Shown here one piece after another: positions 1-64,000 of a stretch of 64,000 bases of DNA. Each line of letters starts with the position of its first letter. Positions within the stretch are counted from its first letter, which is position 1. The translations under genes were made by a program, and so were the position numbers. The stretch spans positions 1 through 64,000 of the forward strand of contig JAFRPG010000029.1 of assembly GCA_017429265.1 (NCBI GenBank), in the 5' to 3' direction. Below the pieces are notes generated by a model. That model had not been told where the DNA came from. It did no database searches and worked only from the letters and a program-made list of their open reading frames with translations. This DNA comes from Clostridia bacterium (GTDB lineage: Bacteria; Bacillota; Clostridia; Christensenellales; Aristaeellaceae).

Positions 1-810
1 GCAGACGCCCGGCATCGGCCAGCGCTGCATGGAAGAGGCCTTCACGAGCCAGTTCATCGGCAAGGGCGGCAAGGTGATGCTGGATGCGGGCATCGACGCG
101 GTGACCGGCGCGACGGTCACGAGCACGGCGGTCGTGCGTGCGGTGAATGAGATCCTCAAGAACGCGGCGGCTCCCGCGGAGGAGAAGAAGGAACCCGAGC
201 AGCCCGCAGAGGCGGCGTCCCTGACGGCGACGAAGCCCGGCTACAACGACGCGGACGTGACGGTATCCCTGGAACTGGACGGAAACGGCGCGATCACGGC
301 GATCACGGTGGACGCGACCTCGCAGACGCCCGGCATCGGTCAGCGCTGCATGGAAGAGGCCTTCACGAGCCAGTTCATCGGCAAGAGCGGCAAGGTCATG
401 CTGGACGCGGACATCGACGCGGTGACCGGTGCGACGGTCACGAGCACGGCGGTCGTGCGTGCGGTGAATGAGATCCTCAAGAACGCGGCGGCTCCCGCTG
501 AGGAGAAGAAAGAACCTGAGCAGCCCGCAGAGGCGGCGTCCCTGACGGCGACGAAGCCCGGCTACAACGACGCGGATGTGACGGTGTCCCTGGAACTGGA
601 CGGCACCGGCGCGATCACGGCGATCACGGTGGACGCGACCTCGCAGACGCCCGGCATCGGCCAGCGCTGCATGGAGGAGGCCTTCACGAGCCAGTTCATC
701 GGCAAGAGCGGCAAGGTCATGCTGGACGCGGACATCGACGCGGTGACCGGCGCAACGGTCACGAGCACGGCGGTTGTGCGTGCGGTGAATGAGATCCTCA
801 AGAACGCGGC
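1..810 (+). repeat. 321-bp tandem coding repeat, nearly identical copies
   Basis: The sequence starting at base 1 recurs at 322 and again at 643 with only scattered third-base or single changes. The period is 321 bp (107 codons). Each unit encodes one FMN_bind domain plus an Ala/Glu/Pro linker. The array continues upstream of the window, so the full copy number is unknown. Confidence 0.95.
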
Positions 811-3049
811 GGCCGCACCGGCTCAGCCTGAGGAAACGGCAAAGCCCGCCGAGGAAGCGAAAGAGCCCGAAGAGGTCTATGTCTATCAGGCGATCGAGGG
901 CGGCATCACCGCTTCCAACACAGGTTTCTCCGGAAAGGATATCACTGTCAGCCTGAAGCTGAATGAGGAAGGCAACGCCATCGCGGAGATCGCGGTGGAT
1001 GCCGGCAACGAGTCGTCGCCCGCCGGCCGCAGGTGCGCAAGCCCGGAATTCACGGATCAGTTCATCGGCAAGGGCAGCCTCCTGACGCTCGGCGAGGAGA
1101 TCGAAGCCGTGTCCGGCGCGACGATCACCGGCTCGGTGGTCGTGCGGACCGTCAACGAGATCCTGGCGCGTGAGATCCCCCAGCCCGAGGTGAAAGCGGA
1201 AGCGGCGGAGCCCGCCGAGCGGCCGGAAATCCAGCCCGCCCAGCCGCTGCCGGTGCGCGAACCGCAGCCGGCCCGGACCCACACGGAAGAAGTCACGCTG
1301 ACGGGCAAGGACGTCGGCTTCACCGGCAATGACATCACCGTCACCCTGACCGTCGACACCGACGGCAGCATCAAGACGATCACGGTGGATGCCGGCAATG
1401 AGACAAGAGACCTCGGTCGGAAATGCATGGAGGCGGCCTTCACCGACCAGTTCGTCGGGAAGAGCGCGCCGGTCGTGTTCGGCGAGGATGTGGATGCCGT
1501 GACCGGCGCGACGATCACCAGCGCCGCCGTCGTCGGCATCGTGAATGACATTCTGGACCGCTGGCCCCCGAAGCCCGGTGAGGAGGAGCAGCCCGCGGAA
1601 GCGGCCGCTCCGGAAGCAGAGGGCTTCATCACAGCGACAGCCACGGGCTTCTCCGGCAAGGACATCACCGTGCGCGTGAAGCTCAACGAGGAGGGCACGG
1701 CCATCGCGGAGATCGCGGTGGATGCAGCCGGCGAATCGGCTGACTACGGCCGGAAGTGCGGCGAGGCGGCCTTCACGGACCAGTTCATCGGCAAGGGCAC
1801 TGTGCTGGCGCTCGGCGAGGACATCGAAGCGGTGTCCGGCGCGACGATCACCGGCGCGGCGGTGGTCAGGGCCGTCAATGAGATCATAGCGGCCGAGATC
1901 CCCCAGCCCGTGCCGCAGGCCGCGGCCGAGCCCGCTGAGCGGCCGGAAATCCGGCCCGCCCAGCCGCTGCCGGTGCGCGAGCCGCAGCCGGCCCGTACGC
2001 ATGACACCGTTGTCACGATGGCCGGCTGGGACGCCGGCTTCACCGGCAAGGACATCATCGTGACCCTGACCGTCAACACGGACGGCAGCATCGGTGGGAT
2101 GACCGTGGACGCATCGGGCGAATCCGAGGATCTCGGCCGCCGGTGCGCGGAGACGGCCTTCACGGACCAGTTCATCGGCAAGGGCGCGCCGGTCGTGCTC
2201 GGCGAGGATGTGGATGCCGTGACCGGCGCGACGATCACCAGCGCGGCTGTCGTCGGCATCGTGAATGACCTGCTGAACAGCTGGCCGCCGGAGGTTCAGA
2301 TGAAAGAAAACAGCGCGCCTCAGGACGACGAGGGGCTCATCACCGCCTCCAACAAGGGCTTCTCCGGCCAGGACGTGACCGTCAGCCTGAAACTGAATGA
2401 GGAAGGCACTGCCATCGCGGAGATCGCGGTGGACGCGGCGAACGAATCGGAGGGCTACGGCCGGAAGTGCGGCGAGGCTGCCTTCACCGATCAGTTCATC
2501 GGCAAGGGCGCTGTTCTGACCCTTGGCGAGGATATTGAGGCGGTGTCCGGCGCGACGATCACCAGCACGGTGGTCGTGCAGACCGTCAACGAGATCCTGC
2601 TCAAGGCGATCCCGCAGCCGGCCGAGGCGACCGTGGAGGCCGCCGAACCGGCCGAACGTCCCGAGATCAAGCCCGCGGAACCGATTGCCAAGCCTGAGCC
2701 GAAGCCCGCGCAGACCTATCCGACCGACGTCCGTGTGACGGGCAAGGGCGCCGGATTCGTCGCCGGGAAAGACATCACCGTGATCCTGGTCATCGACACG
2801 AACGGTGCCGTCAGGGAGATCACGGTCGACGCAGCCGGCGAGACGGAGGACCGCGGCCGCAAGTGCGAGGAAGAGGCTTTCACTGCCCAGTTCATCGGCA
2901 AGAGCGCCCCGATCATCCTCGGTGAAGACGTGGACGCCGTGTCGGGTGCGACGATCACCAGTGCGGCTGTCGTCCGCATCGTCAATGAGCTGCTGAACGG
3001 CTGGCCGCCTGCCGCCGACGCGGCTCAGACCGCGGAAGCCGCGGAATAA
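2..3049 (+). CDS. Multi-domain FMN-binding (covalently flavinylated) repeat protein, 5' end outside window
   Basis: The frame is open from base 2, so the N-terminus and any signal peptide lie upstream. At least nine FMN_bind domains are visible (the first is partial), each with a TGAT or SGAT motif in the context D/E-A-V-[ST]-G-A-T-[IV]-[TS]. This is the ApbE-type flavinylation site, where FMN is attached to the Thr by a phosphoester bond. The acceptor Thr codons are at 113, 434, 755, 1121, 1511, 1844, 2231, 2555 and 2951. Domains 1-3 are nearly identical. Domains 4-9 form three dyads of about 720 bp, alternating an FSGKD-type and an FTGKD-type domain, joined by Pro/Glu/Ala-rich linkers. Related proteins act outside the cytoplasm in electron transfer; that role is inferred here. 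No transmembrane segment or sorting signal is visible at the C-terminus. ApbE is not in the window. Confidence 0.9.
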   Translation, partial: QTPGIGQRCMEEAFTSQFIGKGGKVMLDAGIDAVTGATVTSTAVVRAVNEILKNAAAPAEEKKEPEQPAEAASLTATKPGYNDADVTVSLELDGNGAITAITVDATSQTPGIGQRCMEEAFTSQFIGKSGKVMLDADIDAVTGATVTSTAVVRAVNEILKNAAAPAEEKKEPEQPAEAASLTATKPGYNDADVTVSLELDGTGAITAITVDATSQTPGIGQRCMEEAFTSQFIGKSGKVMLDADIDAVTGATVTSTAVVRAVNEILKNAAAAPAQPEETAKPAEEAKEPEEVYVYQAIEGGITASNTGFSGKDITVSLKLNEEGNAIAEIAVDAGNESSPAGRRCASPEFTDQFIGKGSLLTLGEEIEAVSGATITGSVVVRTVNEILAREIPQPEVKAEAAEPAERPEIQPAQPLPVREPQPARTHTEEVTLTGKDVGFTGNDITVTLTVDTDGSIKTITVDAGNETRDLGRKCMEAAFTDQFVGKSAPVVFGEDVDAVTGATITSAAVVGIVNDILDRWPPKPGEEEQPAEAAAPEAEGFITATATGFSGKDITVRVKLNEEGTAIAEIAVDAAGESADYGRKCGEAAFTDQFIGKGTVLALGEDIEAVSGATITGAAVVRAVNEIIAAEIPQPVPQAAAEPAERPEIRPAQPLPVREPQPARTHDTVVTMAGWDAGFTGKDIIVTLTVNTDGSIGGMTVDASGESEDLGRRCAETAFTDQFIGKGAPVVLGEDVDAVTGATITSAAVVGIVNDLLNSWPPEVQMKENSAPQDDEGLITASNKGFSGQDVTVSLKLNEEGTAIAEIAVDAANESEGYGRKCGEAAFTDQFIGKGAVLTLGEDIEAVSGATITSTVVVQTVNEILLKAIPQPAEATVEAAEPAERPEIKPAEPIAKPEPKPAQTYPTDVRVTGKGAGFVAGKDITVILVIDTNGAVREITVDAAGETEDRGRKCEEEAFTAQFIGKSAPIILGEDVDAVSGATITSAAVVRIVNELLNGWPPAADAAQTAEAAE

Positions 3050-3061
3050 GAAGCACACAGG

Positions 3062-3090
3062 ACCGTCGGCGGGAGTCTCGCCGACGGTTT
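3062..3090 (+). terminator. Hairpin terminator after the FMN-binding repeat gene
   Basis: A perfect 10-bp stem (3062-3071 with 3079-3088, arm accgtcggcg) has a 7-nt loop and is followed only by TTT. The short U-run makes it a modest intrinsic terminator, but it sits 13 bp after the stop codon. Confidence 0.6.
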
Positions 3091-3126
3091 CTCAGATGAA
3101 CCGATCAACGAAAGGGGTGCTGACCG

Positions 3127-4584
3127 ATGATTTTGCGCAAAGCACGGGAGAGCGACCTGCCTGCGCTGTTTGAGTTGTTCCGTATCACGAGCAACCACAT
3201 GACCAGCCAGGGCGTGGAGCACTGGCACTGGGGGGAATACCCGAACGAGGAACTGGTGCGGCAGGATGTGCTCGACGGAAGACTCTGGTGTCTGTACGGC
3301 GAGCAGGGCATGATCCTTTCCGTCACCGTCAGCACGGAGACCACCCCGGTCTACAGCAGCGTCAACTGGCTCTTCGGCATCCGGCCCGGCGTCTTTCACC
3401 GGCTGGCCGTGCATCCTGCCCTGCAGAGTCAGGGCCTCGGCCGCCAGGCGGTGGCGGATGTGGAGACGATCCTGATCTCCCTCGGATGCGACTGCCTGCG
3501 CTGCGACGCACAGGTGACCAACGCACGCGCGGACCGCTTCTATATGTCGCTCGGCATGCGCCGCGCGGGCACAGCCTATCTGGAGGACCGCGATGCGGTC
3601 TATATGGGCTATGAGAAGCGCCTGACGGAGGACTGCCCGCTGCTTCCGATCGCCATGCAGCCGGCCTTCCGCGGCGGGAAGCTGACGCCGTGGGGCGGCG
3701 ACCGCCTCCGGAGCGTGTACGGCAAGGAGATCCCCGAGGTGCCCACCGGCGAGAGCCTGGAGGTCAGCTGCATCCCGGGCCTTGAGTCGAAGGACAGCAC
3801 CGGCGTGCCGCTGACCGAGCTGATCCGCCTCTACGGCGGCAAGCTGGTGGGACGGTACCAGTTCGGCGCCTTCCCGTTGCTGCTGAAGATCATCGACGCG
3901 CAGGAGCCTCTGTCCGTGCAGGTCCACCCGAACGACGAATACGCGGCGAAGCATGAGCACGGGAAACTCGGCAAAACGGAGGCCTGGCTGATCCTTGACG
4001 CGCCCGAGAACGCGGAACTCGTCTACGGCATTCAGCCCGGGACAACGCTGGATCAGCTCAAGACGGCCTGCGAGCACGGTGCGGACGTGGAGCCGCTCCT
4101 CCGCCGGGTGAAGGTGAAGCGCGGGGATGTCTGCTACATCCCGGCCGGCTGTGTCCATGCGATCGGCGCAGGCATCATGCTCTACGAGATCCAGCAGTCC
4201 TCGGACATCACCTACCGCTTCTATGACTGGAACCGCGTGGATGAGCACGGCAAGGGCAGGGAGCTTCACCTGAAGCAGGCCCTCGCGGTGACGGACCCGG
4301 AGGATGCGCCCGAGCCGATCCCCGCCCCGGAGATCCCGGTCGCACGCGTGCTCGACAAGACCTATTTCACCCTCGACCTGCTCCGCCCGCGGCGCGATTC
4401 GTCGGTCCACATTCCGCATATCCGGGACTTCGGTCTCCTGACGATGCTCGACGGCGAGTTGACGCTGTGCTGGGAGCAGGTGGAGCGCACCCTGAAGAAG
4501 GGCGAGTCGCTGTTCATCCCGAATGCAGCACCGCCCATGATCCTGAGGGGGGACGGCCAGGCAGCGCTGAGCATGCCGAGATAA
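3127..4584 (+). CDS. manA: GNAT acetyltransferase - class I mannose-6-phosphate isomerase fusion
   Basis: This is a 485-residue fusion. Residues 1-165 form a GNAT fold, with the acetyl-CoA loop around HRLAVHPALQSQGLGRQA (91-108). Residues about 178-485 form a type I phosphomannose isomerase, which interconverts mannose-6-P and fructose-6-P. The zinc-site motif QVHPND is at 265-270, a Glu in KTEAW at 285, and CYIPAGCVHAIG lies further on. Each half is close to the length of the free-standing enzyme, with no frameshift at the join. The start has the upstream purine run AAAGGGG. The GNAT substrate is unknown. The gene appears monocistronic: terminators flank it and the next gene converges. manA refers to the C-terminal half only. 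Confidence 0.88.
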   Translation: MILRKARESDLPALFELFRITSNHMTSQGVEHWHWGEYPNEELVRQDVLDGRLWCLYGEQGMILSVTVSTETTPVYSSVNWLFGIRPGVFHRLAVHPALQSQGLGRQAVADVETILISLGCDCLRCDAQVTNARADRFYMSLGMRRAGTAYLEDRDAVYMGYEKRLTEDCPLLPIAMQPAFRGGKLTPWGGDRLRSVYGKEIPEVPTGESLEVSCIPGLESKDSTGVPLTELIRLYGGKLVGRYQFGAFPLLLKIIDAQEPLSVQVHPNDEYAAKHEHGKLGKTEAWLILDAPENAELVYGIQPGTTLDQLKTACEHGADVEPLLRRVKVKRGDVCYIPAGCVHAIGAGIMLYEIQQSSDITYRFYDWNRVDEHGKGRELHLKQALAVTDPEDAPEPIPAPEIPVARVLDKTYFTLDLLRPRRDSSVHIPHIRDFGLLTMLDGELTLCWEQVERTLKKGESLFIPNAAPPMILRGDGQAALSMPR

Positions 4585-4600
4585 CCGAAAACACACGAAG

Positions 4601-4626
4601 AGGGAACCGCGAGCCGGTTCTCTTTT
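4601..4626 (+). terminator. Intrinsic terminator of the GNAT-ManA gene
   Basis: A 9-bp stem (agggaaccg with cggttctct, one G-U pair) is followed by TTTT. It lies 17 bp after the stop codon. Confidence 0.7.
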
Positions 4627-4639
4627 CGCGTACGGAAAA

Positions 4640-4667
4640 GGAGATACGCCGTGTCGGACGTATCTCC
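4640..4667 (-). terminator. Intrinsic terminator of the symporter/amidohydrolase operon
   Basis: A perfect 9-bp stem (ggagatacg with cgtatctcc) is followed on the minus strand by TTTTCC. It lies just past the amidohydrolase stop codon. Confidence 0.7.
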
Positions 4668-4681
4668 GTAAAATGCCGTGT

Positions 4682-5533
4682 TCAGAGGCCGAGCAGGCGG
4701 CAGGCGTTCCCGCCGAGGATGGCGTCCTGCTCCGTACCGGTGAGGGGGAGGGCCCGGATGGCCTGGACCTCCGTGACCTGATCCTCCCACGGGGAATCGG
4801 TGCCGAAGAGCACATGGTCCGCGCCGAATGCCCGCACCTGGCGGGTGAAGGCCTCCGCGTCCATTCGGGCCAGGCTCTCCGGGGTGTTGTAGAAGCCGTC
4901 GCCGATGGGGTGCATCGGGCCGAGGGAGAAGGCGGTGTCGATGTACACGCCGCTCCCGCCGAGGAGTCTCGCAGCCTCCTCCCAGCAGCGCCATCCGCCC
5001 ATGTGCGCGAGGATCATCCTGACCGGTCCGACGGCTTCCAGCGCGCGGGCGATCTTCTCCGGGAGCGCCTGCGTCTCACCGGGATAGCCCACGTCATATC
5101 CCGCGTGGATGATGACAGACAGCCCGTGATCCGCCGCGGCCCTCAGGATCCGGAGGCTGCGCGGGTCGTCGATATCACAGCGCTGGTAGACCGGATGCAG
5201 CTTGATGCCGCGGATCCCCGCCTTCGCGATCCGGCCCAGTTCTCCGTCGACATCGTCATAGTCCGGGTGCATGCAGCCGAAGGAGATCAGGCCGGTCTCT
5301 TCGGTGCACTCGTTGATGCGCAGGGAGGCGTCGTTGACCTTGACCACATGCTGCGGATTGGTGGAGACAGGCAGGATCACGCTGCGGTCGATCCCGGCGC
5401 GGCGCATGGAGGCGGTCAGTTCCGGCTCGGTGGCGCCGGTGAAGAGGGCGGTGTGGCATTGGCCCTGCATCTTCCGCAGGGCCGCCGCCGCGATCCGCTC
5501 CGGGAATGTGTGGGTGTGGATGTCAACGATCAT
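4682..5533 (-). CDS. Amidohydrolase family protein (Amidohydrolase_2 type)
   Basis: This 283-residue TIM-barrel metal-dependent hydrolase has the N-terminal metal motif DIHTH (4-8), an internal GIKLHP strand, HAGYD, LAHMGG and a C-terminal FGTDSPW. These are the usual ligand-bearing strands of the Amidohydrolase_2 family. The family includes hydrolases and decarboxylases of many carboxylates and amides, so the substrate cannot be read from sequence. The ATG overlaps the stop of the upstream Na+ symporter gene (ATGA, 5530-5533). That suggests translational coupling and a shared substrate, with the symporter importing what this enzyme processes (inference). Confidence 0.85.
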   Translation of the reverse strand: MIVDIHTHTFPERIAAAALRKMQGQCHTALFTGATEPELTASMRRAGIDRSVILPVSTNPQHVVKVNDASLRINECTEETGLISFGCMHPDYDDVDGELGRIAKAGIRGIKLHPVYQRCDIDDPRSLRILRAAADHGLSVIIHAGYDVGYPGETQALPEKIARALEAVGPVRMILAHMGGWRCWEEAARLLGGSGVYIDTAFSLGPMHPIGDGFYNTPESLARMDAEAFTRQVRAFGADHVLFGTDSPWEDQVTEVQAIRALPLTGTEQDAILGGNACRLLGL

Positions 5534-7218
5534 GCCTTTTCGTCTCCGAGGGCCTCGGTCTGGCGGACCATGACCTTCTTTTCATAGCATGAGAACACGT
5601 TTTCCACCAGCTTCCGATCCGGTTTGGGCGTGACAAGGCTGACCAGCGGAACGATGACGAGGCCGAAAAGCATGCAGAACGCGCCGGCGTAGATCGGGTT
5701 GTTGAGATCGCCGAGGAAGTTGTCCATGACCTTCAGGTTGATGAGCATGGCCAGGGTCATGAAGATGCTCGAGAAGAAGAAGGACACATAGCAGGCCGTG
5801 CGCGAGGTGCGCTTCCAGTACAGGCCGTAGAGGAAGGGGGCAAGGAAGGCGCCGGCCATCGCACCCCAGCTGACGCCCATGGCCTGGGCGATGAAGGCGA
5901 CGGGGGAGTTGACCTGCACGATGGCGATGGCGGCGGAGATCGCGATGAAGACCACGATCAGCGCGCGCATGATGAGCAGCTGCTTTTTCTCGTCCATCTG
6001 CTTGATCACCCGGCCTTTGAGAAGGTCGAGGGTCACGGTGGAGGAGGATGTCAGCACCAGGGAGGACAGGGTGGACATGGAGGCGGAGAGCACGAGGATC
6101 ATGACCACGCCGATCAGCAGGGGACCGAGGTTGGAGAGCATGTTGGGGATGATGTTGTCATAGCCGCCCGCGGGAGGACCGGCCTGGGTGATCTCGGTCA
6201 CCGCATCGGACAGGCGCCCGAAGCCGCCCAGGAAGTAGCAGCCGCCGGCCACGATCACCGCGAACACGGTCGAGATGATGGTGCCCTTATGGATGTCGCC
6301 CTCGGACTTGATGGCATAGAATTTGCCGACCATCTGGGGCAGGCCCCAGGTGCCGAGCGAGGTGAGGACCACCACGCCGAGGAGGAACATCGGATCCGGG
6401 CCGAGGAAGGAGGCGAAGATGCCGGGCGTCGTTCCGTTGGCGATGGCCGTGTCGGACTCGACCGCCAGCTCCGCCATGGAGCCCATCAGGCCGTCGTGCT
6501 GACCGAGCACGGTGACGATGACCGCGATGATGCCCACGATCATGATGATGCCCTGGATAAAGTCGTTGATGGCGGTGGCCATGTATCCGCCGGCGATGAC
6601 GTAAATGCCCGTCAGCACCGACATGACCAGCACGCACCAGAGGTACGGGATGCCGAAGGCCATCTCGAACAGGCGGCTGAGGCCGTTGTAGAGGGAGGCG
6701 GTGTAGGGGATCAGGAAGATGAAGATGATCACGGAGGCGATCACTTTCATGGCCGGGGACCCGAAGCGCTTCTCAAAGAAGTCGGGCATCGTGGCGCTGC
6801 CGAGGTGCTGGGTCATGATGCGGGTGCGGCGGCCGAGGATCACCCAGGCCATCAGGGAGCCGATCATGGCGTTGCCCAAGCCGATCCAGGTGGAGGCGAT
6901 GCCAAAGCGCCAGCCGAACTGGCCCGCGTAGCCGACAAAGATGACGGCGGAGAAGTAAGACGTACCGTATGCGAAGGCTGTCAGCCAGGGGCCGACGGAG
7001 CGTCCGCCGAGGACAAAGCCGTTGACATCGGTGGCGTTGCGCCGGCAGTACAGGCCAATGCCGACCATGACGGCGAAGAAGGCCACGAGCATGATGATCT
7101 TCAGCGCCATGCCTTGCGAAGGATCGGCGGCGGCGGCTTCCTCGGCCAGGGCAGGCAAGCAGATCGCTAAGGACAGCGCCATGCACAGACCGAGCAGCAG
7201 GGCAAGCTTCTTTCTCAT
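5530..7218 (-). CDS. Sodium:solute symporter (SSS family) with an extra N-terminal signal-like segment
   Basis: This 562-residue protein has a solute:sodium symporter core. Conserved stretches include NGFVLGGRSVGPWLTAFAYG and the AGGYMATAINDFIQG region typical of PutP/PanF-like carriers, and many hydrophobic helices follow. Before the core, residues 1-25 look like a cleavable signal peptide (charged MRKK, long Leu/Ala stretch, ALAEEA). This is unusual for SSS proteins; it could instead be an extra first helix. The substrate is unknown, and the coupled amidohydrolase suggests an organic acid or amide. The start follows GAGGAG at about 11 nt. A promoter lies at 7273-7301. Confidence 0.87.
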   Translation of the reverse strand: MRKKLALLLGLCMALSLAICLPALAEEAAAADPSQGMALKIIMLVAFFAVMVGIGLYCRRNATDVNGFVLGGRSVGPWLTAFAYGTSYFSAVIFVGYAGQFGWRFGIASTWIGLGNAMIGSLMAWVILGRRTRIMTQHLGSATMPDFFEKRFGSPAMKVIASVIIFIFLIPYTASLYNGLSRLFEMAFGIPYLWCVLVMSVLTGIYVIAGGYMATAINDFIQGIIMIVGIIAVIVTVLGQHDGLMGSMAELAVESDTAIANGTTPGIFASFLGPDPMFLLGVVVLTSLGTWGLPQMVGKFYAIKSEGDIHKGTIISTVFAVIVAGGCYFLGGFGRLSDAVTEITQAGPPAGGYDNIIPNMLSNLGPLLIGVVMILVLSASMSTLSSLVLTSSSTVTLDLLKGRVIKQMDEKKQLLIMRALIVVFIAISAAIAIVQVNSPVAFIAQAMGVSWGAMAGAFLAPFLYGLYWKRTSRTACYVSFFFSSIFMTLAMLINLKVMDNFLGDLNNPIYAGAFCMLFGLVIVPLVSLVTPKPDRKLVENVFSCYEKKVMVRQTEALGDEKA

Positions 7219-7272
7219 AACAGGTCACACTCCTCACAGCCCGCAGTCACGGGCTTCTCTTTAACGCTTTAA

Positions 7273-7301
7273 ACAATAACGCACTAAAGCAATAAAGTCA
7301 A
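7273..7301 (-). promoter_or_regulatory. Promoter of the symporter-amidohydrolase operon
   Basis: On the minus strand, TTGACT (7296-7301), a 17-bp spacer and TATTGT (7273-7278). An imperfect inverted repeat, GCTTTA...TAAAGC (7266-7290), overlaps the -10 and spacer and could be an operator. Confidence 0.55.
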
Positions 7302-7350
7302 GAGGGAATTGTGCTTTTCCTTTGTTTTGCGTCAAATTCCTCCGCACGGC

Positions 7351-7379
7351 TTGATAAAAAGCGCGTCATGGATTATGAT
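7351..7379 (+). promoter_or_regulatory. Promoter of the nucleotidyltransferase gene
   Basis: TTGATA (7351-7356), a 17-bp spacer and TATGAT (7374-7379), with the start codon 34 bp further on. It is divergent to the symporter promoter. Confidence 0.6.
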
Positions 7380-7413
7380 GCATCTGAAGAATCCGGAAAG
7401 GAAGGATACAGAG

Positions 7414-8331
7414 ATGGCAGAACCGATTTTGCTGATCATGGCGGCCGGGATGGGCAGCCGTTACGGCGGACTGAAGCAGATGGATCCGATCGGGCCGGCG
7501 GGGGAGGTCATCCCCCACTATTCGGTCTACGATGCGAAGCGCGCGGGCTTCAAGCGCGTGGTGTTCCTCATCAAGCATGAGATCGAGGAGGACTTCAAAC
7601 GCTTGGTGGGCGAGCCCGTGGCGCGGCACATGGAGGTGCGCTACGCCTTCCAGGAGCTCGACAAGATCCCCGCTCCCTTCACGGTGCCCGGGGACCGCAG
7701 AAAGCCCTGGGGAACCGGCCACGCCGTGCTCTGCTGCGCGGATCTGCTGGACGCGCCCTTTGCCGCCATCAACGCGGACGATTTTTACGGCGCGGACGCC
7801 TTCCGCACCGCCTATGACTTCCTCTCCAAAGCGAAGGACGGGGAGCGCGCGCACTGGATGATGGTGGGCTACCGCCTCGACCACACCACCACGGCCAACG
7901 GCTATGTGTCCCGCGGCGTGTGCAGCGTGGGCGAGGACGGTTGCCTGACCGGCGTCACCGAGCGCACCCACATCGTGGAGAGCAGTGACGGTCCTCTGTA
8001 CACCGAGGACGGCCTCCACTACACCCTCCTGCCCGGGGATTCCCCGGTCTCCATGAATCTCTGGGGCTTCACCGGTTCCTTCCTGGATGAACTGCGGGTC
8101 GGCTTCCCGGTCTTCCTCGAAAAGGCGATCCGGGAGAATCCGCTGAAGGCGGAGTATCTGCTTCCGTTCATCGTCAACGATGCCCTGGAGCACGGGCGGG
8201 CCGATGTCCGCGTGCTGCCGAGCGACGGCCAGTGGTTCGGCGTCACCTACCCGGAAGACAGGCCGACCGTCGTGAACGCCGTCCGCCGGATGACCGACGA
8301 AGGCTTCTATCCGTCGCCGCTCTGGCCCTGA
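7414..8331 (+). CDS. Sugar-phosphate nucleotidyltransferase family protein
   Basis: This 305-residue protein has the nucleotidyl-transferase signature near the N-terminus: LLIMAAGMGSRYGGLKQ, the G-x-G-x-R...K loop that binds the NTP. It also has WGTGHAVLCC and a NADDFYG stretch, where the Asp pair would hold the catalytic metal. The family joins a sugar-1-phosphate to an NTP. Which sugar and nucleotide are used is unknown. The ATG at 7414 was chosen because GGAAAGGAAGG lies 8-10 nt upstream; an earlier in-frame ATG lies upstream of or within the promoter. It is monocistronic, with a strong shared terminator downstream. Confidence 0.82.
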   Translation: MAEPILLIMAAGMGSRYGGLKQMDPIGPAGEVIPHYSVYDAKRAGFKRVVFLIKHEIEEDFKRLVGEPVARHMEVRYAFQELDKIPAPFTVPGDRRKPWGTGHAVLCCADLLDAPFAAINADDFYGADAFRTAYDFLSKAKDGERAHWMMVGYRLDHTTTANGYVSRGVCSVGEDGCLTGVTERTHIVESSDGPLYTEDGLHYTLLPGDSPVSMNLWGFTGSFLDELRVGFPVFLEKAIRENPLKAEYLLPFIVNDALEHGRADVRVLPSDGQWFGVTYPEDRPTVVNAVRRMTDEGFYPSPLWP

Positions 8332-8370
8332 GCCGCCAGACCTTTCTGACGCGAAAACACGAAGAACCGA

Positions 8371-8418
8371 AAAAGACTTCCCGGCCGCTCCGTATAGCGG
8401 AGAACCGGGAAGTCTTTT
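8371..8418. terminator. Bidirectional terminator between nucleotidyltransferase and S41 protease genes
   Basis: A 14-bp perfect stem (AAAAGACTTCCCGG with CCGGGAAGTCTTTT) encloses a smaller inner hairpin, with A/T runs on both sides. It serves both converging genes. Confidence 0.85.
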
Positions 8419-8434
8419 CAGTACCGACAGATGC

Positions 8435-9715
8435 TTACTTCAGCATCTCCATCATGGTGTCATAGGCGGTCTTCAGCTGCACGTCCTCCATGTCGCCGAA
8501 GAGGTACAGCGTCTTGGCGTCCTCGGGCATCTCCACGATCACATCGGGCGTGATGCCGAGCTTGTGGACCGCATTGCCGTTGGGGGTGAAGTACTGGGCC
8601 TCGGTCACCTGCATGCCCGCGCCGTTGTTCAGGTTGATGACGCCCTGCACGATGCCCTTGCCGTAGGACTTGACGCCGACGACCTTGCAGTTGGCGCGGT
8701 CCCTGAGGCATCCGGTGAGGATCTCGGAGGAGGAAGCGGTGTACTGGTTGACGAGGATCACGAGCGGGAGTTCGACCTCGCTGCCGTCGGTGAAGGTGCG
8801 GTAATACTCGCGGTTGCCTGCCTTGTCCTCCAGATAGCAGACCACACCGGAGGGGAGGAAGAAGTCCGCGATGGCGCGCGCGTCCTGAACCCAGCCGCCG
8901 CCGTTGTCGCGCAGGTCGATCATGATGCCCTTCGCGCCTTCGTCGACCAGACGGTCCAGAGCGGCCATGAACTCCTTGGTGCAGTCGCCGGCGAACTCAT
9001 ACAGATAGATGTAGCCGATCTGGTTGTCGAGCATCATGGAGTCCACGCGCGTGCTGACCACGGCCGCGCGCGTCATGGTGACCTCGTAGGGCTCGCCGCC
9101 CCGGAGGAAGGTGACCGTGACGTCGGTGCCCTCCACGCCGCGCATGATGGAGACCGCCTCATCGAGGTTGTCCGCCGTGACATAGAGGTCCTCGTTCACG
9201 CGGTAGAGGATGTCACCCTTCATGACGCCGGCCTTGTCCGCGGGGCCGCCCGCAAAGACGCGGGTGATGGTGCAGATCTGCGTGGTGTAGTTGGCGGAAA
9301 TCTGCACGCCGATGCCCACATAGTTGCCGTTGTCGTCCTCCCACATCTTGGAGAACTCATCGGGGGTATAGTAGAAGGTGTAGGGGTCTTCGACAGCGTC
9401 GAGCATGCCGGTCGCGGCGCCCTGCAGGAGAGTCTCATGGTCGGCGTCATCGAACAGGTAGTATTTGTCGATGTTGTCCATGATGTCCAGCAGACCGTCG
9501 AACTGCTTGTACCGCTCATACTGCTCGCGGGAAATGGTCACCGTGTTGCCGGAAGAAGCCGGTGCGGCTGTCGCCTGGGATGCGGCATTGCCGGTGCCGC
9601 CGCTGCGGGGCAGCATACTGCTGATCCCGCCCAGGGGCAGGAGGGCACAGGAACTCAGCACACAGGCACACAGGGCCATGCACAGGAGCAGAGCGAGCTT
9701 TTTCTTCATGGTCAT
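8435..9715 (-). CDS. S41 family C-terminal processing peptidase, lipoprotein
   Basis: This 426-residue CtpA-like serine protease has a type II signal peptide ending in LSSC (Cys 23) and a Gln/Ser/Ala linker. A PDZ domain follows (around YVGIGVQI through GGPADKAGVMKGDILYRVN), then a tail-specific protease domain. The nucleophile Ser lies in YTASSSE and the general-base Lys in SYGKG. It probably acts on the outer face of the membrane, trimming envelope proteins or regulators. The ATG at 9715 overlaps the stop of the upstream PucR-type regulator (ATGA). GGAGG lies 4 nt before it and 10 nt before a second ATG at 9709, so either start is possible. Confidence 0.9.
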   Translation of the reverse strand: MTMKKKLALLLCMALCACVLSSCALLPLGGISSMLPRSGGTGNAASQATAAPASSGNTVTISREQYERYKQFDGLLDIMDNIDKYYLFDDADHETLLQGAATGMLDAVEDPYTFYYTPDEFSKMWEDDNGNYVGIGVQISANYTTQICTITRVFAGGPADKAGVMKGDILYRVNEDLYVTADNLDEAVSIMRGVEGTDVTVTFLRGGEPYEVTMTRAAVVSTRVDSMMLDNQIGYIYLYEFAGDCTKEFMAALDRLVDEGAKGIMIDLRDNGGGWVQDARAIADFFLPSGVVCYLEDKAGNREYYRTFTDGSEVELPLVILVNQYTASSSEILTGCLRDRANCKVVGVKSYGKGIVQGVINLNNGAGMQVTEAQYFTPNGNAVHKLGITPDVIVEMPEDAKTLYLFGDMEDVQLKTAYDTMMEMLK

Positions 9716-10683
9716 CTATCCTCCATTGTGAATTGGTTGCGGGTTTGTGATTCCAGCTGCCTCCGCCTGAGGAGCAGGAGGAGCCAGAAGGTCATGGCGT
9801 CGTCGAAGAGCCTGAGATCCAGACCGGTGGCGCGCTGGAGCTTGTCGAGCCTGTACATCAGCGTCGACCGGTGGATGAAGAGCTGGCGCGCCGTATCGGA
9901 CAGGTTGAGGCTGTTGCGGAGGAACATCTCCGCCGTGTTCAGCAGCTCCTCGTCGAGGAGGCGGGCCGTCTTGCGGTTGAAGATCAGGGCGGTGCAGGCT
10001 GCGGCTTTCTCCGGCGGCAGATCGTCCAGCAGGCGTTCCGCGACCATGCGCTGCCAGCGCCAGACGCCGCGGTCCGCGTCATAGCGCAGGCCCAGGGTCA
10101 GGGCGTCCTGCGCCTGGCGGAAGCTGTCCCGGAGCGAAACGTCGCTCTCACCGATGCCGATCAGGATCTCCTGGCCTTCCTCCTCCAGGAAGGTCTCCCG
10201 GAGGGCACAGGCGAAGTCGAGCAGCTCGGCGGGTCCCTCGCCGCGGACGAGGTCCTTCACCAGAACGGCCTTTCCGGCGCCGAAGCGGATCAGGACATCC
10301 TGCCGCTGCATGGGCACCATGTCCCGAAGGCCGTCCGGCAGGGAGCCCGAGCGCATCTGCAGCACCAGGACGCAGCGGGTGGCCGGAGGCAGGGGATGGG
10401 CTGTCTCATCCGCGGCCGTCCATTCGCCCGAAAGCCGGCGGATCCAGCGCGCTTCCGTCGTCTCCTCCGCGGAATCGGCCTGCAGGAGGCCTTTCAGCAT
10501 CCCGGAAGCGAGGGAGAGGAGGGCGTCCGCATTGGCCTCGCCGCGCGGGCAGCAGACCAGCAGGTCCGTGCCGTGGACCGGGGCTGTCAGCAGGCCGCTG
10601 TCCTCCGGACCGCCAGCGCGGCGCAGCGAGAGGAGCTCCCCATAGGGAAGCAGAGCCTGCCGCAAACGATCTTCCGCTGTCAT
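9712..10683 (-). CDS. PucR/CdaR-type transcriptional regulator
   Basis: In this 323-residue protein the C-terminal about 60 residues carry the PucR-type helix-turn-helix (LSDTARQLFIHRSTLMYRL). The preceding middle region resembles the GGDEF-like ligand or oligomerisation domain of that family (ILIGIGE...DSFRQAQDAL). PucR/CdaR proteins typically activate purine or sugar-acid catabolism; no such target is adjacent. The ATG at 10683 was chosen for the GGAGGAGG upstream and the promoter 29 bp before it; the frame is open further upstream but without a site. It is translationally coupled to the S41 protease, which may be its regulatory partner or simply share its mRNA. Confidence 0.8.
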   Translation of the reverse strand: MTAEDRLRQALLPYGELLSLRRAGGPEDSGLLTAPVHGTDLLVCCPRGEANADALLSLASGMLKGLLQADSAEETTEARWIRRLSGEWTAADETAHPLPPATRCVLVLQMRSGSLPDGLRDMVPMQRQDVLIRFGAGKAVLVKDLVRGEGPAELLDFACALRETFLEEEGQEILIGIGESDVSLRDSFRQAQDALTLGLRYDADRGVWRWQRMVAERLLDDLPPEKAAACTALIFNRKTARLLDEELLNTAEMFLRNSLNLSDTARQLFIHRSTLMYRLDKLQRATGLDLRLFDDAMTFWLLLLLRRRQLESQTRNQFTMEDR

Positions 10684-10711
10684 GGCCTGTCCGCCTCCTC
10701 CCACGCCAAGC

Positions 10712-10740
10712 ATTATAGCACAACGGTCAGCAAATGAAAA
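10712..10740 (-). promoter_or_regulatory. Promoter of the PucR-S41 operon, overlapping the upstream terminator
   Basis: On the minus strand, TTTTCA (10735-10740), a 17-bp spacer and an extended TGC-TATAAT (10712-10717). The -35 hexamer is also the U-tract of the ugpC terminator. Confidence 0.7.
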
Positions 10741-10761
10741 GCGTCCGGAGAGTCCGGACGC
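10735..10761 (-). terminator. Intrinsic terminator of the UgpC-type ATPase gene
   Basis: A perfect 9-bp stem (gcgtccgga with tccggacgc) with a 3-nt loop is followed on the minus strand by TTTT. Confidence 0.8.
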
Positions 10762-10822
10762 CTTGAAAGTGTAAACTTTTCCGAAACTTTTCGGCTTGCG
10801 GAGCATGCTCCGCGCGCTGAAA

Positions 10823-11956
10823 TCAGCGGTTGAGCAGGGTCTTCTCGGTGTCCTTGTCGAAGAAGTGGAGGTGCTCCACATCCATCGCGACGCGGATCTC
10901 GTCGCCGGCGCGGCTCTTGGTGCGCGGGTCGACGCGGGCAATGACGTTGCCGTCCTTGCCGGGCGTGGTCAGATAGAGGTAGGTCTCGGAGCCCATCTGC
11001 TCGGTGACCTCGACCTTGACCTTCAGGGTGGCGTTGGCGAACTTCTGCAGGGCTTCCTCGCTGTCGTCGATGTCCTCGGGACGGATGCCCATGACGACCT
11101 GCTGGCCGATGTAGCTCTCGTCGATGAACTTGTCGACCTTGTAGCGCGGGATCACGACGCGGTTCTCACCGGTCTCGTCGCCGAAGACAGCCACGACGTC
11201 CTGGCCGTCACGCTTGAGGGTGACGTTGAAGAAGTTCATCTGGGGGCTGCCGATGAAGCCGGCGACGAACTCGTTGGTGGGATAGTCATACAGGTTCTGG
11301 GGGGTGTCCACCTGCTGCACGACGCCGTCCTTCATGACGACGATGCGGCTGGCCATGGTCATGGCCTCGGTCTGGTCGTGGGTAACGTAGATGAAGGTGG
11401 TCTGCAGGCGCTGATGGAGCTTGGTGATCTCGGTTCTCATGGCAACGCGCAGCTTGGCGTCTAGGTTGGACAGCGGCTCGTCGAAGAGGAAGACCTTGGG
11501 CTCACGGACGATGGCACGGCCGAGGGCGACGCGCTGACGCTGACCGCCGGAAAGAGCCTTGGGCTTGCGGTTGAGCAGGTGGGAGATGTCCAGGATGCGG
11601 CCGGCTTCTTCCACACGGCGGCGGATCTCATCCTTGGGGGTCTTGCGCAGCTTCAGACCGAAGGCCATGTTGTCATACACGGTCATGTGGGGATACAGAG
11701 CGTAGTTCTGGAACACCATGGCGATGTCGCGGTCCTTCGGCGCGACGTCGTTGACCAGCTTGTCGCCGATATAGAGCTCGCCCTCGGAGATTTCTTCCAG
11801 ACCGGCGACCATGCGCAGGGTGGTGGACTTGCCGCAGCCGGAGGGGCCGACGAGCACGATGAATTCCTTGTCCTCGATGTCGAGGCAGAAGTCGGAAACA
11901 GCGGTCACGCCGCCCTGGTAGACCTTGTAGATGTGCTGCAGGGATACGCTTGCCAT
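10823..11956 (-). CDS. ugpC: Sugar ABC transporter ATP-binding protein (UgpC/MsmK/MsmX type)
   Basis: This 377-residue protein is a carbohydrate-importer ATPase. Walker A is GPSGCGKST, the Q-loop is [12 protein letters not shown], the signature is [14 protein letters not shown], Walker B is [11 protein letters not shown], and the switch His is in THDQTEA. A C-terminal TOBE-like regulatory domain begins around [10 protein letters not shown]. In Gram-positive bacteria one such ATPase often serves several sugar importers. Here it stands alone with no permease or binding protein, which fits that shared role. The start has GGAGG 8 nt upstream. The symbol marks family membership, not glycerol-phosphate specificity. 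Confidence 0.9.
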
Positions 11957-11983
11957 GATGCATTCCTCCTGTATTTTGTTGGG

Positions 11984-12046
11984 GATTTCGACAATGCCAT
12001 CATAGCAAATCCTCTGTAGTAAGTCTATCCGCAGAATGTCGAAATC
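11984..12046. promoter_or_regulatory. Promoter and flanking 10-bp inverted repeat upstream of ugpC
   Basis: The minus-strand promoter has -35 TAGACT (12022-12027), a 17-bp spacer and an extended TGC-TATGAT (11999-12004). It is bracketed by a perfect inverted repeat, GATTTCGACA (11984-11993) and TGTCGAAATC (12037-12046). The centres are 53 bp apart, about five helical turns. This arrangement suggests two operators for a looping repressor or a dimeric regulator. Confidence 0.55.
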
Positions 12047-12103
12047 GAATCCGCAGATCGAAACAAAACACCTATAGACTATTCAATCATATAAGGAAAA
12101 AAG

Positions 12104-12132
12104 TTGACATTGATATCACATAATGGTAAACT
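12104..12132 (+). promoter_or_regulatory. Promoter of the AT-rich orphan gene
   Basis: TTGACA (12104-12109), a 17-bp spacer and TAAACT (12127-12132) lie just ahead of GGAGG at 12141. Confidence 0.6.
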
Positions 12133-12152
12133 ATATTTATGGAGGTGTTTAC

Positions 12153-13211
12153 ATGTCTGATACGCAGTTGATTGAGTATGAAGGCTTTACGGTTTCAGCT
12201 TCCGATGAAGAGGTTGATTATCTGGATCAACGCAGATGGAGAAAGCTTGACTCAGAGGCGTCGTTTGAAATTGTCGGACTTCTGCAAGCAATTCCAATGG
12301 CTGCGACTGCCTTTGCAATGAGCAAAACATATAAGGTTTTCTTCCCCAAGGGGTTACCCGGTACCATGCTGAAGAAATTGAATGGGCATTATCAGCCAAC
12401 GAAAGTAAACGCACAGCACAGATTTGTTGAAAACGCTGAACTGGTCAAGATGAACAAGGAACTTGTTGCCTACACAGTTTTTTCAGTCTTGTCCATAGCG
12501 ACCCAGCAATACTATTTGCATGAAATCTACCATCAGCTATCTGATGTGCAGAAAAAGCTGGATGAGGTGCTTGAGTTCCTTTATACAGACAAAGCTTGTG
12601 AACTTTTTGCAGAGATGCAGGCAGTGATTTCTGTTTATCAGAATTTTGCATCTATCATGCGTCATCCGGAACAGCGCATAGTAGCTCTGCAAACCATTCA
12701 GAATGCAAAGATTCTGGCTGAAAGGAATACACAGTTCTATATCAGGGACATACTCCGGCTGTCAGTGTCAATCGGAAAAGAAGACATCACCGATGATTTA
12801 AGAGAAAGGTTGAAAAGCTATACTCAAACAGTCAGACTGTATGGCGTATGCTCTGAAATGGAGATTATGCTTTCTCAGAATTTCGATGATTCCTATCTCG
12901 GATACATCGAAAAAGACCTGAAACAGCATTATGATAAGTGCAATGCTGATATTTCAAACGTGAAGGGAAGAGTCGAACTGGCAGAGAACAACGCTAGGGG
13001 CGGAAAACCCGGATTCCTCGGGATCGGCGTTGTTGTGGATGCGAAAGCGGTCAATAAGATCAATGATCTGAAGGGCGATATCACGGAATTGATGGGCGAA
13101 CAATCGCCTGTAAAGGGCTTTCAGGATACCGTGCAAAGCATCAAAGAATTGTATTCACGTCCTGCGGAGTACCATATAACAGAAGGCGGAGAAGTTTATC
13201 AAAGAATCTGA
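12153..13211 (+). CDS. Protein of unknown function, AT-rich orphan gene
   Basis: I do not recognise this 352-residue protein. The start at 12153 follows GGAGG by 7 nt. Base composition is clearly more AT-rich than every neighbour, and codon use includes many AAA, GAA, TAT and AAT, which suggests horizontal acquisition. Two weakly hydrophobic stretches are visible early: EIVGLLQAIPMAATAFAM and LVAYTVFSVLSIATQQYY. They are followed by a long, mostly helical region with coiled-coil character (HQLSDVQKKLDEVLEFL), then a glycine-rich hinge (ARGGKPGFLGIGVVVDAKAV). Helices with internal hydrophobic segments recall membrane-active or toxin-like proteins, but that is only a resemblance. It has its own promoter and terminator. 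Confidence 0.8.
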   Translation: MSDTQLIEYEGFTVSASDEEVDYLDQRRWRKLDSEASFEIVGLLQAIPMAATAFAMSKTYKVFFPKGLPGTMLKKLNGHYQPTKVNAQHRFVENAELVKMNKELVAYTVFSVLSIATQQYYLHEIYHQLSDVQKKLDEVLEFLYTDKACELFAEMQAVISVYQNFASIMRHPEQRIVALQTIQNAKILAERNTQFYIRDILRLSVSIGKEDITDDLRERLKSYTQTVRLYGVCSEMEIMLSQNFDDSYLGYIEKDLKQHYDKCNADISNVKGRVELAENNARGGKPGFLGIGVVVDAKAVNKINDLKGDITELMGEQSPVKGFQDTVQSIKELYSRPAEYHITEGGEVYQRI

Positions 13212-13227
13212 ACAATTTACTGCTTCA

Positions 13228-13254
13228 AGCGGAGCCACCCGGCTCCGCTTTTTA
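13228..13254 (+). terminator. Intrinsic terminator of the orphan gene
   Basis: A perfect 9-bp stem (agcggagcc with ggctccgct) with loop ACCC is followed by TTTTT. Confidence 0.85.
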
Positions 13255-13297
13255 TGAATCATATTTCAAAGGCGTGATATATCATTCTTTCTGCCTC

Positions 13298-13325
13298 TTG
13301 CACTTAGCATCAATTGCGATATAAT
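13298..13325 (+). promoter_or_regulatory. Promoter of the M16 peptidase-ruvX-ribF operon
   Basis: TTGCAC (13298-13303), a 16-bp spacer and TATAAT (13320-13325), 37 bp before the start codon. Confidence 0.65.
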
Positions 13326-13362
13326 CAAGGATGATAGTCCATTATATCATTTCGGAGGACAC

Positions 13363-14598
13363 ATGACAGAACTTTGGACATTGCCCAACGGCCTGCGGGT
13401 CGTCGCGGAAAAGCTGCCCTGGCTGCGCTCGGTCTCCGTCGGCGTGTGGCTGCACGTCGGCTCCCTTGTGGAGAAGCCGGAGGAGAACGGACTCAGCCAT
13501 TTCATCGAGCACATGGTTTTCAAGGGGACGGAGCACCGGACCACGCGGCAGATCGCGGAGGAGACGGACGCACTGGGCGGGCAGGTGAATGCCTTCACCG
13601 CCCGGGACTGCACCTGCTTTTATGCCAAGGTGATCGACGAGGAGCTGCCGGAAGCGGTCTCCCTGCTCTCGGACCTGGTGCTGCACGCGCGCATCGCTCC
13701 GGATGAACTGGAGCGCGAGCGCGGCGTGGTGCTCGAGGAGATCGCCATGGACGAGGATGACCCGGAGGACCTGTGCGGGGAACTGCTGACCCGGGCCCAG
13801 TTCGGAGACACGCCTGCCGGGCAGCCGATCATCGGCACAGAGGAGCTGATCCGCGCCTACACCAGCGAGGATCTGCGCCGCTTCCGCGATACGCACTACG
13901 CGCCGTCCAGGACGGTGATCGCCCTCTCCGGCAATTATGACCGCGCGCAGGTGGAGGCGCTGATCGCGGAATACTTCGGCGCGTGGGAGAATGACACCCC
14001 GCAGCCTCCCATCGGGACACAGACCGTGCTCAGCGGCGAGCGCTGCCTGCGGGAGAAGGATACCGAGCAGATGCATCTGATGCTCGGCTACCCGGGCTAT
14101 GCCTACGGCGATGACCGCGTGACCGCCCTGACGATCCTCGGGACGGTCTTCGGCGGCGCGATGTCGTCCAGGCTCTTCCAGCGGATCCGCGAGGAGCTCG
14201 GCATGGCGTACAGCGTCTACACCTTCCCGGGCGCCCAGGAGGGCTTCGGCACCTTCGGCATCTACGCCGGCGTCAATCCGAAGAACGCGCGCCGCGTGCT
14301 GGAGGAGATCCACCGCGAGCGGGAGAAGCTGGTGGCCGACGGTCTGACGGAGAAGGAGTTCCGCGAGGCCAAACGTCAGCTCCGCACGAGTTTCCTGATG
14401 AGCCTGGAGAGCCAGGGCGCGCGCATGAACGCCCTCGGCCGCCGTCTGCTGATCCTCAACCGGACGCGTACGGAGGAGGAGATCCTCGCCTCCATCGAGG
14501 ACGTGACGCAGCAGGACGTCCTGGACACGGCCCGGACGCTGCTCACCGTTGAGCCCTGCTTTGCGGCGGTCGGGCGCGGGGTGGAGGAACTGGCATGA
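13363..14598 (+). CDS. M16 family zinc peptidase (pitrilysin/insulinase family)
   Basis: This 411-residue protein has the inverted zinc motif HFIEH (46-50) in GLSHFIEHMVFKGTE, with a downstream ERGVVLEEIAMDEDDPED that supplies the third ligand. The C-terminal M16 half is present (FGGAMSSRLFQRIREELGMAYSVYTF). The length matches the one-chain bacterial processing-peptidase-like group related to mitochondrial processing peptidase, often called YmxG or MlpA in Bacillota. The substrate is unknown. The start has GGAGG 5 nt upstream. The stop overlaps the ruvX start (ATGA). Confidence 0.92.
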   Translation: MTELWTLPNGLRVVAEKLPWLRSVSVGVWLHVGSLVEKPEENGLSHFIEHMVFKGTEHRTTRQIAEETDALGGQVNAFTARDCTCFYAKVIDEELPEAVSLLSDLVLHARIAPDELERERGVVLEEIAMDEDDPEDLCGELLTRAQFGDTPAGQPIIGTEELIRAYTSEDLRRFRDTHYAPSRTVIALSGNYDRAQVEALIAEYFGAWENDTPQPPIGTQTVLSGERCLREKDTEQMHLMLGYPGYAYGDDRVTALTILGTVFGGAMSSRLFQRIREELGMAYSVYTFPGAQEGFGTFGIYAGVNPKNARRVLEEIHREREKLVADGLTEKEFREAKRQLRTSFLMSLESQGARMNALGRRLLILNRTRTEEEILASIEDVTQQDVLDTARTLLTVEPCFAAVGRGVEELA

Positions 14599-15044
14599 AC
14601 GAGCGGATCGTGTGTCTCGATATCGGCGACGTGCGCATCGGCGTGGCGGTCAGCGACCTCACCTGCACGATCGCGAGCCCCGTGGAGGTCATCACCCGCG
14701 TCGGCTGGGGGCCGGACACGAAGAAGATCGCGGCTGTCTGCGCCCGGTACGAGACCGACCGGGTCCTCAGCGGCCTGCCGCGCAACATGGACGGAAGCGA
14801 GGGCTTCCAGGCGGAAAAGATCCGCGCCCTCTGTGCCCAGCTGGAGCAGGCCGGCCTGCGGGTCCGCTATCAGGACGAGCGCCTGACCACGGTGGTGGCC
14901 GAGGACGCCCTGATCGCGGGCGGCATGCGCCGGGAGAAGAGAAAACAGCACGTAGACAAGGTCGCCGCCGCCGTGATCCTGCAGTCCTTCCTGGACAGCC
15001 ATCCGGACGGCGGACGCGCCCTGTGGGAGGAGGAAGCACCGTGA
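14595..15044 (+). CDS. ruvX: Putative pre-16S rRNA nuclease / Holliday junction resolvase-like RuvX (YqgF)
   Basis: This 149-residue RNase H-like protein starts with the catalytic strand CLDIGDVRIGVAVSD and has GLPRNMDGSEG, the DERLTT motif and a C-terminal HVDKVAAAVILQSFL. It is full length for the family. YqgF proteins mature the 5' end of 16S rRNA and were earlier proposed as junction resolvases. It sits between an M16 peptidase gene and ribF with 4-bp overlaps on both sides, so the three are probably coupled in translation. Confidence 0.93.
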   Translation: MNERIVCLDIGDVRIGVAVSDLTCTIASPVEVITRVGWGPDTKKIAAVCARYETDRVLSGLPRNMDGSEGFQAEKIRALCAQLEQAGLRVRYQDERLTTVVAEDALIAGGMRREKRKQHVDKVAAAVILQSFLDSHPDGGRALWEEEAP

Positions 15045-15964
15045 GATGGATCCGCGATCCCGCTCAGACGCCGCCCTGCGTGCTGGTGCTGGGGATGTTT
15101 GACGGCGTGCACCGGGGCCATCAGGCGCTGCTGGAGCGGGGGATGAAACTCGCCCGCGAGCGGCGCGTTCCCCTCACCGTCTGCACCTTCGAGCCCCATC
15201 CGATGGAGGTGCTCCGGCCCGATCTGGCTCCGCGCCGACTGACGACGCCCATTGAACGCGCCCGCCTGATGGCGGCCTTCGGGGCGGACGTGCTGGCGGA
15301 GATCCGCTTCACCCGGACGCTCGCGGACCTCGAGCCGGAGGCCTTTCTCGCGGACATGACCGCGCGCTTCCGTCCCCCGGCCGTCGTCTGCGGCTACAAC
15401 TTTTCCTACGGCCGCGACGGACGCGGCGACGGGGATTCTCTGTCCGCCTGGGCATCGGCGCACGGATTCCTCGCGGAGATCGTTCCGGCGGTGTGCGACG
15501 GAGGCAAACCGGTGTCCTCCACCCGGATCCGGGGCTGCCTGAGCGCCGGGGACGTGGCGGAGGCGGCCCGCCTGCTGGGCCATGACTACAGCCTCACGGG
15601 GCCGGTGCAGCACGGGAAGCGGCAGGGGAGGACCATGGGCTTTCCCACGGTGAATGTCCGCATACCGCCGCACAAGATCCTCCCGTCCTACGGGGTTTAC
15701 GCATGCACGGTCACCTACCGCGGAGCGGAGCACCCGGGCATCGTGAATGTCGGGCGCCATCCGACTCTTCCCGAGGGCGGCGTGACGGTGGAAGCACACA
15801 TCCTTGACGACGCTCCGGACCTTTACGGCGAGACGGTGCGGGTGACCTTCCTGCGCCATCTTCGCCCCGAGAAGCCCTTCCGCAGCAAGGAGGAACTCAC
15901 GGCGCAGATCGCTCACGACAAGGCGGAAGCGCTGGATTTTTTCGCTGCGCGGCGCGATGGGTGA
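15041..15964 (+). CDS. ribF: Bifunctional riboflavin kinase / FMN adenylyltransferase
   Basis: This 307-residue enzyme converts riboflavin to FMN and then FAD. The N-terminal FAD-synthetase domain carries LGMFDGVHRGHQALL and later SSTRIRGCL. The C-terminal flavokinase domain carries HGKRQGRTMGFPTVNV, NVGRHPT and VEAHILD. The GTG at 15041 overlaps the ruvX stop and has GGGAGGAGG upstream; no better start is in frame. Its presence near ribU and the multi-FMN protein fits a cell with high flavin demand. No FMN riboswitch precedes this operon. Confidence 0.94.
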   Translation: MRWIRDPAQTPPCVLVLGMFDGVHRGHQALLERGMKLARERRVPLTVCTFEPHPMEVLRPDLAPRRLTTPIERARLMAAFGADVLAEIRFTRTLADLEPEAFLADMTARFRPPAVVCGYNFSYGRDGRGDGDSLSAWASAHGFLAEIVPAVCDGGKPVSSTRIRGCLSAGDVAEAARLLGHDYSLTGPVQHGKRQGRTMGFPTVNVRIPPHKILPSYGVYACTVTYRGAEHPGIVNVGRHPTLPEGGVTVEAHILDDAPDLYGETVRVTFLRHLRPEKPFRSKEELTAQIAHDKAEALDFFAARRDG

Positions 15965-16046
15965 CCTTCGCGGGGCCGCTTCACCGTATCCGGTCGGAAA
16001 ACAGCCGCAATCTTTGCGTTTTCGTCCGGGAATCATGCGAAGACTG

Positions 16047-16075
16047 TTGCATGCGGATGGAAAATCATGTATAAT
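16047..16075 (+). promoter_or_regulatory. Promoter of the HU gene
   Basis: TTGCAT (16047-16052), an exact 17-bp spacer and a perfect TATAAT (16070-16075). Confidence 0.75.
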
Positions 16076-16125
16076 GGCGATACTCCGAGACACGGACAAC
16101 TAAATAGGAAAGGATGGTTTGACCC

Positions 16126-16428
16126 ATGAACAAACTCGAACTGATCGACAAAGTGGCTTCCAAGGCCGAGATTACCAAGGCGGAAGCCGGCAGACTCGTG
16201 AACGCGACCCTTGAGAGCATTACCGAAGGCCTCGCCGCTGACGGCAAGGTGGTCCTGATCGGCTTCGGCACCTTTGAGGTGCGCACCCGCACGGCCCGCG
16301 TCGGCCGCAACCCCCGCACCGGCGAACAGCTGAAGATCGCCGCGAGCCGCGTGCCCGCCTTCAAGCCCGGCAAGGCCATGAAGGACGCGATCCCGCAGAA
16401 GAAGGCAGCCAAGTCGAAGAAAAAGTAA
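16126..16428 (+). CDS. hup: HU family DNA-binding protein
   Basis: This 100-residue nucleoid protein begins MNKLELIDKVASKA. It has the conserved GFGTFEVRTRTARVGRNPRTGE beta arm that wraps DNA, then VPAFKPGKAMKDAI and an extra basic tail rich in Lys (KKAAKSKKK). The tail extends it about 8-10 residues beyond a minimal HU. It binds DNA without strong sequence preference and shapes the nucleoid. It has a single-gene unit with a consensus promoter and a strong terminator. Confidence 0.95.
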   Translation: MNKLELIDKVASKAEITKAEAGRLVNATLESITEGLAADGKVVLIGFGTFEVRTRTARVGRNPRTGEQLKIAASRVPAFKPGKAMKDAIPQKKAAKSKKK

Positions 16429-16440
16429 ACCATACCGATT

Positions 16441-16479
16441 GCAAAACTCCGGCCTGCAGAGTGCGGGCCGGAGTTTTGC
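16441..16479. terminator. Bidirectional terminator after HU
   Basis: A 14-bp perfect stem (GCAAAACTCCGGCC with GGCCGGAGTTTTGC), with TTTT within the 3' arm. Confidence 0.85.
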
Positions 16480-16486
16480 AATACGG

Positions 16487-16516
16487 AAAACCCGCCCGGA
16501 TCATCGGCCGGACGGG
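16487..16516 (-). terminator. Terminator of the ABC exporter operon
   Basis: A 9-bp stem (cccgcccgg with ccggacggg, one G-U pair) is followed on the minus strand by TTTTCC. It lies past the second exporter gene. Confidence 0.65.
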
Positions 16517-16530
16517 CATCGGGTTGACGG

Positions 16531-18369
16531 TCAGGTATTGGCCAGCTGTAGCTGGTACAGCTTTTTGTAGATGCCGCCCAGCTCCAGCAGCTCCTGGTGG
16601 GAGCCCTGCTCGCGGATGCGGCCGTGATGCATGACCATGATCGTGTCCGCGTGCTGGATCGTCGAGAGACGGTGGGCGACCATGATCGTCGTGCGGCCCT
16701 GCATCAGGCGCTCGACGGCTTCCTGGATCCACTGCTCGGTCTCGGTGTCGATGTTGGCGGTGGCCTCGTCGAGGATCAGGATCGCCGGATCGTAGGCGAG
16801 GGTCCGGGCAAAGGAGATCAGCTGGCGCTGACCCGCGGAGAAGGTGCTGCCGCGCTCGGTGGCGGCGTGGGAGTAACCGGCAGGCAGGCGCTCGATGAAG
16901 CGCGCGGCGTTGACCTCGCGGGCGGCCTCCTCCACCTGCTCGTCGGTGATCTCCTCGTTGCGCAGGCGGATGTTGGAGCGGATGTCGCCGGTGAAGATGA
17001 ACACGTCCTGCTGTACCTGGCCGATGGCACGGCGGATCTCGTCCCGGCTCAGCTCGCGGATGTCGATGCCGTCGATGCGGATGGCGCCCTTCTGCACGTC
17101 GTAGTAGCGGCCGATCAGGTTGAGGATGGAGCTCTTGCCGGCACCGGTCGCGCCCACGAAGGCGACGCGCTGACCCGGCTCGATGACGAAACTCACATTC
17201 TTGAGCACCCACTCCTCATCCACATAGGCGAACCATACGTGGTCGAACTCGATCCGCCCCTTCACCTCGCCCAGGGCTTTCGGATGCTCCGGGTCCTCGA
17301 TCAGCGGCCTGGTGTCCAGGAGAGTGAAGATCTTCTCCGCCGAGGCGATGGCGCTCTGGAGGGTGGAGAACTGCTCCGCCAGCTCCTGGATCGGCTGGAA
17401 GAAAGAGTCCATGTAGGAGATGAAGGCGTAGAGGGTGCCGATCGTGATGGTGTCGTTCAGCACGTTGCCGGAACCCACGCCGGTGACGAGGGAGGTCGCG
17501 ATCACGGCGATCAGGTACAGGATCGGGCGGAAGGTCGCGTTGATGATCAGCTCGCGGTAGCCCGCGCGGTAGAGGGCGTCGTTCTTCCCGCCGAATTCCT
17601 CATACTTGCGCTTCTCCCGGCCGAAGAGCTGGATGATCTTCATGCCGGAGAGATGCTCGGAGAGGTAGGTATTGAGGTCGGTGACGCGGGTGCGGGTCAC
17701 CTGGAAGGCCTTGCGGCTCAGCTTGCGGAAGATGAAGGTCAGCACCGCCACCAGCGGCAGCAGGGCGAAGGCATAGCCCGCCATGACCGGGTTCAGGGCC
17801 AGCATCACGGTGGCCAGGCCGATGATCTTGACGGTGTTTTTGAACAGCTGCACCAGGATATTGGCAAAGACATCGTTGATGGCGTCCACGTCGTTGGTCA
17901 GGCGGGTTACGATCTTGCCCACGGGGGTGATGTCGAAGAAACGCATGGTCAGCTTCTCAACGTGGGCAAAGAGGTCGTCGCGCAGGCCCTTGACGATCTC
18001 CTGTCCGGTGCGCTGCATCAGCCAGAACTGGGCGCGGTTGCACACGAAGAGGGCGAGCAGGGTGACGATGTAGGCGACGGTGGTGATCACGACGCCCTGG
18101 AAACGCCAGCCGGACTGCTCCCCGGCGAGGAAGCGGTGGTCGGCGGGGCCGGTGATGTAGCTGTCGATGGCGTTGCGGATCAGCAGCGGGCGCAGCAGGT
18201 CCAGGGCCGTGACCACCAGCACCAGGAAGAAGCAGAAGAACAGCGTCTTCAGGTGGGGGCGCATGTATTTCAGCAGTCGGAGCAGGGCATTGCCCTCGTA
18301 GTGGATGTCGCGGACGGCTTCTCGCTCATCCTCGCGGCTGAAGATGCGGCGTTTCTTCCGGTCAGTCAT
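16531..18369 (-). CDS. ABC exporter half-transporter, consensus ATPase subunit
   Basis: This 612-residue protein has an N-terminal six-helix exporter domain and a C-terminal ATPase: Walker A GATGAGKSS, signature FSAGQRQLISFARTL, Walker B ILILDEATANID with the catalytic Glu, and switch His in VAHRLST. The signature is FSAGQ rather than LSGGQ. It overlaps its partner gene by 8 bp; the ATG at 18369 was chosen over an upstream open stretch of low-complexity Ser/Ala/Arg. Together the two form a heterodimeric exporter of the BmrCD/LmrCD type, usually drug or lipid efflux. The substrate is unknown. Confidence 0.9.
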   Translation of the reverse strand: MTDRKKRRIFSREDEREAVRDIHYEGNALLRLLKYMRPHLKTLFFCFFLVLVVTALDLLRPLLIRNAIDSYITGPADHRFLAGEQSGWRFQGVVITTVAYIVTLLALFVCNRAQFWLMQRTGQEIVKGLRDDLFAHVEKLTMRFFDITPVGKIVTRLTNDVDAINDVFANILVQLFKNTVKIIGLATVMLALNPVMAGYAFALLPLVAVLTFIFRKLSRKAFQVTRTRVTDLNTYLSEHLSGMKIIQLFGREKRKYEEFGGKNDALYRAGYRELIINATFRPILYLIAVIATSLVTGVGSGNVLNDTITIGTLYAFISYMDSFFQPIQELAEQFSTLQSAIASAEKIFTLLDTRPLIEDPEHPKALGEVKGRIEFDHVWFAYVDEEWVLKNVSFVIEPGQRVAFVGATGAGKSSILNLIGRYYDVQKGAIRIDGIDIRELSRDEIRRAIGQVQQDVFIFTGDIRSNIRLRNEEITDEQVEEAAREVNAARFIERLPAGYSHAATERGSTFSAGQRQLISFARTLAYDPAILILDEATANIDTETEQWIQEAVERLMQGRTTIMVAHRLSTIQHADTIMVMHHGRIREQGSHQELLELGGIYKKLYQLQLANT

Positions 18370-20134
18370 GGAGCTCACCGCCCTCCTCGCGCAGCTGCTT
18401 CTCGAGCTGCTGCTTGTCGTAGATGCCGCGGTAGATCCCCTGGAGGGCCAGGAGCTCATCGTGGGTGCCGTATTCCGCCAGGCGGCCGTCCTCAAGGACG
18501 GCGATGTGGTCTGCCTGCTGGATCGTGGAGACGCGGTGGGCGATGATGATCGTCGTCCTGCCGCGGCGGGTCTCGCGCAGGTTGTGGAGGATCTGCTCCT
18601 CGGTGTCCGTGTCCACGGCGGACAGGGCGTCGTCGAGGATCAGGATCGGCGCGTCCTTCAGCAGGGCCCGCGCGATGGAGGTGCGCTGCTTCTGGCCGCC
18701 GGAGACCGTCACGCCGCGTTCGCCGACGAGGGTCTCGTATCCCTCGGGGAATTCGAGGATGTTGTCGTGGACGCACGCCTGCTTCGCAGCCTCCTCGACC
18801 TCTTCCTGACCGGCCTGCTCCACGCCGAAGGCGATGTTCCGCGCGACGGTGTCGGAGAAGAGGAAGTTGTCCTGCGGTACATAGGCGATGTCGCGGTGGA
18901 GGACGGAGAGCGGGATCTCGCGGATGGACCGTCCGTCGAAGCGGATCATGTCCCGCCGCTCGGTGTCCCACAGCCGCTCGATCAGGTTGACGAGGGTCGT
19001 CTTGCCGGCGCCCGTGCGGCCGATGATGGCCAGGGTCTCTCCGGGCGCGACGCGCAGGGAGACGTCGGTCAGCGCCGGATGCGCCTCCGCGCCGGGATAG
19101 GCGAAGGACAGGCCGTCCAGCTCGATGGCACCGGAGAGGGACGTGACGGCGGGGTCGCCTTCGTCCACGATGTCGGGTTTGGCGTCGTGGATCCTGCGCA
19201 CGCGCTTGAGGGAGGCCAGACCCTGGGAGATGGAGGACACCGCCTCGCCGACCGCGATCAGCGGCCAGACAAGCATGGTGAGATAGGTGTTGAAGACGAC
19301 GAACTGGTCCAGGCCGATCTCCCCGTCGATGGCCAGCTTGCCGCCGTAGAGCAGGGTCAGCATCATGGACACGCCGATGACCAGGTCCAGCAGGGGGAAG
19401 ACCGTGGACACAAGCCGCGCCACGGCGAGGTTCTTGTCCTTGCAGCGGAGGCTGGCTTTCGCGAAGGCGTAGAGCTCCTTGCGTTCCTGCACAAAGGCCT
19501 TGATCACGCGGATGCCGCTGATGGACTCCTGCGTCTGGTCGGTCAGGGCGGAGAAAGCCTCCTGCTTTTCCATGAAGCGGCGGTGCATGGCCTTGCCGAA
19601 AAAGATGTCACCGATGATGATCAGCAGCAGGGGCGTCAGGGCCACGAGGGTCAGCCGCCAGTCCACATAGGTAATCATGTTGGTCAGCACGAGGATCAGC
19701 TCCACCGTCGCGTCGAAGGCGGTGATGATCGTCATGCCCAGCAGCTGGCGGATCGACTGCAGGTCACTGGTGAAGTGGGCCATCAGGTCGCCGGTCTTGT
19801 GCTCGTTGAAATAGCGCATGGACAGCGTCTCAAGATGGCCGAACAGGTCGTTGCGCAGGTCGCGCTCGACGCTTCTGGACGCACCGAAAAAGAAGAAGCG
19901 CCAGCCGAAGCGCCCCAGCGCCACCAGGGCCGCGATGGAGACCATCCGGATCAGCAGCCGAAGGATTTGATCCATCGCGACGGTGTTCTTCTCAAGGCCT
20001 CCGACGATCTGGCCCGTGATCTTGGGCAGGTAGACGACAAGCGCGTCCACGGCGGTCAGCGACACGATGCCCAGCACATACCAGAGCCAGTATCGCTTCA
20101 CATAATGTCCTGCCAGTTTGACTTCCCGATTCAT
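18362..20134 (-). CDS. ABC exporter half-transporter, degenerate ATPase subunit
   Basis: This 590-residue exporter subunit has a transmembrane domain followed by an ATPase domain: Walker A GRTGAGKTT, signature VSGGQKQRTSIARAL, Walker B ILILDDALSAVD and switch His in IAHRVST. The residue after the Walker B Asp is Asp, not the catalytic Glu. Its Walker sites pair across the dimer with the partner's altered FSAGQ signature, so both defects fall in one ATP site, as is known for heterodimeric exporters such as TM287/288 and BmrCD. GGAGGGA lies upstream of the ATG. It is the first gene of the operon. Confidence 0.9.
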   Translation of the reverse strand: MNREVKLAGHYVKRYWLWYVLGIVSLTAVDALVVYLPKITGQIVGGLEKNTVAMDQILRLLIRMVSIAALVALGRFGWRFFFFGASRSVERDLRNDLFGHLETLSMRYFNEHKTGDLMAHFTSDLQSIRQLLGMTIITAFDATVELILVLTNMITYVDWRLTLVALTPLLLIIIGDIFFGKAMHRRFMEKQEAFSALTDQTQESISGIRVIKAFVQERKELYAFAKASLRCKDKNLAVARLVSTVFPLLDLVIGVSMMLTLLYGGKLAIDGEIGLDQFVVFNTYLTMLVWPLIAVGEAVSSISQGLASLKRVRRIHDAKPDIVDEGDPAVTSLSGAIELDGLSFAYPGAEAHPALTDVSLRVAPGETLAIIGRTGAGKTTLVNLIERLWDTERRDMIRFDGRSIREIPLSVLHRDIAYVPQDNFLFSDTVARNIAFGVEQAGQEEVEEAAKQACVHDNILEFPEGYETLVGERGVTVSGGQKQRTSIARALLKDAPILILDDALSAVDTDTEEQILHNLRETRRGRTTIIIAHRVSTIQQADHIAVLEDGRLAEYGTHDELLALQGIYRGIYDKQQLEKQLREEGGELHD

Positions 20135-20163
20135 GGTCCGGAATCCCTCCTGTTGCGAAATCC

Positions 20164-20192
20164 ATCTTAACGCAAGGGCAGGGCATTGTCAA
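20164..20192 (-). promoter_or_regulatory. Promoter of the ABC exporter operon
   Basis: On the minus strand, TTGACA (20187-20192), a 17-bp spacer and TAAGAT (20164-20169). It lies back to back with the ribU promoter, which has the same two hexamers. Confidence 0.7.
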
Positions 20193-20202
20193 CAATTCAT
20201 TC

Positions 20203-20231
20203 TTGACACACAGGCAGGTGCGTGCTAAGAT
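20203..20231 (+). promoter_or_regulatory. Promoter of the riboswitch-ribU operon
   Basis: TTGACA (20203-20208), a 17-bp spacer and an extended TGC-TAAGAT (20226-20231), about 50 bp before the aptamer. Confidence 0.75.
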
Positions 20232-20280
20232 GATCACGGCGGCATGGCCCGCCCAATACAATGGCATAGCCTTCATGAAG

Positions 20281-20394
20281 CTTCTTCGGGGCAGGGTGAA
20301 ATTCCCTACCGGCGGTAAAGCCCGCGAACCTGTCGAAAAGACAGGCCGATCCGGTGAGATTCCGGGGCCGACAGTACAGTCTGGATGAGAGAAG
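20281..20394 (+). ncRNA. FMN riboswitch aptamer (RFN element)
   Basis: The conserved RFN core is present in order: TTCGGGGCAGGGTGAAATTC, then CCCTACCGGCGGTAAAGCCCGCGA, the variable arm GACAGGCC, CCGGTGAGATTCCGGGGCCGACAGT and the closing AGTCTGGATGAGAGAAG. The P1 stem pairs CTTCT at 20281-20285 with AGAAG at 20390-20394. It binds FMN and turns off the downstream riboflavin transporter gene. Confidence 0.96.
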
Positions 20395-20417
20395 AGCGCT
20401 GGAAATACGCCAATTTC

Positions 20418-20448
20418 CGCCCCTGAAAAGCAAGTTGCTTCAGGGGCG
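20418..20448 (+). terminator. Riboswitch expression platform hairpin
   Basis: A 10-bp perfect stem (CGCCCCTGAA with TTCAGGGGCG) sits between aptamer and gene. It can be extended by pairing AAATACGC (from 20403) with GCGTATTT, and is followed by TATTTTGAGGAGG. This could terminate transcription or hide the ribosome binding site when FMN is bound. The U-run is short, so translational control is also possible. Confidence 0.7.
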
Positions 20449-20473
20449 TGCGTATTTTGAGGAGGTATGCTTC

Positions 20474-21103
20474 ATGTCAGGCAAAACCAGAGGGAAAGTC
20501 TTCGGAACCCGTCAGATCGCTACCACCGGTATTCTGGCTGCGGTCGCGACCGTCCTGTTCGCCTTCGTGCCGTCCATTCCCGTCGTGCCGAACATCTACA
20601 ACCTGGATTTTTCCAACATCCCGGTCATGCTGGGCGGCTTCGCCATGGGACCGATCCCCGGTCTGGTCATCCTGCTGATCAAGGACGTTGTCCACTTCCT
20701 GATCCGCGGCCTCAGTGAGACTGTGGGCGTGGGAGATATCGCGGACTTCATCACCTGTGCGTCCTTCATGCTGCCTGCGGCGATCATGTATCAGCGGAAA
20801 CGCACGCTCAAGACCGCCATGACCGGAATGGTCGTCGGTATGGTGCTGGTGACGGTCATCAGCGTATTCCTGAACAAGTGGTTCCTGTTCCCGACCTTCA
20901 GCCGGCTGATTCCGTACATGACACTTGAGAAGATCGTGGAGACGATCGGCAAGGTATTCCCCTTCGCCGATACCGAATGGAAAGCATTGCTGCTGGTCAC
21001 CGCGCCGTTCAACCTGATCAAGAGCATCATGATTATGGTGGTCACTTTCTTCATCTACAAACCGCTTTCTCCGATCCTCAAGGGCAACTGGGGCAGGAGA
21101 TAA
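20474..21103 (+). CDS. ribU: Riboflavin ECF transporter substrate-binding subunit RibU
   Basis: This 209-residue integral membrane protein has about six hydrophobic helices. It contains the RibU-type FSNIPVMLGGFAMGPIPGLVILLIKDVVHFLIRG region, and the upstream FMN riboswitch strongly supports riboflavin as substrate. It works with the shared energising module EcfA-EcfA'-EcfT, which is not in this window. The ATG at 20474 has GAGGAGG about 8 nt before it. It is followed 24 bp later by tsaE, so the tsa genes may fall partly under FMN control. Confidence 0.93.
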   Translation: MSGKTRGKVFGTRQIATTGILAAVATVLFAFVPSIPVVPNIYNLDFSNIPVMLGGFAMGPIPGLVILLIKDVVHFLIRGLSETVGVGDIADFITCASFMLPAAIMYQRKRTLKTAMTGMVVGMVLVTVISVFLNKWFLFPTFSRLIPYMTLEKIVETIGKVFPFADTEWKALLLVTAPFNLIKSIMIMVVTFFIYKPLSPILKGNWGRR

Positions 21104-21127
21104 TCTTCAGCAAGTGAGGGACGATCT

Positions 21128-21586
21128 ATGCAGACACATTCCCCGGCGGAGACCCGAGCCCTGGGCGCACGACTCGCACAGCTCCTCCTGCCGGGGGATG
21201 TGCTGCTTTTGGAAGGCGACCTGGGGGCCGGCAAGAGCGAACTGACCCGCGGCATCGCCCGCGGGCTGGGGGTCGACGGGCCGGTCTCAAGCCCGTCCTT
21301 CACCATCCTCAACGTCTATGACAGCGGCCGCATCCCCCTGTACCACTTCGACTGGTACCGCCTGAACAGCGCGGAAGAGCTCTACGAGATGGGCATGGAT
21401 GAGTATCTGGGCGGGGACGGCGTCGCCGTGGTGGAATGGCCCTCCCGCTGCCCGGACGCGATTCCGGCGGATCACCTGCTGGTGACCGTCACCCCGCTGG
21501 GCGAGACTGTCCGGGAGATCACCTGGACCCCGTGCGGCACATTCCGTCCGCTGAGTATCCCTGATTCCGAGGAGGAAGCCCATTGA
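21128..21586 (+). CDS. tsaE: tRNA threonylcarbamoyladenosine biosynthesis ATPase TsaE
   Basis: This 152-residue P-loop protein has Walker A GDLGAGKSELTRG, then VSSPSFTILNVYD, HFDWYRL and VAVVEWPSR. These are diagnostic for TsaE (YjeE), the ATPase that drives TsaB-TsaD in making the t6A37 modification of ANN-decoding tRNAs. It is full length. Its stop overlaps the TTG start of tsaB. Confidence 0.94.
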   Translation: MQTHSPAETRALGARLAQLLLPGDVLLLEGDLGAGKSELTRGIARGLGVDGPVSSPSFTILNVYDSGRIPLYHFDWYRLNSAEELYEMGMDEYLGGDGVAVVEWPSRCPDAIPADHLLVTVTPLGETVREITWTPCGTFRPLSIPDSEEEAH

Positions 21587-22284
21587 ACATTCTTGCGATC
21601 GATACCTCCGGCCCGACCTGCGGCGTGGCCGTCCTCTCCGGGGATGCCGTCCGCTACAGCGCCATGGTCCTCAACAAGCGCACGCACTCGGTGAACCTGC
21701 TGCCGATGATCGACGCGGCGCTCACGGCGAGCGGGCTGACCCTCGCGGACATGGACAGGCTGGCCTGCGTGGTCGGCCCGGGATCCTTCACGGGCGTGCG
21801 CCTCGGCGTGAGCACCCTGAAGGGGCTGGCCCACGGCAGCGGCAAGCCCTGTGCGGCGGTGAATGCCCTCGAGGCGCTGGCGGCCGGCGCCGGCGACTTC
21901 GACGGCGTGATCTGCCCGATCCAGGACGCTCGGGCCGGACAGGTGTACGGGGCGGCCTTCCGCAGCGGCGCTGTCCGCCCGGAGCGGCTGATGCCGGACA
22001 CGCCCATCCGCCTTGAGGACTACGCGGCACAGCTGCGGACGCTGGGGGAACGCTTCCTCTTCGTCGGAGACGGGATGCCGGTGCACCGCGGGCGGCTGGC
22101 CGAACTGCTCGGGGAGAGCGCCGTGTTCGCGCGGCCGTCGCTGGCCTTCCTCAACCCGGCTGTCGTGGCGGAGTTTGCGGCTGCCGTCGAGGCGGTGGAT
22201 TACCTCACCCTGATGCCCCTCTACCTCCGTGCGCCGAACGCCGAGCGCAACAAAAAGCTGATGGAGGCTGCCGCCCATGCCTGA
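21583..22284 (+). CDS. tsaB: tRNA threonylcarbamoyladenosine biosynthesis protein TsaB
   Basis: This 233-residue ASKHA-fold protein begins ILAIDTSGPTCGVAVL and contains the conserved VVGPGSFTGVRLGVSTLKGLAHG. TsaB is the inactive paralogue that partners TsaD. The start is TTG at 21583, overlapping the tsaE stop, with GAGGAGG about 7 nt upstream; no ATG is better placed. TsaD and TsaC are not in this window. Confidence 0.93.
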   Translation: MNILAIDTSGPTCGVAVLSGDAVRYSAMVLNKRTHSVNLLPMIDAALTASGLTLADMDRLACVVGPGSFTGVRLGVSTLKGLAHGSGKPCAAVNALEALAAGAGDFDGVICPIQDARAGQVYGAAFRSGAVRPERLMPDTPIRLEDYAAQLRTLGERFLFVGDGMPVHRGRLAELLGESAVFARPSLAFLNPAVVAEFAAAVEAVDYLTLMPLYLRAPNAERNKKLMEAAAHA

Positions 22285-22774
22285 GCGCATCATCCGCCGC
22301 ATGACCATGGAGGACCTCGACGCCGTCCTTGCGATCGAGGAGGCATGTTTCGCCAGGCCCTGGACCCGCGCCGACTATGAGGGCGAGCTGACCCGGAACC
22401 GGGCGGCCCGCTATCTGGTGGCGGTGGAGGACGGCCGGATCGCCGGCTTTGCGGGCGCGTGGATCATCCTTGACGAGAGCCATATCACGAACATTGCGGT
22501 CGCGGAGGAATTCCGGCGCCGCGGGATCGGCCATGAGATGACGCTGGCCCTCCTGCAGTACCTGTCCAACCTCGGCGCGGTCTATACGACGCTCGAGGTG
22601 AGGGAGAGCAACGCCGCCGCCCAGGGCCTGTATACCGGGCTCGGCTTCATCCGGGTGGGCCGCCGTAAGCGCTACTACGAGGACAACGGCGAGGACGCCT
22701 TCATCATGGTCTGCGACAAGCTGCCGCCGCCCGACCCCGATTTTACCGAGCCGGAGACGGTCTACGAGCCATGA
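22277..22774 (+). CDS. rimI: Ribosomal protein bS18-alanine N-acetyltransferase RimI
   Basis: This 165-residue GNAT enzyme carries ITNIAVAEEFRRRGIGHEM, the acetyl-CoA pyrophosphate loop, and LEVRESNAAAQGLYTGLGF, which is typical of RimI. It acetylates the N-terminal Ala of ribosomal protein S18 in known cases. The gene order tsaE-tsaB-rimI is common in Bacillota, which supports the call. It overlaps tsaB by 8 bp and the next gene by 4 bp. Confidence 0.9.
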   Translation: MPERIIRRMTMEDLDAVLAIEEACFARPWTRADYEGELTRNRAARYLVAVEDGRIAGFAGAWIILDESHITNIAVAEEFRRRGIGHEMTLALLQYLSNLGAVYTTLEVRESNAAAQGLYTGLGFIRVGRRKRYYEDNGEDAFIMVCDKLPPPDPDFTEPETVYEP

Positions 22775-23562
22775 AGATCCTGAACTATTTCGACAGCGAG
22801 TGTCCGGAGCACTGGCTCCGGCAGATCGGCAGGAGCGACTGGAGCGCCGCGCGTCTGCTTGAGCGGCTCCTGCGCGGTGGCACGTTCCGGAGCCGCATGG
22901 GGGAGACGAGCCGGCTTCTCCTGCTCACCGAGGGGGACAGCCTGCTCGCCTTCTGCACCTACGCGGAGCGCGACGAGATCCCGGACCCTGCCCTGAAACC
23001 ATGGTGCGGCTTTGTCTACACATACCCGGAGGCCTGCGGAAAGCGCCGGGCGGGCAAGCTGCTTGAGCATGTGTACGCGCTGGCCAAGGCGGACGGGTAC
23101 CCATGCGTCTATATCTCCACCAACGAGGTCGGCCTGTACGAGAAGTACGGCTGCACGTTCTGGAAACATATGGCGACCGACAGCGGTGAGCGGAGCCGGG
23201 TCTACCGCCTTCCGATCGAGACTCGCGATTACGGCGGCATCATCGGGCAGCGGGTGAGCGGTACGGTCGACCGGCCGATGGGGAGCGCGCACCCGGACCG
23301 GGCGGACATGATCTACCCGATCAACTACGGTTACGTGGACGGCCTGATGGCGGGCGACGGCGAGGAACAGGACGTTTACCTCCTCGGAACGGACCGCCCC
23401 CTGCGGCGCTTCACCGGAGAGGTCATCGGCGTGCTGCACCGCCTCAACGACTGTGAGGACAAATGGATCGTCAGTGTGGACGGAAGCAGGCCGCCGCGGG
23501 AGGAGATCCTCGAAGCGATCGCCTTCCAGGAGCAGTACTACATGGGCGAACTGTACACGTGA
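22771..23562 (+). CDS. GNAT domain fused to an inorganic-pyrophosphatase-like domain
   Basis: In this 263-residue protein, residues 1 to about 150 form a GNAT-like domain (GKRRAGKLLEHVYALAKADG for CoA binding, NEVGLYEKYGCTFWKHM). Residues about 158-263 resemble a small pyrophosphatase-like domain: IGQRVSGTVDRPMGSAHP, IYPINYGYVDG and DGEEQDVYLLG, reminiscent of the YPxNYGY and DGDPxD motifs of soluble pyrophosphatases. The second motif is DGEEQD, so it keeps acidic residues but not the standard spacing. Whether it hydrolyses pyrophosphate is unknown. It is the last gene of the ribU-tsa-rimI unit. Confidence 0.75.
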   Translation: MKILNYFDSECPEHWLRQIGRSDWSAARLLERLLRGGTFRSRMGETSRLLLLTEGDSLLAFCTYAERDEIPDPALKPWCGFVYTYPEACGKRRAGKLLEHVYALAKADGYPCVYISTNEVGLYEKYGCTFWKHMATDSGERSRVYRLPIETRDYGGIIGQRVSGTVDRPMGSAHPDRADMIYPINYGYVDGLMAGDGEEQDVYLLGTDRPLRRFTGEVIGVLHRLNDCEDKWIVSVDGSRPPREEILEAIAFQEQYYMGELYT

Positions 23563-23591
23563 AGAGGCAAATTGCCAGGGAAAAGCAGGCT

Positions 23592-23921
23592 CTTCACGGA
23601 AAGTTCGGGAAACCTTATGGGAGAGGGTTCGCGCTCTGCGGAGCGCGCCAGGGGCTTTCCGATCGATCCGGGGCTGCCGCCCATTCTCCGCTGAAAACTG
23701 TCCCCCGGACAGTTTTCCGGGCGCTCCGAATCCCTGGACCCTTCGGGATCGACTCTTCCTTGTTTGGCATTTTTCAAAACAATGTTGATAAACGAACCTT
23801 GCATTGCCAAAGCCATTCTTAACAGGATGGCCCCGAAGGAGTCCAGAGGGCGATCGGAAAGCCCTCTGGTGCGCCCGCAGGCGCATCCCCTCATCATCGA
23901 AGTTTCCCTAACGAAACGTGA
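23592..23921. repeat. Dispersed inverted-repeat element, copy 1
   Basis: This fills the 393-bp gap between two convergent genes. It is a long imperfect palindrome with imperfect terminal inverted repeats (TTCACGGAAAGTTCGGGAAA against GTTTCCCTAACGAAACGTGA). Nested arms follow: CCAGGGGCTTTCCGATCG / CGATCGGAAAGCCCTCTGG, then CTGGACCCTTCGGG / CCCGAAGGAGTCCAG, then TTTGGCA / TGCCAAA. A 65-bp module (23667-23731) interrupts the left arm. Copy 2 is at 42611-42937. There is no coding capacity beyond chance. Confidence 0.85.
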
Positions 23922-23927
23922 AAAGCC

Positions 23928-23955
23928 AAAAAACGAGGCCGGAAGCCTCGTTTTT
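23928..23955. terminator. Bidirectional terminator after the GNAT/PPase-like gene
   Basis: Stem AAAACGAGGC with GCCTCGTTTTT and a 5-nt loop has A and T runs on the two sides. It serves the converging DNA-glycosylase operon too. Confidence 0.85.
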
Positions 23956-24453
23956 CTATGAAGTCAGTGCGGCGCGCCAGATCTCCACGAGCTTGTCAAA
24001 GGAACAGGCGGCATTGGCCGGGCTGGTGGAGGGCATGCGGATCGGCTCGATCCCCGTGACCGCCTCCAGATATTGGCGGTAAAGCTTTGTGGAGAGCGCG
24101 CCGTTGGTCAGCACGCGCCGGATCGGGGCGTGGGCCGTGATCCGCGCGATGTCCGTCGGGACCGCGTTCCGGACCGATGCGTCCGACGACCCGACGATGT
24201 CGCACTCGGCGATCACGTCCCACAGGGCCAGCCGGTGCCGCAGGGCGAGGGCTGTCTTTTCCTCCACGGTGTGCGGGACAGCCTCCGAAAAGACCGCCGC
24301 CAACATGGGCCAGAAGCGGTTCAGCGGATGACCGTAGAAGAAGCTGGCCTCCCGGCTCTTCACGGATGGGAAGCTGCCGAGGATCAGGATCCGGCTCTCC
24401 GGGCAGAAGAGCGGGCCGAACGGATGCACGACGTGCGTGACGGGAGCGCTCAT
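23956..24453 (-). CDS. DNA-deoxyinosine glycosylase, uracil-DNA glycosylase superfamily
   Basis: In this 165-residue protein, the N-terminal RILILGSFPSVKSREASFFYGHPLNRFW matches the active-site region of the hypoxanthine-DNA glycosylase branch of the uracil-DNA glycosylase superfamily. LTNG and PSTSPANAA lie near the end. It would remove deaminated adenine (hypoxanthine) from DNA. The ATG at 24453 overlaps the yhbY stop (ATGA); the longer open frame upstream is yhbY read out of frame. It is the last gene of the lgt operon. Confidence 0.85.
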   Translation of the reverse strand: MSAPVTHVVHPFGPLFCPESRILILGSFPSVKSREASFFYGHPLNRFWPMLAAVFSEAVPHTVEEKTALALRHRLALWDVIAECDIVGSSDASVRNAVPTDIARITAHAPIRRVLTNGALSTKLYRQYLEAVTGIEPIRMPSTSPANAACSFDKLVEIWRAALTS

Positions 24454-24737
24454 GCGAGGATGATCTTCGGCTCCTTGCTGCTGGGCCGGTAGAGGACGAA
24501 GCGGCGGCCGATGAACTGGACCGGTTCCGCGCCGGTGGCCTCGCACAGGGCCACAAGGGCCTCCTTTGCGGTCATGGGGCAGTTCTGCTGGACGGTGCCC
24601 TTGATGAGCTCGTGGGCCTCAAGGTCCTCCTCGACCTGGGTGAGGGTGCCGGGGGTGATCCCGTCCCGGCCGATGTAAAGGACAGGGTCCATGGTGGATG
24701 CCATGCCGCGGAGCATGGCGCGCTGTTTGCTGGTCAT
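24450..24737 (-). CDS. yhbY: YhbY family RNA-binding protein (CRM domain)
   Basis: This 95-residue single CRM domain has the sequence LYIGRDGITPGTLTQVEEDLEAHELIKG, which includes the family's GxxG-like loop, and then GRRFVLYR. YhbY proteins associate with pre-50S ribosomal particles. It lies 15 bp downstream of obg, a common pairing of ribosome-assembly genes. GGAGG precedes the start by about 6 nt. Confidence 0.92.
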   Translation of the reverse strand: MTSKQRAMLRGMASTMDPVLYIGRDGITPGTLTQVEEDLEAHELIKGTVQQNCPMTAKEALVALCEATGAEPVQFIGRRFVLYRPSSKEPKIILA

Positions 24738-24752
24738 TGTGTTCCTCCGATG

Positions 24753-26042
<1,290 letters not shown>

Positions 26043-27389
26043 TCAGTTCCTGAGGGAATGCAGCGGCGTCGGGATGCGCCCGCCCCGGGCGATAAAGGCA
26101 TCGCAGGCAAAGCCGTTGACCGGCATGACCGGCGCGAAGCCCAGCAGGCCGCCGAACTCCACGCGGTCGCCCGCAGCCTTGCCGATGGCCGGGATCACGC
26201 GCACGGCGGTGGTTTTGTTGTTGACCATGCCGATGGCTGCCTCGTCCGCGATGATGCCGGAGACGGTGGCGGGGGAGGTGTCGCCCGGGACGGCGATCAT
26301 GTCCAGCCCCACCGAGCAGACGCAGGTCATGGCCTCGAGCTTTTCCAGCGTGAGCGCACCGGCGGAGGCCGCCTCGATCATGCCGATATCCTCGCTGACC
26401 GGGATGAAGGCGCCGCTGAGACCGCCCACATGGTTGGAGGCCATCACGCCGCCCTTCTTCACGGCGTCGTTGAGGAGGGCGAGGGCCGCGGTGGTGCCGG
26501 GCGCGCCGGCCATCTCCAGGCCCATCTCGGTGAGAATGTGCGCCACCGAATCGCCCCGGGCCGGGGTCGGCGCGAGGGAGAGATCCACGATGCCGAAGGG
26601 AATGTTCAGCCGCTGGGAGGCCTCGCGCGCCACCAGCTGTCCGACACGTGTGATGCGGAACGCGGTGCGCTTGACGGTCTCGGCGACGATGTCGAAGGGC
26701 TGTCCCTTCACCTGCTCCAGCGCCCGCTTGACGACGCCGGGGCCGCTGACGCCGACGTTGACCGCGCACTCGGGTTCGCCGATCCCGCAGAAGGCGCCCG
26801 CCATGAAGGGATTGTCTTCCACCGCGTTGCAGAAGACCACCAGCTTTGCGCAGCCGAGGCCGTCCTGCGAGGCGGTGAGGCGGGCGGTCTCGCAGATGAT
26901 CTCGCCCATCTCCCGCACGGCGTTCATGTTGATGCCGGCGCGGGTGGAGCCCACATTGACGGAGCTGCACAGGCGCTCGGTCGTCGAGAGGACCTCCGGG
27001 ATCGACTTCAGCAGGCGCTCATCGGCGGCCGTGGCGCCCTTCTGCATCATGGCGGAATAGCCGCCGAGGAAGTTGACGCCGATCTCCTTTGCCGCCTGAT
27101 CCAGCCAGCGGGCGATGGGCCTCGGATCCCCCTGACAGATCAGACTGACCGGCGTGACGGACACGCGCTTGTTGACGATCGGGATGCCGAGCTCCCGGGA
27201 GATATCCTCGCCGGTCCGCACAAGGTTGCCGGCCACACGGCACACCTTGTCATAGGCGCGGCGGCCGCAGGTTTCCGGATCCGGATCGGCGCAGTCGAGA
27301 AGATTGATCCCCAGGGTGATGGTGCGGATGTCGAGGTTCTCCTCCTGGATCATGTGGAGGGTTTGCAGGATTTCACCGGTCTCGATCAT
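26043..27389 (-). CDS. UPF0210 / PFL-like family protein (DUF711)
   Basis: This 448-residue protein is conserved along its whole length with the UPF0210 family ([66 protein letters not shown]). The family is distantly related to glycyl-radical enzymes, but its reaction is unknown. In many Bacillota it follows a small ACT-domain gene (UPF0237). Here that partner is absent and recX is upstream instead, with a 4-bp overlap. It lies in the lgt operon. Confidence 0.88.
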
Positions 27390-28030
27390 GGTTCTGCTCC
27401 TGTCTCATCGTTGTCGCCGGCCTCTTCGCGGAGCTGCCGGATGGCCTGCCTGGCCTGTTCAAAGCTGAATCCGCGGCGCACCAGCATGGCGGTGACGCGC
27501 TGCGCGGTCTTCCGGGGATCCTCGCCGGGCCTGGCGGTAGCGAACCCTTTGCGGGCGACGGCCAAGGCCTGCCCGTCGACGGTCTCCCCGTCGAGCGCGG
27601 CCAGGGCTTCCACCGAGTCCTCCGGTGAGACGCCCTTCCGGCGCAGTTCCTGGGCGATACGCGCTGGGCCCAGCTTGCGCGAGACCCTGCTCGCCGCCCA
27701 CTGCCGCGCAAATTCGCGGTCATTCAGCAGGTGGTATTTGTTCAGCTTGTAGATGACCAGCTCGCAGGTGACGGGCCGGTAGCCGATCCGGCGCATCCGC
27801 TGTTCCAGCTCCTTCTCGGCGAAGGGACGCTGGGCCAGGAGGGAAACGGCATAGTTCAGCGCCGGCCTGAACTGGCGGACCAGCAGCCACTGATCATACT
27901 CCTCCGGGTCGATCTCGTCGCCGGGCAGCAGGGGGCGCTCGTCATACACATCTGCCGGGATGTGCAGGGTCTCGCTGCCGAGCGTGATCAGGCAGCGCTT
28001 GCGCACGCGGCGCACGGACGTCACTTCCAT
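27386..28030 (-). CDS. recX: Regulatory protein RecX
   Basis: This 214-residue protein has tandem three-helix RecX repeats ([73 protein letters not shown]) after an N-terminal extension of about 70 residues. RecX limits RecA filament growth. The ATG at 28030 has GGGAGGAG about 8 nt upstream. It overlaps the serine hydrolase by 10 bp and the UPF0210 gene by 4 bp. recA is not nearby. Confidence 0.9.
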
Positions 28031-29193
28031 CGCGGCATCTCCTCCCGGAAGGCCCAACGGAGCAGATCGCGGTTGCACAGGCCGAGGCGGCCGATGCGCG
28101 CTTCCGAGCATCCGCCGTTGAGGAAGATCACCCGGCGGCCCGTCTCCTCCTCGCAGAAGGCACCGTCCACACAGCCGTAGGCGAAGCCCTGATGGCCGAG
28201 GATGCGCCCGCCGCTCAGGGACGGATCGCGGACGATCAGCAGGCCGAGTCCGTAGGAGAGGGTGGGGCTGATGCGGCCGTATTCGGCCTGCGTGCCCGTC
28301 ATCTCCCGGACGGTCTGTTCACTCAGGAAACGTTCGCCGCTTTCGGTCACGCCGCCAGCGGTCAGCATGGAGAGCAGGGCGGAGAGGGACGCGGCGTCGG
28401 TGTACAGCGCCCCGGCGGTGTGGCCGTAGTGGCGCAGGGGATCGGGACTGTCCAGCGGGATGCGTCCCAGCGGGGTGACGCGGACGTCCGGCGCCGAGCG
28501 GCGGGTCAGCACCCGCGTCACCGGCATGATCCGCCCCTCCTCCAGCGTGGAGGCGTCCAGGCTCCCGCGCATGCCGAGGGGCCGGAGCACCAGCTCCTCC
28601 ATGGCCCTGCTGACGGGCTGACCGGTGGCCTGCTCGATCACGCAGCCGAGCAGCCCGAAACCGAAATTGCAGTAGCAGAAGCGCTCGCCGGGGCGGCCTT
28701 CACGGCATCCGGGTTGCCGGAGCACATCGGGGTAGGGGACCCCGCTGCGCAGGCCGGCTTCGGACAGGGTCACGTCCCGCAGGCCGGAAGTATGGCTCAG
28801 GAGATGGCGGAGGGTGATGCCCTCCAGACCCTCGCCCGAAGGGAGCAGGGGAGCGACGAGGTCGTCCGGAGCGAAACGGCCAGCCTCGCACAGGCGCAGG
28901 ACGGTGAGGGCGGTGGCCATCTTGGTGATGGACGCCACACGGAAGAGCGTGCCTTCGTCAGCCTGCCGCGCCCGGCTGCCGTCCAACGAGGTGTATACCG
29001 CACAGGAGGCGCTGCCGTCCTTCAGCAGCAGGGAGGCTCCGAGGACGTGATGGCGGCAGAGCAGGCGCTCATAGCGTTCCGGTGTCCGCAGGGGCGGCCC
29101 GTCGGTCCGGTGACGTATATGGCCCTTCGGCGACGGGGCGCACAGCGGCAGAGCGGCCCGATAGACGAGATTCTTCAGGACTCCGCTGGGCAT
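28021..29193 (-). CDS. Serine hydrolase, beta-lactamase/penicillin-binding-protein-like (class C)
   Basis: This 390-residue protein has the SxxK catalytic motif in VASITKMATALTVLRL, a Tyr motif in FCYCNFGFGLLG, and a late ILGHQGFAYG close to the KTG box position. The Beta-lactamase (PF00144) family includes esterases, D-aminopeptidases and PBP4*-like enzymes. No signal peptide is evident, so it may act in the cytoplasm. The ATG at 29193 has AAGGAGGG 5 nt upstream; the open frame further upstream is lgt out of frame. It overlaps lgt by 19 bp. Confidence 0.85.
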   Translation of the reverse strand: MPSGVLKNLVYRAALPLCAPSPKGHIRHRTDGPPLRTPERYERLLCRHHVLGASLLLKDGSASCAVYTSLDGSRARQADEGTLFRVASITKMATALTVLRLCEAGRFAPDDLVAPLLPSGEGLEGITLRHLLSHTSGLRDVTLSEAGLRSGVPYPDVLRQPGCREGRPGERFCYCNFGFGLLGCVIEQATGQPVSRAMEELVLRPLGMRGSLDASTLEEGRIMPVTRVLTRRSAPDVRVTPLGRIPLDSPDPLRHYGHTAGALYTDAASLSALLSMLTAGGVTESGERFLSEQTVREMTGTQAEYGRISPTLSYGLGLLIVRDPSLSGGRILGHQGFAYGCVDGAFCEEETGRRVIFLNGGCSEARIGRLGLCNRDLLRWAFREEMPRWK

Positions 29194-30092
29194 GGTTTCC
29201 CTCCTTGCCGCTGAAAGATGAGCACGCAGACCATCGCGCACAGGCCCCAGGCCAGGAGCGCGGCGGTCCGGAGCGCCAGGGATGCGCCGGATGCCGCGAG
29301 GATGACCGCGGCGGTCAGCGCGGCCGCCGGCAGGACGAGCCAGAGACGGAGACCTCTGCGCACCCGCGCAGCCCAGACCAGGCACACGGTCAGCACCATC
29401 AGGATGCTCAGCACCTGGCTGACCCGCAGCCCGGCAAACAGGCCGTAAAGGCTGTCCGTGCGCAGACCCTCCACCGCGGCCCGGACCGACCCATAAAGCA
29501 GCAGATAACCGAGGAGGGTGTCGCCCGGGTGGGTGCGCTTTTTCCGCCGAAGCCAGAGCCAGAGGAAGATGCATGCGTCTGCGGCCGATTCATAAAAGAA
29601 GGTGGCCAGGTGCCACTCCCCGCCGACGGACACGCAGACGGGAAAGAACTGAAAGGCCGGGTTCGTGACCGCGACACCGTAGGCTTCCTGGTTGAAGAAA
29701 TTGCCCCACCGGCCGATGGCCTGGGCCAGCGCGACGCCGGGTGCGATGCAGTCCAGCAGGGTCAGGAGCGGCAGATGCCGCCTGCGGGCAAAGATCAGGA
29801 TGACCGCCACACCCGCGATGAGTCCGCCGTAGATGGCCAGCCCGCCCTCCCAGATGTACAGGGCGGAGATGGGGTTGGCAGCGTACTGCTCCAGGGAGAA
29901 GAGGACGTAGTACAGCCGCGCGCCCACCACGCCGCAGGGGAGGAGAAAGAGCGCCAGGTCGAGAAAGGTGTCCTTCGGCAGACCGATGCGCTTCCCCTCG
30001 CGGGCGGCCAGAATGGTCGCGACAGCCATCCCGCTGACGACCAGCACGCTGTACCACGGCAGCGTGCCGAAGATGAACCGGCTGGCCGGCAC
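29175..30092 (-). CDS. lgt: Prolipoprotein diacylglyceryl transferase
   Basis: This 305-residue, seven-helix membrane enzyme transfers diacylglycerol from phosphatidylglycerol to the lipobox Cys of preprolipoproteins. Conserved stretches include YYVLFSLEQY...WEGGLAIYGG, the Lgt signature GRWGNFFNQEAYG and, near the C-terminus, LYGSVRAAVEGLRTDSL. The GTG at 30092 has AAGGAGGG 6 nt upstream. It is the first gene of a seven-gene operon ending at 23956. Likely clients in this window are the S41 protease and the DUF6273 protein. Confidence 0.95.
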   Translation of the reverse strand: MPASRFIFGTLPWYSVLVVSGMAVATILAAREGKRIGLPKDTFLDLALFLLPCGVVGARLYYVLFSLEQYAANPISALYIWEGGLAIYGGLIAGVAVILIFARRRHLPLLTLLDCIAPGVALAQAIGRWGNFFNQEAYGVAVTNPAFQFFPVCVSVGGEWHLATFFYESAADACIFLWLWLRRKKRTHPGDTLLGYLLLYGSVRAAVEGLRTDSLYGLFAGLRVSQVLSILMVLTVCLVWAARVRRGLRLWLVLPAAALTAAVILAASGASLALRTAALLAWGLCAMVCVLIFQRQGGKPCPAES

Positions 30093-30128
30093 GGCGATCC
30101 CTCCTTCCGGTGCGGATGTGACAGCGCC

Positions 30129-30157
30129 ATTATACCTGTTTGCGGCGCGTGGGTCAA
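30129..30157 (-). promoter_or_regulatory. Promoter of the lgt-recX-obg operon
   Basis: On the minus strand, TTGACC (30152-30157), a 17-bp spacer and a perfect TATAAT (30129-30134), 36 bp before the lgt start. Confidence 0.75.
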
Positions 30158-30179
30158 GCGATCCGACGCCGGCGCATGA

Positions 30180-30224
30180 GAAAACCCGCGCGGCTGTCCG
30201 AATGTGGTCCGGATCCGCGCGGGT
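30180..30224 (-). terminator. Terminator of the Opp operon
   Basis: A 10-bp perfect stem (ACCCGCGCGG with CCGCGCGGGT) with an inner TCCGGA-rich loop is followed on the minus strand by TTTTCTC. Confidence 0.8.
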
Positions 30225-30233
30225 CTGGGTTTC

Positions 30234-30635
30234 TTACAGTCCGGACTCGATGGGAGCCGCGGGCCACAGGAGGCTGATCAGGAGCCCGATCAGGAGGAAG
30301 GCGGCCCCGACCGTGATCAGGGGCATGAAGGTCCACCCGCGGGCGGAACGCTTCTCCTTCCGGCTCTCGCTGTAGGTGTACAGACTGTCGTAGTGACGGT
30401 CCCTGAAGTACGAGAAGGAGTAGCCGAAGATGTCGAAGGCCCCGAAGTAGGTCACCATCAGCAGCATTCCGAGCAGGATGCCCACCGCGCCGGCGACCTC
30501 GAACGCGTTCACATAGGCGATGCGCTGGTTGAAGCCGTCGCGGATCAGGGCCAGCAGCGCGATGAGCGCGCAGACGGCCGCTGCGGCGATGTAGTGTCCG
30601 GGATGATGCCGGAACAGGCGGTACAGGGTCTTCAC
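30234..30635 (-). CDS. DUF3899-like small membrane protein
   Basis: This 133-residue protein has three hydrophobic helices (HYIAAAAVCALIALLALI, VAGAVGILLGMLLMVTYFGAFDIFGYSF and FMPLITVGAAFLLIGLLISLLW). The second helix and the following FDIFGYSFSYFRDR resemble DUF3899. The GTG at 30635 lies four bases inside the end of the oppF unit (TAAC-GTG), with only a weak purine run upstream, so its translation is probably coupled to oppF. No function is known; it travels with the peptide importer. Confidence 0.7.
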   Translation of the reverse strand: MKTLYRLFRHHPGHYIAAAAVCALIALLALIRDGFNQRIAYVNAFEVAGAVGILLGMLLMVTYFGAFDIFGYSFSYFRDRHYDSLYTYSESRKEKRSARGWTFMPLITVGAAFLLIGLLISLLWPAAPIESGL

Positions 30636-30636
30636 G

Positions 30637-31869
30637 TTACTGCTGCAGCTCCCTTTGGTACTGTTCAAACTCGGCCTGATTGCACAGGACGAAGTGGTTC
30701 TCGCGGACCTCACGCAGGCTAGGCGTGTCGCCGTGCTCATAGTCGTGCGACTCCGCGGGATTGTAGGTGATGCGCTTGCGGGCCCGCTCATAGCGCGGAT
30801 TCGGCTTGGGGATCGCGGAGAGCAGCGAGCGGGTGTAGGGGTGCATCGGATGTGCGAAGAGCTCGTCGCCGGGTGCCTTCTCCACCACCTTGCCGAAGTA
30901 CATGACCATGATGGAGTCGCAGAAGTACTTGACCACCGACAGGTCGTGGGCGATGAAGATGATGGACAGGTTCAGCTCCCGCTTCAGCTCGTTGAGCAGA
31001 TTGATGATCTGTGCGCGGATCGAGACGTCCAGCGCGGAGATCGGCTCGTCGCAGATGAGGAGCTTCGGGTTCATGATCAGGGCCCTTGCGATGCCGATGC
31101 GCTGCTTCTGGCCGCCGGAGAACTCGTGCGGATAACGCGAGGCGTGCTCTTCCACCAGGCCGACCTTGTGGAGCATCTCCACGACCTTCTCGTGGTTCTC
31201 CTTGCGGTTGTGGAAGCCCTGGATCCGCAGACCCTCCTGGATGATGTCCTCAACGGTCATGCGGGGATCCAGCGAATCGACCGGATCCTGGAAGACCATC
31301 TGGATCTCGTTGAGGAGCTTCCGGCTGACATTCGCGTTGTCGTATTTGATCTGGCGGATCTTGGCCTTCTGCGTGGAGACGACCTGATCGGTCTTTTCCT
31401 TCAAGGCCTGGACCTTGGCACTGTCGGAAGCGTTCTCCCGGGCCTCCTTGGCGTTGCGGACGCGCGTCCACTTGATCTCCTTGCGGTTCCAGCGGGAGCC
31501 CGCGCTGATGCGGACGCCGCGGTAGTAGACCGCACCGGAGGTGATGTCATAGAGGCGGATGATGCAGCGGCCGGTGGTCGTCTTGCCGCAGCCGGACTCG
31601 CCGACGATGCCCAGGCATTCGCCCTCGTGCAGGTCGAAGGACACGTTCGAGACGGCCTTCATCTTCTGCTTGTGCGCGCCCTTGCCCATGAAGAAGTACT
31701 GCTTCAGGTGGCGGACGGAGAGCAGGATGTTCTGGTCGCGGAGCTCGGGCTTCTGCTTCACGTTGGGCTTGATCTGATAGTACGCGTTGAACTCAGCCTG
31801 ATCCGCATGAGCAACCGGGGACTGGCCGCTTTCTTTGGAGAAAGTCGGAATGGAAATCTTATTGCTCAT
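30637..31869 (-). CDS. oppF: Oligopeptide ABC transporter ATP-binding protein OppF
   Basis: This 410-residue ATPase has Walker A GESGCGKTT (89-97), Q-loop MVFQDPVDSLDPRM, signature FSGGQKQRIGIARAL, Walker B LLICDEPISALD, His switch AHDLSVV, and the C-terminal oligopeptide-family HPMHPYTRSLL. Between Walker A and the Q-loop about 60 extra residues (about 121-180) are inserted, highly charged and helical (KEARENASDSAKVQALKEKTDQ). Usual OppF proteins are about 310-330 residues. The ATG at 31869 overlaps oppD by 11 bp. Confidence 0.9.
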   Translation of the reverse strand: MSNKISIPTFSKESGQSPVAHADQAEFNAYYQIKPNVKQKPELRDQNILLSVRHLKQYFFMGKGAHKQKMKAVSNVSFDLHEGECLGIVGESGCGKTTTGRCIIRLYDITSGAVYYRGVRISAGSRWNRKEIKWTRVRNAKEARENASDSAKVQALKEKTDQVVSTQKAKIRQIKYDNANVSRKLLNEIQMVFQDPVDSLDPRMTVEDIIQEGLRIQGFHNRKENHEKVVEMLHKVGLVEEHASRYPHEFSGGQKQRIGIARALIMNPKLLICDEPISALDVSIRAQIINLLNELKRELNLSIIFIAHDLSVVKYFCDSIMVMYFGKVVEKAPGDELFAHPMHPYTRSLLSAIPKPNPRYERARKRITYNPAESHDYEHGDTPSLREVRENHFVLCNQAEFEQYQRELQQ

Positions 31870-33346
31870 CGTATTGTCCCTCCAAAGAAATGCGGATGCG
31901 CTCACTGACGATCTTCGGCATCTCCACCTTCGGGGCGTCGGGGTGCAGGAGCCAGGTGGCGGCATAGTGCGTGTCCGAAACCTTGAAGAAGGGCGGCTGC
32001 TCGCGGAAATCGATGTTCATGGCATAGCGATTGCGCACGGCGAAGGCATCGCCCTTGGGCGGATAGATCATGTTGGGCGGCGTGCCGGGGATCGCGTCGA
32101 GCTCCTGCTTGCTGTCCACATCCGGGATGCTCGAGAGCAGGGCCCAGGTGTAGGGATGACGGGGATCGTAGAAGATCTCGTCCAGCTTGCCGTACTCGAC
32201 GATCTTGCCGGCGTACATGACGGCCACGCGGTCGGCCATGTTGGCCACCACGCCGAGGTCGTGGGTGATGAAGATGCAGGAGAGGTTGCGCTCGGCCTTG
32301 ATACGGTTGATCAGCTCGAGGATCTGCGCCTGGATCGTCACGTCCAGTGCGGTCGTGGGCTCGTCGCAGATGAGGATCTCGGGGGAGGCGGTCAGGGCGA
32401 TCGCGATGACGATGCGCTGGCGCATGCCGCCGGAGAACTCGAAGGGATACTGGTTGTAGCGCTTTTCGGGCTCGGGGATACCGACCTCGTGCATGATCTT
32501 GAGGGCGCGGCGCTTGGCCTCCGCCTTGGTGATCCGCAGCTTGTTGTCGAGATCCTCCTGCGCCCTGGCCAGCTCTTCCTTGAGCTTCGCCTTGTCGCCG
32601 GCATACTTCGCACGGATGGCGGCTTCCTGGGTCTTGTGCTCGGCGAGCACCTTGTCCTTGTAGGCGGCTACCTCTTTCTTCGCGCGCTTTTCCGTCTCCT
32701 CCAGGACCTTCTTGTATTCCCTGGCCTGGTCCATGTACTTGGCGCGGATCTCCTTCTCGAACTGCTTGAAGGCGGCCTTCTTCTCCTTGAGGAGCTTCCT
32801 GTCGGCCAGCTTGTCGGCGGCCGAGCGGCCTTCCTTCACCTTGATCTCGCTCCTGAAGAGGTCCAGCTTCTTGCGCTCGGTGGTAATGGCGATGTTCATC
32901 TTCGCCAGGGTGTTCTTGTAGCGGATCAGATCGTCGCTGATCAGATCATTGTACATGGTCTTCAGCTTGTCCGAATTGATCAGCATCGCCTCGGTGATCT
33001 GCTTGCCGATCTTCACGATGGGGTTGAGGGAGGAGAGGGGGTCCTGGAAGATCATGCCGATGCGGTGGCCGCGGATCTTGTAGAACTCATCCTCCGAAAC
33101 TTCCAGCAGGTTCTCGCCGCGGTAGATGATGGTGCCGTTGGCGATCACCGCGTTGTTGGACAGGATGCCCATGATGGCCTTGGAGGTGACCGATTTGCCG
33201 GAGCCGGACTCGCCAACGATGCAGAGGGTCTCGCCCTGGTACAGGTCGAAGGACACGTCGCGGACTGCCTGGAGGATGCCGTTATCCGTCTTGAAATTGA
33301 TGACGAGGTTTTCTACGGACAAAACCTTTTCCTTTTGCTCCGCCAT
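31859..33346 (-). CDS. oppD: Oligopeptide ABC transporter ATP-binding protein OppD with a long coiled-coil insertion
   Basis: This 495-residue protein has Walker A GESGSGKS, Q-loop MIFQDPLSSLNPI, signature FSGGMRQRIVIAIAL, Walker B LICDEPTTALD, His switch THDLGVV and the C-terminal HPYTWALLSS element with a Pro-rich Opp tail. Between Q-loop and signature about 160 residues (about 120-285) are inserted, rich in Lys, Glu and Ala with heptad-like pattern (KAAFKQFEKEIRAKYMDQ, KRAKKEVAAYKDKVLAEH). A typical OppD has about 330-350 residues. The ATG at 33346 follows GGAAG by 8 nt; an in-frame GTG at 33355 is possible. Confidence 0.9.
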   Translation of the reverse strand: MAEQKEKVLSVENLVINFKTDNGILQAVRDVSFDLYQGETLCIVGESGSGKSVTSKAIMGILSNNAVIANGTIIYRGENLLEVSEDEFYKIRGHRIGMIFQDPLSSLNPIVKIGKQITEAMLINSDKLKTMYNDLISDDLIRYKNTLAKMNIAITTERKKLDLFRSEIKVKEGRSAADKLADRKLLKEKKAAFKQFEKEIRAKYMDQAREYKKVLEETEKRAKKEVAAYKDKVLAEHKTQEAAIRAKYAGDKAKLKEELARAQEDLDNKLRITKAEAKRRALKIMHEVGIPEPEKRYNQYPFEFSGGMRQRIVIAIALTASPEILICDEPTTALDVTIQAQILELINRIKAERNLSCIFITHDLGVVANMADRVAVMYAGKIVEYGKLDEIFYDPRHPYTWALLSSIPDVDSKQELDAIPGTPPNMIYPPKGDAFAVRNRYAMNIDFREQPPFFKVSDTHYAATWLLHPDAPKVEMPKIVSERIRISLEGQYDEQ

Positions 33347-33347
33347 C

Positions 33348-35369
33348 TTATTCACTTCCTTTCAGGGAGGGATTGAAGGCATCTCTCAGGCCGTTGCCGA
33401 AGAGGTTGAAGGAGATCATCATCAGGGCGATGATGATGGCGGGGAAGATGACCAGATAGGGATACTTGTCCAGACGCGGCTGGTTGGTGGACATCATGAC
33501 GCCGAAGGACTGCTGACCCTGGAGGCCCAGGTTGAGGTAGGCGAGGGTCGCCTCGGAGAAAATGACGCGCGGGATCATCAGCACGCTGGAGGTGATGATG
33601 GTGCCCATGGAGTTGGGCAGGATGTGCTTGAAGATCAGGCGCATGTCCGAGGAGCCCAGCGTGCGGGAGGCCAGGACGTACTCACGGCCCTTGAAGCGGT
33701 AGAACTGCGTTCTGGTGCGTGCTGCCGTGCCCATCCAGCCTGTCATGCACAGGGCCAGGAAGAATGTGAAGAAGTTGTTGCCCAGATGCAGGATGCACAG
33801 CGTCATGATGACGATCCACGGGACACCGCTGAGGATCTCGCAGAAGCGCTCCATGAACAGGTCGACGTTGCCGCCGAAGTAGCCGGAGATCGAGCCCCAG
33901 ATCAGGCCGAAGGCAAAGCAGAAGGCCGACGTGCAGATGCCCAGGATCAGGGAGGTGCGCAGGCTCGCGAAGGCGCGCTTGAACAGGTCCTTGCCGGTGG
34001 CGTCGGTGCCGAGGATGTGCAGCGGCATGGAGCTGTAGCCGAGCTTCTTATACTTGAAGCCGCTGCCGGTGATCTCCAGGAGCTTCTTGGTGCGGGAGTT
34101 CAGCGTCTGGCTTTCCACATGCTCGATGGGGCAGTCGTCCTTCAGCTTGACGAAGGACTCGGGGCCGACGGTGTAGTCATAGGAGCACCAGCCGTTCTCG
34201 ATCCATTTGTTCAGCACGGAGGCGGCATAGCTCTGCAGATCGGTGTCGCCGTAGATGAGCATGTAGGTATCGAGGACGAAATCGCAGTAGTAGATGGACG
34301 CGTTGTGCACGCCCTTGCGGCCGGAGCAGGCCCAGTAGGCGCTGTCCGCCTTGTTGGACACGAGGACCATCTCGTTGCCGTCCTCGAAGGAGACCGCGGC
34401 GAGCATATCCTTGTTCTTGGCCTTGCTGCCGGCGGTGAGCGTCACCTTGTCGATGAGGATGTAGCGGAGCTCGTCGTTGACGGCGCGGATCTCGAAGACG
34501 ATCTGGGCCTTCATGGAGGTAAGGCCGGCGTCCGCCAGCGCCTTGCTGATGTCGAAGCTGATCGGGCTGTAATCCGTGCTGAAGTCGCGGATCATCACGA
34601 TCTGGTCGGAGGACAGCTCGATCGTCTCGATCTGGTCGGGCTGCTGCTCTTCCTCCTCATCGAAGAGGGGATTGGCTTCCTCGCCTTCGGCGGGCTCTTC
34701 CGGCTCTTCCGGTTCGGGTTCATCCGCGGCCAGCGGGGAGGCGTCTGTGGCGCCGCGCAGGAAAACGCGGTACTCGGCGAGGTGACTCTCCTGCACGCCG
34801 TCCTCGTTACCGAACAGGATCTCGATGGCGTAGCCGTCCTTGCTGTTGAAGTCGACGGTCTTGGAGATCAGGTAGGCGTCCTTGCCCTCGACCTTCGCGT
34901 CCGTCTGGAACATGACGGTGCCGCCGAAGGCATAGCTGTTCGCGGCGTCCTGGAGGGTGGGCTCCTCGTCCACGGTGAGGGAGATCAGCGACTTTCTGAT
35001 CGCGGCGGGGGTGTACTTGTCCGAAAGGGCGGGAACTTCCTCCTGACGGTTGTAGGGGACCTGCTTGTAGGCGCGGGTGCCGTCCCAGAAGCCGGTGCCG
35101 CTCTCAAAAACCTTGGGGGCCAGGAAGGCCTCGTCGGAGTGCACGTTTTCGATGTCGTGGGGGATCAGGAAGGGGACGACGATGGCCATGAAGACCAGGA
35201 TCGCCAGGATGATCGCGCCGACAACGGAGGACTTGTTCTTGCAGAAGCGGCGGAAGGCGTCCTTGAAGAAGGTCGTGGGCTTGGTGTCCAGCTTGACGTC
35301 CGTGATGATCTTGTCATTCTGGACAAGCTGAAAATCGTCGCTGCGGAACTCGATCTGACGGTCTGCCAT
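33348..35369 (-). CDS. oppC: Oligopeptide ABC transporter permease OppC with a large extracytoplasmic insertion
   Basis: This 673-residue protein is about twice the usual length of about 300. The first helix is at about 46-68. The canonical OppC core resumes only at HILGTDATGKDLFKRAF (about 451) and runs through the EAA-like loop (ASRTLGSSDMRLIFKHILPN) to the end. The about 380 residues between, which should face outside, contain beta-rich stretches and an acidic Glu/Pro-rich segment (EPEEPEEPAEG...DEEEEQQPDQ). The insertion is not recognised; a peptide-capturing or docking domain is a guess. It abuts oppB with no gap. Confidence 0.88.
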   Translation of the reverse strand: MADRQIEFRSDDFQLVQNDKIITDVKLDTKPTTFFKDAFRRFCKNKSSVVGAIILAILVFMAIVVPFLIPHDIENVHSDEAFLAPKVFESGTGFWDGTRAYKQVPYNRQEEVPALSDKYTPAAIRKSLISLTVDEEPTLQDAANSYAFGGTVMFQTDAKVEGKDAYLISKTVDFNSKDGYAIEILFGNEDGVQESHLAEYRVFLRGATDASPLAADEPEPEEPEEPAEGEEANPLFDEEEEQQPDQIETIELSSDQIVMIRDFSTDYSPISFDISKALADAGLTSMKAQIVFEIRAVNDELRYILIDKVTLTAGSKAKNKDMLAAVSFEDGNEMVLVSNKADSAYWACSGRKGVHNASIYYCDFVLDTYMLIYGDTDLQSYAASVLNKWIENGWCSYDYTVGPESFVKLKDDCPIEHVESQTLNSRTKKLLEITGSGFKYKKLGYSSMPLHILGTDATGKDLFKRAFASLRTSLILGICTSAFCFAFGLIWGSISGYFGGNVDLFMERFCEILSGVPWIVIMTLCILHLGNNFFTFFLALCMTGWMGTAARTRTQFYRFKGREYVLASRTLGSSDMRLIFKHILPNSMGTIITSSVLMIPRVIFSEATLAYLNLGLQGQQSFGVMMSTNQPRLDKYPYLVIFPAIIIALMMISFNLFGNGLRDAFNPSLKGSE

Positions 35370-36407
35370 TTACTTCTTCGCCCCCATTCTGATTCGAGGA
35401 TCGATAAAGCCGTAGCTCAGGTCCAGGACCACACCGGCCAGCAGGCTGATGGTGGTGAAGATCGCCATATCCACAAAGAGGATGTCGTAGTCCTTGTAGT
35501 TCAGGGAGAGGACGAAGAGCTTGCCGATGCCGGGGATGCCGTACAGGGATTCCAGGATCATCGAGCCGCCGAGGATGCCGATGAACTCCGCCAGGATGGA
35601 GGGGAAGATGGGAACCATGGCGTTCTTCAGGGCATGGCGGACGATGGCCTGCCTGCGGGTCAGACCCTTGGTGCGCGCAAGCAGCAGATAATCGCTCTCC
35701 ATGACTTCGCACAGCTCAGCGCGCGTGAAGCGGCAGTAGCCGCAGATGGAGCCGAAAGAGAGACAGAATACGGGGATGATGTACCCCTTGGCCCTGGCCC
35801 AGAAGGGGGCCGTGTCAGCCGGCCAGGTGGACGGGAGCCAGTCGAGCGAATAACAGAAGATACGGAGCACAAACGATATCAAAACGAAACTCGGTATCGA
35901 AATGAAGACCATGACCATTGTGGAGATGGTGTGGTCCGTCATCGTGTTCTTCTTCAGCGCCGCCCAGATCCCCAGGAGGATGCCGATGGGCACGGAGAAG
36001 ATGACCGAGATGATATTCAAGCGGATAGAGTACCCGATTCGGGACATGATGATCGTGGACGCGGCAACATTGGGCTGGTAGGTCTTGCTGTAGCCCCAGT
36101 CCCACTTCGTGACCACGTTGGACAGCCATTTGCCGTACTGTTCCATGACAGGAACCTGATAATAGCAGAAATAGCGGCCTTTGTCTTCCGGCGTGCGGTA
36201 GAGCAGGTCGCCGTGATCGTCCACCTCGTGGGTGGTGCGGATCACATAGCCGAGACTGTACTGCTTGTCGTAATAGGCAGTCTGAACCTTGTCGTCACCG
36301 GCTTTTTTCTCAAAGGGCAGGAGTTTGACCAGGATAAATGTCAGCGAAAGGATGATGAACGTGGTCAAAAACGCGAGCCCGATTCTCTTGAGAACATACT
36401 TCCACAC
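35370..36407 (-). CDS. oppB: Oligopeptide ABC transporter permease OppB
   Basis: This 345-residue protein has six predicted helices and the permease EAA-like loop (DYLLLARTKGLTRRQAIVRHALKNAMVP), ending GIGKLFVLSLNYKDYDILF. A moderately enlarged external loop (about 35-105) follows helix 1. The GTG at 36407 is preferred because GGAGGGGG lies 7 nt upstream; an upstream in-frame TTG has no site. It forms the membrane pore with OppC. It is 91 bp from oppA, with a strong hairpin between. Confidence 0.9.
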   Translation of the reverse strand: MWKYVLKRIGLAFLTTFIILSLTFILVKLLPFEKKAGDDKVQTAYYDKQYSLGYVIRTTHEVDDHGDLLYRTPEDKGRYFCYYQVPVMEQYGKWLSNVVTKWDWGYSKTYQPNVAASTIIMSRIGYSIRLNIISVIFSVPIGILLGIWAALKKNTMTDHTISTMVMVFISIPSFVLISFVLRIFCYSLDWLPSTWPADTAPFWARAKGYIIPVFCLSFGSICGYCRFTRAELCEVMESDYLLLARTKGLTRRQAIVRHALKNAMVPIFPSILAEFIGILGGSMILESLYGIPGIGKLFVLSLNYKDYDILFVDMAIFTTISLLAGVVLDLSYGFIDPRIRMGAKK

Positions 36408-36443
36408 GGGTATTCCCCCTCCAACGATGCTTCCCAATCAATA

Positions 36444-36478
36444 GGACAATGGAGCCAGATGACCTGGCTCCATTGTCC
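36444..36478 (-). promoter_or_regulatory. Intercistronic hairpin between oppA and oppB
   Basis: A perfect 14-bp stem (GGACAATGGAGCCA with TGGCTCCATTGTCC) has a 7-nt loop and no U-run on either side. This fits an mRNA-stabilising or processing hairpin that keeps binding-protein levels above permease levels. Confidence 0.7.
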
Positions 36479-36498
36479 CACTTGGATTCAGGCTTGGA

Positions 36499-39201
36499 TT
36501 ATTCCACGATGAACGTGTCGTTCACAGAGTAGTAGTTGCCGCTGCTGGCCGTGCCGTCGAACACCATGTCGTAGTAGATGTCGAAGCCGGTGGCGCCCTG
36601 CGGCTCGGCGGAGGTGCCGCTGCCGGTGGCGTAATCCGCAGCCAGCTCAGCGGGCACGGTGAAGGTCACGACCTGCACGCCGCCCTCCTGCGCTTCCACG
36701 GTGAAGTCAACGGGAGCCTCGTCGTACTGGCCGTCGCCGTTGTTGTAGCGCTCATAGTTGCAGCACATGATGCCGGTGACGGTGACCTCGGTGATGTCCA
36801 CCAGGGTGGGCGTGATCTGGAAGGAGCCGGTGTAGGAGCCGTCGTCATTCTTCGCGATCTTGTTGTACTCGATGGTCAGGGTCGGGCGGTTCTGGCCCTT
36901 GGAGGCGATGACCTTGGAGTTCACGGCGTTGTACAGCGCGTCGAAGGACCAGCGCATGCCGTTGTACACGATCGGATAGACATCGGGATCATTGGTGTCC
37001 ACGCCCCAGTTGAGGGTGAAGGAACCGGAGATGTCCTGATCGCTGGACAGAACAGACACGAAGCCGATCGGATCCAGGCTGTTGCCGGAGATGGAGCCGA
37101 AGCCGATGTCGAACTGGCCGACCATCATCTTGTTGTAGTACACGTCGCTCCAGGCATTGCCGACCCAGAACTTCACGTCGAGCTTGTAGGCGCCGCCGGT
37201 CACGCTCTCGTCGTTGAAAGCGGTCTCGATGAAGTTCTTGATCTCGTTGTGATACTGCTCCTCGTGGGTGGGATACATCCACGCGATCTCGATCTCGATG
37301 GTGGTGGGCTCTTCGGGAGTGCCGGGGGTGTAGGCGCCGGCCGCCTCGAGCTCGGACATGGCCAGACGGAAGTACTCGCGGGCGAGCTCCAGGGAGTAGC
37401 CATAGCCGTCGGTGTCTTCCAGCAGGGCCGCCACGGCGTTCTTGTGAGCGTCGGTGGTGGAGTAGGAGATACCGTTCTCGGGATCGGACATATAGTTGGA
37501 AGCGAGGTAGTCAACGGACGGGATGGAGCCGCGCGCGTTGGCGAAGGTGAGGCGGTCGATGGAGTAGCTGATCGCCTGCACGAAGTGGTGGTTGCCCAGG
37601 GCGGGCTTCAGGTTCCAGTAAGCATCCGGCAGGGTCTGGGTGACAACGCCCTGCTCGCCGAACAGGTAAGCCCAGGTCTCGGCGTCGGTGGCATTGACGT
37701 TCAGCTTGAAGTTGGAGTTACCGGTGGTGGAACGGGTACGGGGGTCATTGCGGTACTCGTCCAGGTAATCCTGGGGAATGCTGGCGGCGTCGAAGTGGTT
37801 GGCCAGGAACTCGTTGAACGTAGCGGTGGGGTCCTCGGCGGCGGCGGTGAAGATCTTCACATGGACGCCGGGGATGGCATACTTGGTGTCCGCGTACACG
37901 TAGTTGGGGTTCTTGGCGAAGACGATCTGCTGATCCTGATCATAGCGCTCCAGATAGAAGGCGCCCAGGGTCAGAGCGTTGTCCACGGGGGTCTCGGTGG
38001 CGTCGATGTTGTAGCCCAGATAGTTCTGGACGGTGACCAGCTCGACAAACTCCTGGGGAACAGGCATGTACAGGCTGGACGCGATGTAGTACATGGTGTA
38101 GAACTGGGTCTGCTCTTCGGTGAAGGTGACCTCGAAGTAGTTCTTGCCATCTTCCACATAGGTCTTGATGCCGACGTTGGCCCACAGATCGGCGTTGAAG
38201 CCAGCCTCGGAGCCCTGATAGTATTCCTTGGCACCCGCGATCGCGCCGGACTTGGTGTTGGCCAGCTCGGAGCCGCGATACAGGTTGTTGGCCTGGGTCA
38301 GGAGCAGCTTGAACGCATACTCATAGTCTTCCAGGGCCACGCCGCGGTTGTTGAAAGCCTGACGGCTTTCCAGCTGGGAACCGGTGGTGTACTTCAGGCC
38401 GTCGGTGTCGCCGGTGCGGACCTCGAAGCGCCAGGTGGTGGCCATGCCGTCGCCGTCTTCATCGTTCACGGCAACGGGCTTTTCCTTGGCCAGCTCGGGC
38501 ACCCAGTCATAGCCGTCCTTGGTCTCGTTCATGAAGTTGGTGTAGAAGCTGGCGCCGATGTAGGCGTACAGGTCGCCAACCTGGGCGCCCTGGTCGTTCA
38601 GATAGTTCAGGGTGCCGGGATCGCTGACCTCGGAGGTGTGATAGTAACGGGCCCAGGCGGGATTGGACTCGTACTCAAGATCGGCCGTGATGTTGCCCTC
38701 GGCGAGGATGCCGAAGCCATAGCCGACGATGTAGTTCTCGGTGCCCAGCGTGACGCGCGGATTGTACATCACGTAGTTGCCGTTCTCGAACAGGGAGATG
38801 CCGGTGATGCCGGTCGTCACGGCAAACTGCTCGAGGATGCCCAGGATGTTGGTGCGCTCCTCGTTGCTCTCCTTCTTGTAGGAGAAGAGGCCGTCAGCCA
38901 CCGGAACGGCTTCCATGATGGCAGCCACGGCGGCGTCATAGGCAGCGCCCACCTCGGCGACATTGGCAGCGGCGTCGATGGCGGCGTCGCCGGCTTCCTT
39001 CGCCTCGGTCACGGCGGCGGTCTCTTCCTCAGTCAGCTGAGGGAGAATGGTCGCGACCATCTTTTCAAGGTCATACTTGATGTAGGCCTTGAAGTCTTCC
39101 TCGCCCATATAGGCGCCGTCCCACGCAGACCCTTCGGCCAGGGCGGGGACCATACCGAGGACCATCGCCAGTGCGAGCAGCACAGCAAAGATCTTCTTCA
39201 T
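36499..39201 (-). CDS. oppA: Oligopeptide ABC transporter substrate-binding protein OppA-like (large)
   Basis: This 900-residue exported protein has a signal peptide (MKKIFAVLLALAMVLGMVPALAEG) that lacks a lipobox Cys. How it stays at the cell surface is therefore unclear. The SBP_bac_5 body is recognisable (NGNYVMYNPRVTL near the start, LEDYEYAFKLLLTQANN, VDNALTLGAFYLERYDQDQQIVFAKNPNY, and HHFVQAISYSIDRLTFANARG). The usual length is about 530-600, so it carries several hundred extra residues, including a helical N-terminal segment (about 30-100) and a C-terminal beta-rich part. It has a strong promoter and is the first gene of the operon. Confidence 0.88.
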   Translation of the reverse strand: MKKIFAVLLALAMVLGMVPALAEGSAWDGAYMGEEDFKAYIKYDLEKMVATILPQLTEEETAAVTEAKEAGDAAIDAAANVAEVGAAYDAAVAAIMEAVPVADGLFSYKKESNEERTNILGILEQFAVTTGITGISLFENGNYVMYNPRVTLGTENYIVGYGFGILAEGNITADLEYESNPAWARYYHTSEVSDPGTLNYLNDQGAQVGDLYAYIGASFYTNFMNETKDGYDWVPELAKEKPVAVNDEDGDGMATTWRFEVRTGDTDGLKYTTGSQLESRQAFNNRGVALEDYEYAFKLLLTQANNLYRGSELANTKSGAIAGAKEYYQGSEAGFNADLWANVGIKTYVEDGKNYFEVTFTEEQTQFYTMYYIASSLYMPVPQEFVELVTVQNYLGYNIDATETPVDNALTLGAFYLERYDQDQQIVFAKNPNYVYADTKYAIPGVHVKIFTAAAEDPTATFNEFLANHFDAASIPQDYLDEYRNDPRTRSTTGNSNFKLNVNATDAETWAYLFGEQGVVTQTLPDAYWNLKPALGNHHFVQAISYSIDRLTFANARGSIPSVDYLASNYMSDPENGISYSTTDAHKNAVAALLEDTDGYGYSLELAREYFRLAMSELEAAGAYTPGTPEEPTTIEIEIAWMYPTHEEQYHNEIKNFIETAFNDESVTGGAYKLDVKFWVGNAWSDVYYNKMMVGQFDIGFGSISGNSLDPIGFVSVLSSDQDISGSFTLNWGVDTNDPDVYPIVYNGMRWSFDALYNAVNSKVIASKGQNRPTLTIEYNKIAKNDDGSYTGSFQITPTLVDITEVTVTGIMCCNYERYNNGDGQYDEAPVDFTVEAQEGGVQVVTFTVPAELAADYATGSGTSAEPQGATGFDIYYDMVFDGTASSGNYYSVNDTFIVE

Positions 39202-39261
39202 GCGGATATTCCTCCTTCGATTGTTTTTCTTCTTTAAACCAATAAAGAAGAATTCCGATAC

Positions 39262-39290
39262 AGTATATCAAAACGGGGACTGTTTGTCAA
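39262..39290 (-). promoter_or_regulatory. Promoter of the opp operon
   Basis: On the minus strand, perfect TTGACA (39285-39290), a 17-bp spacer and TATACT (39262-39267). The leader of about 55 nt is AT-rich. Confidence 0.8.
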
Positions 39291-39362
39291 ATCCATAATT
39301 TTACAATTCCTCATCTTTTGCTTTAACAATTCCGCACGGTTTTCCGGGCGTTGGGGAGACTG

Positions 39363-39394
39363 AAAACACCCCGCGCCGGATCTGACGCAGGGTG
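39363..39394 (-). terminator. Terminator after the tRNA-Ser pair
   Basis: A 9-bp stem (CACCCTGCG with CGCGGGGTG, one G-U pair) is followed on the minus strand by TTTTCA, directly after tRNA-Ser(GCT). Confidence 0.75.
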
Positions 39395-39401
39395 CTGTGT
39401 G

Positions 39402-39489
39402 CGGAGAAGCCGGGATTTGAACCCGGGCTCGGTTTAACCCGACTACTCCCTTAGCAGGGGAGCCCCTTCGGCCACTTGGGTACTTCTCC
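39402..39489 (-). tRNA. tRNA-Ser (anticodon GCT)
   Basis: The acceptor arm is GGAGAAG/CTTCTCC with discriminator G, the anticodon loop is CTGCTAA, there is a long variable arm typical of Ser, and the T arm is GGGTTCAAATCCC. CCA is not encoded. It reads AGC and AGU codons. Confidence 0.95.
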
Positions 39490-39501
39490 ATACCAAGCTG
39501 G

Positions 39502-39587
39502 CGGAGAGAGAGGGATTCGAACCCCCGGTGCCTTTCGGCATCACTGGTTTTCAAGACCAGCGCCTTCAACCGCTCGGCCATCTCTCC
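39502..39587 (-). tRNA. tRNA-Ser (anticodon TGA)
   Basis: The acceptor arm is GGAGAGA/TCTCTCC with discriminator G, the anticodon loop is CTTGAAA, there is a long variable arm (GATGCCGAAAGGCACC) and the T arm has GGTTCGAATCC. CCA is not encoded. It lies 12 bp upstream of tRNA-Ser(GCT) on the same transcript. Confidence 0.95.
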
Positions 39588-39602
39588 ATAACCAGCACCG
39601 GT

Positions 39603-39631
39603 ATTATTGCACAGGTTTCCCTTTTCGTCAA
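39603..39631 (-). promoter_or_regulatory. Promoter of the tRNA-Ser pair
   Basis: On the minus strand, TTGACG (39626-39631), a 17-bp spacer and an extended TGC-AATAAT (39603-39608), 15 bp before the mature 5' end. Confidence 0.7.
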
Positions 39632-39738
39632 GCCTTTTTTCTGCGCATGCCTTCCGCCGGGCCACGGAGACGGTCCTGATCTATGGCAGCGGGAGGGGAG
39701 CGTTCTCTGGCGGTACGCAAAATCTTTCAAAAAAGGTA

Positions 39739-39767
39739 TGGACAAAACGCGAAACTCTTGCTATAAT
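39739..39767 (+). promoter_or_regulatory. Promoter of the tRNA-Thr/tRNA-Pro pair
   Basis: TGGACA (39739-39744), a 17-bp spacer and an extended TGC-TATAAT (39762-39767), 16 bp before tRNA-Thr. Confidence 0.75.
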
Positions 39768-39783
39768 ACGATTCGCTGGTCCT

Positions 39784-39859
39784 GCCGATATAGCTCAGTT
39801 GGTAGAGCGGTTGATTCGTAATCAGCAGGTCATGGGTCCGAGTCCCATTATCGGCTCCA
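39784..39859 (+). tRNA. tRNA-Thr (anticodon CGT)
   Basis: A 76-nt cloverleaf has acceptor GCCGATA/TATCGGC, D arm GCTCAGTTGGTAGAGC, anticodon loop TTCGTAA and T arm GGGTCCGAGTCCC. The 3' CCA is encoded. It reads ACG codons. Confidence 0.95.
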
Positions 39860-39867
39860 GCACACAA

Positions 39868-39941
39868 CGAGGTGTAGCGCAGTTTGGTAGCGCGCCTGGT
39901 TCGGGACTAGGAGGCCGTGGGTTCAAGTCCCACCACTTCGA
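39868..39941 (+). tRNA. tRNA-Pro (anticodon CGG)
   Basis: Acceptor CGAGGTG/CACTTCG (one G-U), D arm GCGCAGTTTGGTAGCGC, anticodon loop TTCGGGA and T arm GTGGGTTCAAGTCCCAC. The discriminator is A and CCA is not encoded. It lies 8 bp after tRNA-Thr. Confidence 0.94.
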
Positions 39942-40004
39942 CTGCCGCAGTTCCTGCAAAGGGATTGCGGTATTTTTGTGCCTGCCCGCGGCCGGGCGCG
40001 CGCC

Positions 40005-40033
40005 TTGACGGAACTCCGGCGCTGTGCTATATA
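40005..40033 (+). promoter_or_regulatory. Promoter of the methyltransferase gene at 40.1 kb
   Basis: TTGACG (40005-40010), a 17-bp spacer and an extended TGC-TATATA (40028-40033). Confidence 0.6.
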
Positions 40034-40085
40034 TCCCGCAGAAGGATGCCGCGCGGACAGCGGCTGAAGAAAGAAGGATGCGGCT

Positions 40086-40907
40086 GTGCCGGACCAAATC
40101 AACGAAAGAAACGCCCCGGGCACCGCTGCCGCCGTCAGCGATCCCGCCGCCGTGCGCGACCAGTACCGCACGGCGGACCGCCTCGGGACGCGGATCTCGA
40201 TCCACGCCAGATACTCCGTGAACAAGCAGGGATTCGGGAACTGGATCGCTTCCCATTTTGACATCCGGCCCGGGGCGTCCGTCCTGGAGCTTGGGTGCGG
40301 GACGGGGGAGATGTGGCTCGGACGGGAGGAGACCGTCCGCCGCTGCGCCCGCTTCATCCTGACGGATCTCTCCGAGGGGATGCTGGACCGGGCGCGGGAG
40401 ACCCTGCGCGGAGTCGGCGGGATCGAATTTGCCGCCGCGGATATCCAGAGCATCCCGTACGCGGACGGCACCTTTGACGCAGTCATCGCCAACATGATGC
40501 TCTACCACGTCCCCGATCTGCCCCGCGCCCTGCGGGAAGTAAAGCGCGTCCTGAAGCCGGACGGCGTCTTCTGCTGCGCCACCTATGGCGAGTACGGGAT
40601 GATGGAGACCCTGTGCGGCCTGTTCCGCGCCTGGGGGGTCCGGAACCGGGATCCGCACCGCTTCACCCTGCAGAACGGGGAGGAGAAGCTGAAAACCGTC
40701 TTCCGGGACGTGCGCCGATACCTGTACGAGGACGCCCTGGAGGTCACGAACGCCGAGGACCTGGCCGACTACATCGGTTCGCTCACCGGCATGACGGACT
40801 TTCAGCGGCTCACGCGGGAGGAGATCCTCTCCGTGCTGCGGTCGCACATGACCGGCGGCGTGCTGCGCATCCCCAAGGAGTACGGCATGTTCATCGCGCG
40901 GCCCTGA
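40086..40907 (+). CDS. Class I SAM-dependent methyltransferase
   Basis: This 273-residue Rossmann-fold methyltransferase has motif I VLELGCGTGEMWLG, an acidic LTDLSEGML loop at the end of strand 2, FAAADIQSIPYADGTFDAVIANMMLYHV and LPRALREVKRVLKPDG, the Methyltransf_11 pattern. The substrate is unknown. The start is GTG at 40086, with AAGAAAGAAGG about 9 nt upstream. It has its own promoter just after the tRNA genes and is followed by a GC-rich hairpin (40920-40946) without a U-run. Confidence 0.85.
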   Translation: MPDQINERNAPGTAAAVSDPAAVRDQYRTADRLGTRISIHARYSVNKQGFGNWIASHFDIRPGASVLELGCGTGEMWLGREETVRRCARFILTDLSEGMLDRARETLRGVGGIEFAAADIQSIPYADGTFDAVIANMMLYHVPDLPRALREVKRVLKPDGVFCCATYGEYGMMETLCGLFRAWGVRNRDPHRFTLQNGEEKLKTVFRDVRRYLYEDALEVTNAEDLADYIGSLTGMTDFQRLTREEILSVLRSHMTGGVLRIPKEYGMFIARP

Positions 40908-40993
40908 GACCGCGTTTTCGGGCCGGGCGGGAAGAAAACCCGGCCCCGCATCGTCTCTATCAGTGAAACCCGATGAATAAGGAGGTATCTGCG

Positions 40994-42583
40994 ATGAAAC
41001 GCTGTTTCTTCATACTCTGCGCGGTGCTGACGCTCCTGCTGGCCTGCTGCGCGGCGGCCTGCGCGGACGTTCCGGCCCAGGTCATGACCTACTTCTCCGA
41101 GCACCAGCTCGGCGACGCGTCGGTCATGGGAACGGCCGAACTGACCGGCCACGGCAAGGATGACTGCCTCTTTGTCGTCATCCGCACAAAGAAGGACGTG
41201 AACATCCTCTACTGCTTCAAGTACAGCGGGAGCGAGGGCTGGAAGCACTCCTTCCACAACCAGGGCGCCGTGCCGCAGGGCAGGAACGACCTGAGTATCT
41301 ACATCTCGTCCGACATGCACGACTGGGCCAACGGCCGCACCTACAAGGGCCCGCTGCTGGTCGTCAACTCCTACGGGGCGGAGGACGGGCAGCTGAAGCT
41401 CTTCACGGCCTACCAGCTCAACTCCGGCAAGTGGAAGCTGAAGCGCATCTGGAGCTATACCAACTACGAGAGCATGGAGCTCAACGAGGGCTCGATCACC
41501 TACTTCACCAAGCTGGAGAGCGGCACCGTGAAGGGCACCGCCCACGGCACCTATCAGCGCGACGTGCGCTACGTCAGCCTCTCCGCGATCCCGAAGAACC
41601 TTTCCGCCGCGCAGAAGGGCCTGACCAGCGCACCGACGCTCCCAGTCTCCGCGGAACTGAACGCTCAGGAGATCCAGTTTACGGGCGGCAAGAAGTACAA
41701 TGTCTACACGGCTCCGGACAAGACCTCCATCCGCGGCGGCAACGGCAAGGCCGCCGTCTCCACCAACGGCTGGATCCAGGTCTTCGGCCGTGAGGGGGAC
41801 TGGATCCTGGTCCAGTACTCCATCGACCGCGACCGCTACCGCTTCGGCTACATCAGCGCCAAGTCCCTGCCGAAGAAGGCGAGCGTGCCCGACCTGCACT
41901 TCAACGCGGTCCGGGCAACACTGGTTACGGGGACCATGGTGACCGACGACCCGCTCTACTCGCGCCTGGCCTTCACCAGCGAGCCGGCCGGCATGACGGT
42001 GACCTGGCTGGCCACGATGGGCGACTGGGCCTATATCCAGGGGGCGAGGTACCGCGGCTTTGTGCCGGTGTCCGCGCTGAGCACGGCGAAGACTGCGGCC
42101 CCGGCGGCATCTCACGGCACGAACTTCTACACCTTCCGCGGCGATAACGGCCTGGACTACGACCTGTTCGTGGTCTATAAGCTCCACTATGACGCGGTCC
42201 GCCGGGTCTACGCGGTGACCGGCTGCTTCGAGCGGATCGTCTTCCCTGCGGGCGGCGAAGAGGAAGAGGAGCCCTACGGGGAGAACGCCAACGGCGGCGC
42301 CATGTACACCTTCACCCTCGCGCCGGACTTTATCGCGAGCATGGTCAGGGATATAAGCGACGGGATCGAGACCTACATGCCCGTGACTGACCTGTACAAG
42401 TGGTGGATCGATGCTTACCTGGGCGGCGACGCTCCGGAGGGCGAGATGACCTTCATGGCCGACCTGCCCGAAGCCGACTGGGACTTTGCGGACGTGGACT
42501 TCTGGTTCTTCACCACAAAGATCGAGCTCAACGAAAACAACCAGATCCGCTACATGGAATACAGCTACGTGCCGTGGGGATGA
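40994..42583 (+). CDS. Secreted protein of unknown function with SH3-like segments
   Basis: This 529-residue protein has a signal peptide (MKRCFFILCAVLTLLLACCAAACAD). The Cys run could allow lipidation, but the most likely cut is after ACA. The middle region (about 205-370) contains two stretches like bacterial SH3 domains (KYNVYTAPDKTSIRGGNGKAAVS...WIQVFGREGDWILVQYS and DDPLYSRLAFTSEP...VTWLATMGDWAYIQ), a fold that often binds cell-wall peptides. The N- and C-terminal parts are not recognised. The ATG at 40994 follows AAGGAGG by about 8 nt. It converges on the esterase gene, separated by a repeat element. Confidence 0.75.
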   Translation: MKRCFFILCAVLTLLLACCAAACADVPAQVMTYFSEHQLGDASVMGTAELTGHGKDDCLFVVIRTKKDVNILYCFKYSGSEGWKHSFHNQGAVPQGRNDLSIYISSDMHDWANGRTYKGPLLVVNSYGAEDGQLKLFTAYQLNSGKWKLKRIWSYTNYESMELNEGSITYFTKLESGTVKGTAHGTYQRDVRYVSLSAIPKNLSAAQKGLTSAPTLPVSAELNAQEIQFTGGKKYNVYTAPDKTSIRGGNGKAAVSTNGWIQVFGREGDWILVQYSIDRDRYRFGYISAKSLPKKASVPDLHFNAVRATLVTGTMVTDDPLYSRLAFTSEPAGMTVTWLATMGDWAYIQGARYRGFVPVSALSTAKTAAPAASHGTNFYTFRGDNGLDYDLFVVYKLHYDAVRRVYAVTGCFERIVFPAGGEEEEEPYGENANGGAMYTFTLAPDFIASMVRDISDGIETYMPVTDLYKWWIDAYLGGDAPEGEMTFMADLPEADWDFADVDFWFFTTKIELNENNQIRYMEYSYVPWG

Positions 42584-42610
42584 GAATCACGACAACGGAA
42601 AAAACGGGTT

Positions 42611-42937
42611 CTTCACGGAAGGTTCGGGAAAATCATATGGGAGGGGTACGCGCTCTGCGGAGCGCGCCAGGGGCTTTCCGATCGCCCCTGGACCCTTCGG
42701 GATCACCTCTTTCTTGTTTGGCATATTGCAAGGCAATGTTGATAAACGAACCTTACATTGCCAAAGCCTTTCTTAACGGGACGGCCCCGAAGGAGTCCAG
42801 AGGATTCGGAGCGCCCGGAAAACTGTCCGGGGGACAGTTTTCAGCGGAGAATGGGCGGCAGCCCCGAATCGATCGGAAAGCCCTCTGGTGCGCCCGCAGG
42901 CGCATCCCTCATCAATGGACTTTCTCCGGTAAACGTG
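42611..42937. repeat. Dispersed inverted-repeat element, copy 2
   Basis: This fills the 401-bp convergent gap between the secreted-protein and esterase genes and matches copy 1 (23592-23921) along its length, with the central TTGATAAACGAACCTT block in the same orientation. The 65-bp module that copy 1 has in the left arm is here in the right arm, inverted (42804-42868, starting ATTCGGAGCGCCCGG). Because the arms are inverted repeats of each other, the module keeps the same position relative to its arm. Confidence 0.85.
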
Positions 42938-42943
42938 CAGAAG

Positions 42944-42971
42944 AAAAAACGGGGCTGACGCTCCGTTTTTT
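42944..42971. terminator. Bidirectional terminator beside repeat copy 2
   Basis: A 12-bp stem (AAAAAACGGGGC with GCTCCGTTTTTT, one G-U pair), loop TGAC, with A6 and T6 flanks. Confidence 0.85.
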
Positions 42972-42984
42972 CGTTGCCGTGAGT

Positions 42985-43752
42985 TTACTCCCGGCTGTAG
43001 AAGAACAGCGGCATGAAGAAGGGCAGCTGCTCTTCCCAGCAGGCCTCGCAGTGGTCGCCGTTGGGGATGATCCGGGCCGTCACATGCATGCGGCGGTCGA
43101 GCATCGCGGCGGCGGTCAGGGCGAACTGACGGTCCATGCCGTCGTGGCCCTCCATCTCGCGGGAGCCGTAGTCCATATAGATGCAGGTGTCCTCGTCGAA
43201 CTGACCCTCGCGGATCAGCTTGCGCATGCGCTTACCGTTGACCCAGATGGACGGGGAGAGGGCGGCGCAGCGGCTGAACACGTCGTTGTACGCGAGGACA
43301 CCGTACAGGCTCATCAGTCCGCCCATGGAACTGCCTGCGATCCAGGTGTGCGCGCGGTCGGGCAGGGTGGGATAGTGGCGGTCGATCAGCGGCTTGAGGG
43401 TGTGCACCATCCAGTCCATATAGGTTTTTCCGCGGCCTTCCACCTCGCCGAACTGATCGTCGGTGAAGGACCAGGGGGAGTACTCCTTCAGGCGGCCGTT
43501 GTCCGGGTGATGGTTGCACTCCACCGCCACGATCATCAGCGGCATGGGATGCTCCTGCAGATACTCGAGCATTCCCCAGCTCTTGCCGTAGGTGGCGTCC
43601 TCGTCGAGAAAGACGTTGTGTCCGTCAAACATGTAGAGGACAGGGTAGCGGGCGTCCGCCCCGAAGAGCCGGCTGTCGGGCTGGTAGATGTAGAGCCGCC
43701 GGCGTTCTCTGCCGGTCAGCGGCCGGACCGTGATGTTCCGTCTGAAAAGCAT
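42985..43752 (-). CDS. Putative esterase (alpha/beta hydrolase, esterase D/Fes type)
   Basis: This 255-residue protein has the nucleophile elbow GSSMGG, an early YPVLYMFDGHNVF strand typical of PF00756 esterases, and a late IIPNGDHCEACWEEQLPFFM carrying the catalytic His. The family includes feruloyl and acetyl-xylan esterases, S-formylglutathione hydrolases and enterochelin esterase. There is no signal peptide, so it is cytoplasmic. It lies 14 bp after a DtxR-type regulator gene; if co-regulated by metal, a siderophore-ester role is conceivable but unproven. Confidence 0.87.
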   Translation of the reverse strand: MLFRRNITVRPLTGRERRRLYIYQPDSRLFGADARYPVLYMFDGHNVFLDEDATYGKSWGMLEYLQEHPMPLMIVAVECNHHPDNGRLKEYSPWSFTDDQFGEVEGRGKTYMDWMVHTLKPLIDRHYPTLPDRAHTWIAGSSMGGLMSLYGVLAYNDVFSRCAALSPSIWVNGKRMRKLIREGQFDEDTCIYMDYGSREMEGHDGMDRQFALTAAAMLDRRMHVTARIIPNGDHCEACWEEQLPFFMPLFFYSRE

Positions 43753-43766
43753 GCTTCTGTTCCTTC

Positions 43767-44153
43767 TTACTCTTCGGTGGCATTGGGGTGCGTGGCTTCG
43801 TACCAGGCGCGGAGCTTGCTGAAGCTCTCCTCGCTGATCGAGTGCTCCATACCGCAGGCGTCCTGCTCGGCCACGACGGGATCGACGCCGATCTCGCGGA
43901 AAAAGCTCGTCAGGAAGCGGTGGCGGTCCAGCACGCTTTTGGCGATGGCAAGACCCTTGTCCGTCAGGAGAAGGGAGCCGTCCGCGGCGCGGGTGATGGA
44001 GCCGTCGTTCTCCAGGTTGTGCATGGCCACGGAGACGCTGGGCTTGGAGTAATTGAGATGGGTCGCCACGTCGATGGAGCGGCAGATCCCCTTCTCCTGC
44101 TGGATCATCAGGATCGCCTCAAGATAATCTTCGACAGATCTTGTTTGTTTCAT
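43767..44153 (-). CDS. DtxR/MntR family metal-dependent repressor
   Basis: This 128-residue protein has an N-terminal winged helix (SVEDYLEAILMIQQEKGICRSIDVATHLNYSKPSVSVAMHNLENDGSI) and a C-terminal metal-binding dimerisation domain (DRHRFLTSFFREIGVDPVVAEQDACGMEHSISEESFSKL) containing the conserved E..C..EH ligand set. There is no SH3-like third domain, so it is closest to MntR-size members. It senses Mn2+ or Fe2+; which one is unclear. The ATG at 44153 has GGAGG 7 nt upstream. No metal transporter is adjacent. Confidence 0.88.
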   Translation of the reverse strand: MKQTRSVEDYLEAILMIQQEKGICRSIDVATHLNYSKPSVSVAMHNLENDGSITRAADGSLLLTDKGLAIAKSVLDRHRFLTSFFREIGVDPVVAEQDACGMEHSISEESFSKLRAWYEATHPNATEE

Positions 44154-44193
44154 ATGATTTTCCTCCGGTGCGGCGCGCCTGCCGCCTGCAGGC

Positions 44194-44222
44194 ATTATAA
44201 GCGTTCGGGCCGGACTTGTCAA
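44194..44222 (-). promoter_or_regulatory. Promoter of the DtxR-esterase operon
   Basis: On the minus strand, TTGACA (44217-44222), a 17-bp spacer and TATAAT (44194-44199), both perfect. The -35 overlaps the stop codon of the GH42 gene. GCCTGCAGGC (44180-44193 region), a palindrome next to the start site, could be an operator. Confidence 0.75.
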
Positions 44223-46234
44223 TCATCGTTCCCAGTCAGGACAAGGACGCCGCGGGCCGGGACGGAGGCTTTTCCGTCGAAGGCCGCGCCCGTCAGCAGG
44301 TCGGTGAAGCGCCCCGGCAGGGCGATCTCCTGCGCCGCTCCGCCGTAGTTCTGCACGAAGACGGCGTTTCCGCGCTTCTGGGCGACCACGCCCTTCGGGA
44401 GATCCGCGTCGAGGGCCCGCGGGATCGCCTTTTCCTCCGCGAGACGGCGGAAGAAAGCATGGAGAAAGGTCTCTTCCGCCTGGGCGGCGAGATAATACGC
44501 GGTGCCTTCGCCGTATGCGTGGCGGGTCAGGCAGGGTGTTCCGGCCGTGTAGTCGTCCTCATAGGCGGACAGGACCTCCGCCGTGTCGGCGTGGATCAGC
44601 TCGCACAGCTCGGTCAGGGCGTACGTGTTTCCGTCCCAGGTCATGCGGTTGGCTTCCCCGTCGCAGAGTGCGTCGAGCTCCTCCGTACGGATGCCGAGCA
44701 CGTCGGTCAGGGCGTGGGGGACCTGGCCGGTGAAGGCCAGGCCGTCCTCGCTGATGACGCCGCCGCAGTAGGTCATCACCAGTGTGCCGCCCCGGCGGAC
44801 GAAGGCCCGCAGCTTTTCCTCGATGCCGTCCCGCAGCATGAAGAGCATGGGCGCGACCACGATGCCGTACCCGCTCTCCGGGTCGAAACGGCGGCTGTCG
44901 CGGAAGTCGACCGCGTATCCCTGCTCCCAGAAGGCGCGGTAGTAGGCATTGACGGTCTCGTCGTAGTGCATGGCGCCCTTGCGGCCCATCTGCGCATAGT
45001 CGAGGGCCCACCAGTTGGGGTAGTCGAAGAGGATGCAGACCTTCGCTTCGCGCTCCGGGCGGTCATAGAGCGGGGCCAGCTTCTGCAGTGCCTCGCCGAC
45101 CTCGCACACGCCGCGGAAGGTGCGGGTCCGGTCCGTGCCGTCGTGACCGACCACGGCGCCGTGGAACATCTCGGCCCCGCCGCGGCCCTTGCGCCACTGG
45201 AAGTACATCACGCTCTGCGCGCCGTGGGCCAGGGGCAGCATGGAGGAAAGCAGATGCATGCCCGGGCGTTTGATCTTGTTGACCTGATGCCAGTTGACCA
45301 GCGAGGGCGTCGACTCCATCAGCAGGAAGGGCCTGTCCTTCAGGGAGCGCATGAGGTCGTGGGTCATGGCGTGCTCCGAGGCGGCCCGCAGGTCGTCCGT
45401 GCCCCACAGGGGGTAGGAGTCCCAGCTGACGACATCCACGGTCTCCGCCAGATCGAAATAGTCGTAGTCCCAGAAGCGCTGCATCATGTTGACGGTGACC
45501 GGGACCGAAGGATCGACGCTGCGGAGGGCTTCCTTTTCCATGAGGATGAAGTCCCCGCACTGCTTCGTGGAGAAGCGGCGCCAGTCGACCCACATGGCGG
45601 GGTTGGCGTCCTGGCCGATCGGGGAGGGGGACTCCACCTGCGCCCAGTCGGTGTAGCGCATGGACCAGAAGCCCGTCCACCAGTGATCGTTCAGCGCCTC
45701 CAGCGAACCGTAGCGATCCCGGAGGAACTGCCGCCATTTCTCCTGGCAGAGGGGGCAGCGGCAGTCGCCGGAGAACTCATTGGAGATATGCCACAGGATC
45801 ACCGCGGGGTGACCGGCGTAGCGCTGCGCCAGGGCGGTGTCGATGGCCCGGACCTTCTCCCGGAAGACCGGGGAGGAGGGGCAATGGTTGTGCCGTCCGC
45901 CGAAGTGGTGCCGCCGGAAGTACTCGTCCACGCGCAGGACCTCCGGGTACTTCTGCGCCAGCCAGGCCGGCCGGGCCCCGGAGGGCGTGGCGAGATCGAC
46001 GCGGATCCCGGCCTCCCACAGGCGGCCGATCACCCGGTCCATCCAGGCAAAGTCATACACGCCCTCCTCCGGCTCCAGCTGCGCCCAGGCAAAGATGCCC
46101 AGCGAGACGCAGTTGACCTTCGCCTCCTTCATCAGGCGGATATCCTCCTCCAGGATCTCCGGGTCCTTCAGCCACTGGTCCGGGTTGTAGTCTCCGCCGT
46201 GGAGGAAACGGGGGAATCTGGGGGTCAGGGTCAT
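44219..46234 (-). CDS. Beta-galactosidase, glycoside hydrolase family 42
   Basis: This 671-residue GH42 enzyme has the N-terminal GGDYNPDQW, the acid/base region WHISNEFSGDCRCPLCQEKWRQFLRDRYGSLEALNDHWWTGFWS (Glu in SNEF, with the zinc-cluster Cys residues) and the nucleophile region FLLMESTPS. Trimerisation and C-terminal domains follow. There is no signal peptide, so it hydrolyses imported beta-galactosides inside the cell. The ATG at 46234 has GGAAAGGCGG upstream; the longer frame to 46282 would begin inside the thrS terminator hairpin. It lies downstream of thrS on the same strand. Confidence 0.92.
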   Translation of the reverse strand: MTLTPRFPRFLHGGDYNPDQWLKDPEILEEDIRLMKEAKVNCVSLGIFAWAQLEPEEGVYDFAWMDRVIGRLWEAGIRVDLATPSGARPAWLAQKYPEVLRVDEYFRRHHFGGRHNHCPSSPVFREKVRAIDTALAQRYAGHPAVILWHISNEFSGDCRCPLCQEKWRQFLRDRYGSLEALNDHWWTGFWSMRYTDWAQVESPSPIGQDANPAMWVDWRRFSTKQCGDFILMEKEALRSVDPSVPVTVNMMQRFWDYDYFDLAETVDVVSWDSYPLWGTDDLRAASEHAMTHDLMRSLKDRPFLLMESTPSLVNWHQVNKIKRPGMHLLSSMLPLAHGAQSVMYFQWRKGRGGAEMFHGAVVGHDGTDRTRTFRGVCEVGEALQKLAPLYDRPEREAKVCILFDYPNWWALDYAQMGRKGAMHYDETVNAYYRAFWEQGYAVDFRDSRRFDPESGYGIVVAPMLFMLRDGIEEKLRAFVRRGGTLVMTYCGGVISEDGLAFTGQVPHALTDVLGIRTEELDALCDGEANRMTWDGNTYALTELCELIHADTAEVLSAYEDDYTAGTPCLTRHAYGEGTAYYLAAQAEETFLHAFFRRLAEEKAIPRALDADLPKGVVAQKRGNAVFVQNYGGAAQEIALPGRFTDLLTGAAFDGKASVPARGVLVLTGNDD

Positions 46235-46259
46235 CTGCGCCGCCGCCTTTCCGTGTTGA

Positions 46260-46287
46260 TAAAATGGCGTGACCGAAGCCACGCCAT
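46260..46287 (-). terminator. Terminator of thrS
   Basis: An 8-bp perfect stem (ATGGCGTG with CACGCCAT) is followed on the minus strand by TTTTATC. It lies between thrS and the GH42 gene. Confidence 0.65.
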
Positions 46288-46301
46288 CGGGTGCACCGTG
46301 C

Positions 46302-48077
46302 TTACTCGGGGACCTTGGTCATCAGCTCAAGCGCGTGGGATGCGTTCATCGCCTCGCACATGCCGAGGAAGGTCTCCAGCGGAACGCCGTGGAGCTGCTC
46401 CTTGCTGCCGCGGACGGTGACGGCGACCGTGCCGTCCTGCATCTCCTTGTCGCCGACGACGAGGATGTAGCAGTCCTTGAGGGTCTTGAAGGCCTTGATC
46501 TTCTCGTTCATGTTCTTGTCGGCGAAGTCGGCCTCGACGCGGACGCCGATCTTCTGCAGGGCGTCGACCACCTTGGCGGCGTAGTCGTTGTGCTCCGTGC
46601 GGATCGGGACCACGGCCACCTGATACGGGTTGAGCCAGAAGGGGAAGGAGGCCTTGAAATGCTCGATGATGATGCCGATGAAGCGCTCGAAGGAGCCGAA
46701 GATCGCGCGGTGGATCATCACGGGGCGCTTCTGCGTGCTGTCGCGGGAGACGTACTTCATGTCGAAGTTGAGTGGGAGCTGGAAGTCCAGCTGGATCGTG
46801 CCCATCTGCCACTCGCGGCCGAGCGCGTCCTTCATCTTGAGGTCGATCTTCGGACCGTAGAAGGCGCCGTCGCCCTCGTTGATCTCAAAGTTGCCCTCGC
46901 CGTAGACATCGAGGAGGATGGCCTTGAGGTCAGCCTCGGCCTTGTTCCAGACCTCGATATCGCCCATGTAGTCGTCGGGACGGGTGGAGAGTTCGGCCGC
47001 GTAGGTCAGGCCGAAGGTGCCGTAGATCTCGGTGGCGATGGCCATGATGTCCTTGATCTCGTCGGCGATCTGCTCCTCGCTGACCAGGATGTGGGCGTCG
47101 TCCTGATGGAACTCCTGCACGCGGAACAGGCCGTTGAGCTCGCCGGACTTCTCCTTGCGGTGGATCACGTCGACCTGATTGATGCGGAAGGGAAGCTCAC
47201 GGTAGGAGCGGCCGCGGTTCATGAACACCTTGATCGCGTTGGGGCAGTTCATCGGCTTGAGGGCCATGGTGTCCGCGCTGTCGACCGTCTCGCCGGGGAT
47301 GACGAACATGCCGTCCATGTAGTGATCCCAATGGCCGGAGGTGACCCAGAGCTCCTTCTTGGAGAGCACGGGGCCGGAGATCTCCTGGTAGCCGTGGCGC
47401 TCATGGATCTCGCGCCAGAACTTCAGCAGCACGTTGTACATCTTCCAGCCGCGGGGCAGCCAGTAGGGCATGCCGGGGGCGGAGGGATCCATCATGAACA
47501 GGTCGAGCTGCGGGCCGAGCTTCTTGTGGTCGCGCTCCATGGCTTCCTTGATCAGGGCCTTGTGCGCCTTGAGTTCGTCACGGCTCGGGAAGGCCCAGAC
47601 ATAGATGCGCTGCAGGGCGTCGTTGTGCTCGTCGCCGCGCCAGTAGGCGCCGGAGACCGCGTGGATCTCGAAGGCGGCGCTCATCAGTTCCTGGGAGTTT
47701 TCCACGTGAGGGCCGCGGCACAGGTCGACGAAGTCCTCGCCGGTATCGTAGATCGTGATGGTCTCATCCTCGGGGAGGTCGCGGATGAGCTCGGTCTTGT
47801 ATTTCTGTCCCTCGAACAGGGTGAGGGCTTCCGCGCGGGTGACTTCCCTGCGGGTCCAGGTCTCACGCCGCTTGAGGATCTCCTTCATCTTGTCCTCGAT
47901 CTTGCCGAAGTCTTCGGCGGTGATGCTGACGGGCAGGCGGAAGTCATAGTAGAATCCGTCCGCGATCTGCGGGCCGATGGCGTACTGCACGTCCTTGCCG
48001 TACAGCTCGATCACGGCCTTGGCCAGCACATGCGCCAGGGAATGGCGGTACAGGCTCAGGTACATCTCTTTTTCCAT
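46302..48077 (-). CDS. thrS: Threonine--tRNA ligase lacking the TGS domain
   Basis: This 591-residue class II synthetase has an N2 editing domain (HSLAHVLAKAV and DLCRGPHVEN supply the HxxxH and C..H metal site), class II motif 1-3 blocks (PMNCPNAIKVF, FRVQEFHQDDAHI, IHRAIFGSFERFIGIIIEH) and an anticodon-binding domain (QVAVVPIRTEH...). Usual ThrS has about 640 residues with an N-terminal TGS domain; here the protein begins directly at the editing domain. The ATG at 48077 follows GGAGGG, and an upstream in-frame TGS-coding stretch is absent. Confidence 0.93.
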   Translation of the reverse strand: MEKEMYLSLYRHSLAHVLAKAVIELYGKDVQYAIGPQIADGFYYDFRLPVSITAEDFGKIEDKMKEILKRRETWTRREVTRAEALTLFEGQKYKTELIRDLPEDETITIYDTGEDFVDLCRGPHVENSQELMSAAFEIHAVSGAYWRGDEHNDALQRIYVWAFPSRDELKAHKALIKEAMERDHKKLGPQLDLFMMDPSAPGMPYWLPRGWKMYNVLLKFWREIHERHGYQEISGPVLSKKELWVTSGHWDHYMDGMFVIPGETVDSADTMALKPMNCPNAIKVFMNRGRSYRELPFRINQVDVIHRKEKSGELNGLFRVQEFHQDDAHILVSEEQIADEIKDIMAIATEIYGTFGLTYAAELSTRPDDYMGDIEVWNKAEADLKAILLDVYGEGNFEINEGDGAFYGPKIDLKMKDALGREWQMGTIQLDFQLPLNFDMKYVSRDSTQKRPVMIHRAIFGSFERFIGIIIEHFKASFPFWLNPYQVAVVPIRTEHNDYAAKVVDALQKIGVRVEADFADKNMNEKIKAFKTLKDCYILVVGDKEMQDGTVAVTVRGSKEQLHGVPLETFLGMCEAMNASHALELMTKVPE

Positions 48078-48156
48078 AATGGGTTCCCTCCGAATCATCA
48101 CACCCCGGCAACCGGCCGACGTGCACAGAGTCTGCCCCTTGGGGCAGCTGGTTCTG

Positions 48157-48185
48157 ATTGTAACACCTCACAGGCCGGAAGGCAA
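48157..48185 (-). promoter_or_regulatory. Promoter of thrS
   Basis: On the minus strand, TTGCCT (48180-48185), a 17-bp spacer and TACAAT (48157-48162). The leader of about 75 nt contains a small CTGCCCC/GGGGCAG hairpin but no T-box consensus. Confidence 0.6.
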
Positions 48186-48331
48186 GCGGGTTTCGCCGGA
48201 AATTCCCGTGTTTTCACCTGGACGGACAGAAAAAAGAATTTACAGACTGTTCATGAAGGAAACAGAAAACCTTTGTGGAATGAGTATTTGGTGTTTTGTG
48301 CACCTGAACGCGGGAAAAGGGGAGTGGACAC

Positions 48332-48928
48332 ATGCGGCAAGTCACGCAGACACTGCCGGAGGGATACGCGCCGCTGATGCGGATCGATCTGCAGAAGGAC
48401 CGCCGGACCGCGGTCCGGATCAACACGGCCGCGATCGCCGTGATGGCGGCGATGGCGCTGCTCTTCCATTTTCTCGCCGTGCCGTTCAGCCTTTTCTTCG
48501 GGGGATCGGAGCGGGTTTCGGACGTGCTGCTGCACGCGGCCGCGCTCATCCTCGGGTACACCGCCTACATTGCCCTCCACGAGCTGACGCACGCGGCGGT
48601 GATGAAGGCCTTCGGCGCGAAGGAGGTGCGCTTCGGCTTCACGGGACTGTATGCCTGGGCGGGCAGCGGGAAGGACTGGTTCCGCAAGGGCGCCTACCTC
48701 GCGGTGGCGCTCGCGCCGGTGATCGTCTGGGGCATCGTCTTCGAGGTCCTGCGGATGACGCTTCCGCGGGACTGGGCCTGGATCATCTGGGCCCTGCAGA
48801 TCGGCAATGTGTCCGGCGCGGCGGGGGATCTGTACGTGACCTTCCGGTTCGCCCGTCTGCCGTCGGGCATCCTGATCCGGGATACAGGCGCGGCGATGGA
48901 CGTGTACGCACCCGCCGGGGCTGAGTGA
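48332..48928 (+). CDS. DUF3267 membrane metallopeptidase-like protein
   Basis: This 198-residue protein has about four hydrophobic helices and an HELTH zinc-protease motif inside a helix (YIALHELTHAAVMKAFGAKEVRFG), as in DUF3267 proteins related to intramembrane site-2-type peptidases. A second metal-ligand region may be GDLYVTFRFARLP. Its activity is untested in the family. It is the first gene of a six-gene co-directional unit. I saw no convincing promoter in the 100 bp upstream. Confidence 0.8.
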   Translation: MRQVTQTLPEGYAPLMRIDLQKDRRTAVRINTAAIAVMAAMALLFHFLAVPFSLFFGGSERVSDVLLHAAALILGYTAYIALHELTHAAVMKAFGAKEVRFGFTGLYAWAGSGKDWFRKGAYLAVALAPVIVWGIVFEVLRMTLPRDWAWIIWALQIGNVSGAAGDLYVTFRFARLPSGILIRDTGAAMDVYAPAGAE

Positions 48929-48941
48929 GGAGGAATACAAC

Positions 48942-49958
48942 ATGTTCAAGAACTTCCGCAACAACTACTATTTCGGCAAGGCAGGCCAGGCCGATCTGAC
49001 CCCGGACGATCTGCCGACGACGCGCTGGCAGCTGTTCACGGTCACCCTGCGGACCCGCCTGGGCAGCATGATCCGACTCAACATCGGCTACGCGTTGATC
49101 TGGATCCCGACGATCGTGGTGCTGTTCCTGTGCTTCAGCGGCATGATCAACCTGCTGCAGAATGTGGACCTCGGCGACGGGACGAGCCTTGCGATGCGCG
49201 CGGCGGAGGCCGGCGACACGGCGGCCGCGGCTGCCTTCATCCCGGTGGACAAGGGCGCAGGCATGCTCGACAGCCTGATTTTCACCACCCTCGTGTGGCT
49301 CTTCCCCTGTATCGCGATCACCGGGCCCGTGACGGCGGGCATCAGCAAGATCATGCGCAACTGGGCGCGCGACGAGCACGCCTTCGTTTGGTCCGACTTC
49401 AAGGACGCGGTGAAGGAAAACTGGAAGCAGGGCCTCGTCGTCTCGGTGATCACCGGCATCCTGCCGCTCGCGGTCTACGTCTGCTACAACTATTACAGCA
49501 ATCTGTCGCTCACCAACGGCCTCATGATCGTGCCCCAGGCCCTGGTGCTGATCGTGGGCGCGATGTGGGCTGTCTCCGTGACCTACATGTACCCGCTGAT
49601 GGTCTGCTATGAGCTGAAGCTGAAGGGCCTGTTCCGCAACGCCTTCCTGCTCGGCATCGCCCGGCTGCCCCAGAGCGTCGGGGTACGCCTCCTGCTCTGC
49701 GTGCCGGCCGCGCTGGCCGTCGGCATTTACATGCTCTTCCCCTCCACCCTGATCTATGTCGTCATGGTGATCTTCCTCTATTACGCCCTCATCGGCCTGT
49801 CCCTGAGCCGGTTCATCTCGGCGGCCTACTGCAACGCCGTCTTCGACCGCTTCATCAACAGCCGGATAGAGGGCGTCCCGGTCAACCGCGGCATGGCGGC
49901 CCCGGACACGGACGACGCGGAGGAGACGGCGGACAGCGGGGACGGAGCGGAGGAATGA
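48942..49958 (+). CDS. DUF624 (YesL-like) membrane protein
   Basis: This 338-residue integral membrane protein has about five or six hydrophobic segments. KIMRNWARDEHAFVWSDFKDAVKENWKQGL and the following helix are characteristic of DUF624/YesL. In Bacillus, YesL is near sugar-uptake genes; the family function is unknown. It is longer than the usual about 210 residues, with an extra periplasmic loop (about 60-105) and an acidic C-terminal tail. The start has GGAGG about 8 nt upstream. Confidence 0.78.
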   Translation: MFKNFRNNYYFGKAGQADLTPDDLPTTRWQLFTVTLRTRLGSMIRLNIGYALIWIPTIVVLFLCFSGMINLLQNVDLGDGTSLAMRAAEAGDTAAAAAFIPVDKGAGMLDSLIFTTLVWLFPCIAITGPVTAGISKIMRNWARDEHAFVWSDFKDAVKENWKQGLVVSVITGILPLAVYVCYNYYSNLSLTNGLMIVPQALVLIVGAMWAVSVTYMYPLMVCYELKLKGLFRNAFLLGIARLPQSVGVRLLLCVPAALAVGIYMLFPSTLIYVVMVIFLYYALIGLSLSRFISAAYCNAVFDRFINSRIEGVPVNRGMAAPDTDDAEETADSGDGAEE

Positions 49959-49961
49959 CCG

Positions 49962-50726
49962 GTGTATACGAGCTTTGCCGAGGTCTATGACGGACTGATG
50001 GCCGGGGTGGACTACGAGAGCTGGGCGCGCTTCTATGCGCAGATGCTCGCGCAGCGCGGTGTTACCGGCGGAAAGATCTGCGAGTGCGCCTGCGGAACGG
50101 GGGGCCTGACCCTGCCCCTGCAGCGCCTGGGGTATTCGGTCACCGGTGTGGACATCAGCCAGGAGATGCTCTGGATCGCCGCGCAGAAGGCGCGCAGCAG
50201 CGGGGTCATGGCGGTCTTTGTGCGCCAGGACATGCGCAGGCTCCGCCTGCACCGCCCGATGGACGCCGTGCTCGCCACCTGCGACGGGGTCAACTACCTG
50301 ACCTCGGAGGAGGACCTGACCGGGTTCTTCTCCTCGGCGAGGGAGGCTCTGAGCCCCGGCGGATGCCTGATCTTCGACGTCTCCACGCCATACAAGCTGG
50401 CCAATACCCTCGGGAACCGCACCATCTGCGAGGACACGCCCGGGGTGACCTATATGTGGCAGAACCGCTGGCAGCCCAGGTCCCGCTGCGTGGACATGCA
50501 CCTGTGCATCTTTGTCCGGGAGGAGGACGGCCGCTACCGCCGCATGGATGAGGAGCAGCGCCAGCGCGCCTGGTCGCAGGCGGAGCTGACGGACACCCTG
50601 ACGAAATGCGGATTCACCGACATCGTATTCTACGGAAACAGCAGGCTCCGCGCGCCCCGTGACAGCGAGGAGCGCTGGCATGTCTCCTGTGTGAGGAAGG
50701 AAGAAGAGAACAGTCATGCAATTTGA
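49962..50726 (+). CDS. Class I SAM-dependent methyltransferase
   Basis: This 254-residue protein opens YTSFAEVYDGLMAGVDYESWARFY, typical of YqeM/CmoA-like methyltransferases. Motif I is ICECACGTGGLTLPL, then GVDISQEMLWIA, QDMRRLRLHRPMDAVLATCDGVNYL and FSSAREALSPGGCLIFDV. The substrate is unknown. The start is GTG at 49962 with GGAGG about 8 nt upstream. It overlaps hslO by 11 bp. Confidence 0.85.
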   Translation: MYTSFAEVYDGLMAGVDYESWARFYAQMLAQRGVTGGKICECACGTGGLTLPLQRLGYSVTGVDISQEMLWIAAQKARSSGVMAVFVRQDMRRLRLHRPMDAVLATCDGVNYLTSEEDLTGFFSSAREALSPGGCLIFDVSTPYKLANTLGNRTICEDTPGVTYMWQNRWQPRSRCVDMHLCIFVREEDGRYRRMDEEQRQRAWSQAELTDTLTKCGFTDIVFYGNSRLRAPRDSEERWHVSCVRKEEENSHAI

Positions 50727-51609
50727 GCGCAATGCGAGCGACGAGATGCTGCATCTGACCCTGATGGACGGTCAGGCGAGGGTGCTCCTGTGCGAGACGA
50801 CCGGGCTGACGCAGCGCTGGTCCGACCTGCACAACGCCAATCCCCTATGCACCGCGGCGGTGGGGCGGCTGATGACCGGAACCCTGATGATGGGCGTCAT
50901 GCTCAAGGGAGCGGGGGAGTCCGTCTCCGTGACGGTCAAGGGCGGCGGTCCGATCGGCACGATGGTGGCGGTGGCGGACGCGGACAGCGTGCGCGCCTGC
51001 TGCGACGATCCGCGCGTGGACCTGCCCCTGCGTCCGGACGGCAAGCTGAACGTCGGCGGCGCGGTCGGGCACGAGGGCCGCATGAGCGTGGTCAAGGACC
51101 TGGGCATGCGCGAGCCCTACATCGGCCAGTGCGAACTGGTCAGCGGGGAGATCGCGATCGACTTTGCCAACTATTTCACCCTCTCCGAGCAGCAGCCGTC
51201 CCTCGTGGCCCTCGGCGTGCTGACCAGCGGCGAGACCGTGCTGAAGGCCGGCGGCCTGCTGATCCAGCCGATGCCCGGATGCACGGAGGAGACCCTGTCC
51301 CAGCTGGAACTGCGCAGCCCCATGTTTGCCGATATCAGCCGGGAACTCGCCGCCGCGCCCAAGGAGGAGCTGGCGGAGGACTGGTTCCGCGGCCTGGAGC
51401 CGGTGCTGCTGGACCGGACGCCGGTCTGCTACCGCTGCACCTGCTCGAGGGAGCGGATGGAGCGCGCCCTGCTCTCGATGGGGCGCGCGGATCTTCAGGA
51501 GATCATCGACGACGGACAGGGCGCGGAACTGAGCTGCCACTTCTGCGGCAGCAGCTACCGCTTCACGACAGAGGAACTGCGCGCGCTCGTCGAGCAGGCG
51601 CGGCAGTGA
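50716..51609 (+). CDS. hslO: Hsp33 redox-regulated chaperone
   Basis: This 297-residue protein has the Hsp33 core (LTGTLMMGVMLKGAGESVSVTVKGGGPIG, YFTLSEQQPSLVALGV) and the C-terminal zinc redox switch CRCTC...CHFC, a slight variant of the usual CxC...CxxC pattern because CYRCTC contains an extra Cys. Under oxidative stress the zinc is lost, disulphides form, and the protein becomes a holdase in the cytoplasm. GGAAGGAAGAAG precedes the ATG. Confidence 0.95.
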   Translation: MQFERNASDEMLHLTLMDGQARVLLCETTGLTQRWSDLHNANPLCTAAVGRLMTGTLMMGVMLKGAGESVSVTVKGGGPIGTMVAVADADSVRACCDDPRVDLPLRPDGKLNVGGAVGHEGRMSVVKDLGMREPYIGQCELVSGEIAIDFANYFTLSEQQPSLVALGVLTSGETVLKAGGLLIQPMPGCTEETLSQLELRSPMFADISRELAAAPKEELAEDWFRGLEPVLLDRTPVCYRCTCSRERMERALLSMGRADLQEIIDDGQGAELSCHFCGSSYRFTTEELRALVEQARQ

Positions 51610-51621
51610 GAGGAGCAGACC

Positions 51622-52449
51622 ATGCTGAAAACGATCAACTTTGACGAGCACTTCGCCGACTACACCTCCGAGTGGATGCAGAACCACCGCAAGGATTACC
51701 GCACCGTCGACGCGATGGAGGCGGATCTGCCCCGCGTCTACCTGCGCTTCCTCAACACGCCCGCGCCCTGGCTGGACGGCATCACGCCCGGGGCCTACTT
51801 CACCCAGTTCGAGGATCCGAAGGACCTGGTGGACTGGCTCTGCGCCTACTGCGAGAACGGCGTTCCGGTGCCCGAACTGTTGCTGGAGCAGATCGAGAAC
51901 GTCGGCAAGCCCTGCGAAAAGCGTCTCGTGGCTCTGCTGAAGGATGACAGGGCCGGCACGGAGGCCAGGATGACGGCCATCGGCCTGCTTCGCTCCATGG
52001 AGAGCACCCAGCCGAAGATGCTGTATATCAATTGGCAGCTCGAGCGCGAGGACGACGACGAGCTGGCCGACAACGCGATCGATTCCCTCGCGGAGATGGG
52101 CCCGTCGGTGGTCCAGCCGATGGTGGAGGCGCTGGGCAAGGCAAACCGGGCGGGCCAGACCGCCTTGCTCGACGTGCTGGTGCGCCATCCGGGCAACGAG
52201 CGCGTCTTCCAGGCGACGCTGAAGCTTTTCCGCGAGCACCGGGACGGCCGCGCCCTCTATGCGGGGTATCTGGGCAAGCTCGGCGATGACCGCGCTCTGC
52301 CCGAGCTGAAAAAAGCGGCGGACGACCCGGAGACCAACTATATCACCTGGCTTGAGATCCGGGCCGCCATCGAGCGTCTGGGCGGCGAGTGCAGGGAGCG
52401 GGACTTCTCGGATGATCCCGACTACGCCTATCTCTCCGACATCGAATGA
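51622..52449 (+). CDS. HEAT-repeat-like protein of unknown function
   Basis: This 275-residue acidic, all-helical protein has degenerate HEAT or PBS-lyase-like repeats in its second half (LADNAIDSLAEMGPSVVQPMVEALGKANRAGQTALLDVLVRHPG, RALYAGYLGKLGDDRALPELKKAADDPETNYITWLEIRAAIERLGG). It resembles scaffold proteins that bind partners rather than enzymes. It lies 12 bp after hslO, start with GAGGAG 6 nt upstream. Confidence 0.75.
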   Translation: MLKTINFDEHFADYTSEWMQNHRKDYRTVDAMEADLPRVYLRFLNTPAPWLDGITPGAYFTQFEDPKDLVDWLCAYCENGVPVPELLLEQIENVGKPCEKRLVALLKDDRAGTEARMTAIGLLRSMESTQPKMLYINWQLEREDDDELADNAIDSLAEMGPSVVQPMVEALGKANRAGQTALLDVLVRHPGNERVFQATLKLFREHRDGRALYAGYLGKLGDDRALPELKKAADDPETNYITWLEIRAAIERLGGECRERDFSDDPDYAYLSDIE

Positions 52450-52482
52450 GCATGCGGAATATGACCGGAAGGAGGTGCGCGG

Positions 52483-54429
52483 ATGCTCTGTCCGTTCTGC
52501 GGATACTACGGGACGAGCGATGACGTGGTCTGCCCGTCCTGCGGGAAACTCCTGCCCCGGGGTGAGAACAGGGATTCGGGCGTGATGGCGATCCGTCAGG
52601 GCAAACGCGCGCGCGAGGAGGCGAACGGCGCGGAGAAACCCATCTGGATGGAGCGCCAGGGCGGCAGGCGGCAGTATGTCGATCCGGACACCCGGCCCAC
52701 CAGCGGCGGACAGATCCCGCTCTACTCGGATCCGGATATCTTTGACGCCAACGGGGAGCCTGTCCTGGAGGAGGGACAGGTCGAGCGCCGGGACGAACAC
52801 GTCTACGGCGACACGGCCATTCGCGACCGCTATGCCGAGCTGGACGCCGAACGCGACCGACAGACGAAGCGCATGCTCCGCCGCCGGAACACCAACTGGC
52901 AGCTGATCGCGATCATCGTGGGCGCCGTGATCTTCGTGATCCTGGCCGGCAGTTTCCTCTTCATCACCCGGACGTTTCGCGGCCACGTCTTCCTGATGAC
53001 CCACTGGATGGATTCGAACGACCCGGAATCCGTGTTCTATGTCAGCGATCCGCAGGCCCTGTGGTATGTGGGCGAGGAGCGGATGAACACCGGCGATTTC
53101 AGCGGTGCGATCACCCTCTTCGAGCGGGCGTCCGAGCTGGACGCCGACGACTACAACGTGGCCGGGAACCTGATGCTCGCCAAGTGCTACGAGGCGACGG
53201 GCACGCCGGAGAAGGCCGAGCAGATCTACGTCTACCTCTACACCGAGATCGCGCCCTCCAACGCGGAGGCATATACGAACGAGATCCGCCTGATGCTCGC
53301 GGACGGGCGGGAGGCGGAGGCGGCCGAGCTGATGCGCATCGCCTCGACCAAGACGTCCGGCGGCTCGACCTTTACCCGCCAGCGCAACGACCTCCTGCCT
53401 TCCCAGCCCAAGGGCAGCTTCACGGCCGGCACATTCGAATACCGGCGCACGCTGTACCTGACCTCGCCGGAAGGCTTCGACATCTATTACACGATCAATG
53501 ACCCGGAAGCCCCGCTCCCGGACGAGGGCGAGCTCTACGACCCGGAGAAGGGCATCTTCCTGGATGAGGGCGAGTGGGCGATCCGCGCGGTGTGCGTCAA
53601 CGGTGAGCTGGTCTCGGACGTCCTCTCCGCCAAGTATATGATCGACCTTCCCAGCCCCCGCGCGCCCACCTGCAACCTCGCGCCCGGCACCTATGAGAGA
53701 AAGCAGCGCGTCCGCCTGCGCCCGGCCGAGGAGAACAAGAACGACGCGGACATCACGATCTACTACACGATCGACGGCTCGATCCCGGACGCGGACAGCC
53801 CGGTCTACGACGGCAATCCCGTCGAACTGCCCACGGGCACCCGCGTGGTCCTGCAGGCGGTGGCGGTCAACCGCTACGGCAAGCCGAGCCACACCTTCGA
53901 GCGCCTGTTCAAGATCAACGGCAAGAACGGCCCCAAGTCCGCCTACGCCTCCGACAATCCGAGCGATATCGGCTCGGTCCGCCTGAACCACACCACGTAC
54001 GAGAGCTTCTTCTCGTCCTACGCGGAGGCGCAGCGCTATGAGGACATGGAGCTGGCCAACATCGGCCCCTGCCGCCGCTTCCACTATCCCTGGGGCTATG
54101 CCACCTTCCGCTGGGGACAGGGCTCCCGCCTGCTGATGGAGATCTACTATGAGACAAGTGCGGTCAAGGGTCCGCGGAACACGACGGTCGGCATGAGCAT
54201 GGACGCCGTGGTCGGATCCTTCCGCGACATGGGCCAGGTGGAAAGCCCCTCCGGCAACCGCGGCCTGTACTCCAACGAGGACGGCACGGGCAAGATCTTC
54301 AAAGAGGAAAAGGGCACCTACCTGATCCGCTACATTGCCTTCACCGCGGACAGCCACAGCTGGCAGCTCGACTACCATGTCGATACCCACGGCACCGTGG
54401 ATTCCATCTATCAGATCTATATTCCGTAA
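52483..54429 (+). CDS. Zinc-ribbon membrane protein with TPR-like and chitobiase C-terminal-like domains
   Basis: This 648-residue protein begins with a zinc ribbon (CPFCGYYGTSDDVVCPSCG). A charged cytoplasmic stretch follows, then one membrane helix (LIAIIVGAVIFVILAGSFLFI, about 143-163). A TPR-like pair lies at about 185-260 (ALWYVGEERMNTGDFSGAITLFERASELD). Two domains like the beta-hexosaminidase C-terminal module follow (FDIYYTINDPEAPLP... and ITIYYTIDGSIPDADSPVY). The C-terminus (about 520-648) is unrecognised. It is predicted to be a single-pass protein with a large outer domain. The start follows GGAAGGAGG. Confidence 0.8.
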   Translation: MLCPFCGYYGTSDDVVCPSCGKLLPRGENRDSGVMAIRQGKRAREEANGAEKPIWMERQGGRRQYVDPDTRPTSGGQIPLYSDPDIFDANGEPVLEEGQVERRDEHVYGDTAIRDRYAELDAERDRQTKRMLRRRNTNWQLIAIIVGAVIFVILAGSFLFITRTFRGHVFLMTHWMDSNDPESVFYVSDPQALWYVGEERMNTGDFSGAITLFERASELDADDYNVAGNLMLAKCYEATGTPEKAEQIYVYLYTEIAPSNAEAYTNEIRLMLADGREAEAAELMRIASTKTSGGSTFTRQRNDLLPSQPKGSFTAGTFEYRRTLYLTSPEGFDIYYTINDPEAPLPDEGELYDPEKGIFLDEGEWAIRAVCVNGELVSDVLSAKYMIDLPSPRAPTCNLAPGTYERKQRVRLRPAEENKNDADITIYYTIDGSIPDADSPVYDGNPVELPTGTRVVLQAVAVNRYGKPSHTFERLFKINGKNGPKSAYASDNPSDIGSVRLNHTTYESFFSSYAEAQRYEDMELANIGPCRRFHYPWGYATFRWGQGSRLLMEIYYETSAVKGPRNTTVGMSMDAVVGSFRDMGQVESPSGNRGLYSNEDGTGKIFKEEKGTYLIRYIAFTADSHSWQLDYHVDTHGTVDSIYQIYIP

Positions 54430-54430
54430 G

Positions 54431-54490
54431 GGCTTTCGCTCTGCGGAGCGACCCGGGGGCTTTGCGATCGCCCCCGGGACCCCTTCGCAG
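54431..54490. repeat. Reduced third copy of the dispersed inverted-repeat element
   Basis: Directly after the stop of the zinc-ribbon gene, GCTCTGCGGAGCG, GGGGCTTTGCGATCG and GGGACCCCTTCG match the left arm of copies 1 and 2, with an internal palindrome CCCGGGGGC...GCCCCCGGG. The centre and right half are missing. It also lies between convergent genes. Confidence 0.65.
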
Positions 54491-54593
54491 CCGGCGATTG
54501 AGTATTCCCAAAGAGGATCGGAAGCGCACTGGGAGAGCACGCGATGCACGGATTCCATTCTCTGCGGTAGACCTGGCCCATCACATGACATAC

Positions 54594-54631
54594 AAAAACC
54601 GGGGGAGCGGATCGCTCCTCCGGCGTTTTTT
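54594..54631. terminator. Bidirectional terminator between zinc-ribbon and degV genes
   Basis: A 10-bp stem (CCGGGGGAGC with GCTCCTCCGG, one G-U pair) has A5 before it and T6 after it. Confidence 0.85.
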
Positions 54632-54637
54632 CGGGAA

Positions 54638-55510
54638 TCAGATGGGACGTTCCTTGCCGAGGAAGGCGCAGGCGAGGGTGCCGGGGCCGCAGTGGGCGCC
54701 GATCACCGGGCCGATGTAATCCACCCGGATCGGGAGGGTCGGGAACTTCTCGTGGAGGATGCCGCGCATCCGCTCGGCTTCCTCCGGGGCGTCGGCGTGG
54801 ATGATGAAGCACAGCGACTGGCTCGGATCGTCGGCCATCAGCTCGCATGTCTTCTCGACGATGTAGTTGAAGGCTTTCTTGCGGCCGCGCACCTTGTCGA
54901 CGCTGATCAGCTTGCCGGCCTTGCTCTCCATGATGAGGGGCTTGAGATCCAGCATGGTGCCCAGAGCGGCGGCGGTGGAGGAAATGCGGCCGCCGCGCTT
55001 GAGGTACTTGAGGTCGTCGACGGTGAAGATGCCGTGCGCGTGCGTCCGGTTCTCCTCGATCCATGCGGCGACCTCCTCGATCGGCGCGCCGTTGCGGTAC
55101 ATCTCGTGCGCCTTGAGGACGAGGCACGTCATCGGGTAGGAGATCGAGAGGGTGTCCACCACGATGAACTTGCGCTCCGGATACTTCTCGAGCAGCTCCT
55201 CGCGGGCGGCGTACACCTCGCGGATGGTCATCGACATCTCACTGGAGAAGGCGACGAAGAGCAGATCCTTTTCCTTGAGGATCGGCTCAAAGTATTCCAG
55301 ATAGGTGGCCTTGTTCAGGGCGCTTGTGACCGGCACGGCGCCGTTGCGCATGGCGTCGAAGTACGTCTTGTGGTCCAGCGTCTGCCCGAGATCGTCGAAG
55401 TACTCCTTGCCGTCGACAGCGTAGGGCATTTTGACGACCGGAATGTCATACTTGACTTTCAGGTCATACGGCAGGTCACTGTCGCTGTCTGTCATGAAAA
55501 CATAGTCCAT
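54638..55510 (-). CDS. DegV family fatty-acid-binding protein, paralogue A
   Basis: This 290-residue protein starts MDYVFMTDSDSDLP, with TSALNKATYLEYFEPIL carrying the conserved Ser/Thr region, AFSSEMSMTIREVY, VVDTLSISYPM, LKYLKRGGRISSTAAALGTMLDLKPLI and IGPVIGAHCGPGTLACAFLG. DegV/FakB proteins hold a fatty acid for phosphorylation by FakA. No fakA gene is in the window. The ATG at 55510 follows AAGGAGG at 11 nt. It lies 123 bp downstream of a second degV. Confidence 0.92.
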   Translation of the reverse strand: MDYVFMTDSDSDLPYDLKVKYDIPVVKMPYAVDGKEYFDDLGQTLDHKTYFDAMRNGAVPVTSALNKATYLEYFEPILKEKDLLFVAFSSEMSMTIREVYAAREELLEKYPERKFIVVDTLSISYPMTCLVLKAHEMYRNGAPIEEVAAWIEENRTHAHGIFTVDDLKYLKRGGRISSTAAALGTMLDLKPLIMESKAGKLISVDKVRGRKKAFNYIVEKTCELMADDPSQSLCFIIHADAPEEAERMRGILHEKFPTLPIRVDYIGPVIGAHCGPGTLACAFLGKERPI

Positions 55511-55633
55511 TCCCGGATGAACCTCCTTCTGTCGCGTTCTGGGTGGGGTGGGAAGATGAATGGGATGAATAAAAATATACAGACCGGTCTCCGCCGGAGA
55601 CGGGGACACGGCAGATACGCGGGATATCCGGGG

Positions 55634-56485
55634 TCAGTCGGCGTCGACGAAGAGGATGCCGAGCGTGGCGGGACCGCAGTGGCTGGACACGACGCTGCCG
55701 GCCGTGGTCTCGAGGATCTCGTCAAAGTGATGGAGCGCCTTCACATCCGCGATCACGCCCTCGACAAGCTCGGGCTCGCAAGTGGAGTGCGTGACGAAGA
55801 CGCGCGCTTTATCGGCGTGCTGCATCGCGGGGATCAGGTCTTCGGTGTAGCGGGAGAGCACACGCTTCATGCTGCCGCGGTACTTGCTGTCCGGGCGCAT
55901 TTTGCCGCCGTCCACGACGATCTTCGGGTGGATGCGCAGGGCGTTGCCCATCAGGGCGACCAGTCCGCTGCAGCGGCCGCCGCGGTGCAGATAGGTCATC
56001 GTGTCGATGACAAAGCTGGAGCGGACCTTGTTGCGGAGGGCTTCGACGGCCTGAACGGTCTCCGCCGCGGTCTTCCCCTCGGCCAGCAGATCCGCAGCCC
56101 GCAGGATCAGCAGGCCGATGCCGGTGGAGAGGTTCTGCGAGTCGATGACATGGATGCGGTCCTCGGCATGGAGGTCCTTCGCCGCCATGCGCATGACCTG
56201 GCCGGAACTGGACATCGTTTCGGAGATGGAGAAGCAGATCAGCTCGTCCCCGTTGTTCAGATACTCGCGGAAGCGGTCCTTCACCTGCTGGACGGAGAAG
56301 ACGGCGGTCTTGGGAGTCTGCCTGGTCCGGTCGGACCACGCGAAGATCTCGTTCGGAGTGATGTCCACGCCGTCCGTGAATTCTTCCTCGCCGAGAACGA
56401 CGGTCAGGGGCATGATATCGATCCGATACCGGGCCACAAGCTCGGGGGAGAGATCACAGGTGCTGTCGGAAAGGATACGGATCAT
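55634..56485 (-). CDS. DegV family fatty-acid-binding protein, paralogue B
   Basis: This 283-residue protein starts MIRILSDSTCDLSPELVARY and has TSAxFS-like TAVFSVQQVKDRF, CFSISETMSSSGQVM, VIDSQNLSTGIG, TYLHRGGRCSGLVALMGNALRIHPKIV and SSHCGPATLGILF. It is full length for DegV/FakB. It differs clearly from the neighbouring paralogue in the pocket-lining stretches, so the two may prefer different acyl chains. It is preceded by its own promoter. Confidence 0.92.
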   Translation of the reverse strand: MIRILSDSTCDLSPELVARYRIDIMPLTVVLGEEEFTDGVDITPNEIFAWSDRTRQTPKTAVFSVQQVKDRFREYLNNGDELICFSISETMSSSGQVMRMAAKDLHAEDRIHVIDSQNLSTGIGLLILRAADLLAEGKTAAETVQAVEALRNKVRSSFVIDTMTYLHRGGRCSGLVALMGNALRIHPKIVVDGGKMRPDSKYRGSMKRVLSRYTEDLIPAMQHADKARVFVTHSTCEPELVEGVIADVKALHHFDEILETTAGSVVSSHCGPATLGILFVDAD

Positions 56486-56531
56486 AAAAGCATTCTCTTC
56501 CTTCCTGCAAGAATGGAACTTGCACGCATCC

Positions 56532-56560
56532 ATTATATCACAAGGCGCATGGATGCGCAA
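56532..56560 (-). promoter_or_regulatory. Promoter of the degV pair
   Basis: On the minus strand, TTGCGC (56555-56560), a 17-bp spacer and a perfect TATAAT (56532-56537). Confidence 0.65.
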
Positions 56561-56694
56561 GCGATTTGAAAAAGAGTCAATATGTACACAAATAGCGCGA
56601 GGATCACAGCCCATGCCGCATGCCCGCGCGGACAGTATCGGCCGGCGACGTGCCCGAAGGAAGAAGAATGCACAAAACGCGTACAATCCCGCGC

Positions 56695-56723
56695 TTGTCA
56701 TTCCGTCCGCGATCGGGTATAAT
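56695..56723 (+). promoter_or_regulatory. Promoter of the purA-his-dnaE unit
   Basis: TTGTCA (56695-56700), a 17-bp spacer and TATAAT (56718-56723). The leader to the purA GTG is about 75 nt. Confidence 0.75.
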
Positions 56724-56805
56724 GGAAGAGCCGGTCGGCGGCTTTTTCTGCTGTCCGGCTTCGGAGAGAATGAGTTCAAGAAGAACAGCGAAGGAGAGAT
56801 GCTCC

Positions 56806-58083
56806 GTGGTACAGGCAATCGTCGGCGCAAACTGGGGCGACGAGGGAAAGGGCAAAGTGACGGACGTTCTGGCGGCCCGCAGCGATGTGGTGGTCCGCTT
56901 TCAGGGCGGTGCGAACGCAGGCCATACGATCATCAACGACTACGGCAAGTTCGCCCTGCACCTGCTGCCCTCGGGCGTGTTCCACCCGGACGTGATCAAC
57001 GTGATCGGACCGGGTGTCGCGCTGAACATCGAGGCCCTGCTCAGGGAGCTGGACGGGCTGACCGAGCGCGGGGTGCCCGCGCCGCAGATCCGCATCAGCG
57101 ACCGCTGCCAGGTCCTCATGCCCTATCATGTCGATTTCGACCGCTTTGAGGAGGAGCGCCTCGGCAAGCAGTCCTTCGGCTCGACGAAGAGCGGCATCGC
57201 ACCCTTCTATTCCGACAAGTTTGCCAAGACCGGCATTCAGGTCTGCCAGCTCTATGACGAGCCCCTGCTGCGGGAGCGCCTGGAGATTGCCCTGGTGAAG
57301 AAGAACTGTCTCCTGGAGCATCTATACCACAAGCCCACGCTGAAGGTCGACGACCTCGTCGCGTGGCTCAGACCGCTGGCGGAGAAGATCCGGCCCATGG
57401 TCTGCGACACGTCGCGCCTGCTCATGGATGCGGACGCGGCGGGGAAGACGATCCTGCTCGAGGGCCAGCTCGGCACGCTGCGGGATCCGGACCACGGCAT
57501 CTATCCCTACACCACCTCCTCCTCGCCCCTGGCCGGATACGGCTGCATTGGCGCTGGGATCGCGCCGACCTCGCTGAAGGACATCTACTGCGTGACCAAG
57601 GCTTACTCCAGCGCCGTGGGCGCCGGTCCCTTCGTGTGCAGGCTCAGCGGTGACACGGCCGATGAGCTGCGCCGCCGCGGCGGGGACGCCGGCGAGTTCG
57701 GCGCGACGACGGGACGCCCGCGCGACGTGGGCTGGTTCGATGCCGTCGCCACGCGCTACGGCGTGCGGATGCAGGGCGCGACCGAGGTGGTGCTGACCAA
57801 CCTCGACGTCCTCGGCTACCTGGACGAGATCCCGGTCTGCGTCGCCTATGAGACGGCGGACGGCGAGCGGATCACCGACTTCCCGGCCACGCCCGTGCTG
57901 ATGGGCTGCAAGCCGGTCTACGAGATGCTCCCGGGCTGGAAGTGCGACATCCGCGGCATCCGCGATTATGCGCAGCTGCCGGAAAACTGCCGCCGGTATG
58001 TGGACTTCATCGAAAAGCAGATCGGCGCGCCGATCCGCATGGTCTCCAACGGCCCGAAGCGCGAGGAGATCCTGAACCGCTGA
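56806..58083 (+). CDS. purA: Adenylosuccinate synthase
   Basis: This 425-residue enzyme joins IMP and Asp with GTP in AMP synthesis. It has the P-loop-like NWGDEGKGK, GGANAGHTI, KSGIAPFYSDK, LLEGQLGTLRDPDHGIYPYTTSSSP, and RPRDVGWFD, all conserved. The GTG at 56806 is preferred, with AAGGAGAG 7 nt upstream, and the protein then starts VVQAIVGANWGDEGKGK as in relatives. An ATG at 56771 would add 12 residues. Just 20 bp separate it from hisH; AMP and histidine synthesis both draw on the purine pool. Confidence 0.95.
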   Translation: MVQAIVGANWGDEGKGKVTDVLAARSDVVVRFQGGANAGHTIINDYGKFALHLLPSGVFHPDVINVIGPGVALNIEALLRELDGLTERGVPAPQIRISDRCQVLMPYHVDFDRFEEERLGKQSFGSTKSGIAPFYSDKFAKTGIQVCQLYDEPLLRERLEIALVKKNCLLEHLYHKPTLKVDDLVAWLRPLAEKIRPMVCDTSRLLMDADAAGKTILLEGQLGTLRDPDHGIYPYTTSSSPLAGYGCIGAGIAPTSLKDIYCVTKAYSSAVGAGPFVCRLSGDTADELRRRGGDAGEFGATTGRPRDVGWFDAVATRYGVRMQGATEVVLTNLDVLGYLDEIPVCVAYETADGERITDFPATPVLMGCKPVYEMLPGWKCDIRGIRDYAQLPENCRRYVDFIEKQIGAPIRMVSNGPKREEILNR

Positions 58084-58103
58084 AGGATGGGGTGAGGCAA
58101 GCC

Positions 58104-58703
58104 ATGATCGCGATCATCGACTACGGCATGGGCAACCTGCGGAGCGTCCAGAAGGCTTTCGCCTATCTGGGGTCCGACGCGCGCATCACGGATGATGCGG
58201 CGCTGATCCGTGACGCCTCGCACGTGGTGCTCCCCGGCGTCGGCGCGTTCCGCGACGCCATCGCACGGCTGCGGGAGACCGGGCTGGACGAGGCCTTCCT
58301 CGGAGCGGCCGGGGCGGGCAAGCCCTGCCTCGGCATCTGCCTGGGCATGCAGCTGGTGTATGAGTGGAGCGAGGAGAACGGCCGCTGGGACGGGCTGGGC
58401 CTGTTTCCCGGCGGCATCACGCGTCTGAACGCCCCCGGCCTCAAGATCCCGCACATGGGCTGGAACACGATCCGCACACGCGCCTGCCCGATCTTCGACG
58501 CGGGACAGGAGCTCTGCGTATACTTTGTGCACTCCTACTGCGCCGCCGAGGTCCGCGACGATGTGACCGCCGCGGTCTGCGAGTACGGCACGCCCTTCAC
58601 GGCCGTCGTGAGCCGCGGCAACGTGACGGCCACCCAGTTCCACCCGGAAAAGAGCGGCAGCGTCGGGCTGGAAATGCTCCGGCGGTTTGCCGCGCTGAAG
58701 TGA
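58104..58703 (+). CDS. hisH: Imidazole glycerol phosphate synthase, glutaminase subunit
   Basis: This 199-residue class I glutamine amidotransferase has IIDYGMGNLRSV at the start, VLPGVGAFRDA, the nucleophile elbow GICLGMQL with catalytic Cys, and the His-Glu pair in TQFHPEKSG. It supplies ammonia to HisF. The ATG at 58104 has GGGGTGAGG upstream. It is followed 15 bp later by hisF. Confidence 0.96.
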   Translation: MIAIIDYGMGNLRSVQKAFAYLGSDARITDDAALIRDASHVVLPGVGAFRDAIARLRETGLDEAFLGAAGAGKPCLGICLGMQLVYEWSEENGRWDGLGLFPGGITRLNAPGLKIPHMGWNTIRTRACPIFDAGQELCVYFVHSYCAAEVRDDVTAAVCEYGTPFTAVVSRGNVTATQFHPEKSGSVGLEMLRRFAALK

Positions 58704-58718
58704 GCGGGAGGTGAGAGC

Positions 58719-59480
58719 ATGCTGACCAAACGCATCATCCCCTGCCTTGACATCCGCGACGGACGCGTGGTCAAGGGGATTCAATTCGTCAATATCCGCG
58801 ACGCCGGGGACCCGGTGGAGGCCGCGGTGCGCTACAACGAGGCCGGGGCGGACGAGCTCGTCCTGCTGGACATCAACGCGAGCCACGAGGGCCGCGGCAC
58901 CATGCTCGACGTGGTCAGCCGCGTGGCCGAGCAGGTCTTCATTCCCTTCACGGTCGGCGGCGGGATCCGCAGCGTGGAGCAGATCCGCGATCTGCTGAAC
59001 CTCGGCGCGGACAAGGTGTCGATCAACTCGCCGGCCGTGCGCGACCCGGATTTCATCACGGAGGCAGCGGAGCGCTTCGGCAGCCAGTGCATCGTGCTGG
59101 CCATCGACGCGAAGGCGCGTCCCGGCGGGGGCTGGGAGGTCTACCTGAACGGCGGCCGCGTGCCCACCGGGATCGACACTGTGGAATGGGCCGTCGAGGG
59201 TGTGCGCCGCGGCGCGGGGGAGATCCTTCTCACCAGCATGGACACCGACGGCGAAGGCAATGGCTTTGCGACGGAGCTGACCCGCACGGTCGCCGACGCC
59301 GTGCCGGTGCCCGTCATCGCTTCCGGCGGTGCGGGGAAGAGGGAGCATTTCCGCGACATCCTCACCGGGGGGCATGCCGACGCAGCCTTGGCCGCGACGC
59401 TCTTCCACTTCGGCATCCTGCCGATTCCGAACCTGAAGCGCTGGCTGGCCGAGGAAGGCGTGCCCGTGCGGCTTACCTGA
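58719..59480 (+). CDS. hisF: Imidazole glycerol phosphate synthase, cyclase subunit
   Basis: This 253-residue TIM barrel has the catalytic Asp in [17 protein letters not shown] and the second in [16 protein letters not shown], with phosphate-binding TVGGGIRS and [13 protein letters not shown]. With HisH it makes IGP and AICAR. The usual neighbours hisA, hisI and hisE are not downstream; a lipoprotein gene follows instead. Confidence 0.96.
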
Positions 59481-59510
59481 CCGATGCGGACAGACGGGAG
59501 GCTGACTGAC

Positions 59511-60218
59511 ATGACCGCAATGATCCGAAGAAATCTGTGCATCGGTGCCGTGCTGGCGCTGGCGCTTTCGCTTTCCCTTCTCACGGCCTGCGCGGATACG
59601 CCGGCGGCGGGTGACATCATCACCTTCGGGCGCTATGAGCAGGACAACGATCCGTCCGACGGCCCGGAGCCGATCGAATGGATCGTGCTGGCGGTCGATG
59701 AGACGGCGGGGCGCGCGCTGGTGCTCAGCCGCCATGGACTGGACGCGCTGCCGTACAACACGGAGCAGACGGACGCATCCTGGGAGACCTGCACCCTGCG
59801 GGCGTGGCTGAACGGGGAATTCCTCACCGGCGCTTTCACCGGGGAGGAGCAGGCCGCTGTCCTCGAAACCGCGGTGGACAACAGCGCCGGACAGGATCCC
59901 TGGAAGAGAGACGGAGCGGATACGCTGGACCGGGTCTTCCTGCTGAGCTGGCCGGAGAGCCGTATGTATTTCGCGGCAAAGGAAGACACGCTGTGTGCGC
60001 CGACCGACCATGCCGCCGCGCAGGGGGCGTACCTGTCCAAGACTGTCAGTGTCGGCGGCCGGGCGGCCGGAGTGTGGTGGTTCCGCACACCCGCGGCCGG
60101 CGATCAGAGCGCCTTCGGGGTGCCGGACAACGCCGACTGGGGCTACAACGGGGTGAGCACCGCCTTCGTCTGCGTGCGCCCCGCCCTCTGGCTCGACCTG
60201 AACGCGGGGATCTTCTGA
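59511..60218 (+). CDS. DUF6273-like lipoprotein inserted in the his unit
   Basis: This 235-residue protein has a type II signal peptide ([24 protein letters not shown]; lipobox LTAC with Cys 27 from the ATG at 59511). The body matches the DUF6273 pattern: a beta-rich opening [11 protein letters not shown]...[48 protein letters not shown], and a closing [11 protein letters not shown]...GVRPALWL-like end ([12 protein letters not shown]). Its role is unknown, possibly surface carbohydrate binding as proposed for formylglycine-enzyme-like folds. GGGAGG precedes the start by 9 nt. It has no evident link to histidine synthesis. Confidence 0.8.
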
Positions 60219-60250
60219 TCCCGCACCCTGCCTGTCCGAAAGGAGAACCC

Positions 60251-61318
60251 ATGCCGTACGAAAGCCGACTCGCCCTGTCCCTCTCCCCCTATGTGGCCGG
60301 GGAGCAGCCGAAGGGGCGCACATTCATCAAGCTGAACACCAACGAGAACCCTTACGCGCCCTCCCCGCGCGTGGCGGAGGCGATCGACGGGCTGGCTGAC
60401 AGCCTGCGCCTGTATCCTGACATGGATGCGACCGCACTGCGGGAGGCCATCGCGAAGGTCAACGGGATCCCGGCGGACCGGGTCTTCTGCGGCAACGGGT
60501 CGGATGAGGTGCTGGCCTTCGCCTTCGCAGCGTTTTTCGCCGGGAAGCGGCTGCTTGCGCCGGACATCACCTACAGCTTCTACCCCGTGTATGCCCAGCT
60601 CTTCGGCGTGGACTATGAGACTGTGCCGCTGCGGGAGGACTACACCGTCGACGCGGACGGCCTGATGCGGGGCAGTCCGGTCGCCCTGGCCAACCCCAAC
60701 GCGCCGACGGGGATCTTCCTGCCGATTTCCGGGATCCGCCGTCTGGCGGAGCACTGCCGTGAGCATGGGGCTGTCCTGCTCGTGGACGAGGCCTACGCGG
60801 CCTTCGCCCCGGAGAACGCCCTGCCGCTGGTGGAGGAGTTCGACAACCTGCTGATCATCCGCACCTTCTCCAAGAGCCACGCCCTGGCCGGGATGCGGGT
60901 GGGCTATGCGATCGCGCAGCCCGGGCTGATCGAAGGACTGCGCCGCGTGCGCGATTCCTTCAACAGCTACCCCGTCGACCGCCTGGCCCAGGCCGCGGCG
61001 AGAGCGGCCGTTCTCGACACCGCTTATACGGCGGAGTCCGTTCGCCGCGTCGTCGCCGCGCGCGACAAGTGCCGCGGGGCCCTGCTGGCCGCCGGGATCG
61101 ATGTCCTGCCCTCCGCGACCAACTTCCTCTTCGTCCGCGTGAAGGGGGAGGACGCCGCTCCCGTTCAGCAGGCTCTCCGAGGAGAGGGCATCCTGGTGCG
61201 GCATTTTTCGGCGCCCAGGCTGAAGCCCTGGCTCCGCGTGACCGTGGGCACGGAGGCGGACATGGACAAGGTGACGGAAGCGCTGATCCGCCTGATCGGA
61301 CAGTACGCGGAAGCGTGA
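60251..61318 (+). CDS. hisC: Histidinol-phosphate aminotransferase
   Basis: This 355-residue PLP enzyme has KLNTNENPYAPSP, FCGNGSDEVLAFAF, ANPNAPTG, DEAYAAFAP, and the PLP lysine in TFSKSHALAGMRVGY. ATNFLFVRV and RVTVGTEADMD close the domain. It converts imidazole-acetol phosphate and Glu to histidinol phosphate. GAAAGGAG lies 6 nt before the ATG. It is directly upstream of dnaE. Confidence 0.95.
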   Translation: MPYESRLALSLSPYVAGEQPKGRTFIKLNTNENPYAPSPRVAEAIDGLADSLRLYPDMDATALREAIAKVNGIPADRVFCGNGSDEVLAFAFAAFFAGKRLLAPDITYSFYPVYAQLFGVDYETVPLREDYTVDADGLMRGSPVALANPNAPTGIFLPISGIRRLAEHCREHGAVLLVDEAYAAFAPENALPLVEEFDNLLIIRTFSKSHALAGMRVGYAIAQPGLIEGLRRVRDSFNSYPVDRLAQAAARAAVLDTAYTAESVRRVVAARDKCRGALLAAGIDVLPSATNFLFVRVKGEDAAPVQQALRGEGILVRHFSAPRLKPWLRVTVGTEADMDKVTEALIRLIGQYAEA

Positions 61319-61351
61319 TCCCATATCGGAAATGAAAGGAGATGACGGCCG

Positions 61352-64000
61352 GTGGCGTTTACCCATCTGCATCTGCACACGGAATACTCCCTGCTCGACG
61401 GCGCCTGCCGGATCTCCGGGCTGACGAAGCGCCTGCAGGAACTCGGCATGGACAGCTGCGCCATCACGGATCACGGCGTCCTGTACGGGGCGATCGACTT
61501 CTACGAGGCCATGAAGGGTGCGGGCATCAAGCCCATCATCGGCTGCGAGGCCTATGTCTGCCGGGATCATCTCGACCGCTCCGCGGCGGGCCGCGAGATG
61601 AGCCACCTGATCCTCCTGTGCGAGAACGAGACCGGCTGGCGCAACCTGTGCCGGCTCGACAGCGAGGCTTTCATCAACGGATACTATTACCGGCCGCGCA
61701 TGGACTATCAGATGCTCCGCGAGCACCATGAGGGTCTCATCGCCCTGTCCGCATGCCTCTCCGGCGACCTGCCGAAGCTCCTGCTCCAGGGCCGCTACGA
61801 TGACGCGGCGGCCTATGTGCGCATGATGCAGGACATCTTCGGGCCGGAGAACTTTTTCATCGAGCTGATGGATCACGGCATCCGCGAGGAGAAGACTGTC
61901 CTGCCGCGCCTGATCTCCCTAGCCCGGGAGATGAACGTCCCCATGGTGGCCACCAACGACTGCCACTATCTCCTGGAGGAGGACGCACCGGCCCAGGAGG
62001 TGCTGATGTGCATCCAGACCGGCAAGACCCTGCAGGACGAGACGCATATGCGCCACGACACCACCAAGCTCTATGTCCGGAGCGAGGCGGAGATGCGCGA
62101 GCTCTTCCCGCAGGTGCCGGAAGCGATCGACAACACCCGTCTCATCGCGGACCGGTGCAACCTGGAGTTCACCTTCGGAGAGCGGAAGATCCCCCGCTAT
62201 CCCATCGGGACGGGGGAGACCAGCCTTGAGATGCTGACCCGCCTGTGCCTCGAGGGCATCCGCAAACTCTATCCGGACGCGAAGGAGGGCGACGAGCCCT
62301 ACACGCGCCTGCGCTACGAACTGGATACCATCCGGGGCATGGGCTTTGTGGACTACTTCCTGATCGTGTGGGACTTCATCAGCTACGCGCGGTCCAGGGG
62401 CATCATGGTCGGGCCGGGGCGCGGCAGTGCGGCCGGATCGATCGTCAGCTATTCCCTCGGCATCACCTCCCTCGATCCGCTGAAGTACCAGCTGCTGTTC
62501 GAGCGATTCCTGAACCCCGAGCGCGTGTCCATGCCCGATATCGACGTGGACTTCTGCTATGAGCGCCGGCAGGAGGTCATCGACTATGTGGTCCGCAAAT
62601 ACGGGGCGGACCATGTGAGCCAGATCATCACCTTCGGCACGATGGCAGCGCGGGCTGCCGTACGCGACGTCGGCCGTGTGCTGGGCATGAGCTATCAGGA
62701 CACCGACACCGTGGCCAAGGCGGTGCCCTTCGAGCTGGGCATCACCCTCGAGCAGGCGCTGAAGCTGAGCCCCCAGCTCTACGCGATGGACGCGGAAAAC
62801 CCGGACGTCCACCGCCTGCTGGACATGGCGCGCACCCTCGAGGGCATGCCGCGCAATGCCTCCACCCACGCCGCCGGCGTCCTGATCACGGACAGGCCGG
62901 TGACGGACTACGTGCCCCTGCAGCGCAACGACGAGGTGATCACCACCCAGTTCGGCAAGGACACGATCGAGCACCTGGGCCTGCTCAAGATGGACTTCCT
63001 CGGCCTGCGCACGCTGACCGTGATCCGCGACGCCCTCGACATGATGCGCGAGCTCGAGGGCGTGGACATGAAGCCCGAGGACATCCCCCTCGACGATCCG
63101 GAGGTCTACGCCATGATCTCGGAGGGCGAGACGGACGGCGTTTTCCAGCTGGAGGGCAGCGGCATGCGCACCTTCCTGATGCAGATGAAGCCCGGCAGCT
63201 TCGAGGACATCATCGCCGCGATCTCTCTCTATCGCCCGGGCCCGATGGAGTCGATCCCGCGCTATATCGCCGGCAAGCAGAACCCCGGCAGCGTCTCCTA
63301 CACGACGGAAAAGCTCCGCCCCATCCTCGATGTGACCTACGGCTGCATGGTCTACCAGGAGCAGGTCATGCAGATCGTCCGCGATCTGGCCGGGTATTCC
63401 TACGGCCGGTCGGACCTGGTGCGCCGCGCGATGGCGAAAAAGAAGCACAAGGTGATGGAGGAGGAGCGGGAGTACTTCGTCCACGGGCAGACGGACAGCG
63501 AGGGCAACGTCGTGATCCCCGGCTGCGTGCGCAACGGCGTGCCGGAGAACGTCGCCAACGCGATCTACGACGAGATGATCTCCTTCGCATCCTATGCCTT
63601 CAACAAGTCGCACGCCGCCGCCTACGCCGTGGTCGCCGCCCAGACGGGCTGGCTGAAGCGCCACTACCCGGTCTGCTTCATGGCCGCCATCATCAACAGC
63701 GTCTACGGCAACAGCGGCAAGGTGTCCGCCTACATCCAGTACTGCCGTGCGCACGGCATCCCCGTCCTGCCGCCGGACATCAACCGCTCGGGCTGGAAGT
63801 TCTCCGCGGAGCGCCAGGCGGACGGCAGAGGGGCGATCCTTTTCGGCCTCGGCGCGGTCAAGACCGTGGGCGAGGGCGCCGTGGAGGCCATCGTCCGCGA
63901 GCGCCGCAGCGGCGGACCGTACCGCGACATCTTCGACTTCTGCGCCCGCATCGACACCTCCGCCTGCAGCAAGCGCGTGGTGGAGAGCCTGATCCGGGCA
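61352..64000 (+). CDS. dnaE: DNA polymerase III alpha subunit DnaE, 3' end outside window
   Basis: 883 codons of a DnaE1-type replicase are visible. The PHP domain opens with THLHLHTEYSLLDGA. The polymerase palm has VGPGRGSAAGSIVSY and the catalytic PDIDVDF, with a third Asp expected in LLKMDFLGLRTL. The fingers region has SLYRPGPMESIP and SYAFNKSHAAAYAVVAAQTGWLKRHYPVCFMAA. The frame is open to the last base; the tau-binding end is missing. The GTG at 61352 follows AAAGGAG at about 9 nt. It is co-directional with hisC, 33 bp apart. Confidence 0.96.
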   Translation, partial: MAFTHLHLHTEYSLLDGACRISGLTKRLQELGMDSCAITDHGVLYGAIDFYEAMKGAGIKPIIGCEAYVCRDHLDRSAAGREMSHLILLCENETGWRNLCRLDSEAFINGYYYRPRMDYQMLREHHEGLIALSACLSGDLPKLLLQGRYDDAAAYVRMMQDIFGPENFFIELMDHGIREEKTVLPRLISLAREMNVPMVATNDCHYLLEEDAPAQEVLMCIQTGKTLQDETHMRHDTTKLYVRSEAEMRELFPQVPEAIDNTRLIADRCNLEFTFGERKIPRYPIGTGETSLEMLTRLCLEGIRKLYPDAKEGDEPYTRLRYELDTIRGMGFVDYFLIVWDFISYARSRGIMVGPGRGSAAGSIVSYSLGITSLDPLKYQLLFERFLNPERVSMPDIDVDFCYERRQEVIDYVVRKYGADHVSQIITFGTMAARAAVRDVGRVLGMSYQDTDTVAKAVPFELGITLEQALKLSPQLYAMDAENPDVHRLLDMARTLEGMPRNASTHAAGVLITDRPVTDYVPLQRNDEVITTQFGKDTIEHLGLLKMDFLGLRTLTVIRDALDMMRELEGVDMKPEDIPLDDPEVYAMISEGETDGVFQLEGSGMRTFLMQMKPGSFEDIIAAISLYRPGPMESIPRYIAGKQNPGSVSYTTEKLRPILDVTYGCMVYQEQVMQIVRDLAGYSYGRSDLVRRAMAKKKHKVMEEEREYFVHGQTDSEGNVVIPGCVRNGVPENVANAIYDEMISFASYAFNKSHAAAYAVVAAQTGWLKRHYPVCFMAAIINSVYGNSGKVSAYIQYCRAHGIPVLPPDINRSGWKFSAERQADGRGAILFGLGAVKTVGEGAVEAIVRERRSGGPYRDIFDFCARIDTSACSKRVVESLIRA

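Follow-up and report, generated by a model that had tools for sequence, protein, structure and literature searches.

The open frame at the start of the window (by which we mean the whole stretch of 64,000 nucleotides that was analysed) encodes the C-terminal part of an RnfG protein to which further flavin domains have been added in tandem, an assignment based on sequence, fold and gene position. The front half of the protein was found on another contig of the same assembly, C108, and both fragments very likely belong to one gene. The RnfG identity, which was absent from an earlier sequence-only reading of this DNA, names the electron donor of the flavin array, namely the Rnf complex.

In the window, the frame runs for 1,015 aa to a stop at 3049 with no start codon inside contig C1, the start of the window being also the start of that contig (the assembly comprises 109 contigs and 3.02 Mb, and is 92.8% complete). 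The FMN_bind profile PF04205 matched this ORF in nine separate stretches (E = 1.3e-97; score 320.9 bits, cut-off 22). A whole-genome search returned 14 FMN_bind matches, nine of them placed in the window ORF, four at the extreme end of C108 and one on contig C32, which excludes chance as the origin of the nine. The first of them lacks its N-terminal part because contig C1 starts inside that domain. The acceptor Thr is intact in all nine motifs and is always encoded by ACG (Table 1), with EAVSGAT instead of the consensus DxxSGAT at three of the nine sites. Both profile and motif reading thereby bear out the nine consecutive domains, each with its acceptor Thr, that had been read from the letters alone, while the proposed 'nine or more' sites on one chain become at least 13 once the front half on C108 is counted. 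An equally long minus-strand open frame opposite the gene was discarded as a shadow ORF arising from high G+C, and profile matches to TonB_C and RimI, below cut-off, were put down to chance. A Cadherin_5 match after domain 3 (E = 0.0011) also fell below cut-off and was taken as a mere hint of a small beta domain, the structural model being of low confidence there.

The frame on C108 begins MSEKNAKKPLLPAFAILAIIAVAAALILGFTNK, encodes four FMN_bind domains and is cut by the contig end within the unit LTATKPGYNDA, which is the unit repeated at the window start. Assemblies commonly break in tandem arrays such as the one formed by the 321-nt units there. The smallest join of the two parts amounts to 601 + 23 + 1,015 = 1,639 aa with 13 sites, and the copy number may be above 13, since near-identical units can collapse in assembly. 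Direct DNA comparison of C108 and C1 for an exact end overlap of at least 15 bases found none, and the join is based on synteny and repeat identity, not on reads. One uninterrupted multi-FMN gene lies in each of four relatives (G001, G010, G011 and G005) between a gene for a NusG domain II protein (NusG_II) and a GNAT-PMI gene, with apbE identified on the NusG_II side in three of the four (G001, G010 and G011). The flanks of the intact gene are those found on C108 (NusG_II, apbE) and in the window (GNAT-PMI), and the position of the GNAT-PMI gene after the multi-FMN gene in the four relatives indicates that C108 and C1 hold two halves of one gene. The upstream extension for which the sequence-only reading had called is supplied by C108, with an N-terminal helix, a full-length RnfG domain and three further sites. 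The downstream neighbour is itself a fusion of a GNAT acetyltransferase with a type I phosphomannose isomerase, and the fused gene is kept beside the multi-FMN gene in relatives. Contigs ending inside a multi-FMN array were also met at L058, L059, L060, L061, L116, L122 and L125; these repeated breaks imply that short-read assemblies tend to truncate such genes and that surveys under-count their sites.

Table 1. Coordinates of the features discussed; positions refer to the window unless a locus on C108 is given.
Feature	Position	Strand	Acceptor motif	Thr codon	Basis or remarks
RnfG front: start codon, membrane helix, RnfG domain, sites 1-4	C108, L017 1804..2	minus			ORF and FMN_bind matches
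C-terminal part of multi-flavin RnfG, sites 5-13 or later	2..3049	+			1,015 aa; ORF and PF04205
Tandem array, 321-nt units, 2.5 copies, 96% matches	1..813	+			repeat analysis; assembly broke inside array
FMN_bind domain 5, N-terminal part missing at contig start	2..160	+	DAVTGAT	113-115	
FMN_bind domain 6	236..481	+	DAVTGAT	434-436	
FMN_bind domain 7	557..802	+	DAVTGAT	755-757	
Super-repeat, two domains, ~720 nt, three copies (A-B, A-B, A-B)	896..3009	+			linkers 25-29 and 47-51 aa
FMN_bind domain 8 (type A)	920..1168	+	EAVSGAT	1121-1123	
FMN_bind domain 9 (type B)	1316..1555	+	DAVTGAT	1511-1513	
FMN_bind domain 10 (type A)	1643..1891	+	EAVSGAT	1844-1846	
FMN_bind domain 11 (type B)	2033..2278	+	DAVTGAT	2231-2233	
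FMN_bind domain 12 (type A)	2354..2599	+	EAVSGAT	2555-2557	
FMN_bind domain 13 (type B)	2753..2995	+	DAVSGAT	2951-2953	
GNAT plus phosphomannose isomerase in one ORF, downstream neighbour, outside the system	3127..4584	+			Pfam and synteny

The protein was identified from its first domain and from gene position. The rnfG model TIGR01947 aligned with residues 16-185 over positions 3-185 of its 187, and domain 1 alone gave E = 7.9e-25; in bits, the score was 88 for domain 1 alone and 153.1 for the four-domain front half, the curated cut-off being 102. Domain 1 aligned over its full length, membrane helix included, with the RnfG of C. tetanomorphum (7zc6_G; E = 8.9e-13), and its predicted fold matched the RnfG of A. 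woodii (9eri_G) with a Z of 16.2 over 178 residues. The N-terminal membrane helix occupies residues 13-54 of the predicted model, so that at the true N-terminus, where the sequence-only reading had looked for an export signal, there is a membrane helix in RnfG topology. The genes rnfC, D, E, A and B form one operon on contig C27, each above its NCBIfam subfamily cut-off, with no rnfG in it and with rnfD overlapping rnfE. No other RnfG candidate was found in the 92.8% complete assembly, whose sole other FMN_bind gene encodes an ABC permease. Within the genus, rnfD was detected in ten genomes, and each of these likewise has an empty rnfD-rnfE slot. In other family members the slot is filled by a single-domain RnfG (181-190 aa); in G036 an eight-domain multi-FMN protein lies exactly between rnfD and rnfE, and G009 carries rnfC-D-E-A-B-NusG_II-apbE-multiFMN, all on the same strand. 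Since the slot is held in relatives either by a single-domain RnfG or by the eight-domain version, the multi-FMN protein is identified as RnfG, and comparison of the family members suggests a step from an operon-encoded RnfG with one domain to a long RnfG whose gene lies elsewhere. The records of these relatives name them as Clostridia, Clostridiales or Christensenellaceae, and several come from rumen samples.

An apbE gene (328 aa, E = 1.5e-79) lies directly upstream of the multi-FMN gene and is one of two copies in the genome, the lack of any apbE having been named beforehand as grounds for giving up the covalent flavins. The motif [ST]GAT occurs in all 13 domains of a chain that starts with a membrane helix, the first motif position being D in ten and E in three, and according to a review (PMC12052999), mutants that had lost the motif Asp were only slightly affected in flavinylation. 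By alignment to the SaFMN3 and CbFMN4 structures (PMC10339131), from which the roles of the site residues were transferred, all 13 domains keep the acceptor Thr, an aromatic residue expected on the si face (Tyr or Phe, in the loop that packs against the flavin, that of domain 5 being read from the C108 end) and Ser or Thr where contact with N5 is expected. On this basis, all sites are probably flavinylated, with FMN most likely loaded by the adjacent ApbE. In the same alignment, the residue expected on the other flavin face differs by domain (Ile, Tyr, Leu, Ala or Arg, and Phe in domain 1), a variation that could tune the flavin potentials. Alignment to CbFMN4 domain 1 also places one Cys in each of domains 2-13 four residues after the flavin-stacking position, a feature seen in 57 of the 68 domains in the genus versus 31 of the 113 in the rest of the family; this Cys may affect the flavin. 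Altered acceptor motifs common to tandem copies appear in relatives (L112 9666-12869; L058; L057; L055), namely [ST]RAT in six repeats, TNAT, SNAT and TSAS, and a G-to-A change in the motif is reported to halve flavinylation (review PMC12052999). The second apbE (L019 6778-7821, minus strand, G000:C88) lies away from any FMN_bind gene, and RnfD would be a candidate substrate. Most loci of this kind, among them L017 2862-3227 (minus strand) and 23 others, also encode a small exported NusG domain II protein next to apbE or to the multi-FMN gene, and three cysteines of this protein (C-x4-C ... CLP) are near-invariant; no paper linking this kind of protein to flavinylation, ApbE or RnfG was found in the open-access literature.

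As to how the protein works, we think it probable that this RnfG of the ferredoxin:NAD+ oxidoreductase Rnf uses a flexible flavin tail to carry electrons from the membrane to an outside acceptor. Domain 1, held by the N-terminal membrane helix, would be the ordinary RnfG flavin station at the outer membrane face, followed by at least 12 further FMN_bind domains, which flexible stretches rich in Ala, Glu and Pro connect and which the neighbouring ApbE would load with FMN. Electrons arriving on domain 1 could pass onward to RnfD or, by contact, into the tail, where hopping between neighbouring tethered domains would carry them along. The tail would thus branch from the usual U-shaped route through Rnf towards an outside acceptor, an arrangement that Meheust et al. 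2021 (PMC8238504) had already proposed for multi-flavinylated RnfGs. A genome search for an FMN_bind reductase found none. The genome's only other FMN_bind gene encodes an ABC permease of the FtsX/MacB type (L018 4293-5801, minus strand, G000:C32) with an FMN_bind domain (DGISGAT) within its outer part, and adjoins P19 and FTR1 iron-transport genes; clusters of P19 with an FMN-binding gene are known from the literature. This permease is a possible candidate for the electron recipient.

The most serious competitor, which we still consider unlikely, is that the RnfG tail serves as an electron reservoir that evens the flux between ferredoxin and NAD+ and has no outside acceptor. Up to two electrons per flavin, about 26 in all, could be stored, and in the model the flexible tethers would allow any domain to swing to domain 1. 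The only multi-FMN protein measured, SaFMN3, showed a single potential of -184 mV for its three flavins (PMC10339131); a single potential means that SaFMN3 has no built-in downhill direction, which would suit storage, as would the failure to find an outside FMN_bind reductase in the genome. However, storage alone leaves unexplained the very different array lengths in close relatives and gives no reason for an array that reaches away from the membrane.

The history of the array bears on a different proposal, that only domain 1 matters and that the remainder is a tolerated by-product of tandem amplification with little use. A tree built from 213 domains placed each of the 32 copies of domain 1 closest to a domain from another genome, and 93 of the 119 domains numbered 4 or later (in the genus, 45 of 48) closest to one from their own, from which it follows that domain 1 was inherited vertically and that the tail was amplified or homogenised separately in each lineage. 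The window protein itself retains two amplification units, one of 321 nt (one domain) and another of about 720 nt (a two-domain pair in three copies). The frequent duplication and homogenisation evident in those 93 of 119 domains, the drift of the motif to TRAT, TNAT or TSAS in some relatives and the fact that a single-domain RnfG is enough in other family members would all fit a by-product. On the other hand, every motif of this protein is intact (13/13), and dN/dS between repeats stays below 1, ranging from 0.03-0.12 in the young units through 0.28-0.41 in the older pairs to 0.56 for domains 2 vs 3, values (0.03-0.56) which indicate that the protein sequence is being kept. The acceptor Thr is also nearly invariant across 98 domain triples, and multi-domain RnfG recurs in many genera; we therefore regard a tail of little use as improbable. 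Complete orthologues in the genus have 9, 9, 9 and 11 domains, no locus with more than 11 domains occurred among the approximately 30 examined, and no intact frame exceeded 1,530 aa among the domain-1 matches listed. The present RnfG would consequently be among the longest of its kind, a ranking that is provisional, with many other copies cut by contig ends.

Linkers and folding speak to the physical nature of the array, which the sequence-only reading had pictured as a flavin wire by analogy with multihaem cytochromes. The window linkers measure 25-51 aa and are rich in Ala, Glu and Pro, and that between domains 2 and 3 has just 10 aa. AlphaFold predicted well-folded domains (mean pLDDT 87) in an undefined arrangement (pTM 0.47), with parts of the linkers below 50, and gave no confident arrangement with fixed-distance packing between flavin domains. 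Such a model fits better with a flexible chain of flavin beads than with a rigid wire of fixed cofactor spacing. A beads-on-a-string pattern has been described for such proteins (Huang et al. 2024, PMC11334425), and no crystals were obtained of SaFMN3 or CbFMN4 at full length, a failure that their authors blame on flexibility (PMC10339131). A rigid wire in which adjacent flavins keep a constant tunnelling distance, like the packed haems of multihaem cytochromes, could draw on the many redox cofactors of a single chain and on the short linker between domains 2 and 3, but the undefined arrangement in the model, the long linkers in the window and these published observations make it very improbable. 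The wire part of the analogy is thus not upheld by the predicted beads on disordered linkers, although tethered domains that touch could pass electrons all the same. Least credible of all, to the point of being nearly negligible, is that window and C108 fragments derive from two separate multi-FMN proteins, the window protein then not being RnfG: they do lie on separate contigs that share no exact ends of at least 15 bases, but one fragment has no stop and the other no start, both end in the same repeat unit, a single uninterrupted gene with the same neighbours exists in G001, G010, G011 and G005, and the genome holds no third FMN_bind fragment to complete two genes.

Multi-flavinylated proteins with up to 13 sites have been reported, including multi-flavinylated RnfGs in RNF clusters, some of them from Christensenellales (Meheust et al. 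2021, PMC8238504). This survey agrees with the earlier remark that multi-site proteins were already known from genomes; the kind has been known since 2021, and the very long RnfG array is a new example of it. Like those RnfGs, the protein described here is the G subunit of an Rnf complex and contains several FMN_bind domains; unlike them, its gene lies outside the rnf operon with NusG_II and apbE genes of its own, its sites number at least 13, and a multihaem domain is absent. Neither half of the chain has a CxxCH haem motif, and the flavin/haem RnfG of the Christensenellales type was accordingly rejected for it. Over its full length, domain 1 shares membrane helix, fold and acceptor site with the RnfG of C. 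tetanomorphum (7zc6) and A. woodii (9eri), yet these end after one flavin domain, whereas our chain continues with at least twelve. Two smaller proteins that have been produced, SaFMN3 and CbFMN4, bear three and four covalent FMN, respectively (Tong et al. 2023, PMC10339131; 8p2a, 8p2b). They resemble our protein in their tandem FMN_bind domains and flexible linkers, and domain 3 is similar in fold to each of them (Z 8.8 and 9.8), but they are described as secreted, are encoded beside a flavin transferase, were not presented as Rnf subunits and have fewer sites. Multihaem cytochromes share with the chain the general concept of a single polypeptide that bears many redox cofactors beyond the membrane; unlike them, the chain has no haem motif, and its cofactors would sit on separately folded, loosely tethered domains that are not closely packed. 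In the open-access literature, we found no longer tandem FMN-binding array and no description of an rnfG that has left the rnfD-rnfE slot throughout a genus, of a recurrent NusG_II-apbE-rnfG locus, or of a vertically inherited domain 1 versus a lineage-specific tail.

With its 13 or more sites, the protein matches or surpasses the highest number published, which is 13. Beyond the number, an orphan flavin array becomes a subunit of a well-studied respiratory complex with a named electron donor, and the RnfG identity makes long-distance flavin transfer testable in one purified complex. The family moreover offers a natural series of 1, 8, 9, 11 and 13 or more domains in one subunit for asking what role array length plays. 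We tentatively suggest, as a less than even possibility, that Rnf in this genus may act as an electron outlet, in which an RnfG chain of at least 13 flavins, amplified anew in each species, would link the energy-conserving ferredoxin:NAD+ enzyme to outside acceptors without haem. If the branch off the Rnf path is real, Rnf could give anaerobic bacteria of gut and rumen a way to export electrons via flavins alone.

Follow-up and report, generated by a model that had tools for sequence, protein, structure and literature searches.

Gene fusions are commonly taken as proof of linked function, and the gene described here, found in a window of 64,000 nucleotides (the whole stretch of DNA that was analyzed) from a gut-type Clostridia bacterium, places a GNAT acetyltransferase in front of a mannose-6-phosphate isomerase within one polypeptide. 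The closest described counterpart of the isomerase half is Bacillus subtilis ManA (1qwr; TIGR00218, short form), which is alike over the entire C-terminal part, including Q265, H267, E285 and H344, whereas the window protein has a GNAT in front, the 1qwr chain (~314 residues) being covered by the ManA part alone. For the N-terminal half, the stand-alone GNATs 2pc1, 2fia and 3h4q, titled only as acetyltransferases, are alike in profile and fold across the full domain, and stand-alone GNATs of the same bacterial family share the W/YP motif and the acetyl-CoA loop. The stand-alone GNATs differ from the window GNAT in being unfused and in mostly lacking G84 and D122. SbzI (8zt3), a carrier-protein-linked N-acetyltransferase, is also alike in fold (Z 19.4). 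As far as the accessible parts of two reports describe it, the GNAT AcuA of B. subtilis binds and regulates a metabolic enzyme, AcsA (PMC11255334, PMC11910552). In those parts, this pair resembles the fusion in that a GNAT is physically tied to an enzyme of central metabolism, and differs from it in consisting of separate proteins with a known target lysine, whereas the fusion shows no clear target-lysine pattern. No GNAT-ManA fusion is named in the titles or the beginnings of the abstracts among the matches listed from the open-access literature; the fusion combines two known families in a new domain arrangement.

The gene occupies a single ATG frame of 485 codons with zero internal stops in the ORF list and translation, and three Pfam domains score over their cut-offs along it, which bears out the preliminary description of one uninterrupted frame joining an acetyltransferase to a mannose-6-phosphate isomerase. 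Its features are as follows:

3127..4584, plus strand: GNAT-ManA fusion gene, 485 aa (ORF, Pfam, NCBIfam and PDB searches)
3127..3630, plus strand: GNAT domain, residues 1-168 (PF00583; fold matches 2pc1 and 2fia)
3220..3252, plus strand: motif of the GNAT N-half, 32-HWHWGEYPNEE-42, consensus QWxWGxYPNEx (alignment, translation)
3367..3390, plus strand: 81-WLFGIRPG-88, ahead of the fourth GNAT strand; W81, G84 and P87 kept in 7/7 decayed relatives
3424..3441, plus strand: presumed acetyl-CoA loop 100-QSQGLG-105, intact in the window (alignment, translation)
3484..3501, plus strand: 120-GCDCLR-125; G120, D122 and R125 kept in 7/7 decayed relatives
3640..4581, plus strand: ManA, type I phosphomannose isomerase, residues 172-485 (PF20511, PF21621, TIGR00218; fold match 1qwr)
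3919..3930, plus strand: 265-QVHP-268; Q265 and H267 invariant in 62 fusions
3973..3984, plus strand: 283-KTEA-286; K283 and E285 invariant in 62 fusions
4156..4158, plus strand: H344, invariant in 62 fusions

A purine-rich stretch, GAAAGGGG, noted by eye, lies 9 bases ahead of the ATG. The promoter scan returned no promoter-like sites at the fusion locus, and the terminator scan returned two terminator-like sites on the minus strand (0.9 expected). An antisense ORF (3025-4815, minus strand, 596 aa) overlies the gene and is longer than the fusion frame; we prefer the fusion frame because of its homology, and the antisense ORF probably arises from G+C-rich codon usage. The codon-based gene caller also picks the fusion frame, but this gene was among the manA genes whose codons trained it, and it is thus not independent. 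Since 61 further aligned sequences, 36-76% identical, contain the same join, the fusion is neither an assembly error nor a chance product. It is also the sole match to PF20511 (type I PMI catalytic domain) in its own genome (3.02 Mb, 92.8% complete).

The C-terminal part is very probably an ordinary zinc-dependent type I phosphomannose isomerase, predicted from its residues and fold to convert fructose-6-phosphate to mannose-6-phosphate. PMI_typeI_cat (PF20511) matches residues 189-275 at 32.6 bits (cut-off 22) and MPI_cupin_dom (PF21621) residues 433-483 at 34.8 bits (cut-off 27), while NCBIfam TIGR00218 (manA) is barely over its cut-off (118.2 vs 116.2). The nearest solved structure by sequence is 1qwr (E 2.7e-48), on which the ManA part of the model (residues 172-484) superimposes with Z 38.7 (305 residues aligned, rmsd 2.2). 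We take Q265, H267, E285 and H344 to be the zinc ligands.

Judging from its sequence, the N-terminal part would probably be a working acetyl-CoA-dependent N-acetyltransferase. Acetyltransf_1 (PF00583) matches residues 89-144 at 36.3 bits (cut-off 20.7), and residues 100-105 carry the pattern Q/R-x-x-G-x-G/A, presumably the acetyl-CoA loop of GNATs. The model of residues 1-168 matches 2pc1 (Z 21.8, 162 aligned, rmsd 2.0) and 2fia (Z 21.6, 157 aligned, rmsd 2.6), with SbzI next in rank, and 3h4q matches at Z 16.6. The RimI profile TIGR01575 gave 25.2 bits, below its cut-off of 86.4. W33, Y38 and P39 of the N-half motif are also kept in stand-alone GNAT relatives and are absent from half-GNAT forms, and W81 (21/21) and R125 (19/21 stand-alone GNATs) are likewise common to the wider GNAT group. 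G84 and D122 behave differently: G84 is present in 65/65 fused GNATs vs 1/21 scored as alone (that one, L165, being cut by a contig end), and D122 in 61/65 vs 3/21. An AF2 model of the whole protein, built on an alignment of 62 fused sequences, has a mean pLDDT of 95.1 and a pTM of 0.91 and leaves little linker between the two parts, the final GNAT strand ending at residue 165 and the first listed ManA strand starting from 180.

The preliminary description had reasoned that absence of the fusion from all close relatives would mark it as a one-off join; on the contrary, the fusion is conserved in the genus and in the family. The 12 genomes of its own genus hold eight full fusions, one cut by a contig edge, one with half a GNAT and two without the GNAT (80% and 88% complete). 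At least 43 of the 200 sampled family genomes carry it (G009 cut by a contig edge), nine of the 43 being from its own genus. Among the matches listed, 9 of 50 genera have the fusion (g1, g3, g9, g14, g15, g22, g25, g27 and g48) and in most other family genera ManA stands alone; both arrangements occur together in some g27 genomes (G188 and G139, for example). Beyond the family, none of the matching genomes in the order sample (114 of 297 at E 1e-30, lowest query start 138) or in the phylum sample (91 of 398 at E 1e-25, lowest query start 134) has a match spanning the GNAT, and no match in either sample extends past the last 35 GNAT residues. The fusion is thus family-restricted in these samples, and sampling does not prove absence elsewhere. 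The relatives with names are Clostridia, either uncultured or assembled from metagenomes; ruminant gut samples account for many of them, and a few bear the label Christensenella(ceae) or Candidatus Limiplasma. Among 342 confirmed loci, the 80 with the best scores, a set biased towards fusions, comprise 65 one-frame GNAT plus ManA proteins (two of them, L061 and L080, truncated at contig edges), one half GNAT (L064) and 14 loci scored as GNAT-less at a first threshold. Of those 14, L088 is cut by a contig end, L086 has a degenerate half-GNAT, and in L092 the frame begins 14 codons past the contig start. The closest named relative among these 80 is L034 (isolate RUG11272), at 76% identity.

The ManA tree fits one fusion event followed by one or two complete losses of the GNAT. 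In this tree of 131 rows (L001-L033 and L154-L188 left out; L088, cut by a contig end, present and assigned to no group), all fused and half-GNAT rows fall within one clade of 87 (SH-aLRT 92), which also contains 12 stand-alone ManAs, namely a clade of 11 (SH-aLRT 96) and L092. GNAT presence and absence requires three changes, which we interpret as a single gain followed by two losses; the tree was built quickly and has open forks, gain vs loss depends on the outgroup, and the second loss, that of L092, is less certain, its frame starting just 14 codons past a contig start. Left out of the counts were the duplicates L125, L126, L127, L150, L151, L152 and L204, the short L197, and L205, which yielded no ManA. 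GNAT and ManA distances agree across 65 sequences (Mantel r 0.80, 0/999 permutations), and the GNAT tree shows two changes, its starred branches forcing just one, which is compatible with a single origin. The fusion is old.

Within this one family the fusion is found with its GNAT intact, with a dead loop, reduced to half or missing altogether while ManA is retained, which amounts to a natural test of catalysis vs structure. The GNAT part varies as follows: First, the acetyl-CoA loop and W33/Y38/P39 are both kept in 55 of the 65 aligned fused GNATs, and G103 with G/A105 in 57 of them (L061 and L064 being excluded from the alignment). Second, the loop is altered in eight sequences, L106, L107, L108, L109, L111 and L112, which have lost it and share one subtree with L203 in the ManA tree, and L074 and L075, which have S at position 103. 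Third, W33 and Y38 are missing from L083 and L084. At last, nearly the entire first half and the loop are absent from L064 (own genus), L086 (g48) and L118, L153, L124 and L202 (g14), while L203 (g14) is a degenerate longer form. The half forms are scattered on the tree: L064 is sister to the intact L034 (99), L086 lies among intact forms and those of g14 sit in an open fork. Therefore at least three lineages have truncated the first half together with the loop, and one clade has lost the loop only. In the loci examined, which came from a ManA-driven scan of the collection that might overlook GNATs whose ManA had been lost, there is no case of ManA decaying in place of the GNAT. In a GNAT-driven search of 60 genomes, every GNAT above 115 bits was accompanied by a ManA, apart from that of L165, which a contig end truncates. 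This decay of the GNAT beside an intact ManA argues against an obligate sequential step, sequential or co-regulated steps being what fusions often mark according to the preliminary description.

The account that we favor, to which as a whole we give a probability of roughly 60%, is that of a housekeeping isomerase carrying an optional acetyltransferase after a single fusion, with the second half of the GNAT serving a structural role. A stand-alone-type GNAT would have been placed in frame before the housekeeping manA once, in an ancestor within one Clostridia family. Selection would maintain ManA, and the acetyltransferase activity would be optional and repeatedly lost, its substrate probably being no mannose-pathway intermediate. 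The GNAT's second half, which adjoins ManA, tends to outlast the catalytic site, making a packing or stabilizing role for it probable.

The evidence for this last part comes from seven decayed proteins (L064, L086, L118, L153, L124, L202 and L203), which represent only about three to five independent cases. Nine columns of the C-half are invariant among them, W81, L82, G84, P87, G120, D122, R125, E163 and L166, and seven of these, L82 and L166 being the exceptions, do not vary in 12 full-length sequences either, five of which have lost the loop; the overlap has a hypergeometric P of 1.6e-6, a value that ignores relatedness and comes from an alignment anchored on the same motifs. The AF2 model of one half-GNAT form, L153, has a pLDDT of 90.8 and a pTM of 0.89, the mean pLDDT of the five models spanning 79.0 to 90.8, and its remnant residues 21 to 80 (block pLDDT 83-93) form a beta-alpha-beta-alpha-beta-beta arrangement ahead of ManA; the underlying alignment includes full GNATs, which possibly aided the model. 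In a fold search with the whole L153 model, isomerases and other cupin-type folds fill the top 50 rows and no GNAT chain is among them. It is possible, and we propose it only tentatively, that several lineages discarded catalysis along with half of the fold and that the C-half now serves the isomerase as a free-standing structural or regulatory module of this beta-alpha-beta-alpha-beta-beta form, with W81, G84, P87, G120, D122, R125 and E163 as putative contacts.

Alternatively, the join may be neutral, with promoter and polypeptide shared by accident between two unrelated enzymes and the GNAT drifting away in some lineages without any structural role, a reading that we consider doubtful and yet worth weighing. 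The repeated decay and the one or two full losses of the GNAT are what it would predict, and the remnants evolve fast, possibly reflecting slow decay rather than a new role: the pN/pS of the remnant C-half is 0.41, 0.83 and 0.62 in three pairs, while 11 pairs with intact GNATs have values of 0.13-0.62 in the first half, 0.16-0.44 in the second half and 0.13-0.30 in ManA. Varied gene neighborhoods and the lack of a footprint on ManA also agree with it. No ManA column is conserved at >=90% in the 61 intact fusions and at <=40% in the 12 GNAT-less ManAs nested among them; a docking surface on ManA therefore did not emerge, and at the thresholds used the nested GNAT-less ManAs keep every ManA residue that the intact fusions keep. 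Neutral drift does not readily explain, however, why the same seven residues survive in 7/7 decayed forms (the P value above ignoring relatedness), why G84 and D122 are almost confined to fused GNATs, or why the truncated forms begin 7 to 32 residues before W81, not 80 as in the full form (at an ATG chosen by the analyst).

Under the favored account the GNAT would have an unrelated substrate, which may be a small molecule or a protein. It had been suggested that the GNAT acetylates the isomerase itself, and such a protein, acetylating ManA or its own chain, might tune the isomerase to acetyl-CoA supply as AcuA does on AcsA. The confident placement of the two domains in the model (pTM 0.91) and the AcuA-AcsA precedent, as described in the accessible parts of its reports (PMC11255334, PMC11910552), speak for this idea, as does K200, a lysine in 59/61 intact fusions and in only 6/13 decayed ones. 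However, K200 is also K without a GNAT (12/12 nested GNAT-less ManAs and 26/30 sister stand-alones), and lysines 254, 280 and 283, taken from the columns with K in >=60% of intact fusions, are equally conserved without it. We therefore rejected K200 as an acetylation footprint, given its presence in all 12 nested GNAT-less ManAs. Position 384 is K in 43/61 intact fusions and Q in 13/13 decayed ones; since the window has Q there despite an intact GNAT, which also counts against self-acetylation, we rejected this position as an acetyl-lysine mimic. With no lysine clearly tracking the GNAT, the suggestion found little support, and we regard self-acetylation as improbable.

The second functional proposal, that the GNAT acts on a mannose-derived or amino-sugar product, can be examined through the neighboring genes. 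These were called by codon scoring trained on manA codons around 131 ManA loci, many with short flanks, and the Pfam scan covered ten genes only, as representatives of recurring families. An ABC transporter gene lies directly upstream in 34/131 loci, and a dUTPase-type gene does so in 29, with an rRNA-adenine-dimethylase-type (rsmA-type) gene as the second gene upstream in 27. The gene directly downstream encodes an HflX-like GTPase in 31 loci. The dUTPase-, rRNA-adenine-dimethylase- and HflX-type families each include 10 to 12 stand-alone ManAs. Pfam gave no match for recurrent upstream families of 16 and 10 loci or for one short gene, and the neighbors of stand-alone GNATs gave no substrate hint. 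The identified fixed neighbors do not point to amino sugars.

A gene with FMN_bind repeats lies directly upstream of ManA in seven loci, the window included. In the window, 29-3049 (plus strand), directly upstream of the fusion, encodes a 1006-aa protein with nine tandem FMN_bind stretches that is RnfG-like by profile.

If the GNAT acetylated an amino sugar, such as glucosamine phosphate, it could couple mannose and hexosamine supply. GlmU scores over its family cut-off nowhere in the fusion's own genome and in only four genomes of the 200 from the family, which calls for a different acetyltransferase; any GlmU match at E 1e-15 occurs in 56 of the 200, often as a half. By comparison, GlmU is matched at E 1e-40 in 119 of 151 genomes in the order sample, many of these matches being halves and 36 scoring over the cut-off, and 8 of the 20 listed order genomes without a match belong to the family. 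A NAGPA-type phosphodiester glycosidase, found in 15 loci, would also fit an amino-sugar role, though in shifting places, mostly three to six genes away. So would the appearance of GNA1 among the weaker profile matches of the GNAT (1i12, E 6.7e-6), a partial match over residues 88-149 only that ranks below about twenty other GNATs.

Elsewhere in the genome, on contig C71 (L214), a 220-aa GlmU-C-like protein (47.7 bits) is encoded between nagB and glmM. We dropped a DapH-like assignment for this protein owing to that place, and it is perhaps a replacement glucosamine-phosphate acetyltransferase.

As a candidate for glucosamine-phosphate acetylation, this protein would be likelier than the GNAT. 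Moreover, G037, G155 and G179 have a GNAT-less ManA and do not belong to the 56 genomes (of 200) in which GlmU is matched at E 1e-15 (the family sample being presumed identical), and G037 is also without a listed match at E 1e-40 in the order sample. Replacement of GlmU as a general reason for the fusion was rejected on the grounds of these GNAT-less members and of the nagB - GlmU-C-like - glmM cluster. Neighbors, GlmU-C-like protein and GNAT-less genomes together lend little weight to an amino-sugar substrate, which we consider quite unlikely; the fusion alone is insufficient to assign the GNAT a mannose or amino-sugar substrate.

Other long ManA proteins were also observed: in L198, L200 and L201 (frames of 748-792 aa) a type I ManA is preceded by a putative nucleotidyltransferase and a putative cupin.
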